Assembly: GCF_003240565.2 (NCBI RefSeq)
Contig: NZ_CP117259.1
Coordinates: forward strand, 240,573-304,572
Direction: 5' to 3'
Origin: Rhizobium tumorigenes
GTDB taxonomy: Bacteria; Pseudomonadota; Alphaproteobacteria; Rhizobiales; Rhizobiaceae
DNA length: 64,000 bases
The translations under genes and the position numbers were made by a program. Below, piece by piece: positions 1 through 64,000 of the stretch (the stretch's first letter is position 1; every line of letters starts with the position of its first letter). The notes under the pieces are model-generated. The model did no database searches. It was not told the DNA's origin and worked only from the letters and a program-made list of their open reading frames with translations.

Positions 1-65
1 TGCGACAGGGCCCCGCTGCCCATGGCACCGAGACCGATGACGGCGACGTCGAATTGCGGTGTCAT
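1..65 (-). CDS. FAD-dependent oxidoreductase, N-terminal fragment (cut by window edge)
   Basis: Only the first 21 residues are inside the window, running leftward from an ATG at 65. They read M-T-P-Q-F-D-V-A-V-I-G-L-G-A-M-G-S, a Rossmann start with the GxGxxG dinucleotide-binding pattern. The form IGLGAMGS is typical of monomeric sarcosine oxidase and N-methyltryptophan oxidase relatives (DAO family), which oxidatively demethylate secondary amino acids. The gene starts 16 bp after the HutH-like gene on the same strand, so it is probably the last seen member of the transporter operon at 82-4713. The family is a fair guess from the N-terminus; the substrate cannot be told. Confidence 0.6.
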   Translation of the reverse strand, partial: MTPQFDVAVIGLGAMGSGALS

Positions 66-81
66 GGCTACATTCCCGATT

Positions 82-1572
82 TCAGTAAGGCGGCGGTGGC
101 ATGTCGCGGATCATTGATTTGATCGCCTCGATGTCGCCGCCAAGCGGACGGTCGTCGGCATAATGCGCGACGCGGCTGCGGACAAGCCGGTAAATCGTCT
201 CTGTGCCATCGGCGCGCGCTGCCGCCTTAGCCAGGAAGTCATGTGCCTGTGCGGCGGCCATCAGTTCAATCGCAAGGATGTACTCGGCGTTGTCGAGCAC
301 TGCGAGCAGCTTGTTGGCGGCGGCGGTCGGGTGGGCGAGAAAATCCTCCTGCAACGCCGATGTCAGGCCGCCATCGGTACTGGCGGGAGCAGCCAGCCGA
401 CGGTTTTCGTTGGCGAGCGCTGCGGCACTGTACTGGGCGATCATCAGGCCGGAATGGCTGCCTGCGTCGCTGGCGAGGAACGGCGGCAGGCCGCTCACCA
501 GTGGATTGACCAGCCGGTCCATCCGGCGTTCGCTCATCGCAGCGATCTGCGCCAACGCAATCGCGAGGCCGTCCGCCGCCTGGCCGAGTGCCGGCGACAC
601 GGCATGGGCCTCCGAGGAGACGACGGGATGGTCCGGCGTGCCGTAGACGGCGGGATTGTCGGTGACGGAGGCCAGTTCCTGGTCGACCACGCGGGCGGAA
701 TTTTCGAAGACATCGCGGGCTGCGCCATGGGCATGCGGGATGGCACGCAGGCTGAGGGCATCCTGCGTGCGTTTGCCGAGCGCTGCCGCAATCAGACCGC
801 TGCCGGCGAGCCGCCGCCGTAACGATGCGCCTACTTTCTGGACGCCATCCGAAACCTTGAGGGCGAGCACGGTCTCGTCGAAAGCTGCCATCTGTCCGCC
901 GGCTGCCTCGAACGTCAGGGCGGCGATGGCATCGGCCCAGTCGAGAAGATTGGCTGCACGCGCCAGTGCCACGCAGGAAAGCCCGGTGGCGCAGGCCGTG
1001 CCGTTGACAAGGCTGAGACCCTCCTTGGCACCCAGCACCAGCGGGGCAAGGCCGATTGCTGCAAGCGCCTGGCGACCGGTCATAGGCTGTCCGGCAACAT
1101 GGGCCGCACCCTCGCCGATCAGCACCAGTGCCGTGTGGGCATTGTGGGTGAGGTAGCCTGCCGATCCCTTGCAGGGGACGTCTGGAATGCAGTCCTTGTC
1201 GAGAAACGTCCGGAGGTGGTCGACGATCTCGCGGCGCACACCGGAATAGCCGTGGGAAAAATTGGCGATCTGGGCGGCGATGATCGCCCTGACTTCGCGC
1301 CGGGCCAGAAGCGGTCCGACGCCGCAGGCATGGCTGAGGATGATGTTGCGTGACAGCTTGCTTTGCGATGCGAGGTCGACCACCGTATCCGACAGGGCGC
1401 CGACGCCGGTGTTGATGCCGTAGGCCCGCTTGCCCGTTTCGACGATGCGGGCAACGATGCGGCTGGCATTGTCGATGCGCGCCCAGACTTCGGGGGCGAG
1501 CGACAGGTCTTCGCCGCCTGCGATGGCCGCGACGTCGCGCCAGCCGAGCTTTGATTCAAGAGTGACGGTCAT
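82..1572 (-). CDS. HutH-like aromatic amino acid lyase homologue lacking the MIO motif
   Basis: The 496-residue protein has the length and fold signature of histidine ammonia-lyase: YGINTG at 51-56 with the catalytic-position Tyr, NGT at 190-192, and QED near 410. However, the site that normally reads [11 protein letters not shown], whose Ala-Ser-Gly cyclises to the MIO electrophile, here reads KGSAGYLTHNAH (135-146). It is about three residues shorter and has no Ala-Ser-Gly. The Tyr of the usual QDPYxxR motif is also missing (QDALSLR). I re-read the codons here and see no frameshift. The gene begins 4 bp after the ABC ATPase gene, so it is co-transcribed with an amino-acid importer. Without MIO, ordinary histidine deamination is unlikely. 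A non-MIO elimination, for example loss of trimethylamine from a betaine as in ergothionase, is my inference. Confidence 0.85.
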   Translation of the reverse strand: MTVTLESKLGWRDVAAIAGGEDLSLAPEVWARIDNASRIVARIVETGKRAYGINTGVGALSDTVVDLASQSKLSRNIILSHACGVGPLLARREVRAIIAAQIANFSHGYSGVRREIVDHLRTFLDKDCIPDVPCKGSAGYLTHNAHTALVLIGEGAAHVAGQPMTGRQALAAIGLAPLVLGAKEGLSLVNGTACATGLSCVALARAANLLDWADAIAALTFEAAGGQMAAFDETVLALKVSDGVQKVGASLRRRLAGSGLIAAALGKRTQDALSLRAIPHAHGAARDVFENSARVVDQELASVTDNPAVYGTPDHPVVSSEAHAVSPALGQAADGLAIALAQIAAMSERRMDRLVNPLVSGLPPFLASDAGSHSGLMIAQYSAAALANENRRLAAPASTDGGLTSALQEDFLAHPTAAANKLLAVLDNAEYILAIELMAAAQAHDFLAKAAARADGTETIYRLVRSRVAHYADDRPLGGDIEAIKSMIRDMPPPPY

Positions 1573-1576
1573 GGGA

Positions 1577-2347
1577 TCAGCTTCCGAAATTGCCGATGAA
1601 CTGGCGGAACGCCGGCGAGCCGCCGCCGCCGAACATCTCTTCCGGGCTGCCGGAACTGTCGATCAGCCCTTCGCGCATGAAGACGACGCGGTTGGAGACG
1701 TTGCGGGCAAAGCTCATTTCGTGGGTGACGACCAGCATGGTCATGCCCTCTTCTGCCAGCGCCCGCATGACGCGCAGCACCTCGCCGACCAGTTCCGGAT
1801 CCAGCGCCGAGGTTGGTTCGTCGAACAGCATCACCTTCGGCTTCATCGCCAGCGCCCGGGCAATCGCCGCGCGCTGCTGCTGGCCGCCGGAGAGATGGGC
1901 CGGGTAGGCGTGGCGCTTGTCCGCAATGCCGACCTTCTCGAGCAGCGCTTCGGCGTCGGCGACGGCTTCCGCACGAGGCCGCTTCAGCACGTGGATCGGG
2001 CCTTCTATGACATTCTGCAGGATGGTCATGTGGGACCAGAGATTGAACGACTGGAACACCATGCCGAGTTCCGAGCGGATATGGTCGACCTGGCGGTTGC
2101 TCTCCGGCTTGCTCCGCCCGTTCTTGTGGATCATGCGGATCTGCTCGCCATCCACCCAGATCTCGCCGTCATTGGCGACTTCGAGCAGGTTGATGCAGCG
2201 AAGGAATGTCGACTTGCCGGAGCCGGAGGCGCCGAGCAGGGATATGACGTCGCCATCCTCGGCATCCAGCGAGATGCCGCGCAGCACCTCGTGGGTGCCG
2301 AAGCTCTTGCGGATATTGCGGACCGAAAGTCGGTTGACGCGGGCCAT
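1577..2347 (-). CDS. Polar amino acid ABC transporter, ATP-binding protein
   Basis: This 256-residue cytoplasmic ATPase powers import of a polar amino acid. Visible motifs are Walker [10 protein letters not shown] (39-47), a Q-loop in VFQSFNLW, the signature LSGGQQQR, Walker [13 protein letters not shown], and an H-loop THEM. The HisP/OccP-type insert around the [10 protein letters not shown] stretch is typical of histidine/arginine/opine transporters. It lies downstream of two permeases (22 bp after the second) and immediately upstream of the MIO-less HutH-like gene. The whole set probably imports histidine or a histidine derivative; specificity is inferred from context only. Confidence 0.93.
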
Positions 2348-2369
2348 GGTCGCTCCAGTTCAGACTGCG

Positions 2370-3074
2370 TTACGCCTTCAAAGCCTGCGGCGCTGCGCGG
2401 CGATGGCGGGAGAGGCGATATTCGAGCAAGCCAAAGGCCTGCAGGATGATGAAATTCAGGACGAGATAGATGACGGCGGCGCAGAGAAATACCTCCATCG
2501 TCCGGTAGGTGTGCGAGATCAGCCGCTGGGCGACGCCGGTTACCTCCCAGACGGTGACGAGGCTTGCGAGCGCCGTCGACTTCAACATCAGCACGATCTC
2601 GGTCGAATAGGCAGGCAGCGCATGGCGGAAGGCAATGGGCGCCAGGATGCGGCGGACCAGCAGGAAGCCGGACATGCCGATCGAGCGGGCCGCCTCGATC
2701 TCCTTCGGCGAAACGGCGCGGATACCGCCGCGAAAGATTTCGGCCGTGTAGCCGGCCGTGCAGAGCGCCAGCGACAGCACGGCGCAGACAAAGGGCTCGC
2801 GCAGCAGCGGCCAGAGAAACGAGTAGCGGATGATGCCGAACTGGCCGAGGCCGTAAAAGATCAGGAACATCTGGATCAGCAGCGGCGAGCCGCGAAACAC
2901 GAAAATATAGGCCTTGGCGAAGCCCGACAGGATCGGATTGCCGCCGGTGCGCATCCAGACGAGCCCCAGCGCCAGCAGGCCTCCTAGGGTGATCGACGTG
3001 ATGAACAGGGCCAGCGTCATCGGCAGGGCGGCGAGCAGCGTAGCCATGGTCGATGACAGGAAGGCGATATCCAT
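2370..3074 (-). CDS. Polar amino acid ABC transporter permease (HisM/OccM type)
   Basis: A 234-residue inner-membrane permease of the HisMQ family with about five hydrophobic segments. The EAA loop is seen as EIEAARSIGMSGFLLVRRI. The start at 3074 was chosen because it lies 2 bp after the stop of the preceding permease, and the residue run MDIAFLSSTMATLL looks like a normal permease N-terminus. A longer upstream reading overlaps the previous gene and is low-complexity. It forms the membrane pore as a heterodimer with the product of 3077-3802. Confidence 0.92.
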   Translation of the reverse strand: MDIAFLSSTMATLLAALPMTLALFITSITLGGLLALGLVWMRTGGNPILSGFAKAYIFVFRGSPLLIQMFLIFYGLGQFGIIRYSFLWPLLREPFVCAVLSLALCTAGYTAEIFRGGIRAVSPKEIEAARSIGMSGFLLVRRILAPIAFRHALPAYSTEIVLMLKSTALASLVTVWEVTGVAQRLISHTYRTMEVFLCAAVIYLVLNFIILQAFGLLEYRLSRHRRAAPQALKA

Positions 3075-3076
3075 GA

Positions 3077-3802
3077 TCAGGCCTTCCCCATTGTTGCCGA
3101 CGGCATGCTGCGGTTGGCGCGACGTTCGGCGCGGTTGAAAACCTGGTCCGAAAGGCTGGTCAGGATCAGGTAGAGGCACCCGCCGGCGATAAAGAACAGG
3201 AAATAATGCCGCGTCGAGCCGGCGGCCACCTGGCTGGTGCGCATCAGTTCGGCAAGCCCGGTAACAGAGATCAGGGCTGAATCCTTGAGGCTCAGCTGCC
3301 AGACATTGCCGAGGCCGGGGATGGCAAGCCTGAGCACCTGCGGCAGGATGATCCGGCGGAAGCGCAGTCGCGTGCCCATGCCGATCGCCGAGGCGGCTTC
3401 CAGTTCGCCCTTCGAGATCGCCAGGTAGGCGCCGCGAAATACTTCAGCCTGGTAGGAGCCTGAGATGACCCCCACGGCAAGGGCTCCGGCGGCAAAGGAC
3501 GGCAAGCCAAGGAAGCCGTCGTAGCCCAGTGCCTTGCCGATGGAGGTCAGGGCGCTCGAGCCGCCAAAATAGATGAGATAGATGATCAGCAGTTCAGGCA
3601 CGCCGCGAAAGACGGTGGTGTAGGCATGGCCGAGCGCCCACAGAAGCCTGTTGCCGGAAAGCTTGGCTGCGGCGACGAGGGTGCCGAGAATGGCGCCGAT
3701 TGCCAGCGCCGCTGCAGTGACGGCGAGCGTCAGCAGCGTTGCTACGAGAAGCAGGGCGCCCCACCCGGTCGAACCGAAGCCCAGCAGTTGCAATGTCGAC
3801 AT
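3077..3802 (-). CDS. Polar amino acid ABC transporter permease (HisQ/OccQ type)
   Basis: A 241-residue integral membrane protein with a HisMQ permease fold. The EAA loop ELEAASAIGMGTRLRFRRI contacts the ATPase. Hydrophobic segments lie near residues 12-40, 55-75, 85-110 and 185-215. It follows the binding-protein gene by 68 bp, a gap that holds a strong hairpin, and precedes the second permease by 2 bp. It is the first membrane gene of the binding protein-Q-M-P order usual for opine and histidine transporters. Confidence 0.92.
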   Translation of the reverse strand: MSTLQLLGFGSTGWGALLLVATLLTLAVTAAALAIGAILGTLVAAAKLSGNRLLWALGHAYTTVFRGVPELLIIYLIYFGGSSALTSIGKALGYDGFLGLPSFAAGALAVGVISGSYQAEVFRGAYLAISKGELEAASAIGMGTRLRFRRIILPQVLRLAIPGLGNVWQLSLKDSALISVTGLAELMRTSQVAAGSTRHYFLFFIAGGCLYLILTSLSDQVFNRAERRANRSMPSATMGKA

Positions 3803-3830
3803 CTGTTATTCCGAAATGGCGAAAACATTG

Positions 3831-3861
3831 GATGCCCCCGGTCCTATCGACCGGAGGCATC
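3831..3861 (-). promoter_or_regulatory. Intercistronic hairpin after the binding-protein gene
   Basis: A 13-bp stem with one mismatch and a 5-nt loop: GATGCC-C-CCGGTC, loop CTATC, GACCGG-A-GGCATC. It sits just after the binding-protein stop codon and before the permease start on the minus strand. Hairpins in this position commonly protect binding-protein mRNA or partly terminate transcription, so that binding protein is made in excess. The function here is inferred from position. Confidence 0.6.
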
Positions 3862-3870
3862 TGTTGGAAG

Positions 3871-4713
3871 TTATTTCGGGCTGACGTCGGTCTTGAACCA
3901 CTTCATCGACAGGGTCTTGACGGTGCCATCGGCGAGTGCCGACTTGATGGCCGCGCTGAACATGTCGCGCAGGTCTGTATCGGACTTGCGAACGCCGAGG
4001 CCTTCGCCGATACCCCAGATGGGTCCGGCAATCTGCGGGCCGGAGAAGCCGAGCGCGCCATTGGCTGCTTCGAAGGCGGTTTCGAAATAGACGGCGTCGT
4101 CAAAGCCGAGATCTATACGGCCGTTCTGCAGGTCGAGGTCGCGATCGGCGCCGGTCTTGTATTCGCGGATCGTGGCGATGTCTGCAAAGTTGTCATAGAC
4201 GAACTTGGCGTAGACTGTGGCGGCCTGGATACCGATTGTCTTGCCTTTGAAGGCTTTCTTCAGCGCTTCGATCTCCGCCACGCCCGTCTGGCCGGGTGCC
4301 ATGGTGATGGTCTTGCCGGTGCCGGCAGCATTCGCCAGCGGGCTGTCCTTGGCGACGGCAAAGGCTGCTGGCGTCGCAGCATATGGAACGGTGAAGTCGA
4401 TGACCTGCTTGCGCTCGTCGGTGATCGACAGGGCATCCATGATGATGTCGAACTTGCCGGCGTTGAGCGCCGGGATCATGCCGTCCCAATCGGAGGCCAC
4501 GAGCTTGCACTCGACCTTGGCCTTCTCGCAGAGCACCTTGGCCAGCTCCGGCTCGAAGCCGCCCAGCGTGCCATCGGCATTGGTCATGTTCCAGGGCGCA
4601 TAGGCGCCTTCGAGCGTGATGGTGACGGTTTTCCAGTCCTTGGCTTCGGCGGCAGGTCCGGCAAGGGTGGCCAGCGCCACGGCGCCCGATAGTAGCAATG
4701 CATTGATTTTCAT
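3871..4713 (-). CDS. Polar amino acid ABC transporter, periplasmic substrate-binding protein
   Basis: A 280-residue SBP_bac_3 protein with a signal peptide (MKINALLLSGAVALATLAGP, then AEA-K). Family features follow: EGAYAPWNMTNADGTLGGFEPELAKVLCEKA at the N-lobe, then WDGMIPALNAGKFDIIMDALSIT. These match lysine/arginine/ornithine- and octopine/nopaline-type binding proteins. The ATG at 4713 was chosen because it follows an AGAGGAGAG ribosome-binding site and opens the signal peptide; an in-frame start at 4845 would bury it. It is the first gene of an operon running to a HutH-like lyase. The likely ligand is histidine or a relative, by context only. Confidence 0.93.
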   Translation of the reverse strand: MKINALLLSGAVALATLAGPAAEAKDWKTVTITLEGAYAPWNMTNADGTLGGFEPELAKVLCEKAKVECKLVASDWDGMIPALNAGKFDIIMDALSITDERKQVIDFTVPYAATPAAFAVAKDSPLANAAGTGKTITMAPGQTGVAEIEALKKAFKGKTIGIQAATVYAKFVYDNFADIATIREYKTGADRDLDLQNGRIDLGFDDAVYFETAFEAANGALGFSGPQIAGPIWGIGEGLGVRKSDTDLRDMFSAAIKSALADGTVKTLSMKWFKTDVSPK

Positions 4714-5034
4714 GGTCTCTCCTCTGGGGGCAAAATTGGCCGCGTCGTTGCACTGCCGGTCTGTGCCGGGTTGCTGCCTCGACATGGCCTCGGTGTAAAA
4801 TGGTTTAAAGCCAATGCACCATATGAGATTTCGGAGGCGCGGCAAGCCGCCCCTTATTTAATATGCAAATTTGATTGCTGCTTAAGGATTGGGCGATCCA
4901 GTCTGCGTCTCGCATAGGCCTCGCTGCGACATAAGTCTATATTTATGAAAATGCCGGATATGCCTCAGAAACTTCAAGCATTTCTGATAGACCTGTGATT
5001 CTCAAATTTCGGTGATGAACGGAGACAGCCGCCG
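4714..5034. other. Divergent intergenic region
   Basis: These 321 bp separate the minus-strand transporter operon from the plus-strand microprotein genes and should hold promoters for both. Two AT-rich patches stand out, near 4855-4880 and 4930-5010. On the minus strand TTAAGC and TATTAA, 16 bp apart near 4860-4890, could be a sigma-70 promoter, but the match is weak. I see no clear operator and no copy of the TGTATATACA palindrome found upstream of hutI. Confidence 0.4.
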
Positions 5035-5184
5035 ATGGCCATTCGCCCCCTCTTGATCGGTCTCACTCTCATTCTTGCGCTGGTGATGATCGTGCTCAGC
5101 ATCCTGCTGGTCAATCCGACGCACACCATCCGCCAGGCCGAACCCTTTGCGCCGCAGCAACCTGGTGCAAATCCGCAGCAGTAA
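5035..5184 (+). CDS. Single-helix membrane microprotein
   Basis: A 49-residue ORF. One strong hydrophobic helix spans about residues 5-27 (LLIGLTLILALVMIVLSILLV), followed by a Pro/Gln-rich tail ending NPQQ. A GGAGA element lies about 12 bases before the ATG. Composition and codon use fit a real small inner-membrane protein. I do not recognise the family and give no function. A second microprotein gene follows 86 bp downstream. Confidence 0.5.
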   Translation: MAIRPLLIGLTLILALVMIVLSILLVNPTHTIRQAEPFAPQQPGANPQQ

Positions 5185-5270
5185 GCTGGTATTGTCGGGC
5201 GCAGGACCCCACCTACGGAACTGTCTGCTACGCGGTGCGTTTGTCGGGCAAGTTCACAAGGAAAAGTCCA

Positions 5271-5393
5271 ATGCGAGTAATGATAGCCGTCGTAACGATC
5301 ATGGTGGTGTCTGTTCTCAGCCTGTCGATGCTGACACCGGCGGGCGAAGAGATGACCGGCAAGGGTTCCAAGCTGGAAGCCTCCATCAACTAG
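5271..5393 (+). CDS. Small hydrophobic, possibly exported, microprotein
   Basis: A 40-residue ORF opening MRVMIAVVTIMVVSVLSLSM, which can be a membrane anchor or a signal sequence, followed by a short polar tail (TPAGEEMTGKGSKLEASIN). The ATG follows AAGGAAAAG at good spacing. It lies in tandem with the microprotein at 5035-5184 and may share its transcript. The family is not recognised. Confidence 0.45.
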   Translation: MRVMIAVVTIMVVSVLSLSMLTPAGEEMTGKGSKLEASIN

Positions 5394-5428
5394 GCTGAGC
5401 CTGGTCTCTCTGACGATACATCTCTCGT

Positions 5429-6775
5429 CTAAGCCGAAATCAGTCGGGTCATAGTGGCAACAAAACGCTTTCGGATCCCGTCGCGCCCGACATGCTTCCC
5501 ACCGCTGACCTGCTTGCGCCCGAGTGCCCAGACGTTGTCGATCCGCACACCTCCGGCAAAGATCCAGTGATCCAGCAACTGGTCGCCTTCGAGATAGGGC
5601 ACAGCGGAGACATCCAGCGATACGAGATCGGCGTAGTTTCCTTTTTCCAGCCCTGTCGCGGTTTGGAGCGCGATACCACCGCCCATCAACGCCTGATCGA
5701 ACAGAGCGCGACCGGTAGAGCCGTTTTGCGGTGCTGCAACGTTTCGGGCGCGGAGGTCGAGGCGCTGAGAATATTCCAGCTGGCGCAACTCCTCCGGCAC
5801 CGAGATCAGGACGTTCGAGTCCGAGCCGATGCCAAACCGCCCTCTCTCTGACAGGAACTGCGGGGCAGGAAATGTCCCGTCTCCAAGGTTGGCCTCGGTG
5901 ATCGGGCAGAGGCCTGCCACCGCGCCGCTGCTGGCCATGCGTATCGTTTCATCCTCTGTCATATGTGTCGCATGGATCAGGCACCAGCGCGCATCGACAT
6001 CGGCATGGTCGAGGAGCCATTCGACGGGCCGTGCGCCGGACCAGGCAATGCAGTCCTCTAGCTCCTTGACCTGCTCTGCGACGTGGATGTGGATTGGACC
6101 GTTCCGCCCAAGCTCTGCGGCAAAGCTTAGTTCTTCCGGCGTCACTGCCCGCAGGCTGTGCGGCGCAAGGCCGAGCACGGCGCCTTCCAGCGCGCCAATG
6201 ACCTGCCGGCATCCCTCCATCAGCGTCGCAAAGCTATCCGGCGTATTGATAAAGCGGCGTTGGCCCTCGATCGGCTGACCGCCTCCGAAACCGGACCGCG
6301 CGTAAAGCACCGGCAGCAGCGTCAGGCCGATACCGGCTTGACTGCTGGCAGCACCGATGCGTTCGGCCAATTCGGCAATGTTGGCATAGGGCCTGCCGTC
6401 CTTATCGTGATGCAGGTAGTGGAATTCCCCGACGCGGCAAAAGCCGGCCTCCAGCATCTCCATGTAGAGTTCGGCCGCAACCGCCTCGACATCCTCGGGC
6501 GTCATCGACAGGGCGAACTTGTACATCACCGTCCGCCAGCTCCAGAAGCTGTCGCTGCCGGGGCCTCGCACTTCGGCAAGACCTGCCATCGCCCGCTGGA
6601 AAGCGTGGCTGTGCAGGTTGGGCATCGCGGGTACGAGCACTGCGTGGCGCTCGTCGGCTGCCTCGGCCGGTACGCCCGCAGCGATGCTGACGATGCGCCC
6701 GTCGGCAATCTCTATGCGTACGTCCTTTTGCCAGCCGGTTGGCAATAGGGCCGATCCTGCGTGAAGTCCGACCAT
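5429..6775 (-). CDS. hutF: Formimidoylglutamate deiminase (HutF)
   Basis: HutF hydrolyses N-formimidoyl-L-glutamate to N-formyl-L-glutamate and ammonia, the fourth step of the five-step histidine pathway. The 448-residue product is an amidohydrolase: metal motif NLHSHAFQRAMAGL near residues 53-66, an HxH-like VAEQ segment (IHIHVAEQ), and a late GIGSDSN metal aspartate. The ATG at 6775 was preferred to the one at 6781 because AAGGGG ends 7 bases before the former but only one base before the latter. It faces hutI across a 121-bp gap with a HutC-type palindrome, and its product is the substrate of HutG encoded downstream of hutH. Confidence 0.95.
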   Translation of the reverse strand: MVGLHAGSALLPTGWQKDVRIEIADGRIVSIAAGVPAEAADERHAVLVPAMPNLHSHAFQRAMAGLAEVRGPGSDSFWSWRTVMYKFALSMTPEDVEAVAAELYMEMLEAGFCRVGEFHYLHHDKDGRPYANIAELAERIGAASSQAGIGLTLLPVLYARSGFGGGQPIEGQRRFINTPDSFATLMEGCRQVIGALEGAVLGLAPHSLRAVTPEELSFAAELGRNGPIHIHVAEQVKELEDCIAWSGARPVEWLLDHADVDARWCLIHATHMTEDETIRMASSGAVAGLCPITEANLGDGTFPAPQFLSERGRFGIGSDSNVLISVPEELRQLEYSQRLDLRARNVAAPQNGSTGRALFDQALMGGGIALQTATGLEKGNYADLVSLDVSAVPYLEGDQLLDHWIFAGGVRIDNVWALGRKQVSGGKHVGRDGIRKRFVATMTRLISA

Positions 6776-6855
6776 CGGCATTCCCCTTCTATTTGCGGGC
6801 GATCCGTCCTAGGTTCCTCGCCAGCCGCCATATTTCCGCTTGTCACACGGTTATT

Positions 6856-6867
6856 ATGTATATACAT
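6856..6867. promoter_or_regulatory. Putative HutC operator
   Basis: The perfect 12-bp palindrome ATGTATATACAT lies midway between divergent hutF and hutI. HutC, a GntR-family urocanate-responsive repressor, is known in Pseudomonas and others to bind TGTATATACA-like dyads. Downstream of TTGTCA at 6840-6845, the palindrome occupies the expected -10 position for hutI, so bound repressor would block the promoter. No hutC gene is in the window, so the regulator must be encoded elsewhere. Confidence 0.6.
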
Positions 6868-6896
6868 GTTAAGTCATAAAGAAAGGCGCAAAGCTG

Positions 6897-8159
6897 ATGA
6901 CCGGGAACAATTCCTCCGAACAGAATACCGCATTTCTAGGCCGCCCACGTCTGCTGCGCAACGCCCGCCTTGCGACGCTGGACAGCCGCCTGCCCGGCCT
7001 CGGTATCGTCGAAAAGGCTGCAATGGTCGTCGAGAACGGCCGCATTGCCTATGCCGGCCCGGAGACCGAATTGCCGGTCTGGGCCATCGAGACCGCCGAC
7101 ATCCTCGACCTCGAAGGGCGCTGGGTTACCCCCGGACTGGTCGATTGCCACACGCACATCATCTATGGCGGTAATCGCGCCCGCGAGTTTGAAATGCGGC
7201 TCGAAGGCGCCTCCTACGAAGAAGTTGCGCGCGCTGGTGGCGGCATCGTTTCCTCGGTCACTGCCACCAACGCCCTGTCTGTCGAGGGTCTTGTCGCGGC
7301 CGCCTTGCCGAGGCTGGACACGCTGCTGGTCGAAGGCGTGACCACCATCGAAATCAAGTCCGGCTACGGCCTGAACATCGACGCCGAACTGCGGATCTTG
7401 CGCGCCGCCCGGGCTCTTGAACGCATCCGTCCGGTCCGCGTCGTCACCTCCTATCTCGCAGCACACGCGACGCCCGTCGACTACAAGGGGCGCAACGACG
7501 CCTATATCGACGAGATTGTGCTTCCCGGCATGCGGCAGGGTGCGTCGGAAGGCCTGATCGATGCCGTTGACGGATTTTGCGAAGGTATCGCATTCGCGCC
7601 ATCCGAAATCGCCCGGGTGTTCGACGCCGCCAAGGCGCTCGGCCTGCCGGTCAAGCTGCATGCCGAGCAGCTTTCCAATCTCGGCGGTGCCAGGCTCGCG
7701 GCCTCCTATGGCGCCCTGTCGGCCGATCATCTCGAATATCTGGACGCTGCAGGCGTGGCGGCGCTTGCCGCGAGCGGTACGGTGGCTGTGCTGCTGCCCG
7801 GCGCCTTCTATGCCATCAACGAGAAGCAGAAGCCGCCGGTCCAACTCTTGCGCGATGCTGGGGTGAGGATCGCCATTGCCACCGACAGCAATCCCGGAAC
7901 CTCGCCGCTGACATCCCTGCTGCTTACCATGAACATGTCGGCGACCCTGTTTGGCCTGACGGTCGAGGAGTGCATTGCCGGGACGACCCGCGAGGCAGCG
8001 CGGGCTCTCGGCCTGCTCGCCGAAACCGGGACCATCGAGGTCGGCAAATCGGCAGATCTCGCCGTCTGGAATGTCGATAGCCCGGCCGAACTTGTCTACC
8101 GGATTGGTTTCAATCCGCTGTATGCGCACCTGTTCAAGGGCGGGAGGATCGATCGATGA
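6897..8159 (+). CDS. hutI: Imidazolonepropionase (HutI)
   Basis: HutI opens the ring of 4-imidazolone-5-propionate to give N-formimidoyl-L-glutamate in the cytoplasm. The 420-residue product carries the amidohydrolase metal motif [14 protein letters not shown] near 78-91, [12 protein letters not shown] after it, KLHAEQLSN with the conserved His, and [10 protein letters not shown] with the metal Asp near 330. Length is normal for the family. The ATG follows AAAGGCGCAAAGCTG. The stop overlaps the hutH start in an ATGA junction at 8156-8159, so the two are translationally coupled. Confidence 0.96.
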
Positions 8160-9691
8160 CCATCACACTCCATCCAGGCTCGGTGACGCTCGCCGATCTC
8201 TCGATCATCTACTGGACGGGTGAACCTGTCGTCCTCGATCGCTCGTTCGACGCCGGTATCGAGCGTGCCGCCGCCCGTATCGCCGAGATTGCCGCTGGAA
8301 ATGCGCCGGTCTACGGCATCAACACCGGCTTCGGCAAACTGGCGTCGATCAAGATCGACCGTGCCGATGTCGCGACGCTGCAGCGCAATCTGATCCTCTC
8401 CCATTGCTGCGGCGTCGGCCAGCCCCTGACCGAGAATATCGTCCGGCTGATCATGTCCCTGAAGCTGGTGTCGCTCGGGCGCGGCGCCTCCGGCGTGCGG
8501 CTCGAAATGCTGCGGCTGATCGAGGCAATGCTTGAGAGGGGGGTTATCCCCGTCATTCCGGAAAAAGGCTCGGTCGGTGCTTCCGGCGACCTGGCGCCGC
8601 TGGCCCACATGGCGGCGGTCATGATGGGTGAAGGCGAGGCATTTTTTGCCGGCGAACGAATGAGCGGTGGTGCGGCATTGGAAAAGGCCGGGCTGACGCC
8701 GATGGTGCTGGCCGCCAAGGAAGGCCTGGCGCTTATCAACGGCACGCAGACCTCGACGGCACTGGCGCTCGCAGGCCTCTTCCGCGCCCACAGGGCCGCC
8801 CAGGCGGCGCTGATCACAGGGGCGCTGTCGACCGATGCGGCGATGGGCTCGTCGGCGCCATTCCATGCCGATATCCACACCCTGCGCGGCCATCAGGGCC
8901 AGATCGACACTGCTGCTGCGCTGCGGGCGCTGCTCGACAATTCGGTCATCCGCGCAAGCCATATCGAGGGCGACGAGCGCGTCCAGGATCCCTATTGCAT
9001 CCGCTGCCAGCCACAGGTCGACGGCGCCTGCCTGGATCTGTTGCGCCAGGTGGCTAAAACCCTGCAGATAGAGGCCAATGCGGTCACCGACAATCCGCTG
9101 GTGCTGTCCGATAATTCGGTCGTCTCCGGCGGCAATTTCCACGCGGAGCCGGTGGCTTTCGCCGCCGACCAGATCGCGCTCGCCATCTGCGAGATCGGCG
9201 CCATCGCCCAGCGTCGCATTGCGCTGCTGGTCGATCCGACGCTGTCGCACGGCCTGCCGGCATTCCTTGCCAAAAAGCCCGGGCTCAATTCCGGGCTGAT
9301 GATCGCCGAGGTAACATCTGCCGCGCTGATGTCTGAAAACAAGCAGATGTCGCACCCGGCCTCGGTCGATTCCACACCGACTTCGGCCAACCAGGAAGAC
9401 CACGTCTCCATGGCCTGTCACGGTGCGCGCCGGTTGCTGCAGATGACCGACAACCTGTTTGGCATCATCGGAATCGAAGCGCTGACGGCGGCCCAGGGGA
9501 TCGAGTTCCGCGCGCCGCTGGTCACCAGCCCCGAACTCACCGCCGCCGTCGCCGCCATCCGCCGCGTCGTGCCGACGCTCGACGAGGACCGCTACATGGC
9601 AAACGACCTTGCAGCAGCCAGCGACCTGGTATCATCTGGCACACTGAATGCATCGGTGTCCGAGGGTATCCTGCCGGGTCTGGAGGGTTGA
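8156..9691 (+). CDS. hutH: Histidine ammonia-lyase (HutH)
   Basis: HutH removes ammonia from L-histidine to give trans-urocanate, the first step of the pathway. The 511-residue product has the full active site: Tyr53 in YGINTGFG, the MIO-forming Ala142-Ser143-Gly144 in [29 protein letters not shown] with its Tyr and Arg, and NQEDHVS near the C-terminus. It contrasts with the MIO-less paralogue at 82-1572 and shows that true histidase activity is already encoded here. It overlaps hutI by 4 bp. Confidence 0.97.
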
Positions 9692-10040
9692 TTATGGAGG
9701 CATTTCCAGGGGGCAGTTTATGGACGCCAAGGTCGCCCAGGCCGTGGGGACCAGTGGGCTCCCTCCGAACTTCCCTCATCCCTGTGCTCGTCACAGGGAT
9801 CCAGTGCGCCGCGTCTGCGGCGCAGGAGGCTTCCTTCGCTTCAAAAGTGTCATTTCACGGCGCAGACGCGCCGTGGCTAGATTCCTGTGACAGGCACAGG
9901 AATGAGGGTGTGGTTGGTGCCGGCGCGGGGGCAGCCATGCGTAGTGTGGACGCCAACGAGCGGATAGTTGGCCACCGGGGTGACGGGGTGGGCGTTGCGT
10001 CCGCCGACTTTACATCTGCGCAAGCTACGGAGACCATTCA
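9692..10040. other. hutH-hutG intergenic region with a repeat element
   Basis: This 349-bp gap inside the hut cluster is mostly taken up by the inverted-repeat element at 9773-9908. The remaining flanks show no convincing ORF. A GGAG ribosome-binding site for hutG lies near 10028. Whether hutGU is read from the hutI promoter through this gap or from its own promoter cannot be told from sequence. Confidence 0.6.
9773..9908. repeat. RIME-like palindromic repeat element
   Basis: Two arms of about 47 bp (9773-9820 and 9860-9908) are inverted copies of each other at roughly 85-90% by eye. Each arm is itself a mosaic of smaller palindromes: CCTGTG...CACAGG, and GCGCCGC-GTCT-GCGGCGC on the left or CGGCGC-AGAC-GCGCCG on the right. 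This architecture fits the Rhizobium-specific intergenic mosaic elements known in rhizobial genomes. Transcribed, it would form a large hairpin between hutH and hutG. Confidence 0.7.
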
Positions 10041-10847
10041 ATGAGCGCACCTGTTTTCGAAGTCCGCCGGGGCTCCTCGCCCGTTGTGCTCGCCTTCCCC
10101 CATACAGGCACCGACGTACCAGCGGATATCTGGGAGCGACTAAACGACAATGGCCGCATTCTCGCCGATACCGACTGGCACATCCACCGGCTCTACGACG
10201 GCCTGCTCGACGACGCGACGACGGTGCGGGCCACCTTCCATCGGTACGTTATCGACGCCAATCGTGATCCCGATGGATCGAGCCTTTATCCTGGTCAAAA
10301 TACCACCGGCCTGATCCCGGGCACGGATTTCGACGGCAAGCCGATCTGGAGGGATGGTGCCGAGCCTTCCGACGGCGACACCTACGCCCGGTTGTCGGCG
10401 TTTCATGCGCCCTATCATGCGGCCCTTGCTGCCGAGATCGCACGGGTCAAGGCGATCCATGGCATCGCCGTCCTCTATGACTGCCACTCGATCCGTGCCC
10501 ACATTCCCTTCCTGTTCGAGGGCACGCTTCCGGATCTCAATATCGGCACCGACATGGGCAAGACCTGCGCGCCGGCGATCGAGGCTGCAACCGTTGCCAT
10601 CGCCGCTGAAGCCGCCGGCTACACCAGCACGCTGAACGGCCGTTTCAAGGGCGGCTGGACAACCCGCCATTATGGCCAGCCGGCATCGGGCGTCCATGCC
10701 ATCCAGATGGAGCTGGCGCAATCGACCCATCTTGCCGCCGAAGCTCCGCCCTTCGCCTATGATCCTGAAAAGGCCGAGGCGCTGCGCGTTCCGCTCAAGT
10801 CCATTCTGTCGCGCATCGAACAGATCGCGCTCGACCTCATCAGCTAA
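10041..10847 (+). CDS. hutG: N-formylglutamate deformylase (HutG)
   Basis: HutG hydrolyses N-formyl-L-glutamate to glutamate and formate, ending the pathway that passes through HutF. The 268-residue product belongs to the N-formylglutamate amidohydrolase family: FPHTGTDVP near residue 19, DTDWHIHRLYD, VIDANRDPDG, and LYDCHSIRAHIP supply likely metal and catalytic residues. GGAG precedes the ATG. It is 12 bp from hutU and separated from hutH by a repeat-bearing gap. Confidence 0.95.
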   Translation: MSAPVFEVRRGSSPVVLAFPHTGTDVPADIWERLNDNGRILADTDWHIHRLYDGLLDDATTVRATFHRYVIDANRDPDGSSLYPGQNTTGLIPGTDFDGKPIWRDGAEPSDGDTYARLSAFHAPYHAALAAEIARVKAIHGIAVLYDCHSIRAHIPFLFEGTLPDLNIGTDMGKTCAPAIEAATVAIAAEAAGYTSTLNGRFKGGWTTRHYGQPASGVHAIQMELAQSTHLAAEAPPFAYDPEKAEALRVPLKSILSRIEQIALDLIS

Positions 10848-10859
10848 GGGGATTTCGTC

Positions 10860-12533
10860 ATGACCAATTCACGCCACAACATCCGCGAGATCCGGGCGCC
10901 ACGCGGGCCGGAGCTCAACACCAAGAGCTGGATGACGGAAGCGCCGCTGCGCATGCTGATGAACAATCTCGACCCTGACGTCGCCGAGAACCCAAACGAA
11001 CTCGTCGTCTACGGCGGTATCGGCCGGGCGACACGCACCTGGGAAGACTTCGACAGCATCGTCGCGACACTGAAGACGCTCACCGAGGAAGAGACGCTGC
11101 TGGTGCAATCCGGCAAGCCGGTCGGCGTGTTCCGCACCCACAAGGATGCGCCGCGCGTGCTGATCGCCAATTCCAACCTCGTGCCACACTGGGCGACATG
11201 GGATCATTTCAACGAGCTCGATAAGAAGGGCCTTGCGATGTATGGCCAGATGACGGCCGGCTCGTGGATCTATATCGGCGCCCAAGGCATCGTCCAGGGC
11301 ACTTATGAGACCTTCGTCGAAGCCGGACGCCAGCACTATGGCGGCAGCCTCAAGGGCAAATGGATCCTCACCGGCGGTCTCGGCGGCATGGGTGGCGCTC
11401 AGCCGCTTGCCGCCGTCATGGCCGGTGCCTGCTGCCTCGCCGTCGAATGCGACGAAACCCGCGCCGATTTCCGCCTGCGCACCCGCTATGTCGACGAAAA
11501 GACCGACAGCCTCGACGAGGCGCTGGCCAAGATCGATGCCTGGACCAAGGCCGGCGAGGCAAAGTCGATCGCGCTGATCGGCAATGCCGCCGAAATTTTC
11601 CCCGAGCTTTTCAAGCGCGGCGTCCGGCCGGATATCGTCACCGACCAGACCTCCGCTCACGATCCGCTGCACGGCTACCTGCCGCTAGGCTGGACCGTGG
11701 CCGAATGGAAATCCAAACAGGAGACTGCGCCGAAGGAAGTCGAGGCCGCTGCGCGCGCCTCGATGAAGATCCACGTCGCCGCCATGGTCGATTTCTGGAA
11801 CGCCGGTGTGCCGACGCTCGATTACGGCAACAATATCCGCCAGGTCGCGAAAGACGAGGGTCTGGAGAATGCCTTCGCTTTCCCCGGCTTCGTCCCGGCC
11901 TATATCCGGCCGCTGTTCTGCCGCGGCATCGGCCCGTTCCGCTGGGCGGCGCTGTCGGGCGATCCGGAGGATATCTACAAGACCGACGCCAAGGTGAAGG
12001 AACTGACGCCCGGTAATACCCATTTGCACAACTGGCTCGACATGGCGCGTGAACGCATCGCCTTCCAGGGCCTGCCCGCCCGCATCTGCTGGGTGGGTCT
12101 CGGCGACCGCGACCGGATCGGTCTGGCCTTCAACGAAATGGTCAAGAGCGGTGAGCTTTCCGCGCCCGTCGTCATCGGCCGCGATCATCTCGATAGTGGC
12201 TCCGTCGCATCGCCGAACCGCGAAACCGAGGCGATGAAGGATGGCTCGGACGCCGTCTCCGACTGGCCGCTGCTCAACGCCTTGCTGAACACTGCCTCCG
12301 GCGCCACCTGGGTATCGATCCATCACGGCGGCGGCGTCGGCATGGGCTTTTCGCAGCACGCCGGCATGGTCATCTGCTGCGACGGCTCGGAAGACGCCGC
12401 CCGCCGCATCGCCCGCGTCCTGTGGAACGACCCCGCCACCGGCGTCATGCGCCACGCCGACGCTGGCTACGAGATCGCCGTCGATTGCGCCAAGGAAAAG
12501 GGTCTCCGTTTGCCGGGAATTCTCGGCAACTGA
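10860..12533 (+). CDS. hutU: Urocanate hydratase (HutU)
   Basis: HutU adds water to urocanate to give 4-imidazolone-5-propionate, using tightly bound NAD+ as an electrophile. The 557-residue length is normal. Visible family features include [13 protein letters not shown], the NAD-binding segment [15 protein letters not shown] (glycine-rich, about residue 170), [14 protein letters not shown], and the C-terminal [15 protein letters not shown]. The Cys in [13 protein letters not shown] corresponds to the conserved active-site region. An AAGGGGA ribosome-binding site precedes the ATG. It is the last hut gene. Confidence 0.97.
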
Positions 12534-12549
12534 GGTCGCGAGGTTAGCC

Positions 12550-12576
12550 AAGGCCGCCGTCTTCGGCGGTGGCCTT
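12550..12576 (+). terminator. Possible terminator hairpin after hutU
   Basis: AAGGCCGCCG, loop TCTT, then CGGCGGTGGCCTT forms a GC-rich stem with a 3-nt bulge, 16 bp after the hutU stop. There is no clear T-run after it, so rho-independent termination is only possible, not certain. Confidence 0.4.
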
Positions 12577-12809
12577 GCGCGATTATCCAATGCCCGGGCC
12601 TCTGCCTTTAAACCAACAGCTTCCCGTGTCCGAACCGAGCGGTCAACTCTTGGATGAAGTCCTTTCGCCGAAAGCAAAATAACCGCAGCCATGCAACGTC
12701 CCCACCCGAAAAAATCGGCCACCGTTCGCGGACACAGACAGTGTTGTCGCGGCGCGTGTGGTCGGGTACTTCTTGTTCTCCGCGCGGTGGAATGACTAGG
12801 GAGATGACG

Positions 12810-13469
12810 ATGACGGACGAGCCGGTTTCGGATAGCAAGCTAACCACTTCCAAGCGGCGGTGGGCGGCGGAGGGCAAGTTTCTGACCGGTCGCGTCAGCC
12901 GGGCGGAGAGCGAACGGTTGCCGCCGGGGCAGCATTTGGTGAAGAACTGGCCGGTGCTCGATCTCGGCACCCAGCCCGAAGTTGCGCTTTCAAGCTGGCG
13001 GCTGGAGGTTGGTGGCCGGGTCGAGGTGCCGCTGTCGCTCGACTGGGCGGCATTCTGCGCCCTTGAGCAAAGCAGCAAGGTCAGCGACATGCACTGCGTC
13101 ACCACATGGTCGCGCTATGACAACAAATGGGACGGCGTTTCCACCCGCGATCTTCTCGATCATGTCATGCCAAAGACGGACGCCGACTACGTCATGCTCA
13201 CCAGCTATGATGGCTATACGACCAACCTGCCGCTGGCCGATTTCGCTGCCGAGGATGCAATCCTTGCCACCGCCTGGGAGGGCCAGCCGCTCAGCCGCGA
13301 TCACGGCGGACCGATGCGCCTTGTCGTGCCACATCTCTATCTCTGGAAGAGCGCCAAATGGCTGCGACGCATTGACCTGATGAAATCGGACAAGGCCGGG
13401 TTCTGGGAGAAGAACGGCTATCACATGCGCGGCGATCCCTGGCGAGAGCAGCGCTACACGGAAGACTGA
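12810..13469 (+). CDS. Sulfite-oxidase-like molybdopterin oxidoreductase
   Basis: A 219-residue protein of the sulfite oxidase superfamily, single Moco-domain type (YuiH-like). The Moco-ligating Cys lies in SDMHCVTTWSRYDN near residue 94. Other family signatures are YTTNLPL, DHGGPMRLVVPHLYLWKSAKW and GFWEKNGYHMRGDPWREQRY. No signal peptide, Tat motif, haem or dimerisation domain is seen, so it is probably cytoplasmic with an unknown substrate. The ATG at 12810 was chosen because AGGGAG ends 6 bases upstream; the longer reading from 12654 has an unconserved, basic N-terminus. Confidence 0.85.
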   Translation: MTDEPVSDSKLTTSKRRWAAEGKFLTGRVSRAESERLPPGQHLVKNWPVLDLGTQPEVALSSWRLEVGGRVEVPLSLDWAAFCALEQSSKVSDMHCVTTWSRYDNKWDGVSTRDLLDHVMPKTDADYVMLTSYDGYTTNLPLADFAAEDAILATAWEGQPLSRDHGGPMRLVVPHLYLWKSAKWLRRIDLMKSDKAGFWEKNGYHMRGDPWREQRYTED

Positions 13470-13632
13470 ACTCGAAGTAGCGCAGGCAATCTGCCGACAC
13501 CACAATCGCACTCAGTGCAATTGATCGGAGAGTGAAGCCTGTCTCTTCAATTTTACCGTGATCGCATCGGGGTGCGGAACTTAGCCCCGCTCCATGTGTT
13601 CCCCTGCCATCGCATATCAATGACAGGAGAGC

Positions 13633-13932
13633 ATGATGTTTCTCAAATTACTCGCTGCCTCGACACTCGCCTTGAGCATGGCCACCGCTGTTGTCGCCGA
13701 ACCGCTCACCCTGCGCGTCACTCCCAAGGGTCCGCGCGTGGTAACCGTCTACAGCGCAGTCATCGATCACTCGAAGGACGCGATTTCGCCAAGCGGTATC
13801 ATCAATGTCGACCTGCCGTTCACCGGCACCACAAATCGCACGCCGACCCGCATCCAGTGCGACTCGAACCCGACGACGTCTGTGATGCGCAGCAACACTT
13901 TCGACGCTGCGCCGCTTTCTGACTGCCCGTAA
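13633..13932 (+). CDS. Small secreted hypothetical protein
   Basis: A 99-residue ORF with a clear signal peptide, MMFLKLLAASTLALSMATA, and likely cleavage after VVA before EPLTLRV. The mature part is about 77 residues, rich in Thr/Ser/Pro, with two Cys (RIQCDS and the C-terminal SDCP) that could form a disulfide. AGGAGAG lies 4-9 bases before the first ATG. I do not recognise the family; periplasmic location is inferred. Confidence 0.6.
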   Translation: MMFLKLLAASTLALSMATAVVAEPLTLRVTPKGPRVVTVYSAVIDHSKDAISPSGIINVDLPFTGTTNRTPTRIQCDSNPTTSVMRSNTFDAAPLSDCP

Positions 13933-14011
13933 AGGGATAAGGTCGGTTTTCGCACCAGCTGCATGCAAAACGGCCGTGCCGCATCAGCTGGCGGCGTGGC
14001 GCGGGCTCACC

Positions 14012-14401
14012 TCAAGCGACCTCTATGTCCGTAGCCGCAAAGCCGTTGCCAGAAAAAAGCAATGGTTGGCGATAATATCTTGCGCAAGCATATGTCAGGC
14101 AGTCGTCGAGACTGAGACCGCCGTCGCTTCTACCAAAATTGGAGTAGGCCTCCACCGCGAGTGAAGCGGCTCGCGGGGGCACAGCCACCGACTGGATATT
14201 CATCAGTTGCAGGAAGGTGGCGACAGCCTCGGACGCTTCATCGACCGGAATTTCCAATTCGACGACAAGTGCCAGTGTCGTTCGAGCGACCGCCATTGGC
14301 GACGTGAGGCGTACGGTCGACGCCTGCATCCGCCTTGCAAATTCGCGCGCGGCCTCTTCGTCGGTCATCATTGCCAGCAGTACAGAGCCATCGATAAACA
14401 T
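14012..14401 (-). CDS. vapC: VapC-family PIN-domain toxin
   Basis: A 129-residue PIN-domain ribonuclease, the toxin of a type II toxin-antitoxin pair. Acidic residues in the expected order are Asp4 in MFIDGS, Glu in the VVELEIP region, Asp-Asp in LSLDDCLTYACAR and the late Asp in FAATDIE. They bind Mg2+ for RNA cleavage. The usual D-T/S-S start is D-G-S here, a minor change. Its ATG overlaps the antitoxin stop by one base (TGATG), the coupling typical of vapBC. Confidence 0.88.
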   Translation of the reverse strand: MFIDGSVLLAMMTDEEAAREFARRMQASTVRLTSPMAVARTTLALVVELEIPVDEASEAVATFLQLMNIQSVAVPPRAASLAVEAYSNFGRSDGGLSLDDCLTYACARYYRQPLLFSGNGFAATDIEVA

Positions 14402-14619
14402 CAGCGCGGCTCTGCATCAGTGTTACGCACGGTGGCCTTCGTGCGCAGGTTTCGGCAGAAGGCCACGGCGATATCTTCCAGCACCGGCTTTGCCAGTTCG
14501 GTATCGAGCGCCAGTTGCAGCGCCTTGCGGACAGCCTCGGTCTTCGATGGCGCCTTGGTCAGCGCCTGATAGCGACGCGCCAGGCGGTCGATGGCATCGT
14601 CCTTGATGTAGAGTGGCAT
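14401..14619 (-). CDS. vapB: VapB-family antitoxin
   Basis: A 72-residue antitoxin of the Rv0623/PSK-like transcription-factor family: MPLYIKDDAIDRLARRYQ opens a short DNA-binding N-terminus and SKTEAVRKALQLALDTE follows. It should bind VapC and repress its own operon. The start at 14619 was chosen for its GGAGA site and family-typical beginning; the upstream in-frame reading to 14778 overlaps the divergent SDR gene region and looks noncoding. Confidence 0.87.
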   Translation of the reverse strand: MPLYIKDDAIDRLARRYQALTKAPSKTEAVRKALQLALDTELAKPVLEDIAVAFCRNLRTKATVRNTDAEPR

Positions 14620-14734
14620 GGCTCTGTCTCCTTGGTGCCGCGGTGTTACGACCTCGGGGATGGCTGGACAAGCCGGCATCTGCGGCGCAGATGGTGAGAA
14701 CACGTCGCCAGTTTCCTTCGAGGCAAATATCGCT

Positions 14735-15472
14735 ATGACACCTCCCGTCGCACTCGTCACCGGCTCGACCTCGGGCATCGGTGCCGCAATCGCCCGGCGG
14801 CTTGCCGCAGAAGGCTATGCAATCGTCCTCCATTCCAGGTCGTCTGTTGACGCCGGGCTGGCGCTTGCAGGCATGCTGCCGATGGCGACCTATATCCAGG
14901 CCGATCTCGCTGTCGATGCCGACAGGGCAAGGCTGGTCGCCGGGGCGGTTGCCCAATGGGGTCGGCTCGACGTGCTTGTCAACAATGCCGGCATCAGCCG
15001 CGTCATTCCCCATTCCGATATGGCTGCGGCCACGCCGGCGATCTGGCATGAGCTCTACGAGGTCAACGTCGTCGCGCCGTTCCGGCTGGTGGCCGAGGCT
15101 GAACCGGCGCTGCGAACAGCCGCCCGCACCGGACGACCGGGCTCTGTCGTCAACATTTCCTCCCATGCCGGCATCCGCCCCAAGGGGGCCTCCATCCCCT
15201 ACGCTGCTGCAAAGGCGGCTCTCAACCACACGACACGGCTGATGGCCCTGTCGCTGGCACCCGATATCCGCGTCAACGCCGTCGCGCCCGGTCTGGTCGA
15301 TACGCCGCTGACAGCGGATTGGACTGCCGCACAGGATTTGTGGCGAAACCATTCGCCGATGCGCCGGGCTGCGACGCCGGACGACATCGCGCAGGCTGTC
15401 TGGATGCTTGTCTCGTCGGACTATGTGACGGGGGAGATAATGTTGCTGGACGGCGGTCTCAATCTGACCTGA
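14735..15472 (+). CDS. SDR-family oxidoreductase (3-ketoacyl-ACP reductase-like)
   Basis: A 245-residue classical short-chain dehydrogenase. The nucleotide site is TGSTSGIG (9-16), followed by NNAG, the catalytic Ser in VVNISSHAG, and Tyr-x3-Lys in IPYAAAKAAL; the C-terminus is GEIMLLDGGLNLT. It resembles FabG-type reductases but stands alone, away from fatty-acid genes, so its substrate is open. The ATG at 14735 opens the Rossmann strand (MTPPVALVTG); the longer in-frame reading from 14618 runs through the vapB promoter. Confidence 0.9.
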   Translation: MTPPVALVTGSTSGIGAAIARRLAAEGYAIVLHSRSSVDAGLALAGMLPMATYIQADLAVDADRARLVAGAVAQWGRLDVLVNNAGISRVIPHSDMAAATPAIWHELYEVNVVAPFRLVAEAEPALRTAARTGRPGSVVNISSHAGIRPKGASIPYAAAKAALNHTTRLMALSLAPDIRVNAVAPGLVDTPLTADWTAAQDLWRNHSPMRRAATPDDIAQAVWMLVSSDYVTGEIMLLDGGLNLT

Positions 15473-15500
15473 CATTCCAGATAAAACGGCGACGGGACCC

Positions 15501-16031
15501 TCAGTGAGGGTGGTGCTGAAGCCGTGCTGGTGCCGGTTCCTCTGCAAGGTCGTCAAGCACGTCGCGAAGTGTCCTTGCGATATCCAGGCGACCGCTTTTT
15601 AGCGCAGCACGGTGTGCTTGCGAGCAGAGGTCCTGCAACGTGGCGCTCTCCTCGACGACGGGCACGACTGGGAAAACGATGCCGGCATATTGCGATGGGG
15701 TGCCGTCGGCGTTTCGAAAGCAGCGACCGAAGGCCATGATCTCGGTATAGAACCCCCGGGCAGAGCGGACGCGGTAATTCTGCTGGCAGGGATGTCCCGA
15801 AACGACGGCTTCATGCACGGATTTTGCGACACGGGCCTTATCTTCCGGATGGACGCGGTCGAGATAGCGCTCGATCGGCAAACCGACCATCGTCTCTGAA
15901 GGATCGAGGCCGAAAACGGAAGCGAAGGCGCTATCGGCGAAAAATTGGTCGGTTTCTATATCCCAGGTAAAAACCCCCGAGTCCATCGGAGACGTCTGCG
16001 AATTCCGGACCAAAATATTGTCTTTTGCCAT
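15501..16031 (-). CDS. PAS-domain protein without output domain
   Basis: A 176-residue protein with one PAS fold (about residues 14-125). It shows the PAS/PAC sequence VHPEDKARVAKSVHEAV and a PAC-like end at FRNADGTPSQYAGIVFPVV. No kinase, cyclase or HTH follows; the C-terminal 50 residues are helical with a His/Pro-rich tail. It could be a stand-alone sensor acting with another kinase. The ATG at 16031 follows GGAGAGG, whereas the one at 16043 has no good site. Confidence 0.7.
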   Translation of the reverse strand: MAKDNILVRNSQTSPMDSGVFTWDIETDQFFADSAFASVFGLDPSETMVGLPIERYLDRVHPEDKARVAKSVHEAVVSGHPCQQNYRVRSARGFYTEIMAFGRCFRNADGTPSQYAGIVFPVVPVVEESATLQDLCSQAHRAALKSGRLDIARTLRDVLDDLAEEPAPARLQHHPH

Positions 16032-16203
16032 GTGCCTCTCCATGCCCGTTATTCAACATGAGCGCGCGGACAGGCCTCTGCAAGGGACAAAAGGGCATGG
16101 CTCTGAAAAATATCGACGTTTCCTCCCCAGAGCACGCCGTAAGCACCTGAGCCATGCCAAAAAACCATCGGCGAGCGGGCGTGCCTGCCTGCCGATGGTG
16201 GCC

Positions 16204-16686
16204 TCACCGCGCTTGCATTTCGCTCGCATGCCGGACAGCGGCGACAAAGGAGGTTTCTGTCTTGATTTCCCGCGTCGACATCGACGTGACCGTCCGACGC
16301 ACGCCCGGCAGGCGGCTGAGCTCCTGACGCAGCTGGCAGTCCAGGGCCACCATGTCCACGGCCAGGATATGCAGCAGGTAGTCGGCGTCGCCTGTGGTCG
16401 CATGGCAGCGCCAGATCAGCGGGTTTTTCCGGACTGCTTCCTCGAAGGCGTCCGACAGTTCGAAATCGATAGACACCTGGACAAACGCCTCGAGGCCGAA
16501 GCCGAGCTGGGCCGGATCGAGCGTTGTGGTATACCCCCGGATGAGACCGGCGGCCTCCAGAGCCTTGACGCGCTTCCAGCATGGCGTCTTGCTCAGCCCG
16601 ACCTGCTCGGCCAGCGCTGCGAACGACATGCGGGCGTCGCTTTCCAGCGCCGAAACTATTTTAAGATCCAGTGGGTTTAAATTCAT
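16204..16686 (-). CDS. Lrp/AsnC-family transcriptional regulator
   Basis: A 160-residue Lrp/AsnC protein. An N-terminal winged helix includes LDLKIVSALESDARMSF and the recognition helix LSKTPCWKRVKALE; the C-terminal RAM domain runs from about residue 65 with GDADYLLHILAVD. It is transcribed divergently from the tryptophan 2,3-dioxygenase-family gene 132 bp away, so it likely controls that gene in response to an amino acid such as tryptophan. That role is inferred from arrangement. Confidence 0.92.
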   Translation of the reverse strand: MNLNPLDLKIVSALESDARMSFAALAEQVGLSKTPCWKRVKALEAAGLIRGYTTTLDPAQLGFGLEAFVQVSIDFELSDAFEEAVRKNPLIWRCHATTGDADYLLHILAVDMVALDCQLRQELSRLPGVRRTVTSMSTREIKTETSFVAAVRHASEMQAR

Positions 16687-16752
16687 CGTTCTCCGCCCTG
16701 GGGCTCCAATCGAGCGATCGTTCTACCAGTTGCCCATGCTGGATGACAGAAA

Positions 16753-16765
16753 GGAACAATGTTCC
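16753..16765. promoter_or_regulatory. Palindrome in the Lrp/dioxygenase divergent promoter
   Basis: GGAAC-AAT-GTTCC lies between the divergent Lrp/AsnC and dioxygenase-family genes, about 54 bp before the latter's start. Downstream AT-rich sequence (AATATTTCGTATTGTT) may hold the promoter. It is a candidate regulator site but does not obviously match an Lrp consensus. Confidence 0.3.
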
Positions 16766-16818
16766 AGGGAATATTTCGTATTGTTAGGAAAACAGCTGCA
16801 CAATATAAGGGGACCAAA

Positions 16819-17571
16819 ATGGACAAGCAGGAATACTGGGCGCGTATCGAGACACCCGATATGAAAGACTACGGCGTCTACCTGCAGTGCGACAAGTTGC
16901 TTACCTGCCAGAAGCCCCTGTCTGAAATGGCCAATGCCGACGAACTGCAGTTCCAGATCGTCCACCAGGTCGAGGAGCTGTGGATGAAGCTCATCGCCTA
17001 CACGCTGGTCGAGGTGATCGGCTATATCGAGGAGGACAATCCCCACCGTATCGTCACGCTGATGGGTCGGGTGCACCGGCTCATGCGGATGATGACCACG
17101 CAACTCGATATGCTGGAAACGATGTCGCCGAAGGAATACCAGGAAATCCGCCTTCAACTCGGCAATGGCAGCGGACAGGAGTCTCCGGGCTTCAAACTGC
17201 TGCTGCGTATGCCTGCCGATCTCTGGCGAGCCTTCAAGGCGACCTATCTGGAGGGAAAGGGCCTCACCGTCGACGATGTCTATGACGGCAAGTACGATCA
17301 TGGCGACAGCTACGTGGTAGCCGAGGCGCTGATAGAATTCGACGAACTTTTCCAGAAGTTCCGCGCCAACCATGTCTACCTCATCCACCGCTCGATCGGG
17401 CTTGGATCGAAATCGCTGAAAGGCAGGCCGGTCGATCTTCTGCAGGCCGGTGCCCGGCACCGCTTTTTTCCCGATCTCTGGGATGTCCGCTGTTCGATGA
17501 CGGACGCCTGGGGTAGCCAGTATGGCGTCGTCAGGGACAGCATTTCCAAGCCGGAGGCCGCTGCTGAATGA
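16819..17571 (+). CDS. Tryptophan 2,3-dioxygenase family protein (diverged)
   Basis: A 250-residue haem dioxygenase relative. Shared features are FQIVHQVEELWMKL with the distal His near residue 49, SPKEYQEIRLQLGNGSGQES with the Arg that binds substrate carboxylate in tryptophan dioxygenase, and the proximal His in HRSIG. The usual GTGG(T/S)SG loop after the proximal His, which contacts the substrate ammonium, is replaced by GLGSKSLKGRPVDLLQAGARH. No kynureninase or formamidase gene is near. The ATG at 16819 follows AAGGGGA. Canonical KynA remains possible, but the changed loop suggests another indole substrate. Confidence 0.75.
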   Translation: MDKQEYWARIETPDMKDYGVYLQCDKLLTCQKPLSEMANADELQFQIVHQVEELWMKLIAYTLVEVIGYIEEDNPHRIVTLMGRVHRLMRMMTTQLDMLETMSPKEYQEIRLQLGNGSGQESPGFKLLLRMPADLWRAFKATYLEGKGLTVDDVYDGKYDHGDSYVVAEALIEFDELFQKFRANHVYLIHRSIGLGSKSLKGRPVDLLQAGARHRFFPDLWDVRCSMTDAWGSQYGVVRDSISKPEAAAE

Positions 17572-17745
17572 GGCCCCTCAACGCGCCAGTACGTTAAAGC
17601 TTGCGCCTGGGATGTGTAAGCGGCTCGAAACTTGCGCGGGGATTGTGTCAGGCTGTGTATATTGACGATCGGTACGGGCTCGCCTAGTTTTGGCCACGTT
17701 CTCCCATAATTTGGGGCGAGCTAAATCCGAGGGCAATCCGTTTTC

Positions 17746-19551
17746 ATGACTGAAGGTCCGCTTTACGTCCAGTTCCCCGCGGAAGCGGCGATACCGGCGC
17801 AGCCGCATCATGAAACATTCCACCTGCCGTTTTTCCCGCGCTCCGCCCATGCACGTCATCTCATTGCGCTCGGGCTTGCGAGCGCCGGTTCGATGGCGCT
17901 GCTGGCAGGTGTGCTCTATCCGCTGATCACCCGCAGTGCCGTGGCGTTGCCGGTTTTCGTTCCCCCTGCCCAGATCGTCCAGCCGACGCCACTTGCATTG
18001 AAGGGCAACCGTCTGGAGGGGAAGCGTCACTTCGACGGTTCGCGCTTTGCCCAAGTGGCCGAAAAGCTGGCGACGGGGGAAACGCGTATCTTCACCTATC
18101 ACCGGCTGACCCTGGTCTTCAACGGCGATACCGAGCAGCGGGATGCGCCGGTCGCCTCTTCCTTCACCGAGGAAAACGAGGCCGACACACCGGTTGCGAC
18201 GCCAGCCGTGGCGACCTTTGCAGACAGCGTCTATCCGAGATCGGCAAATTTTGCCTCCCAGCGCCGTTCGCGCTTCCCGATACGCGGCGTTCCTCTCAAT
18301 GTCACCGTGGCGACGGCGGGTGCCACACAGCCGCACCGGGAATTCCAGCGGCTCGTCTCCATGCCGAAAAGCCGCCAGGATCTCACCGATATCCTGAAGA
18401 CCGCCGGTATCGCGGAGGATCGTCGTGAGCAACTGGTGCAGGCACTGGCTACGGATACCGTGGTGCCGGGCGATAGTCTCGAACTGCTGATGGAAAAGGG
18501 CCACACGGAGGGTTCGCCAAAGCTGGTGCTCGCCAAGTTACGGAGCGAGAACGGCAGCGAGCGGGTGGTGGCCAGCGACGATTCCAACGGGTTCAAGCCG
18601 CTTGCCGACGACCGGCTGTTCTCAACGCTTTACAGCGAAGGCCAGCCGGATGCGCCGTCTTCTTCCGAAGTCGCTGCCGTCGACCTGAAGGATCTCGGCA
18701 GTGGCGACCAGAAGGACGTGCGCGAGCGCCTGACGAAAGCCGGTTTGTCGGACACGGCAATCGAGCACCTCGTAAAGCTTGCCGCCGCCAAGGGCATTCC
18801 GCTGGCCGGCACCACTGGTACGCCTGATAGCGTCGACCTCCTGTTCCGCAAAGCCGATGACAGCGACAGCGAGCTGATGTTCATCGAGTTTCACTCCGGT
18901 GACGAAGCCCACCGCTTCTATCTGCACAAGGACGGAACGGACTCGTCTGAATATTACGACGAAAAAGGCCATTCGGTCGCCAAGGTGCTGAATCCCAAGC
19001 CTGTCCCCAACGGACAGCTGGGAGACGGTTTTGCATGGCGCATCCACCCGATCCTCGGAGTGCGTAAATTCCACAACGGGGTCGATTTCCGCGCGCCGAT
19101 GGGCAGCCCGATCATGGCGGCAGGCGACGGCACGGTCGAACTGATTTCCACCGAGGTCGGATACGGCAAATATATCCGGATCCGCCATGACGGCGGCTAT
19201 GAGACCACTTACGCTCACATCTCGGCGACGCCCTCGGGCCTGAAGGTAGGGCAGCGCGTCAAGCAGGGCCAGGTGATCGCCTATGTCGGCTCGACCGGAT
19301 ATTCCACCGGCCCGCATCTCTACTACGAACTCCGTGTCAACGGCCGCTACGAAAACCCGCTGACGGCGAAGCTGCCGGCCGGGACAAATCTGACCGGTGC
19401 CTCGCTCGACAGCCTCCGCTCGCAGGTCGACCATGTCGACAGTATCATGAGCTACCTGGACGTGCCGACACCGGAGGTTTCCCGTTCCTCACTGCCGATG
19501 GACAGGCCCTTCGGCCTGTTCCAGGATCATGCGGGCCACATCCACCGTTAA
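17746..19551 (+). CDS. M23-family peptidoglycan endopeptidase (LytM type), membrane-anchored
   Basis: A 601-residue cell-wall hydrolase or hydrolase activator. A cytoplasmic N-terminus precedes one membrane helix (about residues 38-62, LIALGLASAGSMALLAGVLYPL), then a long periplasmic region and a C-terminal M23 domain. The zinc site is seen as FHNGVDFRAPMG (His-x3-Asp) and HLYYELR, with the middle His in TTYAHIS. All metal residues are present, so it is probably an active D,D-endopeptidase cleaving peptidoglycan cross-links. The start lacks a strong ribosome-binding site. It stands alone. Confidence 0.9.
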   Translation: MTEGPLYVQFPAEAAIPAQPHHETFHLPFFPRSAHARHLIALGLASAGSMALLAGVLYPLITRSAVALPVFVPPAQIVQPTPLALKGNRLEGKRHFDGSRFAQVAEKLATGETRIFTYHRLTLVFNGDTEQRDAPVASSFTEENEADTPVATPAVATFADSVYPRSANFASQRRSRFPIRGVPLNVTVATAGATQPHREFQRLVSMPKSRQDLTDILKTAGIAEDRREQLVQALATDTVVPGDSLELLMEKGHTEGSPKLVLAKLRSENGSERVVASDDSNGFKPLADDRLFSTLYSEGQPDAPSSSEVAAVDLKDLGSGDQKDVRERLTKAGLSDTAIEHLVKLAAAKGIPLAGTTGTPDSVDLLFRKADDSDSELMFIEFHSGDEAHRFYLHKDGTDSSEYYDEKGHSVAKVLNPKPVPNGQLGDGFAWRIHPILGVRKFHNGVDFRAPMGSPIMAAGDGTVELISTEVGYGKYIRIRHDGGYETTYAHISATPSGLKVGQRVKQGQVIAYVGSTGYSTGPHLYYELRVNGRYENPLTAKLPAGTNLTGASLDSLRSQVDHVDSIMSYLDVPTPEVSRSSLPMDRPFGLFQDHAGHIHR

Positions 19552-19604
19552 ACGGCTCTTGATGCTCTAAGTTGGCGCCTGACGCCTCAGGTATGCGTGC
19601 TCTC

Positions 19605-20345
19605 TCAGTGCAGCGTCTCAGCGAAGAAATCGAGTAGCCGTTTCCAGTGACGTTCGGCGGCCTTCTCGTTGTAGACTCCGGCATGGTCCGGGATCGTCCA
19701 GCCATGAGCGGCGTCGACATAGTTCTCAATGACATGATCGACTTCAGCAGTCCGTAAAGTTTCCGCCAGGCGAGCCGACTGCTCCGGCGGAAAGCTTCCG
19801 TCGATGCCTGCCGTGCCCACGTAAATCCGGGCCTTGCCCTTTGCCGCCGCCTTGTGCGGGCTGTCGTCCGCATCGGTAGCAAGACCACCGCCGTGGAAGC
19901 TGGCCGCGGCCGCGATCCGATCCGGATAGGCGCCGGCTGCCGTCAGTGCCCGGCCTCCGCCCATGCAATAACCGACGGCACCGACCGGCCCCGTGGCACC
20001 TGCGTCGTCTAGGGTCTGGAGAAAGGCGGCTGTATCGCTCTTCGTCATCGCCTGGGTCGTGCCGTGCAGCATGCCCATGATCTGGTCCCGCGTCACAGGA
20101 TCGGCAAAGGCCGACGACTGGAACGGTCCATAGGCGCCGTAGCGATAGAAGAGGTCGGCGAGCAGTACGATATAGCCAGCGTCCGCCAGGCGCTGCGCCA
20201 TCCCATCCATCGCCGGCCGTGGCCCGAGTGCATCCATGTAGAGCAGAATGCCGGGTGCTGAAGCATCTGCGTGTTGTGCGTCGCTGCGGAAAATCGCTGC
20301 CTTGGCGACGCCATCGGCGGTCGTGATATCGATGGTCTTCTTCAT
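19605..20345 (-). CDS. Dienelactone hydrolase family protein
   Basis: A 246-residue alpha/beta hydrolase of the DLH family. The nucleophile is the Cys in GAVGYCMGGGRAL, with a late catalytic His in VDAAHGWTIPDH and an Asp in the DGSFPPEQ region. Dienelactone hydrolase opens the lactone in chlorocatechol breakdown, but many relatives act on other esters and no aromatic ring-cleavage genes are here. The ATG at 20345 opens MKKTIDITTADG and lies 28 bp after the hybrid kinase stop on the same strand, so the two may share a transcript. Confidence 0.87.
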   Translation of the reverse strand: MKKTIDITTADGVAKAAIFRSDAQHADASAPGILLYMDALGPRPAMDGMAQRLADAGYIVLLADLFYRYGAYGPFQSSAFADPVTRDQIMGMLHGTTQAMTKSDTAAFLQTLDDAGATGPVGAVGYCMGGGRALTAAGAYPDRIAAAASFHGGGLATDADDSPHKAAAKGKARIYVGTAGIDGSFPPEQSARLAETLRTAEVDHVIENYVDAAHGWTIPDHAGVYNEKAAERHWKRLLDFFAETLH

Positions 20346-20373
20346 GGGCTCCAGTCCTTTTTGTTGGCGTCGG

Positions 20374-23300
20374 TCAGGCGGAGCCGACTGCGCGCAGAAG
20401 GCTACGGTTGTTGTAGGGCTTTTGCAGCAAAACAGGTTTCGGACCGGTGGAGACGGCAGGCATCTCCGCATTGCCCGTCGCGAAAATGATGCCCATCTGG
20501 GGGTAGATTGCCCGGATCTTCTCCGCCAGTTCACCACCGGAAAGGCCTGGCAGTCCGAGATCGGTCAGCAGGATGTCGAAGCGTTCGGACTTCACCAGCA
20601 CCAGCGCCTCCTCGGCGCTGCTGGCATCCACCACGTCGTGGCCTGCCTCCTGGAGCTGTTCGACAGTATCGAGCCTGATCAGCGCGTCATCCTCGACAAC
20701 AAGTAACTTAAGCGGTCGGGGCGATGGAGCGGAGACAGGGAGCGGCGTGACCGCAGCCTCGGCGGCCGCCGCCATGTCGACCTGCCGCTGGTCTAGCAAT
20801 TGACGGATGCGCCGGGCCAGGGCGTCTCGGCTATAGGGCTTCGACAGCAATTCGACCCCTGCATCGAGCCGCCCGCCATGGACGATGGAATTCTCGGTGT
20901 AGCCCGAGGTGAAGAGAACCGCCATGTCGGGCTGTCGTTGCTTGGCCTTGCGAGCCAGTTCCGCGCTCTTCAGCGGGCCGGGCATGACGACGTCGGTAAA
21001 CAGCAGATCGATCGGCAGGCCGCTTTCGATGATGGTCAGTGCGCTTGCGGCATCGACGGCCTTCAAAACCCGGTAGCCGAGATCGCCCAGCATCTCGACC
21101 ACTGTCGCCCGTACGTCCTCGTCATCCTCCGCCACCAGGATAGTTTCCGTCCCGCCACTGGCTGGTCCGAATTCCATCTCGGTAAGCCGGTCCTCGGCCT
21201 GCATCGAGCGCGGCAGATAGATGCGGATCGTCGTGCCTTGCCCGTTTTCGCTATAGATTTTGATGTGGCCGCCCGACTGCTTGACGAAGCCGTAGACCAT
21301 CGACAGGCCAAGCCCAGTTCCCTTGCCGAGCGGCTTTGTGGAGAAGAAGGGCTCGAAGACCTTTTCGATGATGTCCGCAGGGATGCCGCTACCGGTATCC
21401 GTGACGGCCAGCATCACATACTGGCCCGGATCGACCTCTACATGCTTGTGTGCGTAAGCTTCGTCGATAAAGGCATTGCCGACCTCGATCGTCAGCTTAC
21501 CACGACCGTCCATGGCATCGCGTGCGTTGATTGCGAGGTTGAGTATGGCGTTTTCTATCTGCGCAGGATCGACGAAGGTGTTCCACAGGCCGCCCGCCTG
21601 GACGGTCTCGATCTCGATAGCCTCGCCGATCGTCCTACCCAGCATGTCCCCCATGCCGGCGACGAACCGCCCGATATTCATCACTTTAGGCTCGAGAGCC
21701 TGGCGCCGGCCGAATGCCAACAACTGGGCTGCGAGCTTTGCGCCACGGTTGACTCCAGCCAGCGCATTTTCGATGCGCGCCCGCGCCCGGGCGTTATCCG
21801 CCACCTCCTTGCTGAGAAGATGCAGATTGCCGGATACCACTTGCAGGAGGTTGTTGAAGTCGTGTGCGACGCCGCCGGTAAGCTGGCCTATGGCCTCCAT
21901 TTTCTGGGCCTGGCGGAGTTGTTCCTCGACCCTATCGAGCGCCGCAGCTTGCTCCCTCTCTGACGTTATATCGCGTCCATAGGCGAATATCATGCCGTCC
22001 TGCGAGGAGATCCGCCATGAAATCCAGCGGGGCGAGCCGTCCTTATGGCGATTGCGAGCCTCGAAGCTTTCTAGATCCGCCACCGATGCGGCGCCTTGCA
22101 GTGCCCGCTTTGTGAGCCGCAGATCGTCCGGCCAGACGAAATCGAAGAACGATCGGCCGATCACCTCAAGCTTGGCATGCCCGAGGACCGCCGGCCAGGC
22201 GGGATTGACAGCGTGGAGCAGCCCGTCGCTTCCGATGATCACCAGCAGATCCCGAGAGTTTCGCCAAACACGGTCGAGATCGGCGGTACGGGCTGCCACC
22301 TGTCTCTCCAGGGAACTGGCGAGCTGCTGGAGATCCTGCTCCGCACGACGGCGCTCTACGGCGGTGCGGGTGCGCTCTGCCACTTCCCGGATGAAGGCAA
22401 GCTCCTCTGGCTTCCATTCTCGCGCTGTCGCATGGTTGAGATAAAGCAGGGCGACAAGTCCGCCTTGCTCGGAAATAGGCATGTTGACGACCGACTGGGC
22501 GCTGATGGCAATGAGTTCGGCAGCATTTTCGCACGTGCGGGGATCTTTCGTCGCATCGGAAAAAACGACCGTTTCGCCTCGCTTCAGATCCTCGACGTAA
22601 CTGCCGTAGTCGCGAAAGTGCAGCACGCCGGCGAGAGTCTCTATGCCGGGAGCATTCCAGTCACGTTCGATGGTGATGGTTTCGCGTAGCGGATCGATTG
22701 TGCCATAGCCGGCGCGGCTGACATTCATTGTCTGCCCGAGTATCCTGGCGGCCTTGAAAGCAATATCGGCGGGGTCTCCGATGTCGCGAAGGCTGTCGTT
22801 GAGCGAAATCAGCGCCGAGCGATAGACTTCCTGCAAGCGCGTGTCGGTGATGTCAGTATCGACTCCGATCAGCCCCAGGAAGGCCCCCGCCACGTCGTAG
22901 CGTGGCTGAGCTTCGGTCTGGATAAGGCGATAGTTGGCATTGGCATCGAGATACCGTGCCTCGAGGGTGACACGACTTTGAAGGCGCATCGCACGGTCGA
23001 GCTTGGCAAGCAACGCATCCCTGTCGTCGGGATGCACGGTTGCACCCCAGTCAAACGTGGCGACGGCCGCCTCGGCAACATTCCAGAAGGCGCGCTTCCG
23101 GGCGTTGAAATATACGCTCTGTCCTGTGGCATTTGCCATCCAGAGCATGACCGGCGCATTGTCAGCGATCAGCCTGAACCGTGATTCGCTTTCCCGAAGC
23201 GCCTCCTCGGAAGCGCGGCGGTCGGTCACGTCATTGCCCTGGACGAAAATGCCGGTGACAGAGCCCCACTCGTCGAACGTGGGCTGGTAGATGAAATCGA

Positions 23301-24093
23301 TAAAACGCTCCGCCTGCTCCCCGCTGCGCTGCTTCAGAAGGATCAGTGCAGAGTGACCGATGAACGGCTGGCCGGACCTGAAGACGTGGTCGAGAAGATC
23401 CACAAATCCCTGTTCGACAACTTCCGGCAGGGCCTCGCGTACTGGCTTGCCGAAAATGTCGCGGTTGCCGATGAGATCGAGGTAGGCTTTGTTGGCAATT
23501 TCAAAAATGTGGTCTGGTCCGGAGACAGTCGCAACAAAGCCGGGCGCCTGCTCGAACATTTTGCGCAGACGATCGCTTTCGCCTCTCAGCCTCTGTTCCG
23601 CCCGCACTTTGCCCGTGGTTTCGACAACGATGGCGATAACGCCGACAGGCTTGCCGTCGTTATCCAGCAACGGCGAGTAGTCGAGGTTCAGCCAGACCTG
23701 TTCCGGCTGTCCGTTCCGGTGGAGGACGAATTCCTGGTCGCGGTAGGCCAGCTGCTTTCCGGAAAGACAGGTCCTCATGACATGGTCGTTGAAAGCAGCG
23801 ACTTCCGGCCAGCCCTCCCGCACCTTAGATCCCAACAGCGCAGGATGGCGTTTTCCAGCCACCGCCGAATAGGCATCGTTGTAGATCATGATGCCGTCTT
23901 CACCCCAAAGGGTCGCGATCGGTACGGGCGACCCAAGTATTAGGCTGCAGGTCGCTTTCAGGCCCTGGGGCCATCGGTCGATTGGTCCTAGAGATGTTTT
24001 AGACCAGTCGAAACCGGCGATAACAGAGGCAGCCTCGCCCCCTGAAGCCAGGAATGGAGGAGCGGATTTCTTTGGTTCCGCGCCCTCGGTCAT
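20374..24093 (-). CDS. Hybrid sensor histidine kinase with PAS/GAF input and two receiver domains
   Basis: A 1239-residue cytoplasmic hybrid kinase with no membrane segment. Order: PAS-like unit (about 25-165), PAS (175-300), PAS (310-420), GAF (430-590), coiled coil, PAS (605-720), HisKA with the phospho-His in GGVAHDFNNLLQ (about 750), HATPase with NLAINARDAMD, DTGSGIP and GTGLGLSMVYG, then receiver 1 (about 985-1105: AEDDEDVR, LFTDVVMPG, SKPYS) and receiver 2 (about 1120-1235: VVEDDALIR, LLTDLGLPG, QKPYN). Both receivers keep the phospho-acceptor Asp and the Lys. The HWE-free HisKA plus tandem receivers suggests a phosphorelay; the signal is unknown. Confidence 0.93.
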   Translation of the reverse strand: MTEGAEPKKSAPPFLASGGEAASVIAGFDWSKTSLGPIDRWPQGLKATCSLILGSPVPIATLWGEDGIMIYNDAYSAVAGKRHPALLGSKVREGWPEVAAFNDHVMRTCLSGKQLAYRDQEFVLHRNGQPEQVWLNLDYSPLLDNDGKPVGVIAIVVETTGKVRAEQRLRGESDRLRKMFEQAPGFVATVSGPDHIFEIANKAYLDLIGNRDIFGKPVREALPEVVEQGFVDLLDHVFRSGQPFIGHSALILLKQRSGEQAERFIDFIYQPTFDEWGSVTGIFVQGNDVTDRRASEEALRESESRFRLIADNAPVMLWMANATGQSVYFNARKRAFWNVAEAAVATFDWGATVHPDDRDALLAKLDRAMRLQSRVTLEARYLDANANYRLIQTEAQPRYDVAGAFLGLIGVDTDITDTRLQEVYRSALISLNDSLRDIGDPADIAFKAARILGQTMNVSRAGYGTIDPLRETITIERDWNAPGIETLAGVLHFRDYGSYVEDLKRGETVVFSDATKDPRTCENAAELIAISAQSVVNMPISEQGGLVALLYLNHATAREWKPEELAFIREVAERTRTAVERRRAEQDLQQLASSLERQVAARTADLDRVWRNSRDLLVIIGSDGLLHAVNPAWPAVLGHAKLEVIGRSFFDFVWPDDLRLTKRALQGAASVADLESFEARNRHKDGSPRWISWRISSQDGMIFAYGRDITSEREQAAALDRVEEQLRQAQKMEAIGQLTGGVAHDFNNLLQVVSGNLHLLSKEVADNARARARIENALAGVNRGAKLAAQLLAFGRRQALEPKVMNIGRFVAGMGDMLGRTIGEAIEIETVQAGGLWNTFVDPAQIENAILNLAINARDAMDGRGKLTIEVGNAFIDEAYAHKHVEVDPGQYVMLAVTDTGSGIPADIIEKVFEPFFSTKPLGKGTGLGLSMVYGFVKQSGGHIKIYSENGQGTTIRIYLPRSMQAEDRLTEMEFGPASGGTETILVAEDDEDVRATVVEMLGDLGYRVLKAVDAASALTIIESGLPIDLLFTDVVMPGPLKSAELARKAKQRQPDMAVLFTSGYTENSIVHGGRLDAGVELLSKPYSRDALARRIRQLLDQRQVDMAAAAEAAVTPLPVSAPSPRPLKLLVVEDDALIRLDTVEQLQEAGHDVVDASSAEEALVLVKSERFDILLTDLGLPGLSGGELAEKIRAIYPQMGIIFATGNAEMPAVSTGPKPVLLQKPYNNRSLLRAVGSA

Positions 24094-24374
24094 GGCTGAT
24101 CGACTTTCCCGGCGTCTAAGGGCATCCCCTGCATCGATATACTCTCTGTTTCAATGGCGCGCCGCCTTTTCTGAGGCCGGCGACAGACAGCTTTGAGAAA
24201 TATAAATATGCCGTCGATTGGCAAGGTTGTTGACGCGTTTATTATCGGATGCAGGAAGCGTCGACCAGTAGCGAGAAGGATGGTTAGCGGACAAAGCGGT
24301 GAACTGGTCTTGCATAACCCGAATTTTCGATTATCTTCATCTCATCATTAACGCAACGAAAGGAAGGTGATCCA

Positions 24375-24449
24375 ATGTCTAATGAGATTTCGGTACTCGT
24401 GATGGACATGGGAATTGTTGGGAACGAAACGGGGCAGCCCTCGTTCTGA
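24375..24449 (+). CDS. 24-codon small ORF with strong ribosome-binding site
   Basis: ATG to TGA encodes MSNEISVLVMDMGIVGNETG plus four more residues. It is preceded by AAGGAAGGTGAT at ideal spacing and followed 60 bp later by a textbook terminator with a T-run on the same strand. So a short plus-strand transcript is well supported, with the ORF as either a microprotein or a leader/sRNA-embedded frame. The gap lies between two minus-strand signalling genes, so this transcript belongs to neither. No family is recognised. Confidence 0.5.
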   Translation: MSNEISVLVMDMGIVGNETGQPSF

Positions 24450-24509
24450 TCCTACCTTCCTGAGGATTGCGATTGCGATCCCGGTCTTTCACAGGCCAAA
24501 GCTCATGGA

Positions 24510-24533
24510 GGGCCGCGTCAAGCGGCCCTTTTT
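24510..24533 (+). terminator. Rho-independent terminator
   Basis: GGGCCGC, loop GTCAA, GCGGCCC, then TTTTT. The stem is a perfect 7 bp of G-C pairs and the T-run is on the plus strand only, so it ends a plus-strand transcript, most simply the one carrying the 24-codon ORF at 24375. Confidence 0.8.
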
Positions 24534-24586
24534 GATTCCGGAGAGCAAGCGGTTTCACCAGCCTCCGACGAAAGCCATCGTCAGTG

Positions 24587-26689
24587 TCACGCCACCTTGC
24601 ATTTCGGCTTTTCAGGCTCGGCTTTGCGCATCGCGTCATTGGGCCGGGCACGACGGTTCTCGATAAAAGCTTCTGCCGCCTCGCGCGCCATCGGGTGCCC
24701 GATCAGATAGCCCTGCCCTTCCCCAAATCCTTCTGCCTTGAGCGCTCGCATCTGCTCTGCGGTCTCGATGCCTTCAGCCGTCGTCGTCGCGCAGAAGCCG
24801 ATGCCAATCCCCACCACGGCTCGAATGATCGACAGGCTGCCGGGGTCGGTTTCTATACCGGAGACGAAACTGCGGTCGAGCTTGATCTTATCGAAGTGAA
24901 AAGCGCGGAGATAGCCGAGCGACGAGTAGCCGGTGCCAAAGTCGTCGATCGCAATGCGGATTCCAAGAGCCTTCATCTCGTGCAGCAGGGGAACGCTCTG
25001 GGCGCTGTCGGAGATGAACACCGATTCGGTGATTTCGATCTCAAGGCGATCCGGCCTGAGATTGGTCTCGTCGAGCGCCGACGTGATCGTTGCAAGAAGT
25101 CCCTGATGGCGGAACTGGCACACGGACAGATTGACCGCAATTCGCAACTGATCCGGCCAGTTGGCGGCCGTGGCGCAGGCTTGCCGCAGAACCCAGGCAC
25201 CGATGGTCGTGATCAGCCCGGTCTCCTCGGCGACCGGAATGAACTCTTGCGGCGCAACCATGCCGCGGTGCGGATGGCGCCAACGCAGCAGGGCTTCGAA
25301 GCCGACCAGGCTGTCGTCCTTCAGCGAGACAATCGGCTGATAGTGCAGTTCGAACTGCTGATTGTCGATCGCCTGGCGCAGTTCTCCCATGAGATCGTGG
25401 CGGCGCTTTGCGGCGAGCCGCATGGAAATTTCATAAAACCTGTAGGTCGAGCGTCCGGCCGCCTTGGCGGCATAGAGGGCGAGGTCGGCATTGCGCAACA
25501 GGACTTCAGCGTCGCCACCGTCCTGGGGCGCGACGGCGATGCCGATGCTGCAACTGATGTATTCCTGGATCCCGTCGAGATCGATGGGCTGTGCGAGCGA
25601 TGCAAGGAGCCTGTCTGCGAACTCGCGCGCGCGCTCGACACCGGCATGGACCTGCAGCGCAACCGCAAATTCATCGCCGCCTAGACGAGCAATCAGGTCG
25701 TCGCTCCGTGTGAGGCGTCGAAGGCGGGTCGCAACCTCGCGCAGAAGCGTGTCGCCGGCGGGATGGCCGAGGCTGTCGTTGATATGCTTGAAATGATCGA
25801 TATCGAAATAAAGCAGCGCAATCGGGTTCTCTTCTGTCGCCTGGTCGGCAAGGTCGCGAATACGATCTGAAAAGAACGACCGGTTCGGCAGCCCGGTCAA
25901 AGCATCGTGCATGGCGATATGCGCCATCCTGGCCTCGACTGCCCTTGCGACGGTCACGTCCTCTGTGATGCCGAGAAGATAGCGGGGCCGAATACCGTCC
26001 GGCGTCGGAAGCGCGCGCTTGAACGTCCGCACTAGTCTCCTTTCCCCGTCGAAGCCCTCCACTTCTTCCTCGATCGTCAATGTCTTGTCCGCGTCGAGGA
26101 TCACCTGGTCCTGCTCGCTGAAACGCATGGACTGGTGCGGCGAAAACAGTTCCTTGTCCGTCTTGCCGATGATATCGACCGAGGACCTGCCGACAATATC
26201 GCTGCTCGCCTGATTGTGGAGCACGTACCGACCTTCATCCATCAGGTCCTTGACGAAGACACCGACGGGCAGGTTTTCGACGATGCTGTTCAGCAGGGAC
26301 TGCGTGTCGCTTGCCTGCTGATGGGCAGCGTTGACCTCGGTCCTGTCCTGGACGACGGCAAGGATCGCCGCCGATCCCTCGAAGCGGACGCTGCGACCAT
26401 AGGTTACGACCTCGAAGACCTCGCCATTGGCCTTCAGGTGCTGCCAGCGCTTGACGCGCTCCATGTCGGTGCCGCCAGCGACGGCTTCGATCATCCGCTG
26501 GCGCTCGCTGGCCGGTCGAATGTCGAGTACCGTCATCCGCAGGTATTCTGCCGGGCTGTATCCGTAAAGTTCGACAGCCGCTTCGTTGACGATCAGGAAC
26601 CGCAGGCTAATGGGATCATAGACCCACATCGGGCTCGGATGGGTCGCAAATAGCGAACGGAAGTCGTCATCGGACGATACCGCATGCAT
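24587..26689 (-). CDS. PAS-GGDEF-EAL cyclic-di-GMP signalling protein
   Basis: A 700-residue cytoplasmic protein: PAS (about 5-120), second PAS (125-245), GGDEF (about 255-415) with intact RLGGDEFAVAL, and EAL (about 435-690) with GFEALLRWRHP and DDFGTGYSSL. Both catalytic signatures are intact, so it could make and degrade c-di-GMP; which activity dominates cannot be told. The ATG at 26689 opens MHAVSSDDDF directly before the first PAS; an in-frame start at 26782 adds a basic stretch with no family look. It has no adjoining regulator. Confidence 0.9.
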   Translation of the reverse strand: MHAVSSDDDFRSLFATHPSPMWVYDPISLRFLIVNEAAVELYGYSPAEYLRMTVLDIRPASERQRMIEAVAGGTDMERVKRWQHLKANGEVFEVVTYGRSVRFEGSAAILAVVQDRTEVNAAHQQASDTQSLLNSIVENLPVGVFVKDLMDEGRYVLHNQASSDIVGRSSVDIIGKTDKELFSPHQSMRFSEQDQVILDADKTLTIEEEVEGFDGERRLVRTFKRALPTPDGIRPRYLLGITEDVTVARAVEARMAHIAMHDALTGLPNRSFFSDRIRDLADQATEENPIALLYFDIDHFKHINDSLGHPAGDTLLREVATRLRRLTRSDDLIARLGGDEFAVALQVHAGVERAREFADRLLASLAQPIDLDGIQEYISCSIGIAVAPQDGGDAEVLLRNADLALYAAKAAGRSTYRFYEISMRLAAKRRHDLMGELRQAIDNQQFELHYQPIVSLKDDSLVGFEALLRWRHPHRGMVAPQEFIPVAEETGLITTIGAWVLRQACATAANWPDQLRIAVNLSVCQFRHQGLLATITSALDETNLRPDRLEIEITESVFISDSAQSVPLLHEMKALGIRIAIDDFGTGYSSLGYLRAFHFDKIKLDRSFVSGIETDPGSLSIIRAVVGIGIGFCATTTAEGIETAEQMRALKAEGFGEGQGYLIGHPMAREAAEAFIENRRARPNDAMRKAEPEKPKCKVA

Positions 26690-26954
26690 CCCGATCTCGC
26701 GATTTTTCGATTGTTTCGTTTTCCCCAATGCCCCGCTCCACCGCGATCGCTGGCAGGCCCATGGACATCTGCCCGTTGCCACACTGCACCGACTGACGGC
26801 AGAAAGTATGCGCGAAACGTGAATATTTTGCCAACTAACTCCTTGATTAAATTGGCGGCAGCGGCGTAAAAGATGAGCATCTTATCAATTTTCGGTACAT
26901 CCCGAAGTGGCCTCGCCCGGGATATAGAAGCGGGCAAGAGCATCTCCAGCACTG

Positions 26955-28247
26955 TCAGATGATCCCGCCACTTCCGCCCGTGGACGCCGGTCGGATGGCG
27001 CTGACCGTCGCGCGATATCCGCTGGCCCGATAGGTCGCAACGGGGTCGATGGCGCCGCCAGCACGGCGGCGTGCCTCGGCCAGGATTGGCTCGACATCGG
27101 CGCGATAGGCGCGTTTCAGCGTGTCGGATGCCATCAGTGCGTCGTTGGCATCCTGATAGCCCGATAGCGCTGTGCGATCGACCAGCAATGCCTGGGCATA
27201 GGCGCGGCGTATTTCGTTGGCGCTAGAGATCAGGCTTTCGATCGGGTCAGTGACGTTGTGCGACTGGTCGATCATGTGCGCCGGTTGGAAGCCTTTGACG
27301 CCGCGGTGTTCGGCATCGACCAGTTCGTTGAACACGAGGAACAGGCGGTAGGGATCAATCGAGCCGGCGTCGAGGTCATCGTCGCCGTATTTCGAATCGT
27401 TGAAGTGAAAACCGCCGAGCTTCTCGAACTGGATTAGCCGCGCGACGATCATCTCGATATTGGTGTTCGGAGCGTGATGGCCGAGATCGACGAGGCAGAA
27501 AGCCTTGGGACCGAGCGTCTGGGCGATCAGGTAATTTGTGCCCCAGTCCTGGACGATGGTCGAATAAAAGGCCGGCTCGTACATCTTATGCTCGGAGAAG
27601 ATACGCCAGTCGTCCGGTAGGGCCTTGTAGACTTCTGCCATCGACGAGAGGTAGCGCTCGAACGCCTTGGTGAAGTTGCTCTGGCCCGGAAAGTTCGAAC
27701 CGTCGCCGATCCACACGGTCAGCGCCTTAGAGCCGAGCGCGTTGCCGATCTCGATACATTCGATGTTGTGCTCGATTGCCTGCGTCCGCGTGTCCGCGTC
27801 GACATGGCTGAGCGAACCGTACTTGTAGGAGTGATCCTGGCCCGGTGCGTCCGAGAAGGTGTTCGAATTCATCGCGTCGAAGGAGAGCCCCAGGCTTTCG
27901 CCCTTGGCCTTGAGATCGCGGACGTCGGTCTTGTCCCAAGGAATATGCAGCGACACGGCGGGCGTTGCACGGGTCAACTGGTTGATGACCGCGCAGTCGT
28001 CGAGCTTGTCGAAGATGCCGCGCGGCTCGCCGGTGCCGGGGAAGCGGGCAAAGCGCGTTCCGCCAGTGCCGACGCCCCAGGACGGCACGGCGACGAAAAA
28101 TTCGGAGACTTTCTGCGTGACGGCCTCGATGTCGATGTCGCGGCGATCGAGGCTGGCGCCGAGCGCCTGATAGTCCGCGTTCAGCGCACTGGCACGCTTT
28201 TCGTTCTCCTGCGCAACGACATCCTGCGCGATCTTGAGCTCAACCAT
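26955..28247 (-). CDS. rhaI: L-rhamnose isomerase (RhaI)
   Basis: RhaI converts L-rhamnose to L-rhamnulose in the cytoplasm. The 430-residue product is of the xylose-isomerase-barrel type found in rhizobia and Pseudomonas, distinct from E. coli RhaA. Metal-binding segments are seen in FSEHKMYEPAFYST, CLVDLGHHAPNTNIE and GGFHFNDSKYGDDDLDAGS. The ATG at 28247 follows AGGGAGGA; an upstream in-frame start adds nine residues without a site. It is downstream of rhaD on the minus strand, separated by a 244-bp gap holding an opposite-strand Pmp3-family gene. Confidence 0.95.
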   Translation of the reverse strand: MVELKIAQDVVAQENEKRASALNADYQALGASLDRRDIDIEAVTQKVSEFFVAVPSWGVGTGGTRFARFPGTGEPRGIFDKLDDCAVINQLTRATPAVSLHIPWDKTDVRDLKAKGESLGLSFDAMNSNTFSDAPGQDHSYKYGSLSHVDADTRTQAIEHNIECIEIGNALGSKALTVWIGDGSNFPGQSNFTKAFERYLSSMAEVYKALPDDWRIFSEHKMYEPAFYSTIVQDWGTNYLIAQTLGPKAFCLVDLGHHAPNTNIEMIVARLIQFEKLGGFHFNDSKYGDDDLDAGSIDPYRLFLVFNELVDAEHRGVKGFQPAHMIDQSHNVTDPIESLISSANEIRRAYAQALLVDRTALSGYQDANDALMASDTLKRAYRADVEPILAEARRRAGGAIDPVATYRASGYRATVSAIRPASTGGSGGII

Positions 28248-28315
28248 AAAATCCTCCCTTGGCGCGGCGAACAAAAGGGCTTCCCCCAGCGTTCTACCGC
28301 CCGAACTACCAATTC

Positions 28316-28489
28316 ATGAACGAGGCGACCTTGGATATCATACGCGTACTGCTCGCAATCTTCCTGCCACCGGTTGGCGTCTTCCTGCAGGTCGGTCTCG
28401 GCCTGCAGTTCTGGCTCAACATCCTGCTGACATTGTGCGGTTACTTTCCGGGCATCATCCACGCCCTGTGGGTAATCCTCCGGAAATAG
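28316..28489 (+). CDS. YqaE/Pmp3-family small membrane protein
   Basis: A 57-residue protein of the UPF0057 (YqaE/Pmp3) family. Two hydrophobic helices flank the conserved FLPPVGVFLQVGLGLQFWLN and LTLCGYFPGIIHALWVIL segments. Pmp3-type proteins are linked to membrane potential and salt tolerance in plants and yeast; the bacterial role is unclear. The ATG at 28316 gives the usual family length; an upstream in-frame start at 28259 would lie in the rhaI leader. It runs antisense between rhaD and rhaI, its stop 2 bp from the rhaD stop. Confidence 0.85.
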   Translation: MNEATLDIIRVLLAIFLPPVGVFLQVGLGLQFWLNILLTLCGYFPGIIHALWVILRK

Positions 28490-28491
28490 CC

Positions 28492-30585
28492 TCAGCGGGT
28501 GAAAGCCTGCGCGTTGCCAGCATCGACATTGATGATGTTGCCGGTCGACTTGGCCGACACATCCGACGTCAGGAAGTAGATCGCTTCGGCAATGTCTTCC
28601 GGAAAGACGTTGAGCTTTAGCAGCGAGCGCTTGCGGTAATGTTCCTCGAGATCGTCTATCTCGATCTTTGACGACGCCGCACGCTGCTCGCGCCATTCGC
28701 CATTCCAGATTTTGGAACCGCGCAAGACTGCGTCCGGGTTGACGGTGTTGACGCGGATGCCGGCGTCTGCACCCTCCAGCGCGAGGCAACGGGCAAGGTG
28801 GATTTCTGCCGCCTTGGCCGTGCAATAGGCCGCCGCACCCGGGGAAGACGCCAGTCCGTTTTTCGAGGCGACGAACACGACGTTGCCGCCGAGATTTTGC
28901 TTGCGGAATAGCCGGAAGGCCTCGCGTGACACCAGGAAATAACCGGTCGCGAGAATATCGATGTTGCGATTCCACATCGATAGCTCGGTCGTCTCGATCG
29001 GTGCAGACGAGGCGATGCCGGCGTTGGAGACGAGAATGTCGATGCCGCCGAATTCGACACAGGCCTCGGCGAAGGTGGAAATGACCCCCTCTTCCTTGGT
29101 GACGTCGAGCCTGACGCCGCGCACGGCGTCGGCGCCGAACTGCTTTGCGAAATCAGCCTTTGTTGCTTCAAGCGCCGCTTCATCAATGTCGGCGAGCACG
29201 ACGCATGCGCCCTCTGCTATCAGCCGCGAGGCGGTGGCCCGTCCGATGCCGCCGGCGCCGCCGGTAACGAAAGCGACGCGGCCGGCGAGGCTCTTAGGCT
29301 TCGGCATACGCTGAAGCTTGGCCTCCTCGAGAAGCCAGTATTCGATGTCGAATGCTTCCTGCGCCGGCAAGCCCTGATATTCGGAGACTGTCGACGCACC
29401 GCGCATGACATTGATGGCATTGACGTAAAACTCGCTGGCGATGCGGGCCGTGGCTTTGTCTCGGGCAAAAGACAGCATGCCGACGCCGGGGATGAGGAAA
29501 ATCACCGGATTGGCGTCGCGCATGGCTGGCGAGTTAGGATGCTTGCAGCTCTCGTAGTAGCTGGCGTAATCGGCGCGGTAGTCTTCCAGTGCCTTGTCGA
29601 GACCGGCAATGACCGCATCGACGTCAGGCATGGAAGGATCGAAATCGACGATGAGCGGCTTGATCTTGGTGCGCAGGAAATGGTCGGGGCAGGAGGTGCC
29701 GAGTTCACCCAAGGGTGCTAAATGCCTGGAGTTGACGAATTCGAGCACGGCATCCTGGTCGTCGAAATGGCCGAGCTTGCGCTCTGCCTTGCCGATGCGG
29801 CCGCGAATTTCGGGCATCAGTTTGGCAGCGATAGCGCGGCGGTCTATTGCGGGCAGGCTCGTCATCACCGCGCCGCCGAAAATCGCCTTGCCTTCGGTCT
29901 CTTTTGCAAACCAGACGATTGCCTTGTTGATGATGTCGAGCGTCAGCTCATAGCAGGCCTTGGCGTCATCAGCCCAGGTGAAAAGGCCATGGCTTTCGAG
30001 CACGACACCTTTGGAATGCGGATGGTCCTTGACGAAGGCGCTGAGGTCGAGGCCGAGCTGGAAGCCCGGACGGCGCCAAGGCAGCCAGCCGATGTCGTCG
30101 CCAAAGATCTGTTGCGTCAGTTCCTTCGAGTTTTTGGAGGCGGCGATGGCGATGATGGCGTCCGGATGCATGTGGTCGACATGGGTAAAAGGCACGAAAC
30201 CATGCAGCGGCGTGTCGATCGAGGCGGCGCGGCTGTTGAGGTTGAAAGTGCAATGGGGCAGGAAGCCAACCATGCGGTCCTCGTCATCGAGACCCTTGTA
30301 GAGGCCCTTCAGCGCGTCGAGCTTGTCCTGGTAGAGAGTGGCGAAACCATCGAGCTTGATCGTGCCGACATCGCCTCCGGAACCCTTGACCCAGAGCACT
30401 TTGACCTTCTCACCGGTGAGCGGATCGGTTTCCATCACCTTGGCTGACGTGTTGCCGCCACCGTAATTGGTGATGCGCTTGTCGGCACCGAGCAGATTGG
30501 AGCGGTAGAGCAGCTTGCCCGGCTCATCCAGCCCGGCAGCGTAATTATCGTCCCAACGATTATCGAGAAGCCTGATATCAGCCAT
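28492..30585 (-). CDS. rhaD: Bifunctional rhamnulose-1-phosphate aldolase / short-chain dehydrogenase (RhaD)
   Basis: A 697-residue two-domain enzyme. The N-terminal class II aldolase/adducin part (about 1-430) includes NYGGGNTSAKV, WVKGSGGDVGTIK, FVPFTHVDHMHPDAI (metal His pair) and VVLESHGLFTWA; it splits rhamnulose 1-phosphate to DHAP and L-lactaldehyde. The C-terminal SDR (about 440-690) has VTGGAGGIGRATA, NAGIA and YCTAKAAE and probably oxidises the lactaldehyde. AGGAAG precedes the ATG. This fusion is the form found in the rhizobial rhamnose cluster. It is divergent from rhaR. Confidence 0.94.
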   Translation of the reverse strand: MADIRLLDNRWDDNYAAGLDEPGKLLYRSNLLGADKRITNYGGGNTSAKVMETDPLTGEKVKVLWVKGSGGDVGTIKLDGFATLYQDKLDALKGLYKGLDDEDRMVGFLPHCTFNLNSRAASIDTPLHGFVPFTHVDHMHPDAIIAIAASKNSKELTQQIFGDDIGWLPWRRPGFQLGLDLSAFVKDHPHSKGVVLESHGLFTWADDAKACYELTLDIINKAIVWFAKETEGKAIFGGAVMTSLPAIDRRAIAAKLMPEIRGRIGKAERKLGHFDDQDAVLEFVNSRHLAPLGELGTSCPDHFLRTKIKPLIVDFDPSMPDVDAVIAGLDKALEDYRADYASYYESCKHPNSPAMRDANPVIFLIPGVGMLSFARDKATARIASEFYVNAINVMRGASTVSEYQGLPAQEAFDIEYWLLEEAKLQRMPKPKSLAGRVAFVTGGAGGIGRATASRLIAEGACVVLADIDEAALEATKADFAKQFGADAVRGVRLDVTKEEGVISTFAEACVEFGGIDILVSNAGIASSAPIETTELSMWNRNIDILATGYFLVSREAFRLFRKQNLGGNVVFVASKNGLASSPGAAAYCTAKAAEIHLARCLALEGADAGIRVNTVNPDAVLRGSKIWNGEWREQRAASSKIEIDDLEEHYRKRSLLKLNVFPEDIAEAIYFLTSDVSAKSTGNIINVDAGNAQAFTR

Positions 30586-30669
30586 GTCTTCCTCCCATGT
30601 CGTATCCGGGCGTTCTGATCGCAATTTGCCGCCCATTGTTGCGAGGGTATCGCTCACTGAAACTCTCTT

Positions 30670-30688
30670 TGTCAATCGAAAACGATCA
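30670..30688. promoter_or_regulatory. Rhamnose operator, left arm (rhaD side)
   Basis: TGTCAATCGAAAACGATCA is inverted with one mismatch at 30724-30742. It contains the smaller dyad ATCG-AAAA-CGAT. Read on the minus strand its end is TTGACA, a perfect -35 hexamer for rhaD, with a weak GATACC-like -10 about 18 bp on. It is a likely binding site for the DeoR-family RhaR. Confidence 0.65.
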
Positions 30689-30723
30689 TATTCAGTTATG
30701 TTGCGGCGCAATATGAAATTTTG

Positions 30724-30742
30724 TGATCGTTTTTGATTGACA
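30724..30742. promoter_or_regulatory. Rhamnose operator, right arm and rhaR promoter
   Basis: TGATCGTTTTTGATTGACA is the inverted partner of 30670-30688. Its last six bases TTGACA are a perfect -35; 17 bp later AATAAA can serve as -10, giving a start about 10-15 bp before the rhaR ribosome-binding site. A repressor here would block rhaR and the operon behind it. Confidence 0.65.
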
Positions 30743-30783
30743 CATTGTCACCGTTAAGAAATAAACGGCGCCAGGAGGGGACG

Positions 30784-31599
30784 ATGCACGAGCGCGAACG
30801 CCATCGCATTATTATCAGCGCAGTCCAGGAAAAGTCGGTCGTCACAGTTCAGGATATTGCCGAATTGACCGAGGCTTCCGAGGCGACGATCCGCCGTGAT
30901 ATTGCTGCCTTGCATGTGCAGGGAAAGATCCGCCGCGTCCGTGGCGGCGCAGAGGCCGTGCATCCGCCGCAACTGGGCAATCTCGCCGGCCGTCCGTTCC
31001 GTGTGTCCGAATCCGTCAATATTGACAAGAAGCGCGCAATCGCTCGCCAGGCTGTCGAGCTCTGCGACCCCGGCGATGCGATCATCATCAACGGCGGTAC
31101 GACGACGTTTCAGATGGTGCATTTCATGGCCGCCCATCGGCTGCAGGTGATGACCAATTCGTTTGCCATCGCCGAGCATCTGGTCAAGCATTCGAAAAAT
31201 TCGGTGACGGTGCCGGGCGGCGCGATCTACCGCGAGCAGAGCCTGATCCTGTCGCCTTTCGACAATGACACGACGCGCAATTTCTATGCGCGCAGGATGT
31301 TCATCGGTGCCCAGGGCGTTGGCCCGCTGGGGATCATGGAGGCCGATGCGCTGATCATCCAGAGCGAACAAAAGCTGATGCATCAGGCGGATGAACTGAT
31401 TGTCATGGTCGATTCCAGCAAGTTCCATCGCCGGTCGAGCCTGATCTTGTGCCCGCTCGACCGGGTGACGACCGTTATCACCGACGACGGAATCTCGGAG
31501 GAGTCCGTCAGAATGATCGAAGACGCAGGCGTGGGGCTCGTGATTGCGAGCGTCGCGGCATCGCAGTCGGGCAGGGAGGATTCCTCGTCGGTCGCATAA
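30784..31599 (+). CDS. rhaR: DeoR-family regulator of rhamnose catabolism (RhaR)
   Basis: A 271-residue DeoR/GlpR-type repressor. N-terminal helix-turn-helix: SVVTVQDIAELTEASEATIRRD followed by LHVQGKIRRVRGGA. The C-terminal sugar-phosphate-binding domain includes ING-GTTTFQM and FIGAQGV. Known relatives respond to a phosphorylated intermediate, here probably rhamnulose phosphate. The ATG at 30784 follows AGGAGGGG. It is the first gene of the plus-strand operon and 48 bp before rhaS, and faces rhaD across the operator pair. Confidence 0.93.
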   Translation: MHERERHRIIISAVQEKSVVTVQDIAELTEASEATIRRDIAALHVQGKIRRVRGGAEAVHPPQLGNLAGRPFRVSESVNIDKKRAIARQAVELCDPGDAIIINGGTTTFQMVHFMAAHRLQVMTNSFAIAEHLVKHSKNSVTVPGGAIYREQSLILSPFDNDTTRNFYARRMFIGAQGVGPLGIMEADALIIQSEQKLMHQADELIVMVDSSKFHRRSSLILCPLDRVTTVITDDGISEESVRMIEDAGVGLVIASVAASQSGREDSSSVA

Positions 31600-31647
31600 T
31601 CGAACCGGCGTGGCGTGACGCAGACCAATCAACTGGGAGGAAGAGAC

Positions 31648-32643
31648 ATGCATATTGTAAAGAAACTGGCGATCGGCGTTGCGCTGGTCGCAGCCTTGAT
31701 GTCCGGCACGGCAAACGCCAAGGACATCAAGATCGGCCTCGTGGTCAAATCGCTCGGCAACGGCTTCTTTGAAGCGGCCAACAAGGGCGCCCAGGAAGCG
31801 GCCAAGGAACTCGGCGGCGTCGAGGTCATCTACACAGGCCCGACCACGACGACGGCCGAAGGCCAGATCGAAGTCATCAACTCGCTGATCGCCCAGGGCG
31901 TAGATGCCATCGCCATCTCGGCCAACGATCCAGATGCTGTCGTGCCGGCCCTGAAGAAGGCGGCCCAGCGCGGCATCAAGGTGATCTCTTTCGATTCCGG
32001 CGTCGCAAAGGCCGGCCGTATCCTGCAGCTCAACCCGTCATCCAACGAGTTGATCGGCAAGATGTGCCTGACGCTGGTCAAGGATCATCTCGACGGCGGC
32101 AAGGGTGACTTCGCCATCCTGTCTGCCACGACCACCTCGACCAACCAGAACATCTGGATTGCCGAGATGAAGAAGCAGATGAAGGACTTTCCGGGCATGA
32201 CCCTCGTCACGACCGTCTACGGCGACGATCTGTCGGACAAGAGCTACCGCGAAGCGCAGGGCATCCTGACCTCGCATCCTGAAGTCAAGGTCATCGTTGC
32301 GCCGACCACCGTGGGTGTTCTCGCCGCCTCGCAGGCTGTTAAGGATGCCGGCAAGATTGGCCAGGTCTATGTCACCGGTCTCGGACTGCCCTCGGAAATG
32401 GCCGGCGCCATCAAGTCCGGCGCGACCAAGGAATTTGCCATCTGGAATCCGATCGACCTTGGCTATTCGGCCACACAGATCGCCTATCGCCTCGTCAAGG
32501 GTGAGACCAAGGGTGCGCCAGGCAGCGAAATCCCGGCCGGCCGCATGGGCAAGATCAAGGTCGACGACAAGGGCGAAGCCGCCATGTCCGATCCCTTCGT
32601 CTACAATGCCTCCAACATCGATCAGTTCTCGAAAGTCTTCTGA
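31648..32643 (+). CDS. rhaS: Rhamnose ABC transporter, substrate-binding protein (RhaS)
   Basis: A 331-residue periplasmic sugar-binding protein of the RbsB-like type. Signal peptide MHIVKKLAIGVALVAALMSG with cleavage at ANA-KDIKIG. Segments such as GPTTTTAEGQIEVINSLIAQ, SANDPDAVVPALKKA and WNPIDLGYSATQIAYRLV match rhamnose-binding proteins. GGGAGGAAGAG precedes the ATG. A perfect hairpin follows the stop before rhaT. It delivers rhamnose to RhaPQ. Confidence 0.95.
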   Translation: MHIVKKLAIGVALVAALMSGTANAKDIKIGLVVKSLGNGFFEAANKGAQEAAKELGGVEVIYTGPTTTTAEGQIEVINSLIAQGVDAIAISANDPDAVVPALKKAAQRGIKVISFDSGVAKAGRILQLNPSSNELIGKMCLTLVKDHLDGGKGDFAILSATTTSTNQNIWIAEMKKQMKDFPGMTLVTTVYGDDLSDKSYREAQGILTSHPEVKVIVAPTTVGVLAASQAVKDAGKIGQVYVTGLGLPSEMAGAIKSGATKEFAIWNPIDLGYSATQIAYRLVKGETKGAPGSEIPAGRMGKIKVDDKGEAAMSDPFVYNASNIDQFSKVF

Positions 32644-32667
32644 TCGCCTGTCAGCCAAAGCTCACCA

Positions 32668-32690
32668 CCCGGCGGCACCGTGCCGCCGGG
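32668..32690 (+). promoter_or_regulatory. Intercistronic hairpin between rhaS and rhaT
   Basis: CCCGGCGGCAC, one base, GTGCCGCCGGG: a perfect inverted repeat of 11 bp per arm (effective loop about 7 nt). It lies 25 bp after the rhaS stop and 28 bp before the rhaT start. Such hairpins usually leave more binding-protein mRNA than downstream mRNA. Confidence 0.6.
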
Positions 32691-32718
32691 ACTGGAAATC
32701 TTAACCGGTAGACCGCTG

Positions 32719-34254
32719 ATGACTGCTGCCCTTCAATACCCCGTCGTGGATAGCCCGCCCGTGTCGGAGACGGCGATCCTGGAAATGCGCGGAATTTCGC
32801 AGATCTTTCCGGGCGTCAAGGCACTCGATAATGTCAGCATTGCGCTCTATCCCGGCAAGGTGACGGCGCTGATCGGCGAGAACGGTGCCGGCAAGTCGAC
32901 GCTGGTGAAGATTCTGACGGGCATCTACCGGCCGAACGAAGGCGAGATCCTGGTCGATGGCAAGCCGACCACATTTGCGAGCGCCCAGGCTTCGATAGAT
33001 GCCGGCGTCACGGCTATTCACCAGGAAACGGTGCTGTTCGACGAGTTGACGGTGGCGGAAAACATCTTCCTCGGCCACGCGCCGCGCACGGCATGGCGGA
33101 CGATAGACTGGAAGACGATGAACAGCCGCGCCAAGGCGCTGCTCGTGTCGCTCGAAAGTGCCATCGACCCGACGATCCGCCTGAAGGACCTGTCGATCGC
33201 CCAGCGCCATCTCGTCGCCATCGCCCGCGCACTGTCCATAGAGGCCCGCATCGTCATCATGGACGAGCCGACGGCTGCCCTCTCGCGCAAGGAGATCGAT
33301 GACCTCTTCCGCATCGTCGAGGGCCTGAAGGCCAAGGGCAAGGCGATCCTGTTCATCAGCCATAAGTTCGACGAGGTCTACGAGATTGCCGATAATTTTG
33401 CCGTCTTCCGCGATGGCCGGGCCGTCGGCCATGGTCGGCTGAAGGACACGCCGCAGGACGAGATTGTCCGCATGATGGTCGGCCGCGACGTCAAGGATGC
33501 CTTTCCGAAGATGGCCGTCGACATCGGCGCCACGGTCCTTGCCGTCGAGCGCTATTGCCATGCGACGGAATTCCGCGACATCTCGTTCGAGCTCCGCCGT
33601 GGTGAAATCCTCGGCATCTACGGGCTCATCGGCGCCGGCCGCTCCGAAATCTGCCAGTCGCTGTTCGGCATCACCAAACCTCTTTCGGGCAAGCTGACGC
33701 TGGACGGCAAGGAGATTGCCATTCGCTCGCCGCTGGATGCGATCCGGGCCGGCATCGTCTACGTGCCGGAGGAGCGCGGCCGCCATGGGCTGGCTTTACC
33801 GATGCCGATATTCCAGAACATGTCGCTGCCCTCTCTGGTGCGCACATCGCGCAAGGGTTTCCTGAACGCTGCGAATGAGCTGGCGCTGGCCCGCAAGTAC
33901 GCCGAGCGGCTGGACCTGCGCGCGGCTGCCCTGTCCGTGCCTGTCGGCACCCTGTCTGGTGGCAACCAGCAGAAGGTGGTGATCGGCAAATGGCTGGCGA
34001 CGCTGCCAAAGGTCATCATCCTCGACGAACCGACCAAGGGCATCGACATCGGCTCCAAGGCTGCCGTCCACCAGTTCATCAGCGAACTGGCCGCCGAGGG
34101 CCTCAGCATCATCATGATCTCGTCGGAGCTGCCTGAAATCATCGGCATGGCGGATCGGGTGCTCGTCATGAAGGAAGGCCTGTCGGCAGGCCTGTTCGAC
34201 CGCGATGCGCTGACGCCGGAAACCCTGGTGCGCGCCGCCACTGGCAATGTTTAG
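32719..34254 (+). CDS. rhaT: Rhamnose ABC transporter, ATP-binding protein (RhaT)
   Basis: A 511-residue double-ABC sugar ATPase of the RbsA/CUT2 type. First domain: Walker A GENGAGKST near 56-64, Q-loop HQETVLF, Walker B VIMDEPTAAL. Second domain: degenerate Walker A GLIGAGRSE, signature LSGGNQQK and ILDEPTKGID. The asymmetry is normal for CUT2 ATPases. The ATG at 32719 has no strong ribosome-binding site. The rhizobial name RhaT should not be confused with the E. coli proton symporter of the same name. Confidence 0.94.
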   Translation: MTAALQYPVVDSPPVSETAILEMRGISQIFPGVKALDNVSIALYPGKVTALIGENGAGKSTLVKILTGIYRPNEGEILVDGKPTTFASAQASIDAGVTAIHQETVLFDELTVAENIFLGHAPRTAWRTIDWKTMNSRAKALLVSLESAIDPTIRLKDLSIAQRHLVAIARALSIEARIVIMDEPTAALSRKEIDDLFRIVEGLKAKGKAILFISHKFDEVYEIADNFAVFRDGRAVGHGRLKDTPQDEIVRMMVGRDVKDAFPKMAVDIGATVLAVERYCHATEFRDISFELRRGEILGIYGLIGAGRSEICQSLFGITKPLSGKLTLDGKEIAIRSPLDAIRAGIVYVPEERGRHGLALPMPIFQNMSLPSLVRTSRKGFLNAANELALARKYAERLDLRAAALSVPVGTLSGGNQQKVVIGKWLATLPKVIILDEPTKGIDIGSKAAVHQFISELAAEGLSIIMISSELPEIIGMADRVLVMKEGLSAGLFDRDALTPETLVRAATGNV

Positions 34255-34263
34255 GATAAAGCC

Positions 34264-35268
34264 ATGTCCCGTCTCCTGAAAAAGCGCGAAACGCTGCTGT
34301 TCATCATCATTCTGGTGATGATATCAGGCTTTTCCACCCGCGCTGCGGGTTTCGCCGCGCCCGGCAACCTGTCCAACATCTTCAACGACACCTCGATCCT
34401 CATCATCTTGGCACTGGCCCAGATGACGGTAATCCTCACCAAGTCCATCGACCTGTCGGTTGCCGCCAACCTTGCGCTGACCGGCATGGCGGTTGCCATG
34501 CTGAATTCCAGCTTCCCAGGCATTCCGCTTGCGGCCCTTATCCTCGTCTCCATCGTTATCGGCGCAGCACTCGGCGCTATCAACGGCTACCTCGTCTGGG
34601 CGCTGGAAATGCCGCCGATCGTCGTTACCCTTGGCACGCTGACCATCTATCGCGGCATGGCCTTCGTGCTGTCGGGCGGTGCCTGGGTCAACGCGCACCA
34701 GATGACGCCGGTCTTTCTCAACGTCCCGCGCACCATGATATTCGGCCTGCCGGTGCTTGGCTGGATCGGCATTGCCGTTGTCGCGCTCATATACTTTATC
34801 CTGAAATTTACGCCCTTCGGCCGCGCCGCCTACGCTGCCGGCGGTAATGCCGTCGCCGCCGTCTATGCCGGCGTCGATGTTGGCCGGACGCGCTTCTTCG
34901 CCTTCGTTCTCTCCGGCGCGCTGGCGGGGCTCTCAGGCTATCTCTGGGTGTCGCGCTATGCGGTCGCCTATGTAGATATTGCCAACGGCTTCGAGCTCGA
35001 CAGCGTCGCCGCCTGCGTCATCGGCGGCATCTCGATTGCGGGCGGCGTCGGCTCTGTGGCCGGCACCGTGCTCGGCGCACTGTTTCTCGGCGTCATCAAG
35101 AACGCGCTGCCTGTGATTGGAATCTCGCCGTTCACGCAGATGGCGATCTCCGGCACCGTTATCATCCTCGCAGTCGTCTTCAATGCGCGCCGTGAACGCA
35201 ATCGCGGCCGTATCATCCTGCGCGACAAGGCGGCCCGGGACACGATCACAACCGAGGTGGCAGCATGA
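34264..35268 (+). CDS. rhaP: Rhamnose ABC transporter permease (RhaP)
   Basis: A 334-residue CUT2/BPD_transp_2 permease with about eight to ten hydrophobic segments. Family segments include TKSIDLSVAANLALTGM, PPIVVTLGTLTIYRGMAF, GRAAYAAGGN and VIGGISIAGGVGSVAGTVLGA. AGGAT precedes the ATG. Its stop overlaps the rhaQ start by 4 bp (ATGA). It pairs with RhaQ in the inner membrane. Confidence 0.94.
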   Translation: MSRLLKKRETLLFIIILVMISGFSTRAAGFAAPGNLSNIFNDTSILIILALAQMTVILTKSIDLSVAANLALTGMAVAMLNSSFPGIPLAALILVSIVIGAALGAINGYLVWALEMPPIVVTLGTLTIYRGMAFVLSGGAWVNAHQMTPVFLNVPRTMIFGLPVLGWIGIAVVALIYFILKFTPFGRAAYAAGGNAVAAVYAGVDVGRTRFFAFVLSGALAGLSGYLWVSRYAVAYVDIANGFELDSVAACVIGGISIAGGVGSVAGTVLGALFLGVIKNALPVIGISPFTQMAISGTVIILAVVFNARRERNRGRIILRDKAARDTITTEVAA

Positions 35269-36278
35269 GTGCCGTTCCCGAGACACAGACCGAGCGACGC
35301 GCCATTCCCGATAGGCTGGGGACACCCTTCCGGCGCATCATGGCCAGTTGGGAGGTGCTGCTGTTTGGCGTCGCCATCCTGATCTTCATCTTCAACTCGC
35401 TGGCCTCGCCTTACTTCCTCGATGCCTACAATCTCTCGGACGCGACATACAATTTCACCGAAAAGGCGATGATCGCCTTTGCTATGGCGCTGCTGATCAT
35501 TGCTGGCGAAATCGACCTGTCGGTTGCAGCGATCATTGCGCTTGCCTCGACCGCGATGGGATATGCGGCGCAGGCGGGCGTCGATACCGTCGGGCTGGTT
35601 GCCATCGGCCTTAGCGTCGGGCTGCTGTGTGGGCTGTTCAACGGCATTCTGGTCTCCGTGCTAAAGCTGCCGTCTATCGTCGTCACCATCGGCACGATGA
35701 GCCTGTTTCGCGGCATTTCCTACATCGTCCTCGGGGACCAGGCGTTCGGGAGCTATCCTGAAGACTTCGCCTTCTTCGGACAGGGTTACGTCGTCTGGGT
35801 TTTCTCATTCGAGTTCGTGCTGTTCCTCGTGCTTGCGATCCTGTTTGCCATCCTGCTGCATGCCACCAATTTCGGACGGCAGGTCTATGTGATCGGAAAC
35901 AATGAGTTTGCGGCGAGGTTCTCCGGCATTCCGGTCGAGCGGATAAAGTTCATCCTCTTCCTTTTGACCGGCGTCATGAGCGGTCTGGCCTCGGTCTGCC
36001 TCACCTCGCGGCTCGGCTCGACGCGGCCATCGATAGCGCAAGGGTGGGAGCTGGAAGTGGTGACCATGGTCGTGCTCGGCGGCGTGTCCATCCTCGGCGG
36101 CTCCGGCACTATCGGCGGCGTCGTCATTGCTGCCTTTGTCATGGGCCTCGTTACCTTTGGCCTCGGCCTGCTCAATGTTCCTGGCATCGTCATGTCGATC
36201 TTCATCGGCCTGCTGCTGATCATCACCATCGCGCTGCCCATCATCGTGCGGCGCATAAAGGCCATGAGCGGCAAATGA
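35265..36278 (+). CDS. rhaQ: Rhamnose ABC transporter permease (RhaQ)
   Basis: A 337-residue CUT2 permease, the partner of RhaP. After a hydrophilic N-terminus of about 28 residues come multiple membrane segments with [52 protein letters not shown] and [17 protein letters not shown]. Both junctions are ATGA overlaps, with rhaP at 35265 and rhaU at 36275, so translation is coupled along the operon. Confidence 0.94.
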
Positions 36279-36601
36279 CCGGCGATTTCGAAAAGTGCGC
36301 TTTCAAGATGCGGCTCCATCCCGGCATGGAAGCCGAATACCGCCGGCGTCACGACGAGATCTGGCCGGAACTGGTCGACTTGCTGCACACCTCCGGGGCC
36401 AGCGACTATTCCATCCATCTCGACCGCGAAACCAACACGCTGTTCGGCGTGCTGACGCGGCCGAAGGATCACACGATGGCGAGCCTTCCGGCCCACCCGG
36501 TGATGCAGCGCTGGTGGGCGCACATGGCCGATATCATGGCCACCAATCCGGATAATTCGCCTGAGCAGAGCGATCTCGTGACGCTCTTTCATCTGCCATG
36601 A
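36275..36601 (+). CDS. rhaU: L-rhamnose mutarotase (RhaU)
   Basis: RhaU interconverts alpha and beta anomers of L-rhamnose, feeding the isomerase. The 108-residue product shows the family pattern: [23 protein letters not shown] (His/Glu/Asp-rich first helix), [16 protein letters not shown] and the central [12 protein letters not shown]. It overlaps rhaQ and rhaK by 4 bp each. Family length is about 104, so the protein is complete. Confidence 0.94.
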
Positions 36602-37974
36602 GCGCGGCTTTCCAGCGCATCGCCGTCCTCGACATCGGCAAGACGAATGCCAAGGTGGTCGTGCTCGATGCCCGGACCGGTAGGGAGGTCGCCGTCGTCA
36701 AGACCGGCAACAGCGTACTGCAAGACGGCCCCTATCCCCACTACGATATCGAAGCCTTGTGGTGCTTCACGATGAAAGCGCTGGCCGATTTCGCGGTTGC
36801 GCCGGGTTTCGATGCTGTGTCGATCACCACCCATGGGGCTTGTGCCGCATTGCTCGATGCCGACGGCGCGCTCGCGCTGCCCGTGCTGGATTATGAGCAT
36901 CCCTACGACCCGGCCATTCGCGCGGAGTACCTCGCTCTGCGCCCGGATTTCGCCGAAACCTTCTCGCCCTCGCTTGCCGTCGGCCTTAATCTCGGGGCGC
37001 AGTTGCATTACCAGAAGACGGTCTTTCCCGAGGCCTTTGCTAGGGTTGCGACGATTCTTACCTATCCGCAATACTGGGCCTGGCGGCTGACCGGCGTAGC
37101 TGCCAACGAAATGACATCGCTCGGCTGTCATACGGATCTGTGGCTGCCGGCATCCGCAGACTACTCGCCCCTCGTTGACCTGCTTGGCATCCGTGCCAAA
37201 ATGGCGCCGATCCGCTCGGCGTTCGATGTCCTTGGGCCGATCTCTGCTTCGCTCGCCGCCGAGCTAGGAGTTGGCGGTGAAATTCCGGTCTTCTGCGGCA
37301 TCCATGACAGCAACGCTTCGCTGCTTCCACACCTGATCGATCGCCCCTCACCCTTCACTGTAGTCTCGACGGGGACATGGGTGGTCAGCTTTGCCGTTGG
37401 CGGCGATATGGATGGGCTCGATCCTGGGCGCGACACGCTCGCCAATGTAGATGCCTACGGTCGCGCCGTTCCCTCGTCGCGGTTCATGGGCGGTAGGGAG
37501 TTCGAAGTGCTGGCGAGAGCGTTCGGCGACGTCGCCCCCGAGGATTCCGAGAAGGCGGTGAGTGCCGTCATCGAGCGACGTCTGATGCTGTTGCCAAACG
37601 TGGTCCCCGGCTCAGGTCCCTTTCCCGGCGCGCAAATGCAATGGTTGAACGACGCGGAGGCGACAGTCGCAGAGCGCTGCGCTGCCGCCGGGCTGTATCT
37701 CGCTCTCATGACGCAGGCCTGCCTCGATCTGATTGGCGCCGGTGGCAGCGTTGTCGTCGAGGGACCGTTTGCGCTCAACCGCATCTATATAGCGGCGCTT
37801 TCCGCCCTTACCGGCCTAGATGTCGTCGCGCTGCCGGGCTCCACGGGCACCAGCCTCGGCGCTGCACTGCTGACGGGCATCGCTCCGGCGGCTCTCACCT
37901 TGCTAGCGCAGGCCAGCCTCCCTCTGCCCCCGCTCGATGACTATAGCGCGCTCTGGTATCAGCGCACGCGATAG
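36598..37974 (+). CDS. rhaK: Rhamnulokinase, FGGY family (RhaK)
   Basis: RhaK phosphorylates L-rhamnulose to rhamnulose 1-phosphate, the substrate of RhaD. The 458-residue product has FGGY-kinase features: [15 protein letters not shown] at the N-terminus, an Asp in [21 protein letters not shown] and the C-terminal [12 protein letters not shown]. In R. leguminosarum the kinase is also reported to be needed for uptake by the ABC transporter. It is the last gene of rhaRSTPQUK. A weak GC-rich hairpin lies just downstream near 37994-38017. Confidence 0.93.
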
Positions 37975-38149
37975 CCTCCTCGTCGCACTTCCCTACCGCC
38001 GGCGATTTCGGCCGGTATTGCGTCTTCGTGTCTTGCCAAGAGTGGCGGTTACCACAGATAATATATGAGACGATTGGCAGCTATGGCTGTGCCGCGTATC
38101 GATCAAGCCAGCAACACTCAGGAGTCGGGCCTCGCGCGAGGGGGACGCT

Positions 38150-38371
38150 ATGCCAAAAACGCCAAAGAATCCTCTGCTGCTTGCCGACGACAGCGACTGG
38201 CGCTGCCGGGAGTCTCTCCGCCGTGCGGTGGAAAGGGTGGTGCGCGAAGCCCTCGACGAAGGCTGGAAGCCCGAGGACATCGCGATCTCACTCGTCGAAG
38301 TCGCTGACGAACACATGGACCAGATGATAGGCGAGGCGATCTGCCCCGATCACCCCATCGTCATTCATTGA
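38150..38371 (+). CDS. Small conserved-looking hypothetical protein
   Basis: A 73-residue acidic protein: after MPKTPKNPLLLADDSDWRC it is largely helical (RESLRRAVERVVREALDEGW, then SLVEVADEHMDQMIGEAI) and ends CPDHPIVIH. GAGGGGG precedes the ATG. It has no membrane segment or HTH pattern I can name. It stands alone between rhaK and glgE. Codon use and the strong site support a real gene; function unknown. Confidence 0.55.
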   Translation: MPKTPKNPLLLADDSDWRCRESLRRAVERVVREALDEGWKPEDIAISLVEVADEHMDQMIGEAICPDHPIVIH

Positions 38372-38611
38372 AGACTTTCCACTATCGTTTGAAGTAAGCG
38401 TAACGACTTCGGAGCCTATGCGGGCAGACTTCCGCAGGTGCTTAACGCTCAATGCCAACATGCGCTGAAAAATCGATTTCCTGCCCGCCCGAAAGTCTCT
38501 GCCGGAGGATAAACCTGCTCGTCGGCGGAACAATGGAGGCTGCCTACCGTTCCACTTGGCAAACCAAAATCCGGTCGCAGCCCTCGGGCGCGGCCAGCGG
38601 GGCCGAGAACG

Positions 38612-41600
38612 ATGCAAGCGTCTACCCTACGGAACGATCAGCAAAAACGGCGTCGACCACCACGCATTTACTACGTCCACCCCCTGATGCTGGACGGCAT
38701 GATGACTTGGTCGGCTGTCTTCGATCACGCCGCAGCCCTGGGCTTCGACACCGTCCTTTCAGCCCCGCCGTTTCTGACGGTGCCGGGCGAAAGCGTGTTC
38801 GTTCCCAGCGACCTGGATCGCCTGACGCCATCGCTGCAAAGCCTCGGGAATACCGTCGAGGGGCTTCAGGCCCTCGCCGCCGCGGCCCGCCAACGCGGTC
38901 TGAACTTCATGATCGACATCGTCATAGATCGAATTTCAACTGTAGAATCGATCAACGGAGACGTAGTTTCCGATCCGCGCATTTCGCCCGAGGAAAGGCA
39001 TGCTAAGCACTTTTCAACCGGCAGCGAAGCGGAGGAGGAAAACCTGCGCCAATGGCAGGTCCGCCTCGACGCACTGGTATCGGCAGGCATTTCGGGCTTT
39101 CGCTGCCTCGGCATCGACAGGGTACCTTCATATGCCTGGACACGGTTGATCAGCGCTGCCCGCGAGATTGCGCCAGACACTCATTTCTATGCCTGGACCC
39201 CGGGCACGGCCTTCTCTGTCCGCCGCGCTCTGCAAAGCGCGGGATTTGACGGTGCCTTCTCGTCTATCTGCTGGTGGGACAAGCGTGGCGATTGGATCGT
39301 CGAGGAGCACGATGTCCACCGCGCAATCGGTCTCAACATTGCGTTTCCAGAAGCACCGTTCGGTCGCCGCGTCGCCCATGGTGCGGAAGACCTGGAGACA
39401 ATCGAGCGCAAAGCGCGTCGTGCACTGCTGATAGCAGCTGAATTCGGCGACGGTCTGCTGATACCTATGGGGTTCGAATTCGGCGCGTCTCTCGCCCTCG
39501 ACATGACGGCCGGCAACGGACGCGGTATCTCCTCCTTGCGTCACGATGGTCTTCTTGACCTTTCGGGCGAGGTCCGGCGGGTTAATGCAAACCTTCAGAA
39601 GCAGAACGCGGCGTTCGAAAGACAGTCGGTCCGCGTGGTCGTGGGCTCGTCGACCCCGGTCTCCATCCTCATCCGCTCAGACGCCGCCGATGCGCGCTTT
39701 GCCAGCACGCAGAGGCTGATTGCAGTCAATAACGACCTGCGCAAATCCGCGCTGTTGCCAGTGGGAATGCTTTCCGAAAATTCGGCTGGCTTCCTGCCGC
39801 TTTTGGGCTTGGCTGATGGCGCGACGCTAGACGCTGAGAAAATCATCAGGCTGCTTCCCGGCGAGGTCCGGGTATTCGAGGGCAAGGCCAGCAAGGCGAT
39901 TTTGTCGCAAGCTCCCCTGCCTGCGACAGACGCTGCCGCTACGCCACGACTGGCGATCGAAGAGGTGACGCCGTCAGTCGATGACGGCCGCTTCGCGGTG
40001 AAAACCACCGTCGGACAGACAGTCCGTGTCGAGGCTGACATTTTCGGCGATGGCCACGATCCGCTCTCGGCATCCCTCATGTGGCGCGCCGTCGATGAGG
40101 ACATCTGGTCTGAAGTCCGCATGCAGTTAATCGGCAATGACCGCTGGTGGGCAGAATTCGAACTTCAGCGCATGGGCCGACATGAATTCGTCATCGAAGC
40201 CTGGCGCGACCCGTTTGCCATCTTTCGCTATGAACTGGTGAAGAAGAACGACGCCAAGCTCGACCTGAAGCTCGAGCTCCAGGAAGGCCTCGGTCTCGTC
40301 AAGTCTGCGATCGGCAAGAATAGCGGCGATATCGCCACGCGGCTTGAAACGTTGGCGGACAGCCTTACCAAGGCGGAAGACAAGGCTCGCGTCCAGCTTT
40401 TGCTGGCTGGCGAAACCTCGTCGCTGATGAAACAGGCGGATCACCGCCCGTTCAAAGTGCGCAGCGCAGCGTACCCGGTGGACGCCGAACGGCAGGCGGC
40501 AGGTTTTGCCAGCTGGTACCAGATCTTTCCGCGCTCGCAGAGCGGCGATCCGACCCGTCACGGCACATTCGACGACGTGATCGGTCGTCTGCCCGCCATC
40601 CGCGACATGGGTTTCGACGTTCTGTACTTCCCGCCGATACACCCTATCGGGAACACGAACCGCAAGGGTCGCAACAACACCCTGAACGCGTCGGAGCAGG
40701 ATCCGGGCAGCCCCTACGCCATCGGCGCGGCGGACGGTGGCCATGATGCCATCCATTCGGAACTCGGAACATTCGCGGATTTCGACCGGCTGGTCGAGGC
40801 GGCTCACGAGCACGGGCTGGAGATCGCGCTCGACCTTGCCATCCAGGCCTCGCCGGATCACCCATGGCTGAAGCAGCATCCGGGCTGGTTCGACTGGCGA
40901 CCGGACGGAACTGTGCGCTATGCGGAAAATCCGCCCAAGAAATACGAGGACATCGTCAACGTCGATTTCTATGCCAAGGACGCCGTGCCGGGGCTTTGGA
41001 CGGCGTTGCGCGATGTAGTCCAGCTTTGGGTCGATCACGGTGTAAAGCTTTTCCGAGTCGATAATCCGCACACCAAGCCTTTCCCTTTCTGGGAGTGGAT
41101 GATCGGCGATATCCGCAGCCGACATCCAGACGTGGTGTTCCTATCGGAAGCCTTTACCAAGCCGAAGGTGATGTACCGCCTCGCCAAGGTCGGGTTCTCC
41201 CAGTCCTATACGTACTTCACCTGGCGCAATGCCAAGTGGGAGCTGGAAGCCTATATGCGCGAGCTGACGGAAACGGCGCCGAAGGATTTCTTCCGCCCGC
41301 ATTTCTTCGTCAACACCCACGATATCAACCCTGATTTCCTGCAGAACGCGCCGCGCTCGGCCTACCTGATCCGCGCCGCACTCGCTGCTACGCTTTCGGG
41401 GCTCTGGGGCGTTTATAACGGTTTCGAGCTCTGCGAGGGCCGTCCGGATGCCAAGCGCAAGGAATATGCCGACAGCGAGAAGTACGAGATCCGGGCCTGG
41501 GACTGGGATCGGCCGGGCAACATCATCGCCGAGATCACTCGGCTGAACGGCATCCGCAAGCACAATCCGGCGCTGCATTCTCATCTGGGCCTGACCCTGC

Positions 41601-41875
41601 TGCCGGCTTGGAACGATAACATTCTCTTCTTCGAAAAGGCGACGCCGAGCCGAGACAACGTCGTGCTCGTGGCGGTCAGCCTCGACCCTCATAACGCGCA
41701 GGAAGCCGACGTCGAAATTCCGCTGTGGGCCTCGGGCCTTCCAGATAACGGCAGCCTTTTCGTCGAAGACCTCATGCATGGCAATCGAATGACCTGGACA
41801 GGCAAGCGGCAACATCTCCGGTTTGAGCCGGGCGTGCCCTTTTCCATCTGGCGTAGCAGTGTTCGGGAGATTTAA
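38612..41875 (+). CDS. glgE: Alpha-1,4-glucan:maltose-1-phosphate maltosyltransferase (GlgE) with extra N-terminal domain
   Basis: GlgE extends alpha-1,4-glucans using maltose 1-phosphate. The C-terminal two-thirds (about 430-1087) is a full GlgE: GFASWYQIFPRSQSGDP, DVLYFPPIHPIGNTNRKGRNN, nucleophile Asp in LFRVDNPHTKP, acid/base Glu in VFLSEAFTKPKVM. Typical GlgE is about 660-700 residues; here another ~420 residues precede it, resembling a GH13 barrel (YYVHPLMLDGMMTW..., MIDIVIDRIS, GFRCLGIDRVP). That barrel appears to lack the nucleophile position (GFRCL where GFRxD is usual), so it is probably non-catalytic. The stop abuts the treS start directly. Confidence 0.94.
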   Translation: MQASTLRNDQQKRRRPPRIYYVHPLMLDGMMTWSAVFDHAAALGFDTVLSAPPFLTVPGESVFVPSDLDRLTPSLQSLGNTVEGLQALAAAARQRGLNFMIDIVIDRISTVESINGDVVSDPRISPEERHAKHFSTGSEAEEENLRQWQVRLDALVSAGISGFRCLGIDRVPSYAWTRLISAAREIAPDTHFYAWTPGTAFSVRRALQSAGFDGAFSSICWWDKRGDWIVEEHDVHRAIGLNIAFPEAPFGRRVAHGAEDLETIERKARRALLIAAEFGDGLLIPMGFEFGASLALDMTAGNGRGISSLRHDGLLDLSGEVRRVNANLQKQNAAFERQSVRVVVGSSTPVSILIRSDAADARFASTQRLIAVNNDLRKSALLPVGMLSENSAGFLPLLGLADGATLDAEKIIRLLPGEVRVFEGKASKAILSQAPLPATDAAATPRLAIEEVTPSVDDGRFAVKTTVGQTVRVEADIFGDGHDPLSASLMWRAVDEDIWSEVRMQLIGNDRWWAEFELQRMGRHEFVIEAWRDPFAIFRYELVKKNDAKLDLKLELQEGLGLVKSAIGKNSGDIATRLETLADSLTKAEDKARVQLLLAGETSSLMKQADHRPFKVRSAAYPVDAERQAAGFASWYQIFPRSQSGDPTRHGTFDDVIGRLPAIRDMGFDVLYFPPIHPIGNTNRKGRNNTLNASEQDPGSPYAIGAADGGHDAIHSELGTFADFDRLVEAAHEHGLEIALDLAIQASPDHPWLKQHPGWFDWRPDGTVRYAENPPKKYEDIVNVDFYAKDAVPGLWTALRDVVQLWVDHGVKLFRVDNPHTKPFPFWEWMIGDIRSRHPDVVFLSEAFTKPKVMYRLAKVGFSQSYTYFTWRNAKWELEAYMRELTETAPKDFFRPHFFVNTHDINPDFLQNAPRSAYLIRAALAATLSGLWGVYNGFELCEGRPDAKRKEYADSEKYEIRAWDWDRPGNIIAEITRLNGIRKHNPALHSHLGLTLLPAWNDNILFFEKATPSRDNVVLVAVSLDPHNAQEADVEIPLWASGLPDNGSLFVEDLMHGNRMTWTGKRQHLRFEPGVPFSIWRSSVREI

Positions 41876-45162
<3,287 letters not shown>

Positions 45163-45166
<4 letters not shown>

Positions 45167-47400
45167 CGCTTGCCAACGCCGATCTTCTGGCGGGAATAGA
45201 TCAAGATGCCCTGTATGCTCTCGTTGAGGGCCGCCACGGCGATCCGTTTTCCGTCCTCGGGCTGCATGGCCTCGGCAACGGATACGTGATCCGTGCCTAT
45301 ATTCCTGGTGCCATCTCCATCGACATCATTGCAGCCGGCAGTGGCGAGACCCTCGCGCAGCTGCAGCCGGTCTTCCAAAATGGTCTGTTTGCGGGTGCAG
45401 TCGAAGGACGCCTGGAATATCGCCTGCGCATCCACTGGCCGGACGCTATCCAGGAGACGGAAGATCCCTATTCCTTCCCCCCGCTACTGGGCGACCTCGA
45501 CCTGCACCTTCTGGCCGAGGGCAATCACTACGAACTCGGGCAGGTTCTTGGCGGGCAGGCGATGTCCGTCGAGGGTATTGCCGGCGTCCGATTCGCGGTC
45601 TGGGCTCCAAATGCTCGGCGTGTTTCCGTGGTCGGGGATTTCAACTCCTGGGACGGTCGTCGCCACCCCATGAGGTTGCGTGCGAGTGCAGGCGTGTGGG
45701 AAATCTTCGTGCCGCGCCTCGGTCCCGGCGATCACTACAAATACGAGATCATCGATTCCGGCGGCACTGTTCTTGCGCAGAAGGCCGACCCCGTGGCCCG
45801 GGCCAGCGAAGCTGCGCCGGCAACCGCGTCTATTGTTGCGCGCAGCACACCCTTCCAGTGGAACGACGCCGAATGGCTGGCCTCCCGCAAGGCGCGACAG
45901 GACGATGACGCACCGATGTCGGTCTACGAGGTGCATCTCAGCTCCTGGGTCCGGATCCCCGAAGAAGGCAACCGCCACCTGAACTGGATGGAACTCAGCC
46001 AGCGGCTCATCCCCTATGCTCGCGACATGGGCTTTACTCATCTCGAGTTCCTGCCGATCATGGAATATCCCTTCGGCGGCTCCTGGGGCTATCAGCCGCT
46101 CGGCCTGTTCGCACCGACCGGGCGATACGGCACGCCAGAGGATTTCGCCTATTTCGTCGATCGCGCCCACGCGGTGGGTATCGGCATCATCCTCGATTGG
46201 GTGCCGGCTCATTTTCCGACAGACCCCTGGGGTCTTGCCCGTTTCGACGGCAGCGCGCTTTACGAGCATGAAGATCCTCGCGAAGGTTTTCATCGGGACT
46301 GGAATACGCTGATCTACAACCTCGGACGCAACGAGGTGAAAAGCTTCCTTATTTCCAGCGCGCTGGAATGGATCGAGCGCTACCACATCGACGGACTGAG
46401 GGTCGATGCCGTGGCATCGATGCTGTACCGCGATTACAGCCGCAATGCCGACGAATGGATCCCCAACAAATATGGTGGCCGTGAAAATCTCGAATCCGTC
46501 GATTTTCTGAAGCACCTGAATGCCATCGTCCACCAGCGATGCCCCGATGCCCTGATGATCGCCGAGGAATCAACGGCCTGGCCAGGCGTCACAAAGTCGC
46601 CGGAAGACGGTGGCCTGGGCTTCGACTTCAAGTGGAACATGGGGTGGATGCACGATTCGCTCGATTATATCGAGAAGGATCCTGTCTATCGCTCATACGT
46701 CCACGGAATGATGACGTTCGGACTGGTCTACCAGTACACCGAAAAATTCATGATGCCGCTGTCGCATGACGAGGTGGTTCATGGAAAGGGCTCGCTGATC
46801 GGCAAGATGCCCGGCGACGACTGGCAGCGCTTTGCCACTCTTCGTGCCTATTTCGGCTTCCTCTGGGGCCATCCGGGCAAGAAGCTGATATTCATGGGTG
46901 GCGAGATTGCCCAGACCACCGAGTGGAACCATGACGCCTCGGTAGTCTGGGACCTGCTCGACCAGCCGCAACACGCCGGCATGCAGCGTCTCGTTCGTGA
47001 CTTGAACCACCTCTATCGCGATGAAGCCGCGCTGCAGTTCAGCGATGTCCATGGCGAGGGTTTTTCGTGGGCGGTGCCCGACGATGCGGTCAACTCCGTA
47101 ATAGGCATGTTGCGCCGCTCGGCCGATGGCGAGCAGATGATGCTGGTACTCTGCAACTTCACGCCGGTGCCGCGCTACGGCTACCGCGTCGGCGTGCCGA
47201 AGGCCGGCCATTGGTCGGAGGTGCTGAACTCCGACGCAGCAGTCTATGGCGGCGCTAACATCGGCAACGCTGGTGGTGTGTGGACCGAAGATGTCCCGGC
47301 GCACAATCACGATGCGTCGATCTCGGTGATGCTGCCGCCGCTGTCTACGCTGTTCCTGCGCTGGTCTGCTGAAACAAAAGCATCCGTCCCGGAAAGCTGA
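45163..47400 (+). CDS. glgB: 1,4-alpha-glucan branching enzyme (GlgB)
   Basis: GlgB creates alpha-1,6 branches in the glucan made by GlgE. The 745-residue product has an N-terminal domain (about 20-120), a CBM48 with [23 protein letters not shown], and a GH13 barrel with nucleophile Asp in [17 protein letters not shown], Glu in [11 protein letters not shown], and [14 protein letters not shown]. The ATG at 45163 overlaps the treS stop; an in-frame start at 45100 lies inside treS. It closes the three-gene operon. Confidence 0.95.
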
Positions 47401-47429
47401 GTTCGCAAGCCAAGACATACCCCGGAATT

Positions 47430-47476
47430 GACGGCGGCCAATACCTGACTTAATGAGTTAGGTATTGGCCGCCGTC
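47430..47476 (+). terminator. Long perfect hairpin after glgB
   Basis: A 17-bp perfect stem, GACGGCGGCCAATACCT with AGGTATTGGCCGCCGTC, encloses a 13-nt loop GACTTAATGAGTT that can add three more pairs (ACT/AGT). It begins 30 bp after the glgB stop and ends 26 bp before the AraC-gene start. A short GTTT follows, so it may terminate the glucan operon; it could equally be an operator for the AraC gene. Confidence 0.5.
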
Positions 47477-47502
47477 GTTTGGTGCGGCCGCTGGAATGAG
47501 CG

Positions 47503-48381
47503 ATGACATTTCACCCTCGCATGGATAACAAGATTGAGGGCTTCTCCGTCATCGGCGGTGTACACCGTCGCGTCTGGAATGGAATCGTCGCCGATGTCTG
47601 GGACGTCGATTGTGCGCCCTATGCCGGCGGCTACTACGTCTCCGACGATCCCCGGATGTTTGTCCTCCTGGACTCGCGCGGCTCCGGTCAATGCAGCCTC
47701 AAGCTGTCGCCAAAAGCGGCCGGCGTGCAGCAGGGAAATGCGCCGCGTGCCTCCTACATACCGGCCGGGCTGGAGATGTGGGTCGATATGGTAGATATCG
47801 ATTTCGTCCGTCATCTCGATATCCACTTCAGCGCGGAAGGGCTCAGCCGCCGCCTGATGGAGGACCTCGATCCCGCCAGGCTAGGCAATCCGCGCCTGCT
47901 GTTTTCCGATTCGCGCGTGCTGGCGCTGGCAGGTCTTATCGCTGCGGAATGCGAAAATCCCGCGCCGCTGCACGATCTCTACGGCGACGGACTGGCGGTC
48001 TCGCTGTTGATCGATGTGCTGCAACTCTCCCGGACAGCACCGCGCAAGCGCAGCAGACTTGCTGCGTGGCAGGTGCGCCGGGTGGTCGATTACATCGAGG
48101 AAAATTGCCTCAGAAATATCCGGCTGGAGGAACTGGCGGCTTTGACCAGTATGTCTCAATCGCACTTCAGCCACGCTTTCAAGGCCTCGACCGGCATTCC
48201 CCCGCACCAGTGGCAGACGAAGGCGCGACTCGATCGGGCCAAACAATTGATGATTTCGGATACGCCGTTGACGGACGTGGCCGTCGAGACAGGGTTTTCG
48301 GACCAGGCGCATTTCACCCGTGTCTTTCGCAAGCACATAGGCACCACGCCGGCAAACTGGAGAAAGAGCCAGCTTGTGTGA
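47503..48381 (+). CDS. AraC-family transcriptional regulator
   Basis: A 292-residue regulator with an N-terminal sensing part (about 1-185) and a C-terminal AraC double HTH (about 190-290): VVDYIEENCLRNIRLEELAALTSMSQSHFSHAFK, then TDVAVETGFSDQAHFTRVFRKHIG. It lies 172 bp upstream of the TonB-dependent receptor on the same strand, the arrangement of siderophore-responsive AraC activators such as PchR- or AlcR-type proteins. It may activate the receptor when ferric siderophore is sensed; this is inferred. Confidence 0.9.
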   Translation: MTFHPRMDNKIEGFSVIGGVHRRVWNGIVADVWDVDCAPYAGGYYVSDDPRMFVLLDSRGSGQCSLKLSPKAAGVQQGNAPRASYIPAGLEMWVDMVDIDFVRHLDIHFSAEGLSRRLMEDLDPARLGNPRLLFSDSRVLALAGLIAAECENPAPLHDLYGDGLAVSLLIDVLQLSRTAPRKRSRLAAWQVRRVVDYIEENCLRNIRLEELAALTSMSQSHFSHAFKASTGIPPHQWQTKARLDRAKQLMISDTPLTDVAVETGFSDQAHFTRVFRKHIGTTPANWRKSQLV

Positions 48382-48478
48382 GGCTTTTGACACAGGGTCC
48401 GGGCAAATGCCGACATCTGCCACAATTGCCCAAAAACGTTCTATTTTGCGAAATTGCGACAAGCCCTTCGATTTAATA

Positions 48479-48493
48479 TGAGTTAATAACTCA
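48479..48493. promoter_or_regulatory. Iron-responsive operator (RirA-type IRO box)
   Basis: TGA-GTTAATAAC-TCA, a perfect 15-bp palindrome and exact fit to the TGA-N9-TCA pattern described for the rhizobial iron regulator RirA. It is 60 bp before the TonB-dependent receptor start, in an AT-rich promoter (TTTAATATG...CTTATATTG). It predicts repression in iron-rich conditions. Confidence 0.7.
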
Positions 48494-48553
48494 TCTTATA
48501 TTGAGAAGGCGCCGCCTTGAGGGTGAAGGGCGGCGCGCAATGGGGCGCAGGAC

Positions 48554-50767
48554 ATGACGTATTTGACCAAGGGAATTTCATTCAAGGCACGGCTGGCAGC
48601 GGGCGTGGCTATGGCGAGCCTTTCGCTTGTCACATCGGCGACCGCACAGGAGACGCAGCCGACCGAACTAAAACCGCTGGTGGTGCAGGGCGGTCAGGGC
48701 GGCAAGGCCGGCGCGACCGACACCGGAAGCGATACGACCGGCCGCGATCCGGTCAAAGGTTATGTTGCCAAGACCACGACGGCGGGATCTAAAGCGGATA
48801 TTCCGATCAAGGACCTGCCGCAGTCGTTATCGGTGGTCGGTCAGCAGGAAATGCAGGACCGCGGTATTACAAACAAGGTGGATGAAGCCCTGCGCTATAC
48901 GCCGGGTGTCAACACCCAGCCGTTCGGCAATGACGGCGACACCGACTGGTTTTACATCCGCGGTTTCGATGCGACCCAGACAGGCGTCTTTCTCGATGGG
49001 TTGACGCTTTTCAGCTACGGCTTCGGCGGCTTCCAGATCGATCCATTTTCGCTTGAGCGCATCGAAGTGCTAAAGGGCGCATCGTCAGTGACCTATGGCG
49101 GCACCAATCCCGGCGGTATCGTCAATATGGTCCGCAAAGAACCGACCGATCAGCCGCTTTACTACACGGAGGTCGGGATCAACAACAACGGCAATGCCTA
49201 TGCCGGCTTTGACTTCTCCGACAAGCTAAGCGCCGACGGAGTCTGGAGCTACCGCCTGACCGGCAAAGTCGCCGGCGGCGACCAGTACAGCGACTTCACA
49301 CACGACCTGCGTGGCTTCGTGATGCCGCAGATCACCATCTCGCCAGACGAATCCACCAAGTTCTCGGTCTATGCCTATGTCAGCGGTCTCGACGAAGTGC
49401 ACAGCGGCAATGGCTTTTTCCCCTATGTCGGTACCGTCGTCGATGCCCCGTTCGGCAAGATCGACCGCAAGGCTTTCTACGGCGAACCGAGCATCGACAA
49501 GGAAACCTACAGCCAGGAAATGGTCGGCTACTCCATCGAGCATGAATTCGATGGTGGCTGGAAGCTTTCGCAGAACCTGCGTTACGGCCACCTGAAGAAG
49601 GACGAGGAAGGCCCGTATCTCAATGGCTATGTTGGCGGCGACCCGAATGCTGCCGGCTACAGCGACCCGAGCTACGAACTGGCGCGCATCGGCTTCACCG
49701 AGCATAGCAAGGCCGATTCCTTCTCGGTCGACAATAAAGCCCAGCGTGAGTTCGACCTGGGCGGCATCAGCCACAATTTCATGGTCGGCACGGACTATTC
49801 GCTCTATCGCCTCGATAACGTGCAAGCCTGCTGCGGCTCGAACCCTATCAGCGCCACCGACCCGGTCTACAACAGCACCCAGGGCGCCAACTTCGTCTAT
49901 CTCGACCAGGTAATGACGCAGCAGCAGCTCGGCGTCTATGCTCAGGACCAGATGAAGTTTGGCGACGGCTGGCTAGTGACCCTCAACGGCCGCTACGATT
50001 TCGTCGACGAGAATGCGGACTCCCGGATCTCCACGGATTCCGGCTCGAACAGCAAGTCGCCAAGCGGCCGGGCCGGTCTTGCCTACGACTTTGGCAACGG
50101 TATAACGCCTTACGTCAGCGTCGGAACTTTCTTCAATCCGCTGATCGGCACGACCGCTACCGGTGCCGGACTGGTCCCCGAAGAGGGCGAACAATATGAA
50201 GCCGGCATCAAATACCAGCCGACCTTCATGGACGCCCTGTTCACCGCCTCGATCTTCAACATCAACAGAAAGAACATGGCGCTGACTGATCCCGCCACCT
50301 TCCTGCAGTACCAGCTCGGCGAAGTGCGCTCGCGCGGGATCGAACTGGAAGGCAAGGTCAATCTCGACCAGAACTGGAAGCTGCTCGGCTCATACTCGTA
50401 CACAGACCTGGAGGTCACGAAAAACCTCGACACCAGCATCGTCGGTAATTCGCCCTATCTGGTGCCGAACTCGACCGCCTCGCTCTGGCTCGACTACACT
50501 GTAGCCGACGGTTCACTCGAGGGCGTCAGCCTCGGTGCCGGCATGCGCTACCAGGGCAAGTCCTGGGCCGATGCCGCCAACACGCTGCGCGTACCCTCGG
50601 CCACCGTCTTCGATGCGGCCGTGCGTTACGAAAAGAACGGCTGGGGTGCAGCGCTCAATGTCGCCAACGTCTTCGACAAGGAATACGTTTCGGGTTGCGC
50701 CGGGGTGAATACCTGCGGTTACGCCGATGCTCGGACCTTCACCCTGAAACTCAGCAAGAAGTGGTAG
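48554..50767 (+). CDS. TonB-dependent siderophore receptor
   Basis: A 737-residue outer-membrane receptor of the FhuA/FoxA-like siderophore family. Signal peptide about 1-31 (ending SATAQ), a possible TonB box in ELKPLVVQG, plug domain about 80-190 with DLPQSLSVVGQQEM, LRYTPGVNTQ, FYIRGFDA, RIEVLKGASSVTYGGTNPGGIVN, then a 22-strand barrel ending FTLKLSKKW (terminal aromatic). No STN signalling domain is present. A surface loop has the pair ACCGSNP. An iron box lies upstream and a siderophore-interacting reductase follows. The siderophore (perhaps a hydroxamate) is not certain. Confidence 0.93.
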   Translation: MTYLTKGISFKARLAAGVAMASLSLVTSATAQETQPTELKPLVVQGGQGGKAGATDTGSDTTGRDPVKGYVAKTTTAGSKADIPIKDLPQSLSVVGQQEMQDRGITNKVDEALRYTPGVNTQPFGNDGDTDWFYIRGFDATQTGVFLDGLTLFSYGFGGFQIDPFSLERIEVLKGASSVTYGGTNPGGIVNMVRKEPTDQPLYYTEVGINNNGNAYAGFDFSDKLSADGVWSYRLTGKVAGGDQYSDFTHDLRGFVMPQITISPDESTKFSVYAYVSGLDEVHSGNGFFPYVGTVVDAPFGKIDRKAFYGEPSIDKETYSQEMVGYSIEHEFDGGWKLSQNLRYGHLKKDEEGPYLNGYVGGDPNAAGYSDPSYELARIGFTEHSKADSFSVDNKAQREFDLGGISHNFMVGTDYSLYRLDNVQACCGSNPISATDPVYNSTQGANFVYLDQVMTQQQLGVYAQDQMKFGDGWLVTLNGRYDFVDENADSRISTDSGSNSKSPSGRAGLAYDFGNGITPYVSVGTFFNPLIGTTATGAGLVPEEGEQYEAGIKYQPTFMDALFTASIFNINRKNMALTDPATFLQYQLGEVRSRGIELEGKVNLDQNWKLLGSYSYTDLEVTKNLDTSIVGNSPYLVPNSTASLWLDYTVADGSLEGVSLGAGMRYQGKSWADAANTLRVPSATVFDAAVRYEKNGWGAALNVANVFDKEYVSGCAGVNTCGYADARTFTLKLSKKW

Positions 50768-50783
50768 TCGGCTGACCGGAAGC

Positions 50784-50801
50784 GGGTGGCTGGCGCCACC
50801 C
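50784..50801 (+). promoter_or_regulatory. Hairpin between receptor and reductase genes
   Basis: GGGTGGC, loop TGGC, GCCACCC: a perfect 7-bp GC stem 17 bp after the receptor stop, followed by CCCTTTC. It may partly end transcription or stabilise the receptor mRNA. Confidence 0.45.
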
Positions 50802-50837
50802 CCTTTCATGCGACAGCGCAAAACGAGGAGATACGCA

Positions 50838-51893
50838 ATGATGAACGCCGCTGTGTTTACCGCCTCCGGCGTTGCCATTCCCGCCGATGCAGCGAAGTTG
50901 CTGGACCAGCTTTGTGCCCAGTTGCCGGATTACGTCGTCCGCACGTCTGATGGCGCGACCATCGAGACGACGATAGGCGGCGGCGACATCGCGCTTGCCG
51001 ACAACCGGCTGATCATCAACCTGCAATGCCCGACGGCCTCGATGTTGTTTACCATTCGCTGCATGGTGGCGGAGCACCTGTTCAAGTCCGCTGAAAACGA
51101 CGAACTCGATCTCCGCTGGGCGGATGGCCCGCAGGTGGCAGCAGTCCCGGATCTGCGCGAAATCACCGTCGTCGGCGCCCGCGATATCACGCCCCATATG
51201 CGCCGTGTCACTGTCGCCACCGATGATATCGGCCATTTCAGCCGCGGGGGGCTGCATGTCCGTTTGCTGATACCGCCCCGTGGCCGTCAGCCAGTCTGGC
51301 CTCGGACGATGCCGGATGGACGTATCCAGTGGCCGAAGGGCGATGATGCGCTGATCGTCCGTCCTTACACGATCCGCAATCTGCATCCTGATCGCGGCGA
51401 ACTCGATATCGACTTTGTCATCCACGAGGGTGATCATGGGCCGGGTGCAGCCTGGGCGCTGTCCGCGAAGTCCGGTGACCGCGCCGCTCTCATGGGGCCA
51501 GGTGGCGGCGATATGCCGGATGTCGGCGACATCATTCTGGTTGGCGATGAAACCGCCCTCCCCGCCATCGCCCGCATTGCCGCCGCCGCACCTTCAGATG
51601 CCCGGTTGCGCATATTCGTAGAGGTCTCCAGCAAGGCGGACGAGCAGCCGTTGCCAACGGTGGCAAGGTGCCGGGTCGTCTGGCTTCACCGCGATAAGGG
51701 CTTTTCCGGGCGGCTGGAGGCAATCGTCCGCGAGCAGGTTGCCGCCGGAGGAGAGAAGCCGTTCGTCTGGGTTGCCTGCGAACAGGCAGAGGCCCGGGCG
51801 ATCCGGATTTTTCTGAAAACGGAAATCGCCTATGACCGTGATCGTTTCAGTGTCGCCGCGTACTGGCAGCGACAACAGTCGCCTGTCGCCTAA
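50838..51893 (+). CDS. Siderophore-interacting protein (FAD/NAD(P)H ferric-siderophore reductase)
   Basis: A 351-residue cytoplasmic reductase releasing iron from imported siderophore. N-terminal DUF2218-like part (about 1-95), then FAD-binding SIP domain with HMRRVTVATDD, RPYTIRNLHPDRGELDIDFV and GPGAAWALSAKSGD, and C-terminal NAD(P)H part with LVGDETALPAI and WVACEQAEARAIR. GAGGAGAT precedes tandem ATGs; the first at 50838 is used. It is 70 bp after the TonB receptor and should share its iron control. Confidence 0.93.
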   Translation: MMNAAVFTASGVAIPADAAKLLDQLCAQLPDYVVRTSDGATIETTIGGGDIALADNRLIINLQCPTASMLFTIRCMVAEHLFKSAENDELDLRWADGPQVAAVPDLREITVVGARDITPHMRRVTVATDDIGHFSRGGLHVRLLIPPRGRQPVWPRTMPDGRIQWPKGDDALIVRPYTIRNLHPDRGELDIDFVIHEGDHGPGAAWALSAKSGDRAALMGPGGGDMPDVGDIILVGDETALPAIARIAAAAPSDARLRIFVEVSSKADEQPLPTVARCRVVWLHRDKGFSGRLEAIVREQVAAGGEKPFVWVACEQAEARAIRIFLKTEIAYDRDRFSVAAYWQRQQSPVA

Positions 51894-51895
51894 TC

Positions 51896-51914
51896 CGAAG
51901 GCCCCTGCCCTTCG
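51896..51914. terminator. Possible terminator hairpin between convergent genes
   Basis: CGAAGG, seven bases, CCTTCG, between the convergent stops at 51893 and 51925. The stem is short (6 bp) and there is no T-run, so this is weak. Confidence 0.3.
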
Positions 51915-51924
51915 CTATGCCATT

Positions 51925-53727
51925 TCAGCTCGGCTCGAACAGCGGGACGATCTCCATCTCCGGCACCAGCACGAGGCCCTTGTCGGTGATCCGAATTTCC
52001 GGAATGACCGAAAGCGGTATGAGGTTGAAGCCCATGTAGGCGATGGTGCACTCGGCCTTTTCCCACTCGATCTTCAGCAGCTTGGTCTCTTCGGCTACCT
52101 CGTGGACCCGCTTGTCGGACAAAAGCCCCGCAATTGGCAGTGGCACCATGGCTGTCACCTTGCCATCCATGACTACGCAGACACCGCCCTGCTTTTCCTC
52201 GATGGCCGCAAGCGCTACCTGCATGTCTGCCTCGTTGGTGCCGGCGACGATGATGTTATGGCTATCATGGCCGACCGAAGATGCGACCGCACCCTTCTTA
52301 AGCCCGAAGCCGTTTAGCAGTCCGTGGGCAACATTATCGGCGGATTTTCCATGACGCTCGATGACTGTCACGAAGCACAGGCCGTGGCGCTCGAAATGTG
52401 TCTGCCAGTCGTTCGCCGGCTCAAGACTGACGGTGACGTGGCCGAGGGTGATGCCGGGAAGCTCGGTCTTGATGGTGTGTGCGAGCACCGGCGTGGTCGG
52501 CAGGTCCGGCGTCAGTTTGAGATTGGCCGGCAGCTTCACCGTATGGTAGGCGGCCTCCGGATACCGGTATGGTTTTGAAAGCGCCTCGTCGAGGACAGCG
52601 GTGATCTTGCGGTTGTCCACGACCAGTTCGCCACCGTACCAGGTGCTGACCGGCTTCAGTTCGTCGGTCAGCAGCACGAGATCGGCGCGCCGTCCACCGC
52701 CGAGGCCGCCGATTTCGTTTTCCATGCCGAAGCGCGTGGCGCCGTGCAGCGAGCCCATCGACCAGGCCTGCTCGATCGTCATGCCGGCCTTTACGGCCTC
52801 CCGCGTCACCCAGTCCTGGCCGAACAGCAGCAGGTCATCGGCGTCGCGGTCGTCGGTGCATACGGCGATGCGTTTGTGCGAGGCGCCGAGTTCGGTAATG
52901 GTCTTGATCGCCAGCGGCAGGCTGTGCCATGGCGTCGTCGGCGGGCCGCCGCGCAGGAAGAGCCAGATGCCTGCCTCCAGCATGTCGTCGGCAATGTCCC
53001 GGTCGATGGCTTCATGGGTGTCAGTGACCCCAGACGCAGCATAGGCCGACACGAATTCGCGGCCGTAGACGTGCCCGGAGACCGGCCTACCCCTTTCCAG
53101 CGCCGCAGCAAGGATGGCGTGGCTGCGCTCGTCACCCATGGCGACCTGGACGAAATCCATTTTCTCGCCAAGTGCCACCGCTTCGGGCCATTTGTCGAAC
53201 AGGGCTGCGATTTTCGCAGGCGTCAGATCGCCCCCGGCCGTCTCGAACACTGGCGAGGTTGCCGGCACGGTGCTCGGCACCGTCAGGAAGATCGACAGCG
53301 GCGCCTGTCGCGCGTCTTCCAGCATGGCTTCGACACCGGCGACATCCATGACGTTGCCGATCTCGTGGCTGTCGCAGAAAATCGTCGTCGTGCCGTTCAG
53401 AAGAGCGGCCTCTGCATAGGCACACGCCGTGACCATGCTCGACTCGATGTGGATATGCGGATCGACCAGTCCGGGCGCGATGATGCCGCCCCTTGCATCA
53501 TAGCGTTTGGCCTGTGTCCCCTTATAGGTGCCGTTCGGTTTTACTGCAGCAATGCGGCCGCCGGAGATCCAGATTTCCTTGCCGGGCAGAATGCGTTCCG
53601 AATAGGTCGAGAGCACGCGCGCATCGCCGATGACCAGATCGGGCTCGCGGCGCGCGGAGGCGACATCGGCAAGAGTGCGGGTCATGGTGGAGAGCGGCTT
53701 GATGGAAAAGCGGGTCAGCGTGGTCAT
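51925..53727 (-). CDS. ade: Adenine deaminase
   Basis: Adenine deaminase converts adenine to hypoxanthine and ammonia for purine salvage or nitrogen supply. The 600-residue amidohydrolase has the metal motif [15 protein letters not shown] near residues 88-102, [16 protein letters not shown] with a metal His, and the AdeC C-terminal domain with [16 protein letters not shown]. The ATG at 53727 ([12 protein letters not shown]) follows GGATTTCG; longer in-frame starts lack support. It is convergent with the siderophore reductase gene. Confidence 0.94.
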
Positions 53728-53844
53728 CGAAATCCAATCTCTTGTCGGGGCCGAACAGGGATGCATGCTCGCAAACGCAAGCGGCGAATGCAACGGGTGT
53801 TGCATTCGCCGGAGGGACTTCTGTGGGTGTCGGATGGAGAGCCG

Positions 53845-54657
53845 TTACTCGGCAGGAATCTCGTCGGTAACCACTTCGAAGCGGACCAGGTTTGCCGGGC
53901 CGAAATTCGTCGTCAGGGCGACGTCTGTTGCATCGCGACCGGTTGCCATCAGGATACGTCCAATGCGCGGCTTGTTGTGACGGGCGTCTACCGTGTGCCA
54001 GTTTCCACCGAGGTAGACTTCGAACCAGGCACTGAAATCCATCGGGTTAACGTCGACGGGCACGCCGATATCGCCAAGATAGCCGGTGCAATAGCGTGCC
54101 GGAATATTCATGCAGCGGCAGAGCGTGATGGCGAGATGGGCGTAATCGCGGCAAACGCCTACGCGGTCGATGAAGCCACCATAAGCGCTGCGGGTGGAAT
54201 CGGCCTGCTGGTAATCGAACCTGATCTGGTTATGGGCAAAATTGAGGATCGCCTTGACGCGCTGCCAGCCGAAAGGCGTATTGCCAAATTCCGACCAGGC
54301 GAAGTTCGCCAGCCGGTCCGTGTCGCAATAGCGGCTGCCCAGCAAGTAGACGAGAACCTCGTTCGGCAGATCCTTGATCTCGTGCTGCACGGCATCCACC
54401 GGAATATTGTCCGGCAGGCCGGTATCGTAGATTTCGAAGGCTGTGGAAATTGTCGTTACGCCGGCGGGCGCCACGATGCGTGTGCAAGCGTTGCCAAAAC
54501 CGTCGGTGTAGCCTGAAGCTTCTATGTCCCTGTCGAAGGTCAGGACCTGGTCGGACAACAGGTCGATGCGCCGCGACGGGTGAATGTTCAGGCACAGCAA
54601 CATGGGAGTTGGCTGCGGGCAGTCGTACGCAATGCTGAAGCCGGCACTTATTTTCAT
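53845..54657 (-). CDS. Transglutaminase-like cysteine protease family protein (second of pair)
   Basis: A 270-residue transglutaminase-like protein. The Cys-His-Asp triad is seen as GVCRDYAHLAITLCR, WHTVDARHN and the following Asp region. No signal peptide is seen. Such proteins in bacteria act as peptidases or in amide hydrolysis; the substrate is not known. The ATG at 54657 is used since the preceding in-frame codon is GTG. It lies 44 bp after a related gene (54702-55646) on the same strand; the pair is probably one transcript. Confidence 0.87.
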   Translation of the reverse strand: MKISAGFSIAYDCPQPTPMLLCLNIHPSRRIDLLSDQVLTFDRDIEASGYTDGFGNACTRIVAPAGVTTISTAFEIYDTGLPDNIPVDAVQHEIKDLPNEVLVYLLGSRYCDTDRLANFAWSEFGNTPFGWQRVKAILNFAHNQIRFDYQQADSTRSAYGGFIDRVGVCRDYAHLAITLCRCMNIPARYCTGYLGDIGVPVDVNPMDFSAWFEVYLGGNWHTVDARHNKPRIGRILMATGRDATDVALTTNFGPANLVRFEVVTDEIPAE

Positions 54658-54701
54658 CACTTAGCCTTTGTTTATGGGAAACCCATGCAAATTGGCATGA
54701 G

Positions 54702-55646
54702 CTACCGTTGAACGTTGCAGGAGAGAGACTGTTCCATGGCTCTTTCGGCCCTTTCCGGAAGCGTACCTGCACTCCGCTCGGTTGTCACGTTTACCTGTAC
54801 CGTCATGTAGTCATAATCCTCAGCTTCTCCGTCATAACTGCCGGTGAGCGGGATTGCTTGGCGCGGATCGCGAGCAACGCCGACACGGATCAGATCGCGA
54901 TTTCCGACAATTCCGTTGGTCGGATCGAATTCGACCCACCCGGCGCCGGGCAGATAGACCTGGCACCAGGCATGGGTGGAGCCGCCGCCCCGTATCGCTG
55001 AATCGTTGCGGCTGGGAACGAAGACGTAACCCGTGACGAAGCGGGCGGCGAGGCCGAGGGAGCGGGCCGCTTCGATCATCAGCAGTGCGAAATCGCGACA
55101 GGTTCCCTTGCGCAGCTTCAGCGTCTCGATCGGCAGCTGCGTGCCGCGCGCAGAGCGGCGGGCGTAGGCGAAGCTTTCATGGATGGCAAAGCACATCGTC
55201 ATCAGCAACTGGCCGGTTGCCGTCGGCTGCCCGATGCGGACGAACTGGCGCGCCCATTTGCCGACGATGTCATGCGGATCAGGATAGTGCCGCTCTATGG
55301 TCGGCCGAAGGTCTGCGACTTCGTCGGGGTCATAGGCGAACGGATATTGCAGAGCGGTGTCGTCTATCTGCAGGTTCAGGGCCACCTGGGGCGTGTGGTC
55401 GAGACGGATCCTTGTTTCGAAGCGCAACTCGCTGGCCGGCTCGGATACATTCACCAGCGCGACACAGTTTCCGAAAACGTCGAGAATCCATCGGACGCTG
55501 CTGGGTTTTGGCTCGACGAGCAGTGTCGATTCGAGGAGCCGCTGGTCGAAGCTGTCGCGCGGGCGGAACATCAGCCGGTGCTCCCCGAATGCGACTGGCT
55601 TCTTGTAGCGGTAGACCGTGATATGTTTGACGGAAAAGACAGTCAT
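54702..55646 (-). CDS. Transglutaminase-like protein with N-terminal beta domain (first of pair)
   Basis: A 314-residue protein: bacterial transglutaminase-like N-terminal region (about 1-85, FSVKHITVYRYKKPVAFGEHRLMF) followed by a transglutaminase core with LRKGTCRDFALLMIEAARSLG (Cys), GGGSTHAWCQVYLPGAGWVEFDPTNG (His, Asp). It is like proteins often encoded near circularly permuted ATP-grasp and alpha-E genes, but none of these is here. Its partner follows 44 bp on. Confidence 0.9.
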   Translation of the reverse strand: MTVFSVKHITVYRYKKPVAFGEHRLMFRPRDSFDQRLLESTLLVEPKPSSVRWILDVFGNCVALVNVSEPASELRFETRIRLDHTPQVALNLQIDDTALQYPFAYDPDEVADLRPTIERHYPDPHDIVGKWARQFVRIGQPTATGQLLMTMCFAIHESFAYARRSARGTQLPIETLKLRKGTCRDFALLMIEAARSLGLAARFVTGYVFVPSRNDSAIRGGGSTHAWCQVYLPGAGWVEFDPTNGIVGNRDLIRVGVARDPRQAIPLTGSYDGEAEDYDYMTVQVNVTTERSAGTLPERAERAMEQSLSCNVQR

Positions 55647-56024
55647 AGTTCAAATGCCCTTCACAGCCTGCATGCGCCGGAGGCTGCATCGATTCTGGAA
55701 AAGCGGCCATGCTATATTTTTTCGCCCGTCATGGAAGCGATGATCCGATTCGCGCGCCATTCCTGTTCATATTAGCGGACGATATATTAATGCGCGGACA
55801 ATTATCCGGAGCTTCGGAAGGCGGAGTGTCCAGAGCTCGGCCGGCACGCTGAGAGTTGACAAATAGAAGCAGTTCGGGTAGTAAAAAACATCGGTAGTTG
55901 TTTGCGATATTTATGTTTGCTGGCGCTTGGCGCTTTCTTGACGAAATTCCCCTTTCAAAAATCGAAAATTTATTCGCCGAGTATCTCTCTGCGAAAAACG
56001 ATGTTGCTATGGAAAGGGTTCGTC
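55647..56024. other. Intergenic region with cspA promoter and leader
   Basis: These 378 bp lie between the divergent transglutaminase pair and cspA. The right part holds a good sigma-70 promoter at 55856-55884 and a leader of about 130 nt. The left part (55650-55800) has AT-rich sequence that may drive the minus-strand genes. No ORF is convincing. Confidence 0.55.
55856..55884 (+). promoter_or_regulatory. Predicted cspA promoter
   Basis: TTGACA, 17 bp, TAGTAA. With a start near 55891 the cspA leader would be about 130 nt, in the range of the long structured leaders of cold-shock genes. Confidence 0.55.
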
Positions 56025-56234
56025 ATGACCACCGGCACAGTAAAATGGTTTAACTCCACCAAGGGCTTCGGCTTTATTCAGCCTGACAATGGCGGCGCGG
56101 ACGTGTTCGTACACATCTCGGCTGTCGAGCGTGCAGGGATGCGCGAAATTGTCGAAGGCCAGAAGCTTTCTTTCGAGCTTGAGCGTGACAACAAGTCTGG
56201 CAAAATGTCTGCCGGCCAACTCCAGGCTGCTTGA
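56025..56234 (+). CDS. cspA: Cold-shock protein (CspA family)
   Basis: A 69-residue OB-fold nucleic-acid chaperone. RNP1 KGFGFIQ and RNP2-like VFVHIS are both present, in the order [18 protein letters not shown]...[13 protein letters not shown]. It melts RNA secondary structure in the cold or under stress. The ATG at 56025 opens [10 protein letters not shown] after AAAGGG; a longer in-frame reading enters the leader. A terminator follows at 56297. Confidence 0.96.
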
Positions 56235-56296
56235 CGGTCTTAAGCCTCGCCATGCCACGGATGTACTGGCATGCTGCAGGGGCTTTAGTCCAAGGG

Positions 56297-56323
56297 AAGG
56301 TCAGACCTACAGTCTGGCCTTTT
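56297..56323 (+). terminator. Rho-independent terminator after cspA
   Basis: AAGGTCAGAC, loop CTACA, GTCTGGCCTT then TT: a 10-bp stem with one G-T pair and a short T-run, 62 bp after the cspA stop. Confidence 0.7.
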
Positions 56324-56363
56324 CGCTTTAATACCGACGACACGCTTTGAGGAGGATTGAAAC

Positions 56364-56576
56364 GTGACGGAGAATTCCAAATCTCGCGAGCAGGCTGAAA
56401 TCGCCTTCAGCAAGACGCAAACCGAATACCTGGCTCGGACCAGGACAATATCCGAAATCGATGAAGTCGCCGCCGATCGCGACGCCAAGACAGCCCGTCT
56501 GCGGGAATTGCGACTTGAAAAAGAGGCCAATGCTGTGCCACAGGTAGGCAAGCCGAAGAAAGCCACAAAGCGCTGA
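56364..56576 (+). CDS. Small charged hypothetical protein, GTG start
   Basis: A 70-residue highly charged helical protein starting at GTG after a strong GAGGAGG site. It reads TENSKSREQAEIAFSKTQTE at the start and ends in a Lys-rich tail (GKPKKATKR). The segment AKTARLRELRLEKEA closely matches KTARLRAMRLASEA in the 60-residue protein at 63347-63529, so the two are paralogues. Function unknown; it may be a small nucleic-acid-binding or stress protein. Confidence 0.65.
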   Translation: MTENSKSREQAEIAFSKTQTEYLARTRTISEIDEVAADRDAKTARLRELRLEKEANAVPQVGKPKKATKR

Positions 56577-56616
56577 GAAGCCATGAGGCAAAACCACCAA
56601 TAAGGACGACGACCGC

Positions 56617-56997
56617 TTGAGACACGTAAACGATAATGGCTTTGCCGAGCGCCGCAAGGCTGCCACCGAAGCCAAAAAGCAGCTTTTGACGAAATTCGCC
56701 ACCGCTCCAAAGCCGACCGATCCGGATGTGGTCGCCAAGCGCGCGGAACGTGCGGCAGCAGCGGAAGCGCGTGAAGCGCGCCGTGCCGAACGCGAGCAAG
56801 AAAAGCGCGAGGAATATGCGCGCCAGCTGGCAGAAGCCGCAGCCAAGACCGCTGCCGCCAGTGCCGAAGCGAAGGCTCATGCCGAAGCCCAGGAAGCGGA
56901 AGCTGTAAAGAGCGTCGAGCAGATGGCCGCCGACGAGGCAGCCCGCAAGGCCGAACGCGACCGCCGCTATGCAGCCCGCAAGGCCCGTCAGCGCTAG
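56617..56997 (+). CDS. Ala/Glu/Lys-rich coiled-coil protein (DUF6481-like), TTG start
   Basis: A 126-residue protein, almost entirely helical and charged: GFAERRKAATEAKKQLLTKF then long AERAAAAEAREARRAEREQE-type repeats, ending in a basic RRYAARKARQR. The likely start is TTG at 56617 (M-R-H-V-N-D-N-G-F), after AAGGACG; no ATG occurs nearby in frame. It resembles a rhizobial family I recall as DUF6481; the name is tentative. Role unknown. A terminator follows. Confidence 0.7.
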   Translation: MRHVNDNGFAERRKAATEAKKQLLTKFATAPKPTDPDVVAKRAERAAAAEAREARRAEREQEKREEYARQLAEAAAKTAAASAEAKAHAEAQEAEAVKSVEQMAADEAARKAERDRRYAARKARQR

Positions 56998-57021
56998 GTT
57001 TTCCACAGCAAATTCAAATGC

Positions 57022-57049
57022 TAGCCGGCCCTTGAAAGGCCGGCTATTT
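57022..57049 (+). terminator. Terminator hairpin after the coiled-coil gene
   Basis: TAGCCGGCC, loop CTTGAAA, GGCCGGCTA then TTT: a perfect 9-bp stem 24 bp after the stop at 56997. Confidence 0.7.
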
Positions 57050-57057
57050 GCGTTGTG

Positions 57058-57170
57058 GTGCGGTCTTTCGGACGAGTGGGTGAGCTCGGCAGGGATCCCG
57101 AAGGCTTTGCTGCGCGTCGCGTGCGAAAGCCGCTGCTTGCCGAGCGCGCAGAAAGGGCTATCGTCCGCAC
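57058..57170. ncRNA. Possible structured RNA or palindromic repeat
   Basis: Three inverted repeats are nested: outer GTGCGG (57058) with CCGCAC (57165), middle GCTCGGCA with TGCCGAGC, and inner CTTTGC with GCGAAAG. This is more structure than chance leads me to expect in a short gap, but GC-rich sequence forms stems readily. Strand is not determined. It could be a small RNA or a degenerate repeat. Confidence 0.25.
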
Positions 57171-57375
57171 CCATAGGGGTTCGGGTGGAGTAAGGCGTTG
57201 GTGTATGATTGGTATGGCGGCCGGACGCGTCGGCTTCGTCAGTTGAAACGCGGACTGTTCTGGTGCGTGGCGTTTCTCGGAGTCTGTGCGGCCGCAATAG
57301 TGCTAATGCGGTTTCGCTGACTGTGACGACGTCTTCCGAATGTGCCGGCGGAAGATCCGCCGGCCGAGTTTTGGC

Positions 57376-58431
57376 CTATGCCGGCAGGGCGGCCGCGTCG
57401 CGGAACGACACCAGGCGGCGGCTCTTTTCGTCCCACAGGACGAGCTTTACGCAGCGGATGCTTTCCATGATCGTGATACGCCCGACGTTGCGCAATTGCG
57501 GATGGTCGCGCAGCACCTCCGGCAACCGGTAATACGGTACGCGGCTGGCAAGGTGATGGACGTGATGGATGCCGATATTGGCGGTGATCCACATCAATGG
57601 GGCCGGCAAGTCGTAATTCGACGCACCGTGAAGAGCGGCGTGGGGAAACTGCCACTCAGGCGGTTCGGACCAATGGGTTTCTTCGAACTGGTGCTGGACG
57701 TAGAAGAGCCAGATGCCCGCAGCGCCGGCGAGCACGACGATAGGCAGGTGTACCATCAAGAACGGCACGACGCCGACGGCCCACATGAGCAAGCCGGCGA
57801 CCACCGCCACGGCGGCGTTGGTCGCCATCGTCGATACCCATGGCTGAAGCCCGGAGCGCATCATGCCGAATGGCAGCCGCTGCTTGAAGAGAAACAGCCA
57901 GATCGGGCCAATGCCGAACATGACAACCGGGTTGCGATAGAGGCGGTAGGTCATGCGGCCGCGAAACGACAGTGCGTTGTATTCCGCAATCGTCAGCGTG
58001 GCGATGTCGCCCACTCCGCGTTCATCCAGGTTTCCGGCGGAGGCGTGGTGTTCGGCATGGGCGCGACGCCAGTAGTCGTAAGGTGTCAGCGTCAGCACGC
58101 CAATGATACGGCCCGTCCAGTCGTCGATGCGACGGCGGGCGAAAAACGAGCCATGGCCGCAATCGTGCTGGATCATGAACAGGCGCAGCAGAAACGCCGC
58201 TGCAGGAATAATCAGAATCAGGCCAGGCCAAAAACTGTAGTGAACGGCAATCCAGGACAACGCCCAGAAAATGATAAAGGGTATGACGGTCACGGCCAGT
58301 TCGAAAGCGCTACGAGTGCCGCGCGGCTGCCGGTATTTCGACAGGATCTTGAGCCAGGCTTTTTCGTTGGTAATATCGGCGGTAGCGGCTGAAATATCCG
58401 CAAGAGCGGGCTTAGTCGTGGCGTTGTGCAC
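57376..58431 (-). CDS. Membrane fatty acid desaturase
   Basis: A 351-residue integral membrane di-iron desaturase. The three histidine boxes are present: HDCGHGSF near 89, HAEHH near 126, and HHVHH near 294. Hydrophobic segments flank them (about 45-85, 200-240). It probably introduces a double bond into membrane lipid acyl chains; a carotenoid or other lipid substrate is possible. The start is GTG at 58431 (raw CAC on the plus strand), with no closer ATG. Only the MarR gene 210 bp away is on the same strand upstream. Confidence 0.88.
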   Translation of the reverse strand: MHNATTKPALADISAATADITNEKAWLKILSKYRQPRGTRSAFELAVTVIPFIIFWALSWIAVHYSFWPGLILIIPAAAFLLRLFMIQHDCGHGSFFARRRIDDWTGRIIGVLTLTPYDYWRRAHAEHHASAGNLDERGVGDIATLTIAEYNALSFRGRMTYRLYRNPVVMFGIGPIWLFLFKQRLPFGMMRSGLQPWVSTMATNAAVAVVAGLLMWAVGVVPFLMVHLPIVVLAGAAGIWLFYVQHQFEETHWSEPPEWQFPHAALHGASNYDLPAPLMWITANIGIHHVHHLASRVPYYRLPEVLRDHPQLRNVGRITIMESIRCVKLVLWDEKSRRLVSFRDAAALPA

Positions 58432-58641
58432 CGGCGTTGGACTTTCTGCTCAATGGTAAGGGGAGTGAGCCGACAGTGTAAGACTATCTGCCTATGAACC
58501 GAGACCGAGGTTATCCTGTCAGACGATCCCCGTATATCCCATTTGGCCATATGCTTTACCTGTATACAATCATTGAGGCCGTTTCGTGTTTTATCCGACG
58601 CTGACCTATCTGCCTGATCTGTCAGTCGCCGGCCCATATTT

Positions 58642-59103
58642 CTAATCTGCTGCCGGCTCAAGCCGGCGTCGGCGCTGAAGGTTGGCATCGAGTTGCGACA
58701 TCACGCGAAGAGTTGCATTCACATCATCCTCGCTGGCGCCCTCGAAAAGCTCCGCACGCAGCTTTGCCAATACGTTGCTCAACTCGGTATTCAGCGCTTG
58801 GCCGGCGGGCGTCAGACGCAGCGTCTTTGCGCGACGATCCTGCGGGTCTTCGATGCGATCGATATAGCCCAGCTCCGCAAGCTGATCGAGAACCCGTACC
58901 AACGTCGGTCCCTCCAGATTAAGGACTTCGGCAAGGGTGCCCTGACGGATGTTGTCGCCGAGACGGGCAATATAGCGCATCGGCAGAACTGTCGCCTCAG
59001 ATAGCTCGTAAGGCTTCAAGACGCCATCCAGAGCCCTGCGGTAAAGGCGGGCCAGAAGCACAAGACTAACGCCCATCTGCTCGTGCAACTCTCTCATCGG
59101 CAT
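58642..59103 (-). CDS. MarR-family transcriptional regulator
   Basis: A 153-residue winged-helix regulator. The DNA-binding part includes NIRQGTLAEVLNLEGPTLVRVLDQLAELGYI and the wing DPQDRRAKTLRLTPAG. The family reads small-molecule, often phenolic, signals. GTG at 59112 and ATGs at 59103 and 59097 are all possible; 59103 has a GAGTG element at good spacing. It is divergent from the amine oxidase-MFS-OYE genes, which it may control, and 210 bp upstream of the desaturase. Confidence 0.88.
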   Translation of the reverse strand: MPMRELHEQMGVSLVLLARLYRRALDGVLKPYELSEATVLPMRYIARLGDNIRQGTLAEVLNLEGPTLVRVLDQLAELGYIDRIEDPQDRRAKTLRLTPAGQALNTELSNVLAKLRAELFEGASEDDVNATLRVMSQLDANLQRRRRLEPAAD

Positions 59104-59412
59104 AGCATTCACTCTGATTTCGACGCTGTATTTTCAAATATTGTTTTGCGATAGACAACGGCTATCGGCCGCCGTTGTTTCCTTTAACCGGATGTCGATT
59201 TTTAAGCACGAAAATTGCGATAGGCGGGAGTTTTTTATCGGTAAAAACAAATCTTCCGGGATGGTCGACTATGCGGCTGAGACTGCGCCGCGGCAAAAGT
59301 TCCGGCGTACACACCGATCCGGTGCCGAAATGGTGAATGCATGCCGCGCAAATCCCCCTGTCGATCTCGGATATCCCGTGTTTAATGATGTCTTTTCAAA
59401 CGGGAGAAGCGA
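59104..59412. other. Divergent region between MarR and amine oxidase genes
   Basis: 309 bp with an inverted repeat, ACAACGGC (59155-59162) and GCCGTTGT (59171-59178), separated by 8 bp, lying 50-75 bp upstream of the MarR gene start. It is a reasonable operator candidate for the MarR protein. The rest, including AT-rich stretches near 59230, likely holds both promoters. No ORF is convincing. Confidence 0.5.
59155..59178. promoter_or_regulatory. Inverted repeat, candidate MarR operator
   Basis: ACAACGGC-TATCGGCC-GCCGTTGT, arms of 8 bp, perfect. Spacing between arm centres is 16 bp, somewhat long for a MarR site but possible. A hairpin role in the RNA leader cannot be excluded. Confidence 0.4.
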
Positions 59413-60699
59413 ATGCTGTCGCAGGCAGTCGGACACCGCGAGGTGGAGGTAATCATCATCGGTTCAGGCGCCGCAGGGATTGCCGCCGGACGCCACTTGC
59501 AAACCGTCCGTCCGGACTTATCGCTGCAAATTCTTGAGGCCGGCGCGCGTATCGGCGGTCGGGCGCTCACGGTTCGACCGAAACTCCTGGCGGACCAACC
59601 TGTCGATCTCGGTTGCGGCTGGCTCCACGGCGCCCTAACCAATGCATGGACTTCTGTTGCCGGTGATCTCGGGCTGGCCGTTGACCAAACACCGGCGCCA
59701 TGGAGCGACGGCGGCCGCCGGCTGCAGAACGACGAAGGAGCAGATGTGGCAATCGGTGACTTCTTCGAGCGCGCCGAGAATTACCGGGGAGAGTCCGACA
59801 AACCACTTTCGGACTTGCTCAAGCCGGATAACCCCTGGAACCCTCGGATCGAGGCTATCGGGACCTATCTGAACGGCGCAGCGCTGGATCAGTCCTCCGT
59901 TCTGGACTACGCCAACTACGCGCCTGGCGACGGCCCCGACTGGCGGGTGCGTGGGGGCTACGGGACGTTGATCAGCACTTACGCCGGTACATTGCCCATT
60001 TCGCTTCGTACAGTCGTGACCGGCATAGACCACCGCTCTCGCACATCTGTCGTCGTCGAGACCAATCAGGGCGTGTTGACGGCGCGCTGGGTGATTGTCA
60101 CGCTGTCCACTGATATGCTGGCGCGGGAGACCATACGTTTTACGCCAGCCTTGCCGCAAAAGATCGAGGCGGCGGCCTCCCTACCCCTTGGCCTCGCCAA
60201 CAAGCTTTTTCTGCGTGTACCACCTTACCTCGACTTGCCCGTGGACACCCAGGCCTATGGTTCAGCCAAGACGAGCGCCACCGGCAGCTATCATATCCGC
60301 GCCTTCGGCCAGCCGATTATCGAAGCCTACTTCGCCGGTCCGCTGGCCCATGATCTGGAGAAGGCGGGCGATGCTGCAGCGCTGGCTTTTGCGCGCGATG
60401 AACTGGCAGGCGTCTTCGGAAGCGCAATTCGCGGCGATCTGGAATTTGTCATGATGTCCGGCTGGGCAACATCAGCGCATATCGGCGGCGCTTATGCCTA
60501 TGCCATACCGGGCGCCGTTTCTGCGCGCGGCATGCTCGCCGCGCCGGTCGACGGACGCTTGTTGTTTGCCGGCGAAGCTTGTTCCGTTGCGCGCTATTCC
60601 ACGGCTCACGGCGCCTTCGAGACAGGCGTTGCAGCGGCTGAAAGGATTATCGATGCCGCGCCAGCACCTGCGGCCATTGCACTTGCAAACGAAAGCTAG
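59413..60699 (+). CDS. FAD-dependent amine oxidase (flavin monoamine oxidase family)
   Basis: A 428-residue flavoprotein. N-terminal dinucleotide motif VIIIGSGAAGIAAGRHL near 13-27, then LEAGARIGGRA, and the C-terminal FAD motif GRLLFAGEACSVARYSTAHGAFETG. It has no signal peptide. It probably oxidises an amine or polyamine; the substrate is unknown. GGGAG precedes the ATG. It is followed 169 bp on by an MFS transporter and an old-yellow-enzyme gene and faces the MarR gene. Confidence 0.9.
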   Translation: MLSQAVGHREVEVIIIGSGAAGIAAGRHLQTVRPDLSLQILEAGARIGGRALTVRPKLLADQPVDLGCGWLHGALTNAWTSVAGDLGLAVDQTPAPWSDGGRRLQNDEGADVAIGDFFERAENYRGESDKPLSDLLKPDNPWNPRIEAIGTYLNGAALDQSSVLDYANYAPGDGPDWRVRGGYGTLISTYAGTLPISLRTVVTGIDHRSRTSVVVETNQGVLTARWVIVTLSTDMLARETIRFTPALPQKIEAAASLPLGLANKLFLRVPPYLDLPVDTQAYGSAKTSATGSYHIRAFGQPIIEAYFAGPLAHDLEKAGDAAALAFARDELAGVFGSAIRGDLEFVMMSGWATSAHIGGAYAYAIPGAVSARGMLAAPVDGRLLFAGEACSVARYSTAHGAFETGVAAAERIIDAAPAPAAIALANES

Positions 60700-60868
60700 C
60701 CTACCATATTTTCTGCGAGATACTTTTGAGCGCGACACAGCATTATATCCGGCCTATCGCCGCATCTTACGTATTCGGTTCGACAATCGAGAAGCTGTCA
60801 CACGACGGCGGCGCCATGCCTTTTCTGATGCCCTGTCTTGGGTTTCGCAGTATCGACAGGGATTAGAT

Positions 60869-62089
60869 ATGCTCAATCGCTTCACCTTCAGTCGCCGGGC
60901 GAGCTTCTGGACGGCTGCCGCAGTCGTCGCCCACACGCTGTGGACAAGTGCTGCGCCGGCCATGACCTACCCGCTCTATGCCAGGGAGTGGGGGCTCACA
61001 CCATTTGCAACGACCACGATCTTCGCGATCTATCCCATCGTGGTGGTGCTGGTCCTGGTGGTTTTCGGCGATATTTCCGATTATGTCGGTCGCCGCAAGA
61101 CGATGCTGTTCGGGTTAGCAGCGTCGCTGATCGGTGTGCTGCTGTTTGCCGTTGCGCCGGATGTCTGGTGGGTGCTTGTCGGACGCGCTTTCATGGGCAT
61201 CGGGGTCGGGCTTTCCGCCGGGCCGTCGGCTGCCGCGCTCGTGGAATTCAGCGCGCCGGGTCAAGGTCAAAAAGCCAGCGCCATCACTACGCTCGCCCAG
61301 GTCACCGGCCTGATATGCGCAGCGCTGGTGGGCGGCGCACTGATCCAGTATGCACCGTTTCCGACACGCCTGAACTTCATCGTGCTTCTTTTGGTGCTTG
61401 CTGGGATATTTGCGGCGACTTGGTTTCTTCCGCGCCATCTCAGCACGGAGGCCTCCGGTCCTTGGCGGTTCAAGGCCATCGTCATCCCGCGCGGCCTGCG
61501 CAAGATCTTCGCGACATCGACCATCGCCGTCACTGCGTCCTATGCGATGGGCACCATCATCCTATCCCTAGGAGCGCAGATTGCCCATGACGTCATCGGC
61601 TCGCCAAATGCCATGGTCAACGGCGCGACCATCGCGCTCTTCGCTTTCGTCGGTGGCGCTGTGGCTATCCCCGCTCGGGGTCTCAAATCCTCTGCCACGA
61701 TCCTGATCGGAGGTCTCGCCTCACTGACCGCAGTTGGCCTGCTTGCGTTCTCCGCCAGCCAGCATTCGCTGGGCCTGTTTGCGACGGCGCTTGTGTTCGG
61801 CGGCATATCCTACAGCCTTTTGTTTTCCGGCGGGCTTGGGCTCTTGAATGCCAACGCGCCGCCTCACCATCGCGGCGGCACCTTGTCGGCGCTGTTCCTG
61901 GTTGCCTATCTCGCGCAGGGGCTGGCAGCACTCCTGCTCGGGAAACTCGCCACACTCTACGGCCTGAACTTCGCCGTCGATGTCGGATCGGCGATCATTG
62001 CCGCCCTCTCACTGTGCGCCATGCTGCTCGCTGTCCTCTACGCCTCCCCCACCCCCTCCTCTCGACACGTGATTGGAAACCGTCCATGA
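60869..62089 (+). CDS. MFS transporter
   Basis: A 406-residue major facilitator with about 12 membrane segments. The loop 2-3 motif is GDISDYVGRRKTML and GRAFMGIGVGLSAGPSAAAL follows. It resembles drug or metabolite exporters. AGGGA precedes the ATG at 60869; the long upstream in-frame extension overlaps the amine oxidase and is not protein-like. Its stop overlaps the next gene by 4 bp (ATGA), so transport and the downstream reductase are co-translated. Confidence 0.9.
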   Translation: MLNRFTFSRRASFWTAAAVVAHTLWTSAAPAMTYPLYAREWGLTPFATTTIFAIYPIVVVLVLVVFGDISDYVGRRKTMLFGLAASLIGVLLFAVAPDVWWVLVGRAFMGIGVGLSAGPSAAALVEFSAPGQGQKASAITTLAQVTGLICAALVGGALIQYAPFPTRLNFIVLLLVLAGIFAATWFLPRHLSTEASGPWRFKAIVIPRGLRKIFATSTIAVTASYAMGTIILSLGAQIAHDVIGSPNAMVNGATIALFAFVGGAVAIPARGLKSSATILIGGLASLTAVGLLAFSASQHSLGLFATALVFGGISYSLLFSGGLGLLNANAPPHHRGGTLSALFLVAYLAQGLAALLLGKLATLYGLNFAVDVGSAIIAALSLCAMLLAVLYASPTPSSRHVIGNRP

Positions 62090-63183
62090 GCACACTTTTC
62101 TCACCGTTTGAACTCCGCAATCTGACCCTGCCCAACCGTATCGTCGTTTCGCCGATGTGCCAGTATGTGGCTGACAACGGCAAGGCCACCGCCTGGCACG
62201 AAGTCCACCTCGGCGGTTTAGCGCTTTCTGGAGCGAGCATGCTGTTTCTGGAAGCGACAGCGGTGGAAGCCGCCGGCCGTATCACGCCCGGCGACCTCGG
62301 CCTGTGGAACGACGAAACGGAAGCCGCACTGAAACCGGTGATCGATGCTATCGGACTGGTTTCCAAGGCGGCTATCGTCATGCAATTGGGTCACGCCGGC
62401 CGCAAGGCGTCCAGCCAGTTGCCCTGGGAGGGTGGGGAACTCATATCGCTTGCTGAAGGTGGATGGGAGAACTTTGCCCCCTCCCCGCTTTCCCATAAGG
62501 ATGGCGAGCGCGCGCCGACCGCTCTCGATTTCGCCGGATTGGCGCGCGTGCGCGATGCTTTCGCATCGACTGCCGAGCGAGCCGCAAGACTTGGGCTGGA
62601 TGGTGTCGAACTGCATGCCGCCCACGGCTATCTCCTGCATCAATTCCTGTCGCCGCTCTCCAACCAGCGGACCGACGAGTACGGCGGTTCGCTCGAAAAC
62701 CGCATGCGCTTTCCGCTCGAAGTGTTTGACGCCGTCCGCACAGCGTTCCCGTCGAAGAAGGCCGTTGGCGTACGGATTTCCGCAACGGATTGGGTCGAGG
62801 GGGGATGGGATGTCGCGCAGAGCATCGCGTTCGTCAAGGAACTCCAAGAACGCGGGGTCGATTGGATCGATGTGTCTTCCGCCGGCGTGTCGCCGCTGCA
62901 GCAGATTGCGGCGGGACCGGGCTACCAGGTGCCATTCGCTGACGAGATAAAGAAGGTAACTGGGGTTACGACTATCGCAGTTGGTCTGATTACCGAGGCT
63001 AAACAGGCAGAGGAAATCGTCGCGACTGGCAAAGCTGACTTGGTCGCACTGGCGCGCGCAATGCTGTACGATCCACGCTGGGGATGGCATGCTGCAGCAG
63101 AGCTCGGAGCGACGATCGAGGTTCCAGCCTCATACCTGCGCGCTGCTCCGCACGGTAAGGCCAAGCTGTTCCGTCAGGATTAA
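62086..63183 (+). CDS. Old yellow enzyme family NADH:flavin oxidoreductase (YqjM-like)
   Basis: A 365-residue FMN ene-reductase of the thermophilic-like (YqjM) subfamily: SPMCQYVADNG with the FMN-tuning Cys near 24, MQLGHAGRKASS, VELHAAHGYLLHQFLSPLSNQRTDEYGGSLENR with the substrate-binding His-x2-His pair, and a C-terminal ALARAMLYDPRWGWHAA. It reduces activated C=C bonds, often of electrophilic xenobiotics. Coupled to the MFS gene, it may serve detoxification; this is inferred. Confidence 0.93.
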   Translation: MSTLFSPFELRNLTLPNRIVVSPMCQYVADNGKATAWHEVHLGGLALSGASMLFLEATAVEAAGRITPGDLGLWNDETEAALKPVIDAIGLVSKAAIVMQLGHAGRKASSQLPWEGGELISLAEGGWENFAPSPLSHKDGERAPTALDFAGLARVRDAFASTAERAARLGLDGVELHAAHGYLLHQFLSPLSNQRTDEYGGSLENRMRFPLEVFDAVRTAFPSKKAVGVRISATDWVEGGWDVAQSIAFVKELQERGVDWIDVSSAGVSPLQQIAAGPGYQVPFADEIKKVTGVTTIAVGLITEAKQAEEIVATGKADLVALARAMLYDPRWGWHAAAELGATIEVPASYLRAAPHGKAKLFRQD

Positions 63184-63346
63184 TTGACGCAAATTTCTGG
63201 ATATTGAAGTTCGGGCCGATTGGCGCGAACTTTGGGATAAAATCGCTAGCCTGCGCTCCGCTGCGTCTGAGCAAGTTGCGATCGTCGATCGCGGAAGTCT
63301 ACAGGCTAGCTTCATTCCGTAACATTGTCAGTGGGCCCGATGGCGC

Positions 63347-63529
63347 TCAGGCTCTTTCGCTGACCTTGGCCTCGCTTGCCAGCCGCATCGCACGCAGCCT
63401 TGCCGTTTTTTCCTCGCGGGCCTTGCGGCGCTGTTCAGTATCTGCAAATGCGGCCTCGGTCGCAGCGTCCGCAAGCACTCTCTTCTGCTCTTTTGACAGC
63501 TGAAGTCTGCGTTTTTTCGGCTCTTCCAT
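63347..63529 (-). CDS. Small basic hypothetical protein
   Basis: A 60-residue Lys/Arg/Glu-rich helical protein with KKRRLQLSKEQKRVLADAAT and KTARLRAMRLASEAKVSERA. The ATG at 63529 follows AAGGAGG, a near-perfect ribosome-binding site. Its C-terminal half matches the 70-residue protein at 56364-56576. It has no known domain. The same DNA in another frame (63435-63647) also looks partly protein-like. Confidence 0.65.
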   Translation of the reverse strand: MEEPKKRRLQLSKEQKRVLADAATEAAFADTEQRRKAREEKTARLRAMRLASEAKVSERA

Positions 63530-64000
63530 TAAGGTCCTCCTTGGGTGCAATCTCGACATACCCGCCCCGCTCACAGCCGAGCGCACTGATGCGCTCCTTA
63601 TTGATAAGGCGTCCTTTCTTAATGCCAAGCTCGCCAGAAGGTTTCATCGCGTTTCAGACGGTCCGTTGGCGGACACTCGCGTCTGGATTGTCGTTTTCGC
63701 GAATCCTGTTACAGCAGCAGGCACGCATGCCGGTCGTGTTGTTTGCGGAGATTCTGTTGGATCTAGAGGCCGCGCCGCGAAGCTCGAAACGGCGTGTAAA
63801 TTCTGAGTCATCGTGGGCTGGGTTGCCAGGAACCATCACCTCATCTGGAACTCACTGGTTTACTGCGGTAAACTTCTCCACCGGTCTTACGCGTGCATAG
63901 CTGCCGTTCGTCACAAAGCCCTTGCTCAACAGTGAGAATCGGTCTCAAATGCGCTTTGAGAAGCCAAGTAGCTTACAAAACGCATTTGCGAGAAAATTAG
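63530..64000. other. Right-edge region without a supported gene
   Basis: 471 bp. On the minus strand a frame at 63435-63647 opens MKPSGELGIKKGRLINKER and looks protein-like for about 38 residues, but lacks a good ribosome-binding site and overlaps the gene at 63347-63529. The far end has a short inverted repeat AAATGCG...CGCATTT. Nothing else is supported. Confidence 0.4.

Follow-up and report, generated by a model that had tools for sequence, protein, structure and literature searches.

A clade of histidase homologues lacking the MIO residues and linked to hut genes: candidate trimethylamine-lyases for hercynine

The window, by which we mean the whole 64,000-nucleotide stretch of DNA that was analyzed (G000:C5:240573-304572), opens on a minus-strand operon with the order SBP-permease-permease-ATPase-HALX-oxidase (Table 1). 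HALX is our name for the MIO-less, HutH1-type sister clade of HutH, and its representative here is the fifth gene of the operon. The reading frame is open from ATG to stop and encodes 496 residues, of which residues 11-465 match the Pfam Lyase_aromatic family. The closest named protein among the matches listed is from Rhizobium tumorigenes (96% identity), and the closest named locus among the best 80 of more than 589 is that of Rhizobium sp. L51/94 (95%). The preliminary description placed the gene in an amino acid transporter operon, and amino acid-type ABC genes indeed occupy 1577-4845(-); the ArtM/HisM-like permease and the binding protein probably have their true starts further in than listed and near 4719, respectively. 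The oxidase gene enters the window with its 5' part, and the best model for the whole gene, one whose cut-off it exceeds, is N-methyl-L-tryptophan oxidase. Convergent with it at the end of the operon lies L004:10119-11159(+), which we take from its sequence to be glutamine-synthetase-like.

Approximately 0.6 kb past the far end of the HALX operon begins the set hutF-hutI-hutH-hutG-hutU. As had been claimed, a true HutH bearing Ala-Ser-Gly is encoded nearby, 6.6 kb from HALX. The hutU product scored 674 bits on the thiourocanate hydratase model, which requires 930 bits.

Table 1. Genes and sequence features of the window around HALX.
Feature	Position	Strand	Basis or remark
Sarcosine-oxidase/N-methyltryptophan-oxidase-like gene, 5' part	1..65	-	whole gene L004:11484-12638(-)
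HALX, MIO-less HAL/PAL-fold lyase (HutH1-type), 496 aa	82..1572	-	ORF, Pfam, alignment, tree
Shortened segment KGSAGYLTHNAH, residues 135-146	codons 1135..1170	-	alignment to MIO-bearing HutH
ABC ATPase, HisP/GlnQ-like (polar amino acid type)	1577..2347	-	profile match below the equivalog cut-offs shown
ABC permease, ArtM/HisM-like	2370..3179	-	listed ORF overlaps next gene by ~100 bases
ABC permease, HisQ-like	3077..3802	-	ORF and profile match
Periplasmic solute-binding protein, SBP_bac_3 family	3871..4845	-	profile match
hutF, formimidoylglutamate deiminase	5429..6781	-	above cut-off
Palindrome ATGTATATACAT, hutF-hutI intergenic	6856..6867	.	two mismatches from the presumed HutC site
hutI, imidazolonepropionase	6897..8159	+	above cut-off
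hutH, canonical MIO-bearing histidase (GASGDL, QDPY)	8156..9691	+	profile and alignment
hutG, N-formylglutamate deformylase	10041..10847	+	above cut-off
hutU, urocanate hydratase	10860..12533	+	972 bits

When aligned with MIO-bearing HutH, residues 135-146 of the window's HALX (KGSAGY---LTHNAH as aligned) were three residues shorter than the corresponding segment of the window's HutH and were without Ala-Ser-Gly. The QDPY of HutH was replaced by QDAL, while Tyr51, NGT (Asn190), and QED (Glu409) were retained, along with the HAL/PAL fold and the imidazole-site residues by which HutH membership is recognized. The alignment thus bears out the earlier account of both the missing MIO residues and the motifs that remain. 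The statement that no frameshift is involved also holds, as the ORF is intact and the dN/dS values of the window's HALX against seven orthologues (0.10-0.19) indicate purifying selection. A frameshifted or decaying pseudogene was rejected on these values and on the presence of a HALX frame at 43/43 survey loci and 123/123 loci (80 of these being the best 80 of more than 589). The frame of L047 (the same as L018) is N-terminally short as called, giving the sole gap at Tyr51 and His81, and the HALX genes of G758 and G777 showed one stop codon inside the model match in one search and none in another.

Orthologues were found at E <= 1e-159 in 23 of 151 Rhizobiaceae genomes, the source genome included, and the other 22 all keep GS[AV]GY. 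A sample of the class gave matches in 8 of 289 genomes at E <= 1e-168, again with the source genome included, and a sample of the phylum in 23 of 398 at E <= 1e-165, the next matches following at E of about 1e-120. All loci read above this gap (L143-L149 and L159-L179) carry GS[AV]GY and all seven read below it (L180-L186) carry ASG, the two kinds separating cleanly across it. HALX occurs in Alphaproteobacteria, in Pseudomonas, and in other families of the phylum; outside Alphaproteobacteria, Pseudomonas is the one group identified, through protein names, other class names being without assignment.

The altered segment first noticed in a single protein proved to be kept by its homologues: 51 of 51 diverse HALX sequences had GS[AV]GY, no Ala-Ser-Gly, and Leu at the QDPY Tyr column (Leu273), whereas Ala-Ser-Gly was present in all 14 sequences of the HutH comparison set. 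Tyr51, Asn190, Arg276, and Glu409 were kept wherever aligned among the 51. The invariant Tyr140 and Tyr381 (the latter column being Tyr in 51/51) are new in HALX, and the Phe329 column holds Ala or Pro. Leu at the QDPY column was also found in the ten other MIO-less HALs compared, including the Treponema denticola ergothionase. GS[AV]GY was present in 359 of 360 database relatives (the best 120 of 5447, of 7068, and of 2413); among the relatives listed, P0261 has Asp replacing the His that follows the segment, and P0299 (462 aa) is the one in which the segment could not be located.

In a tree of 75 sequences, comprising 51 of 123 HALX and 14 of 24 HutH (23 from loci and the window's own), the HALX sequences formed one group next to the HutH sequences with support of 100/99. 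The tree was rooted at the midpoint and included no PAL or TAL. The HALX group, which contains the window's copy with its GS[AV]GY[LI] and Leu at the QDPY site, stood apart from seven ergothionase-like cluster sequences, two HAL3 sequences, and the T. denticola ergothionase, the last and the two HAL3 being long branches of unsure placement. Together with a deletion of three residues in HALX versus one in ergothionase, the tree is most simply read as an independent loss of MIO in the HALX lineage.

Gene neighborhoods were surveyed at 43 loci from nine families, chosen non-randomly, with 24 loci from the source family Rhizobiaceae and 19 from eight others. HutC was encoded at 36 of these loci, at least one hut enzyme at 25, and either at 38; with the window's own hut genes, which fall outside L004, linkage to hut or HutC reached 39/43 loci and 8/9 families. 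A set of 80 named loci (the best 80 of more than 589, nearly all Rhizobium) had HutC in 79 and HutC or a hut enzyme in all 80. The survey loci without either were L152-L154 and L195. At L152-L154, which represent three genomes of family f39, HALX lies beside a LysR regulator, a PhyH-like dioxygenase, and an HlyD/OEP efflux system, the families of these neighbors having been tested in L152 alone. The HutC regulons of several groups, including Rhizobiales, often hold several HutH paralogues according to the accessible part of PMC5343134.

The association can be close. Beside HutC at L054 and L157, HALX is part of the single run hutF-X-W-V-HALX-hutI-hutH-hutG-hutU; L190 has the order hutU-BCCT-HALX-hutI-hutG, and L188 and L196 have hutU-(cytosine/purine-type permease)-X-W-V-HALX-hutH. 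Of the 24 HALX genomes searched, 18 encode HutU within ~12 kb of HALX; in the other six (G071, G187, G315, G413, G685, and G728) the HutU gene is not near HALX. In four genomes (G183, G312, G410, and G661) the single above-cut-off HutU gene directly follows HALX, and the above-cut-off HutH is either on a different contig or separated from it by more than 600 kb. This arrangement is the strongest hint that HALX makes a substrate of HutU; because the sole HutU adjoins HALX and hutH is elsewhere, the product is probably urocanate.

Canonical HutH scored above cut-off in 23 of the 24 HALX genomes tested. In G716 (locus L193), HALX lies in a hut cluster with HutU, HutI, HutG, and HutF; no HutH over the TIGR01225 cut-off was found in this genome, whose two other HAL homologues reach 378 and 357 bits. 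Another MIO-less HAL (GSLGAA-DL) is encoded at L193:5009-6544(-), directly 3' of hutG in the cluster holding HALX and a BCCT gene, and is adjoined by an OpuAC-type betaine-binding protein. The sarcosine-oxidase-like neighbor, in which the preliminary description saw a connection with methylated-amine metabolism, is an optional gene (7/43 survey loci; 44 of the best 80 of more than 589 named loci), making that connection weak evidence.

HALX is adjoined by transporters of three types that bear no relation to one another, and two of these types handle quaternary amines. The survey loci have PAAT systems in 20 cases, including the source host with its polar-amino-acid ABC type, ProU/ChoXWV-like systems in 14, BCCT proteins in two, and none of these in seven. 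As regards the check suggested earlier, whether homologues keep the same transporter neighbors, the kind of transporter varies. At L051, the one ProU-type locus tested on NCBIfam, the ATPase passes TIGR01186, the model for the betaine/proline/choline subfamily (348 versus 327 bits), and the best models for the binding protein and permease were those for glycine betaine and choline, below cut-off. PDB matches of the L054 binding protein were glycine-betaine-binding proteins. PF02028 matched the BCCT proteins of L190 (E of 9e-117) and L193 (E of 2e-119), both of which fall short of the cut-off of the betaine BCCT model. Relatives of the ProU-type HALX exist in Sinorhizobium and Ensifer among the matches listed.

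The HutC site, which we take to be a TTGTATATACAA-like palindrome, had one match in the window, where 0.16 were expected and 16 of 100 shuffles had one. A different palindrome, ATATGGTACCATAT, was located in the interval separating HutC from the binding-protein gene, with two or fewer mismatches in 69 of the best 80 of more than 589 named loci, and is exact in 28 of them; 64 of its 70 hits fell in one 500-base bin. It was also found in 10 of the 43 survey loci and at L037:14158-14171. The TTGTATATACAA-like site, a different sequence, turned up in 22 loci when 116 were scanned allowing one mismatch. ATATGGTACCATAT is possibly the operator of a HutC paralogue dedicated to HALX. The region preceding the window's HALX operon held neither palindrome, and the two above-cut-off HutC genes of the source genome are both on another contig than the window, with none near HALX; these two observations suggest that regulation has probably changed in the source host.

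Hercynine is N-alpha-trimethylhistidine, the betaine of histidine. In MIO-bearing enzymes, the amino group of a primary amino acid becomes a leaving group through activation by MIO; trimethylamine can depart without it. The gene context and conserved residues suggest, with a probability that we put at roughly 0.6, that HALX is an MIO-independent trimethylamine-lyase for hercynine. This would be the simplest fit because the residues for histidine are kept, the ammonia-activating group is lost, and the gene lies in hut clusters, accompanied by quaternary-amine transporters in some of the families. We infer the substrate, product, and each step as follows. The adjoining transporter would bring in hercynine, whose imidazole and carboxylate would be held by His81, Asn190, Arg276, and Glu409; the His, Asn, and Glu of this set are presumably the imidazole-site residues of HutH. 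Tyr140, Tyr381, Leu273, and the Ala or Pro found in the Phe329 column could form a pocket that accommodates and holds N(CH3)3. A Tyr base would then take the beta proton and trimethylamine would be expelled, the quaternary ammonium, unlike the amino group of free histidine, requiring no MIO electrophile in order to leave. The product urocanate would pass to HutU, HutI, HutF, and HutG. Of 28 HALX genomes, 22 gave no match to PF10017, the family of EgtD, the methyltransferase that makes hercynine; hercynine used by HALX would therefore in most cases have to come from outside the cell. According to the title of a paper cited in PMC5596199, a Sinorhizobium histidine transporter also takes betaines and proline, which would be explained were histidine betaine its ligand.

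Several observations count against hercynine as the substrate. The transporter of the source host is of the polar-amino-acid type seen at 20/43 survey loci, HutU is not near HALX in 6/24 genomes, HALX is not beside hut genes in the three f39 genomes or at L195, no HutC site precedes the window's operon, and loop 399-408, which adjoins Glu409, has pLDDT < 50 in the structure model. The preliminary proposal of a betaine lyase feeding the hut pathway is supported in its outline by the hut/HutC linkage, the quaternary-amine transporters of relatives, and the sole HutU of four genomes; its ergothioneine variant and its sarcosine oxidase link are not supported.

Ergothioneine was the other substrate first proposed. 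Thiourocanate hydratase (NF058530, above cut-off) is encoded in 7 of 23 HALX genomes, and none over this cut-off was found in the source genome. All seven hydratase genes are in clusters apart from HALX, on another contig or more than 1 Mb away, which hold a different MIO-less HAL (GS[IM]GCA-DI; QDPL or HDPL) along with three other conserved genes. The ergothionase of HALX-bearing Rhizobiaceae is therefore most likely another gene. By eye, the extra genes of these clusters (L135-L141) are amidohydrolase-like, peptidase/carbamoylase-like, and for a 365-aa protein; the clusters, in which a family model was applied to the hydratase alone, are probable ergothioneine breakdown clusters. Neither thiourocanate hydratase nor its ergothionase was found near HALX by BLAST labeling of 123 loci (80 being the best 80 of more than 589). 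A Lys common to the ergothionase 6S7J, the seven cluster sequences, and the two HAL3 sequences is Tyr381 in HALX. On these grounds ergothioneine is disfavored as the HALX substrate. The source genome has a third HAL homologue, L003:1405-2940(+) (G000:C1:483261-484745), which is without ASG (GSIGEA-DL), has QDPL and the ergothionase-type Lys, and has ergothionase as its best PDB match; the 19-kb stretch around it gave no match to hut or transporter reference proteins.

More generally, HALX could be an MIO-independent lyase for some other quaternary or activated histidine derivative or betaine, such as ergothioneine sulfonate, ergothioneine, dimethylhistidine, imidazolelactate, or a non-imidazole betaine. 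The absence of MIO implies only a leaving group better than ammonia, the f39 loci are without hut neighbors, and a pathway for ergothioneine sulfonate has been reported, cited by title for Agrobacterium radiobacter in PMC13405746. We nevertheless consider such a substrate unlikely in view of the linkage to canonical hut genes, the separate location of the ergothionase-like clusters, and the Tyr that replaces the ergothionase-type Lys in every HALX aligned. The retention of what we take to be the imidazole-site His, Asn, and Glu of HutH points the same way.

Active sites of HALs are built from three subunits of the tetramer, and canonical HutH accompanies HALX in nearly every genome tested, as would suit a HALX that has no catalysis of its own and modulates HutH, for instance as a member of the HutH tetramer or as a sensor of histidine or urocanate. 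This is quite improbable given the invariant catalytic Tyr, Arg, Asn, and Glu, the transporter that HALX has of its own, its distance from hutH in many genomes, and G716, where HALX and HutU occur with no canonical HutH over cut-off. Least credible is a histidase working without MIO or with an electrophile from other residues: although the names given among the matches listed are histidine ammonia-lyase, HAL/PAL/TAL-family, or aromatic amino acid ammonia-lyase, and HALX passes the TIGR01225 cut-off of 539.15 bits in 3 of 24 genomes (540-546 bits; the window's copy scores 461), the segment holds neither Ala-Ser-Gly nor a like triad, three residues are deleted, the QDPY Tyr is lost, and HutH1 is reported to be dispensable on histidine (see below). 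Those names and the three scores just over the cut-off account for the annotation of the clade as histidase.

If HALX is a hercynine lyase, the name histidine ammonia-lyase is misapplied in many database entries, and bacteria would have a route from hercynine to glutamate and trimethylamine, with histidine betaine entering the Hut pathway by a branch so far uncharted. The HAL scaffold would have been tested a second time by nature in eliminating an amine without MIO, and the spare gene of a textbook hut locus, long known, would gain a job. Hercynine is made by fungi and actinomycetes, as indicated by titles cited in PMC7653990, and has served as a laboratory standard (PMC13405746, accessible part). 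In the portions of the literature covered by our search, no hercynine lyase and no HutH1 lacking MIO is reported, and the HALX clade is assigned no function, though a prior report may exist.

Among known systems, canonical HutH differs from HALX in its Ala-Ser-Gly, its QDPY Tyr, and its Phe329. Ergothionase (T. denticola, PDB 6S7J/6S7Q; Burkholderia sp. HME13), described as lacking MIO in the accessible part of PMC13405746, shares with HALX a HAL fold without the MIO residues, but is 28% identical and falls outside the HALX group. Its deletion is of a single residue (GEG-D), it has Lys in place of Tyr381 and Ser in place of Asn190, and its likely Rhizobiaceae counterparts cluster with the hydratase, which HALX lacks as a partner, whereas HALX clusters with hut genes. 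The nearest system is HutH1 of Pseudomonas fluorescens SBW25, whose module hutTu-hutXWV-hutH1 has the same order as the genes around HALX in L188 and L196; the hut order given for this species in the accessible part of PMC8871633 matches their hutU-hutTu-hutXWV-HALX-hutH, and the HALX of L196 is 94% identical to a protein named Pseudomonas marginalis among the matches listed. The source host differs in having a PAAT-type ABC transporter and an oxidase gene. We conclude from gene order, the sequences compared including none named HutH1, that HutH1 is HALX. We slightly favor the wider proposition that HALX is a second branch of the HAL family to have evolved independently without MIO, is present in at least two proteobacterial classes, and consists of hercynine trimethylamine-lyases, which would explain why HutH1 and HutXWV exist. 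The same portion of PMC8871633 reports that HutH1 is dispensable for growth on histidine, as would follow from the lack of MIO in HALX.
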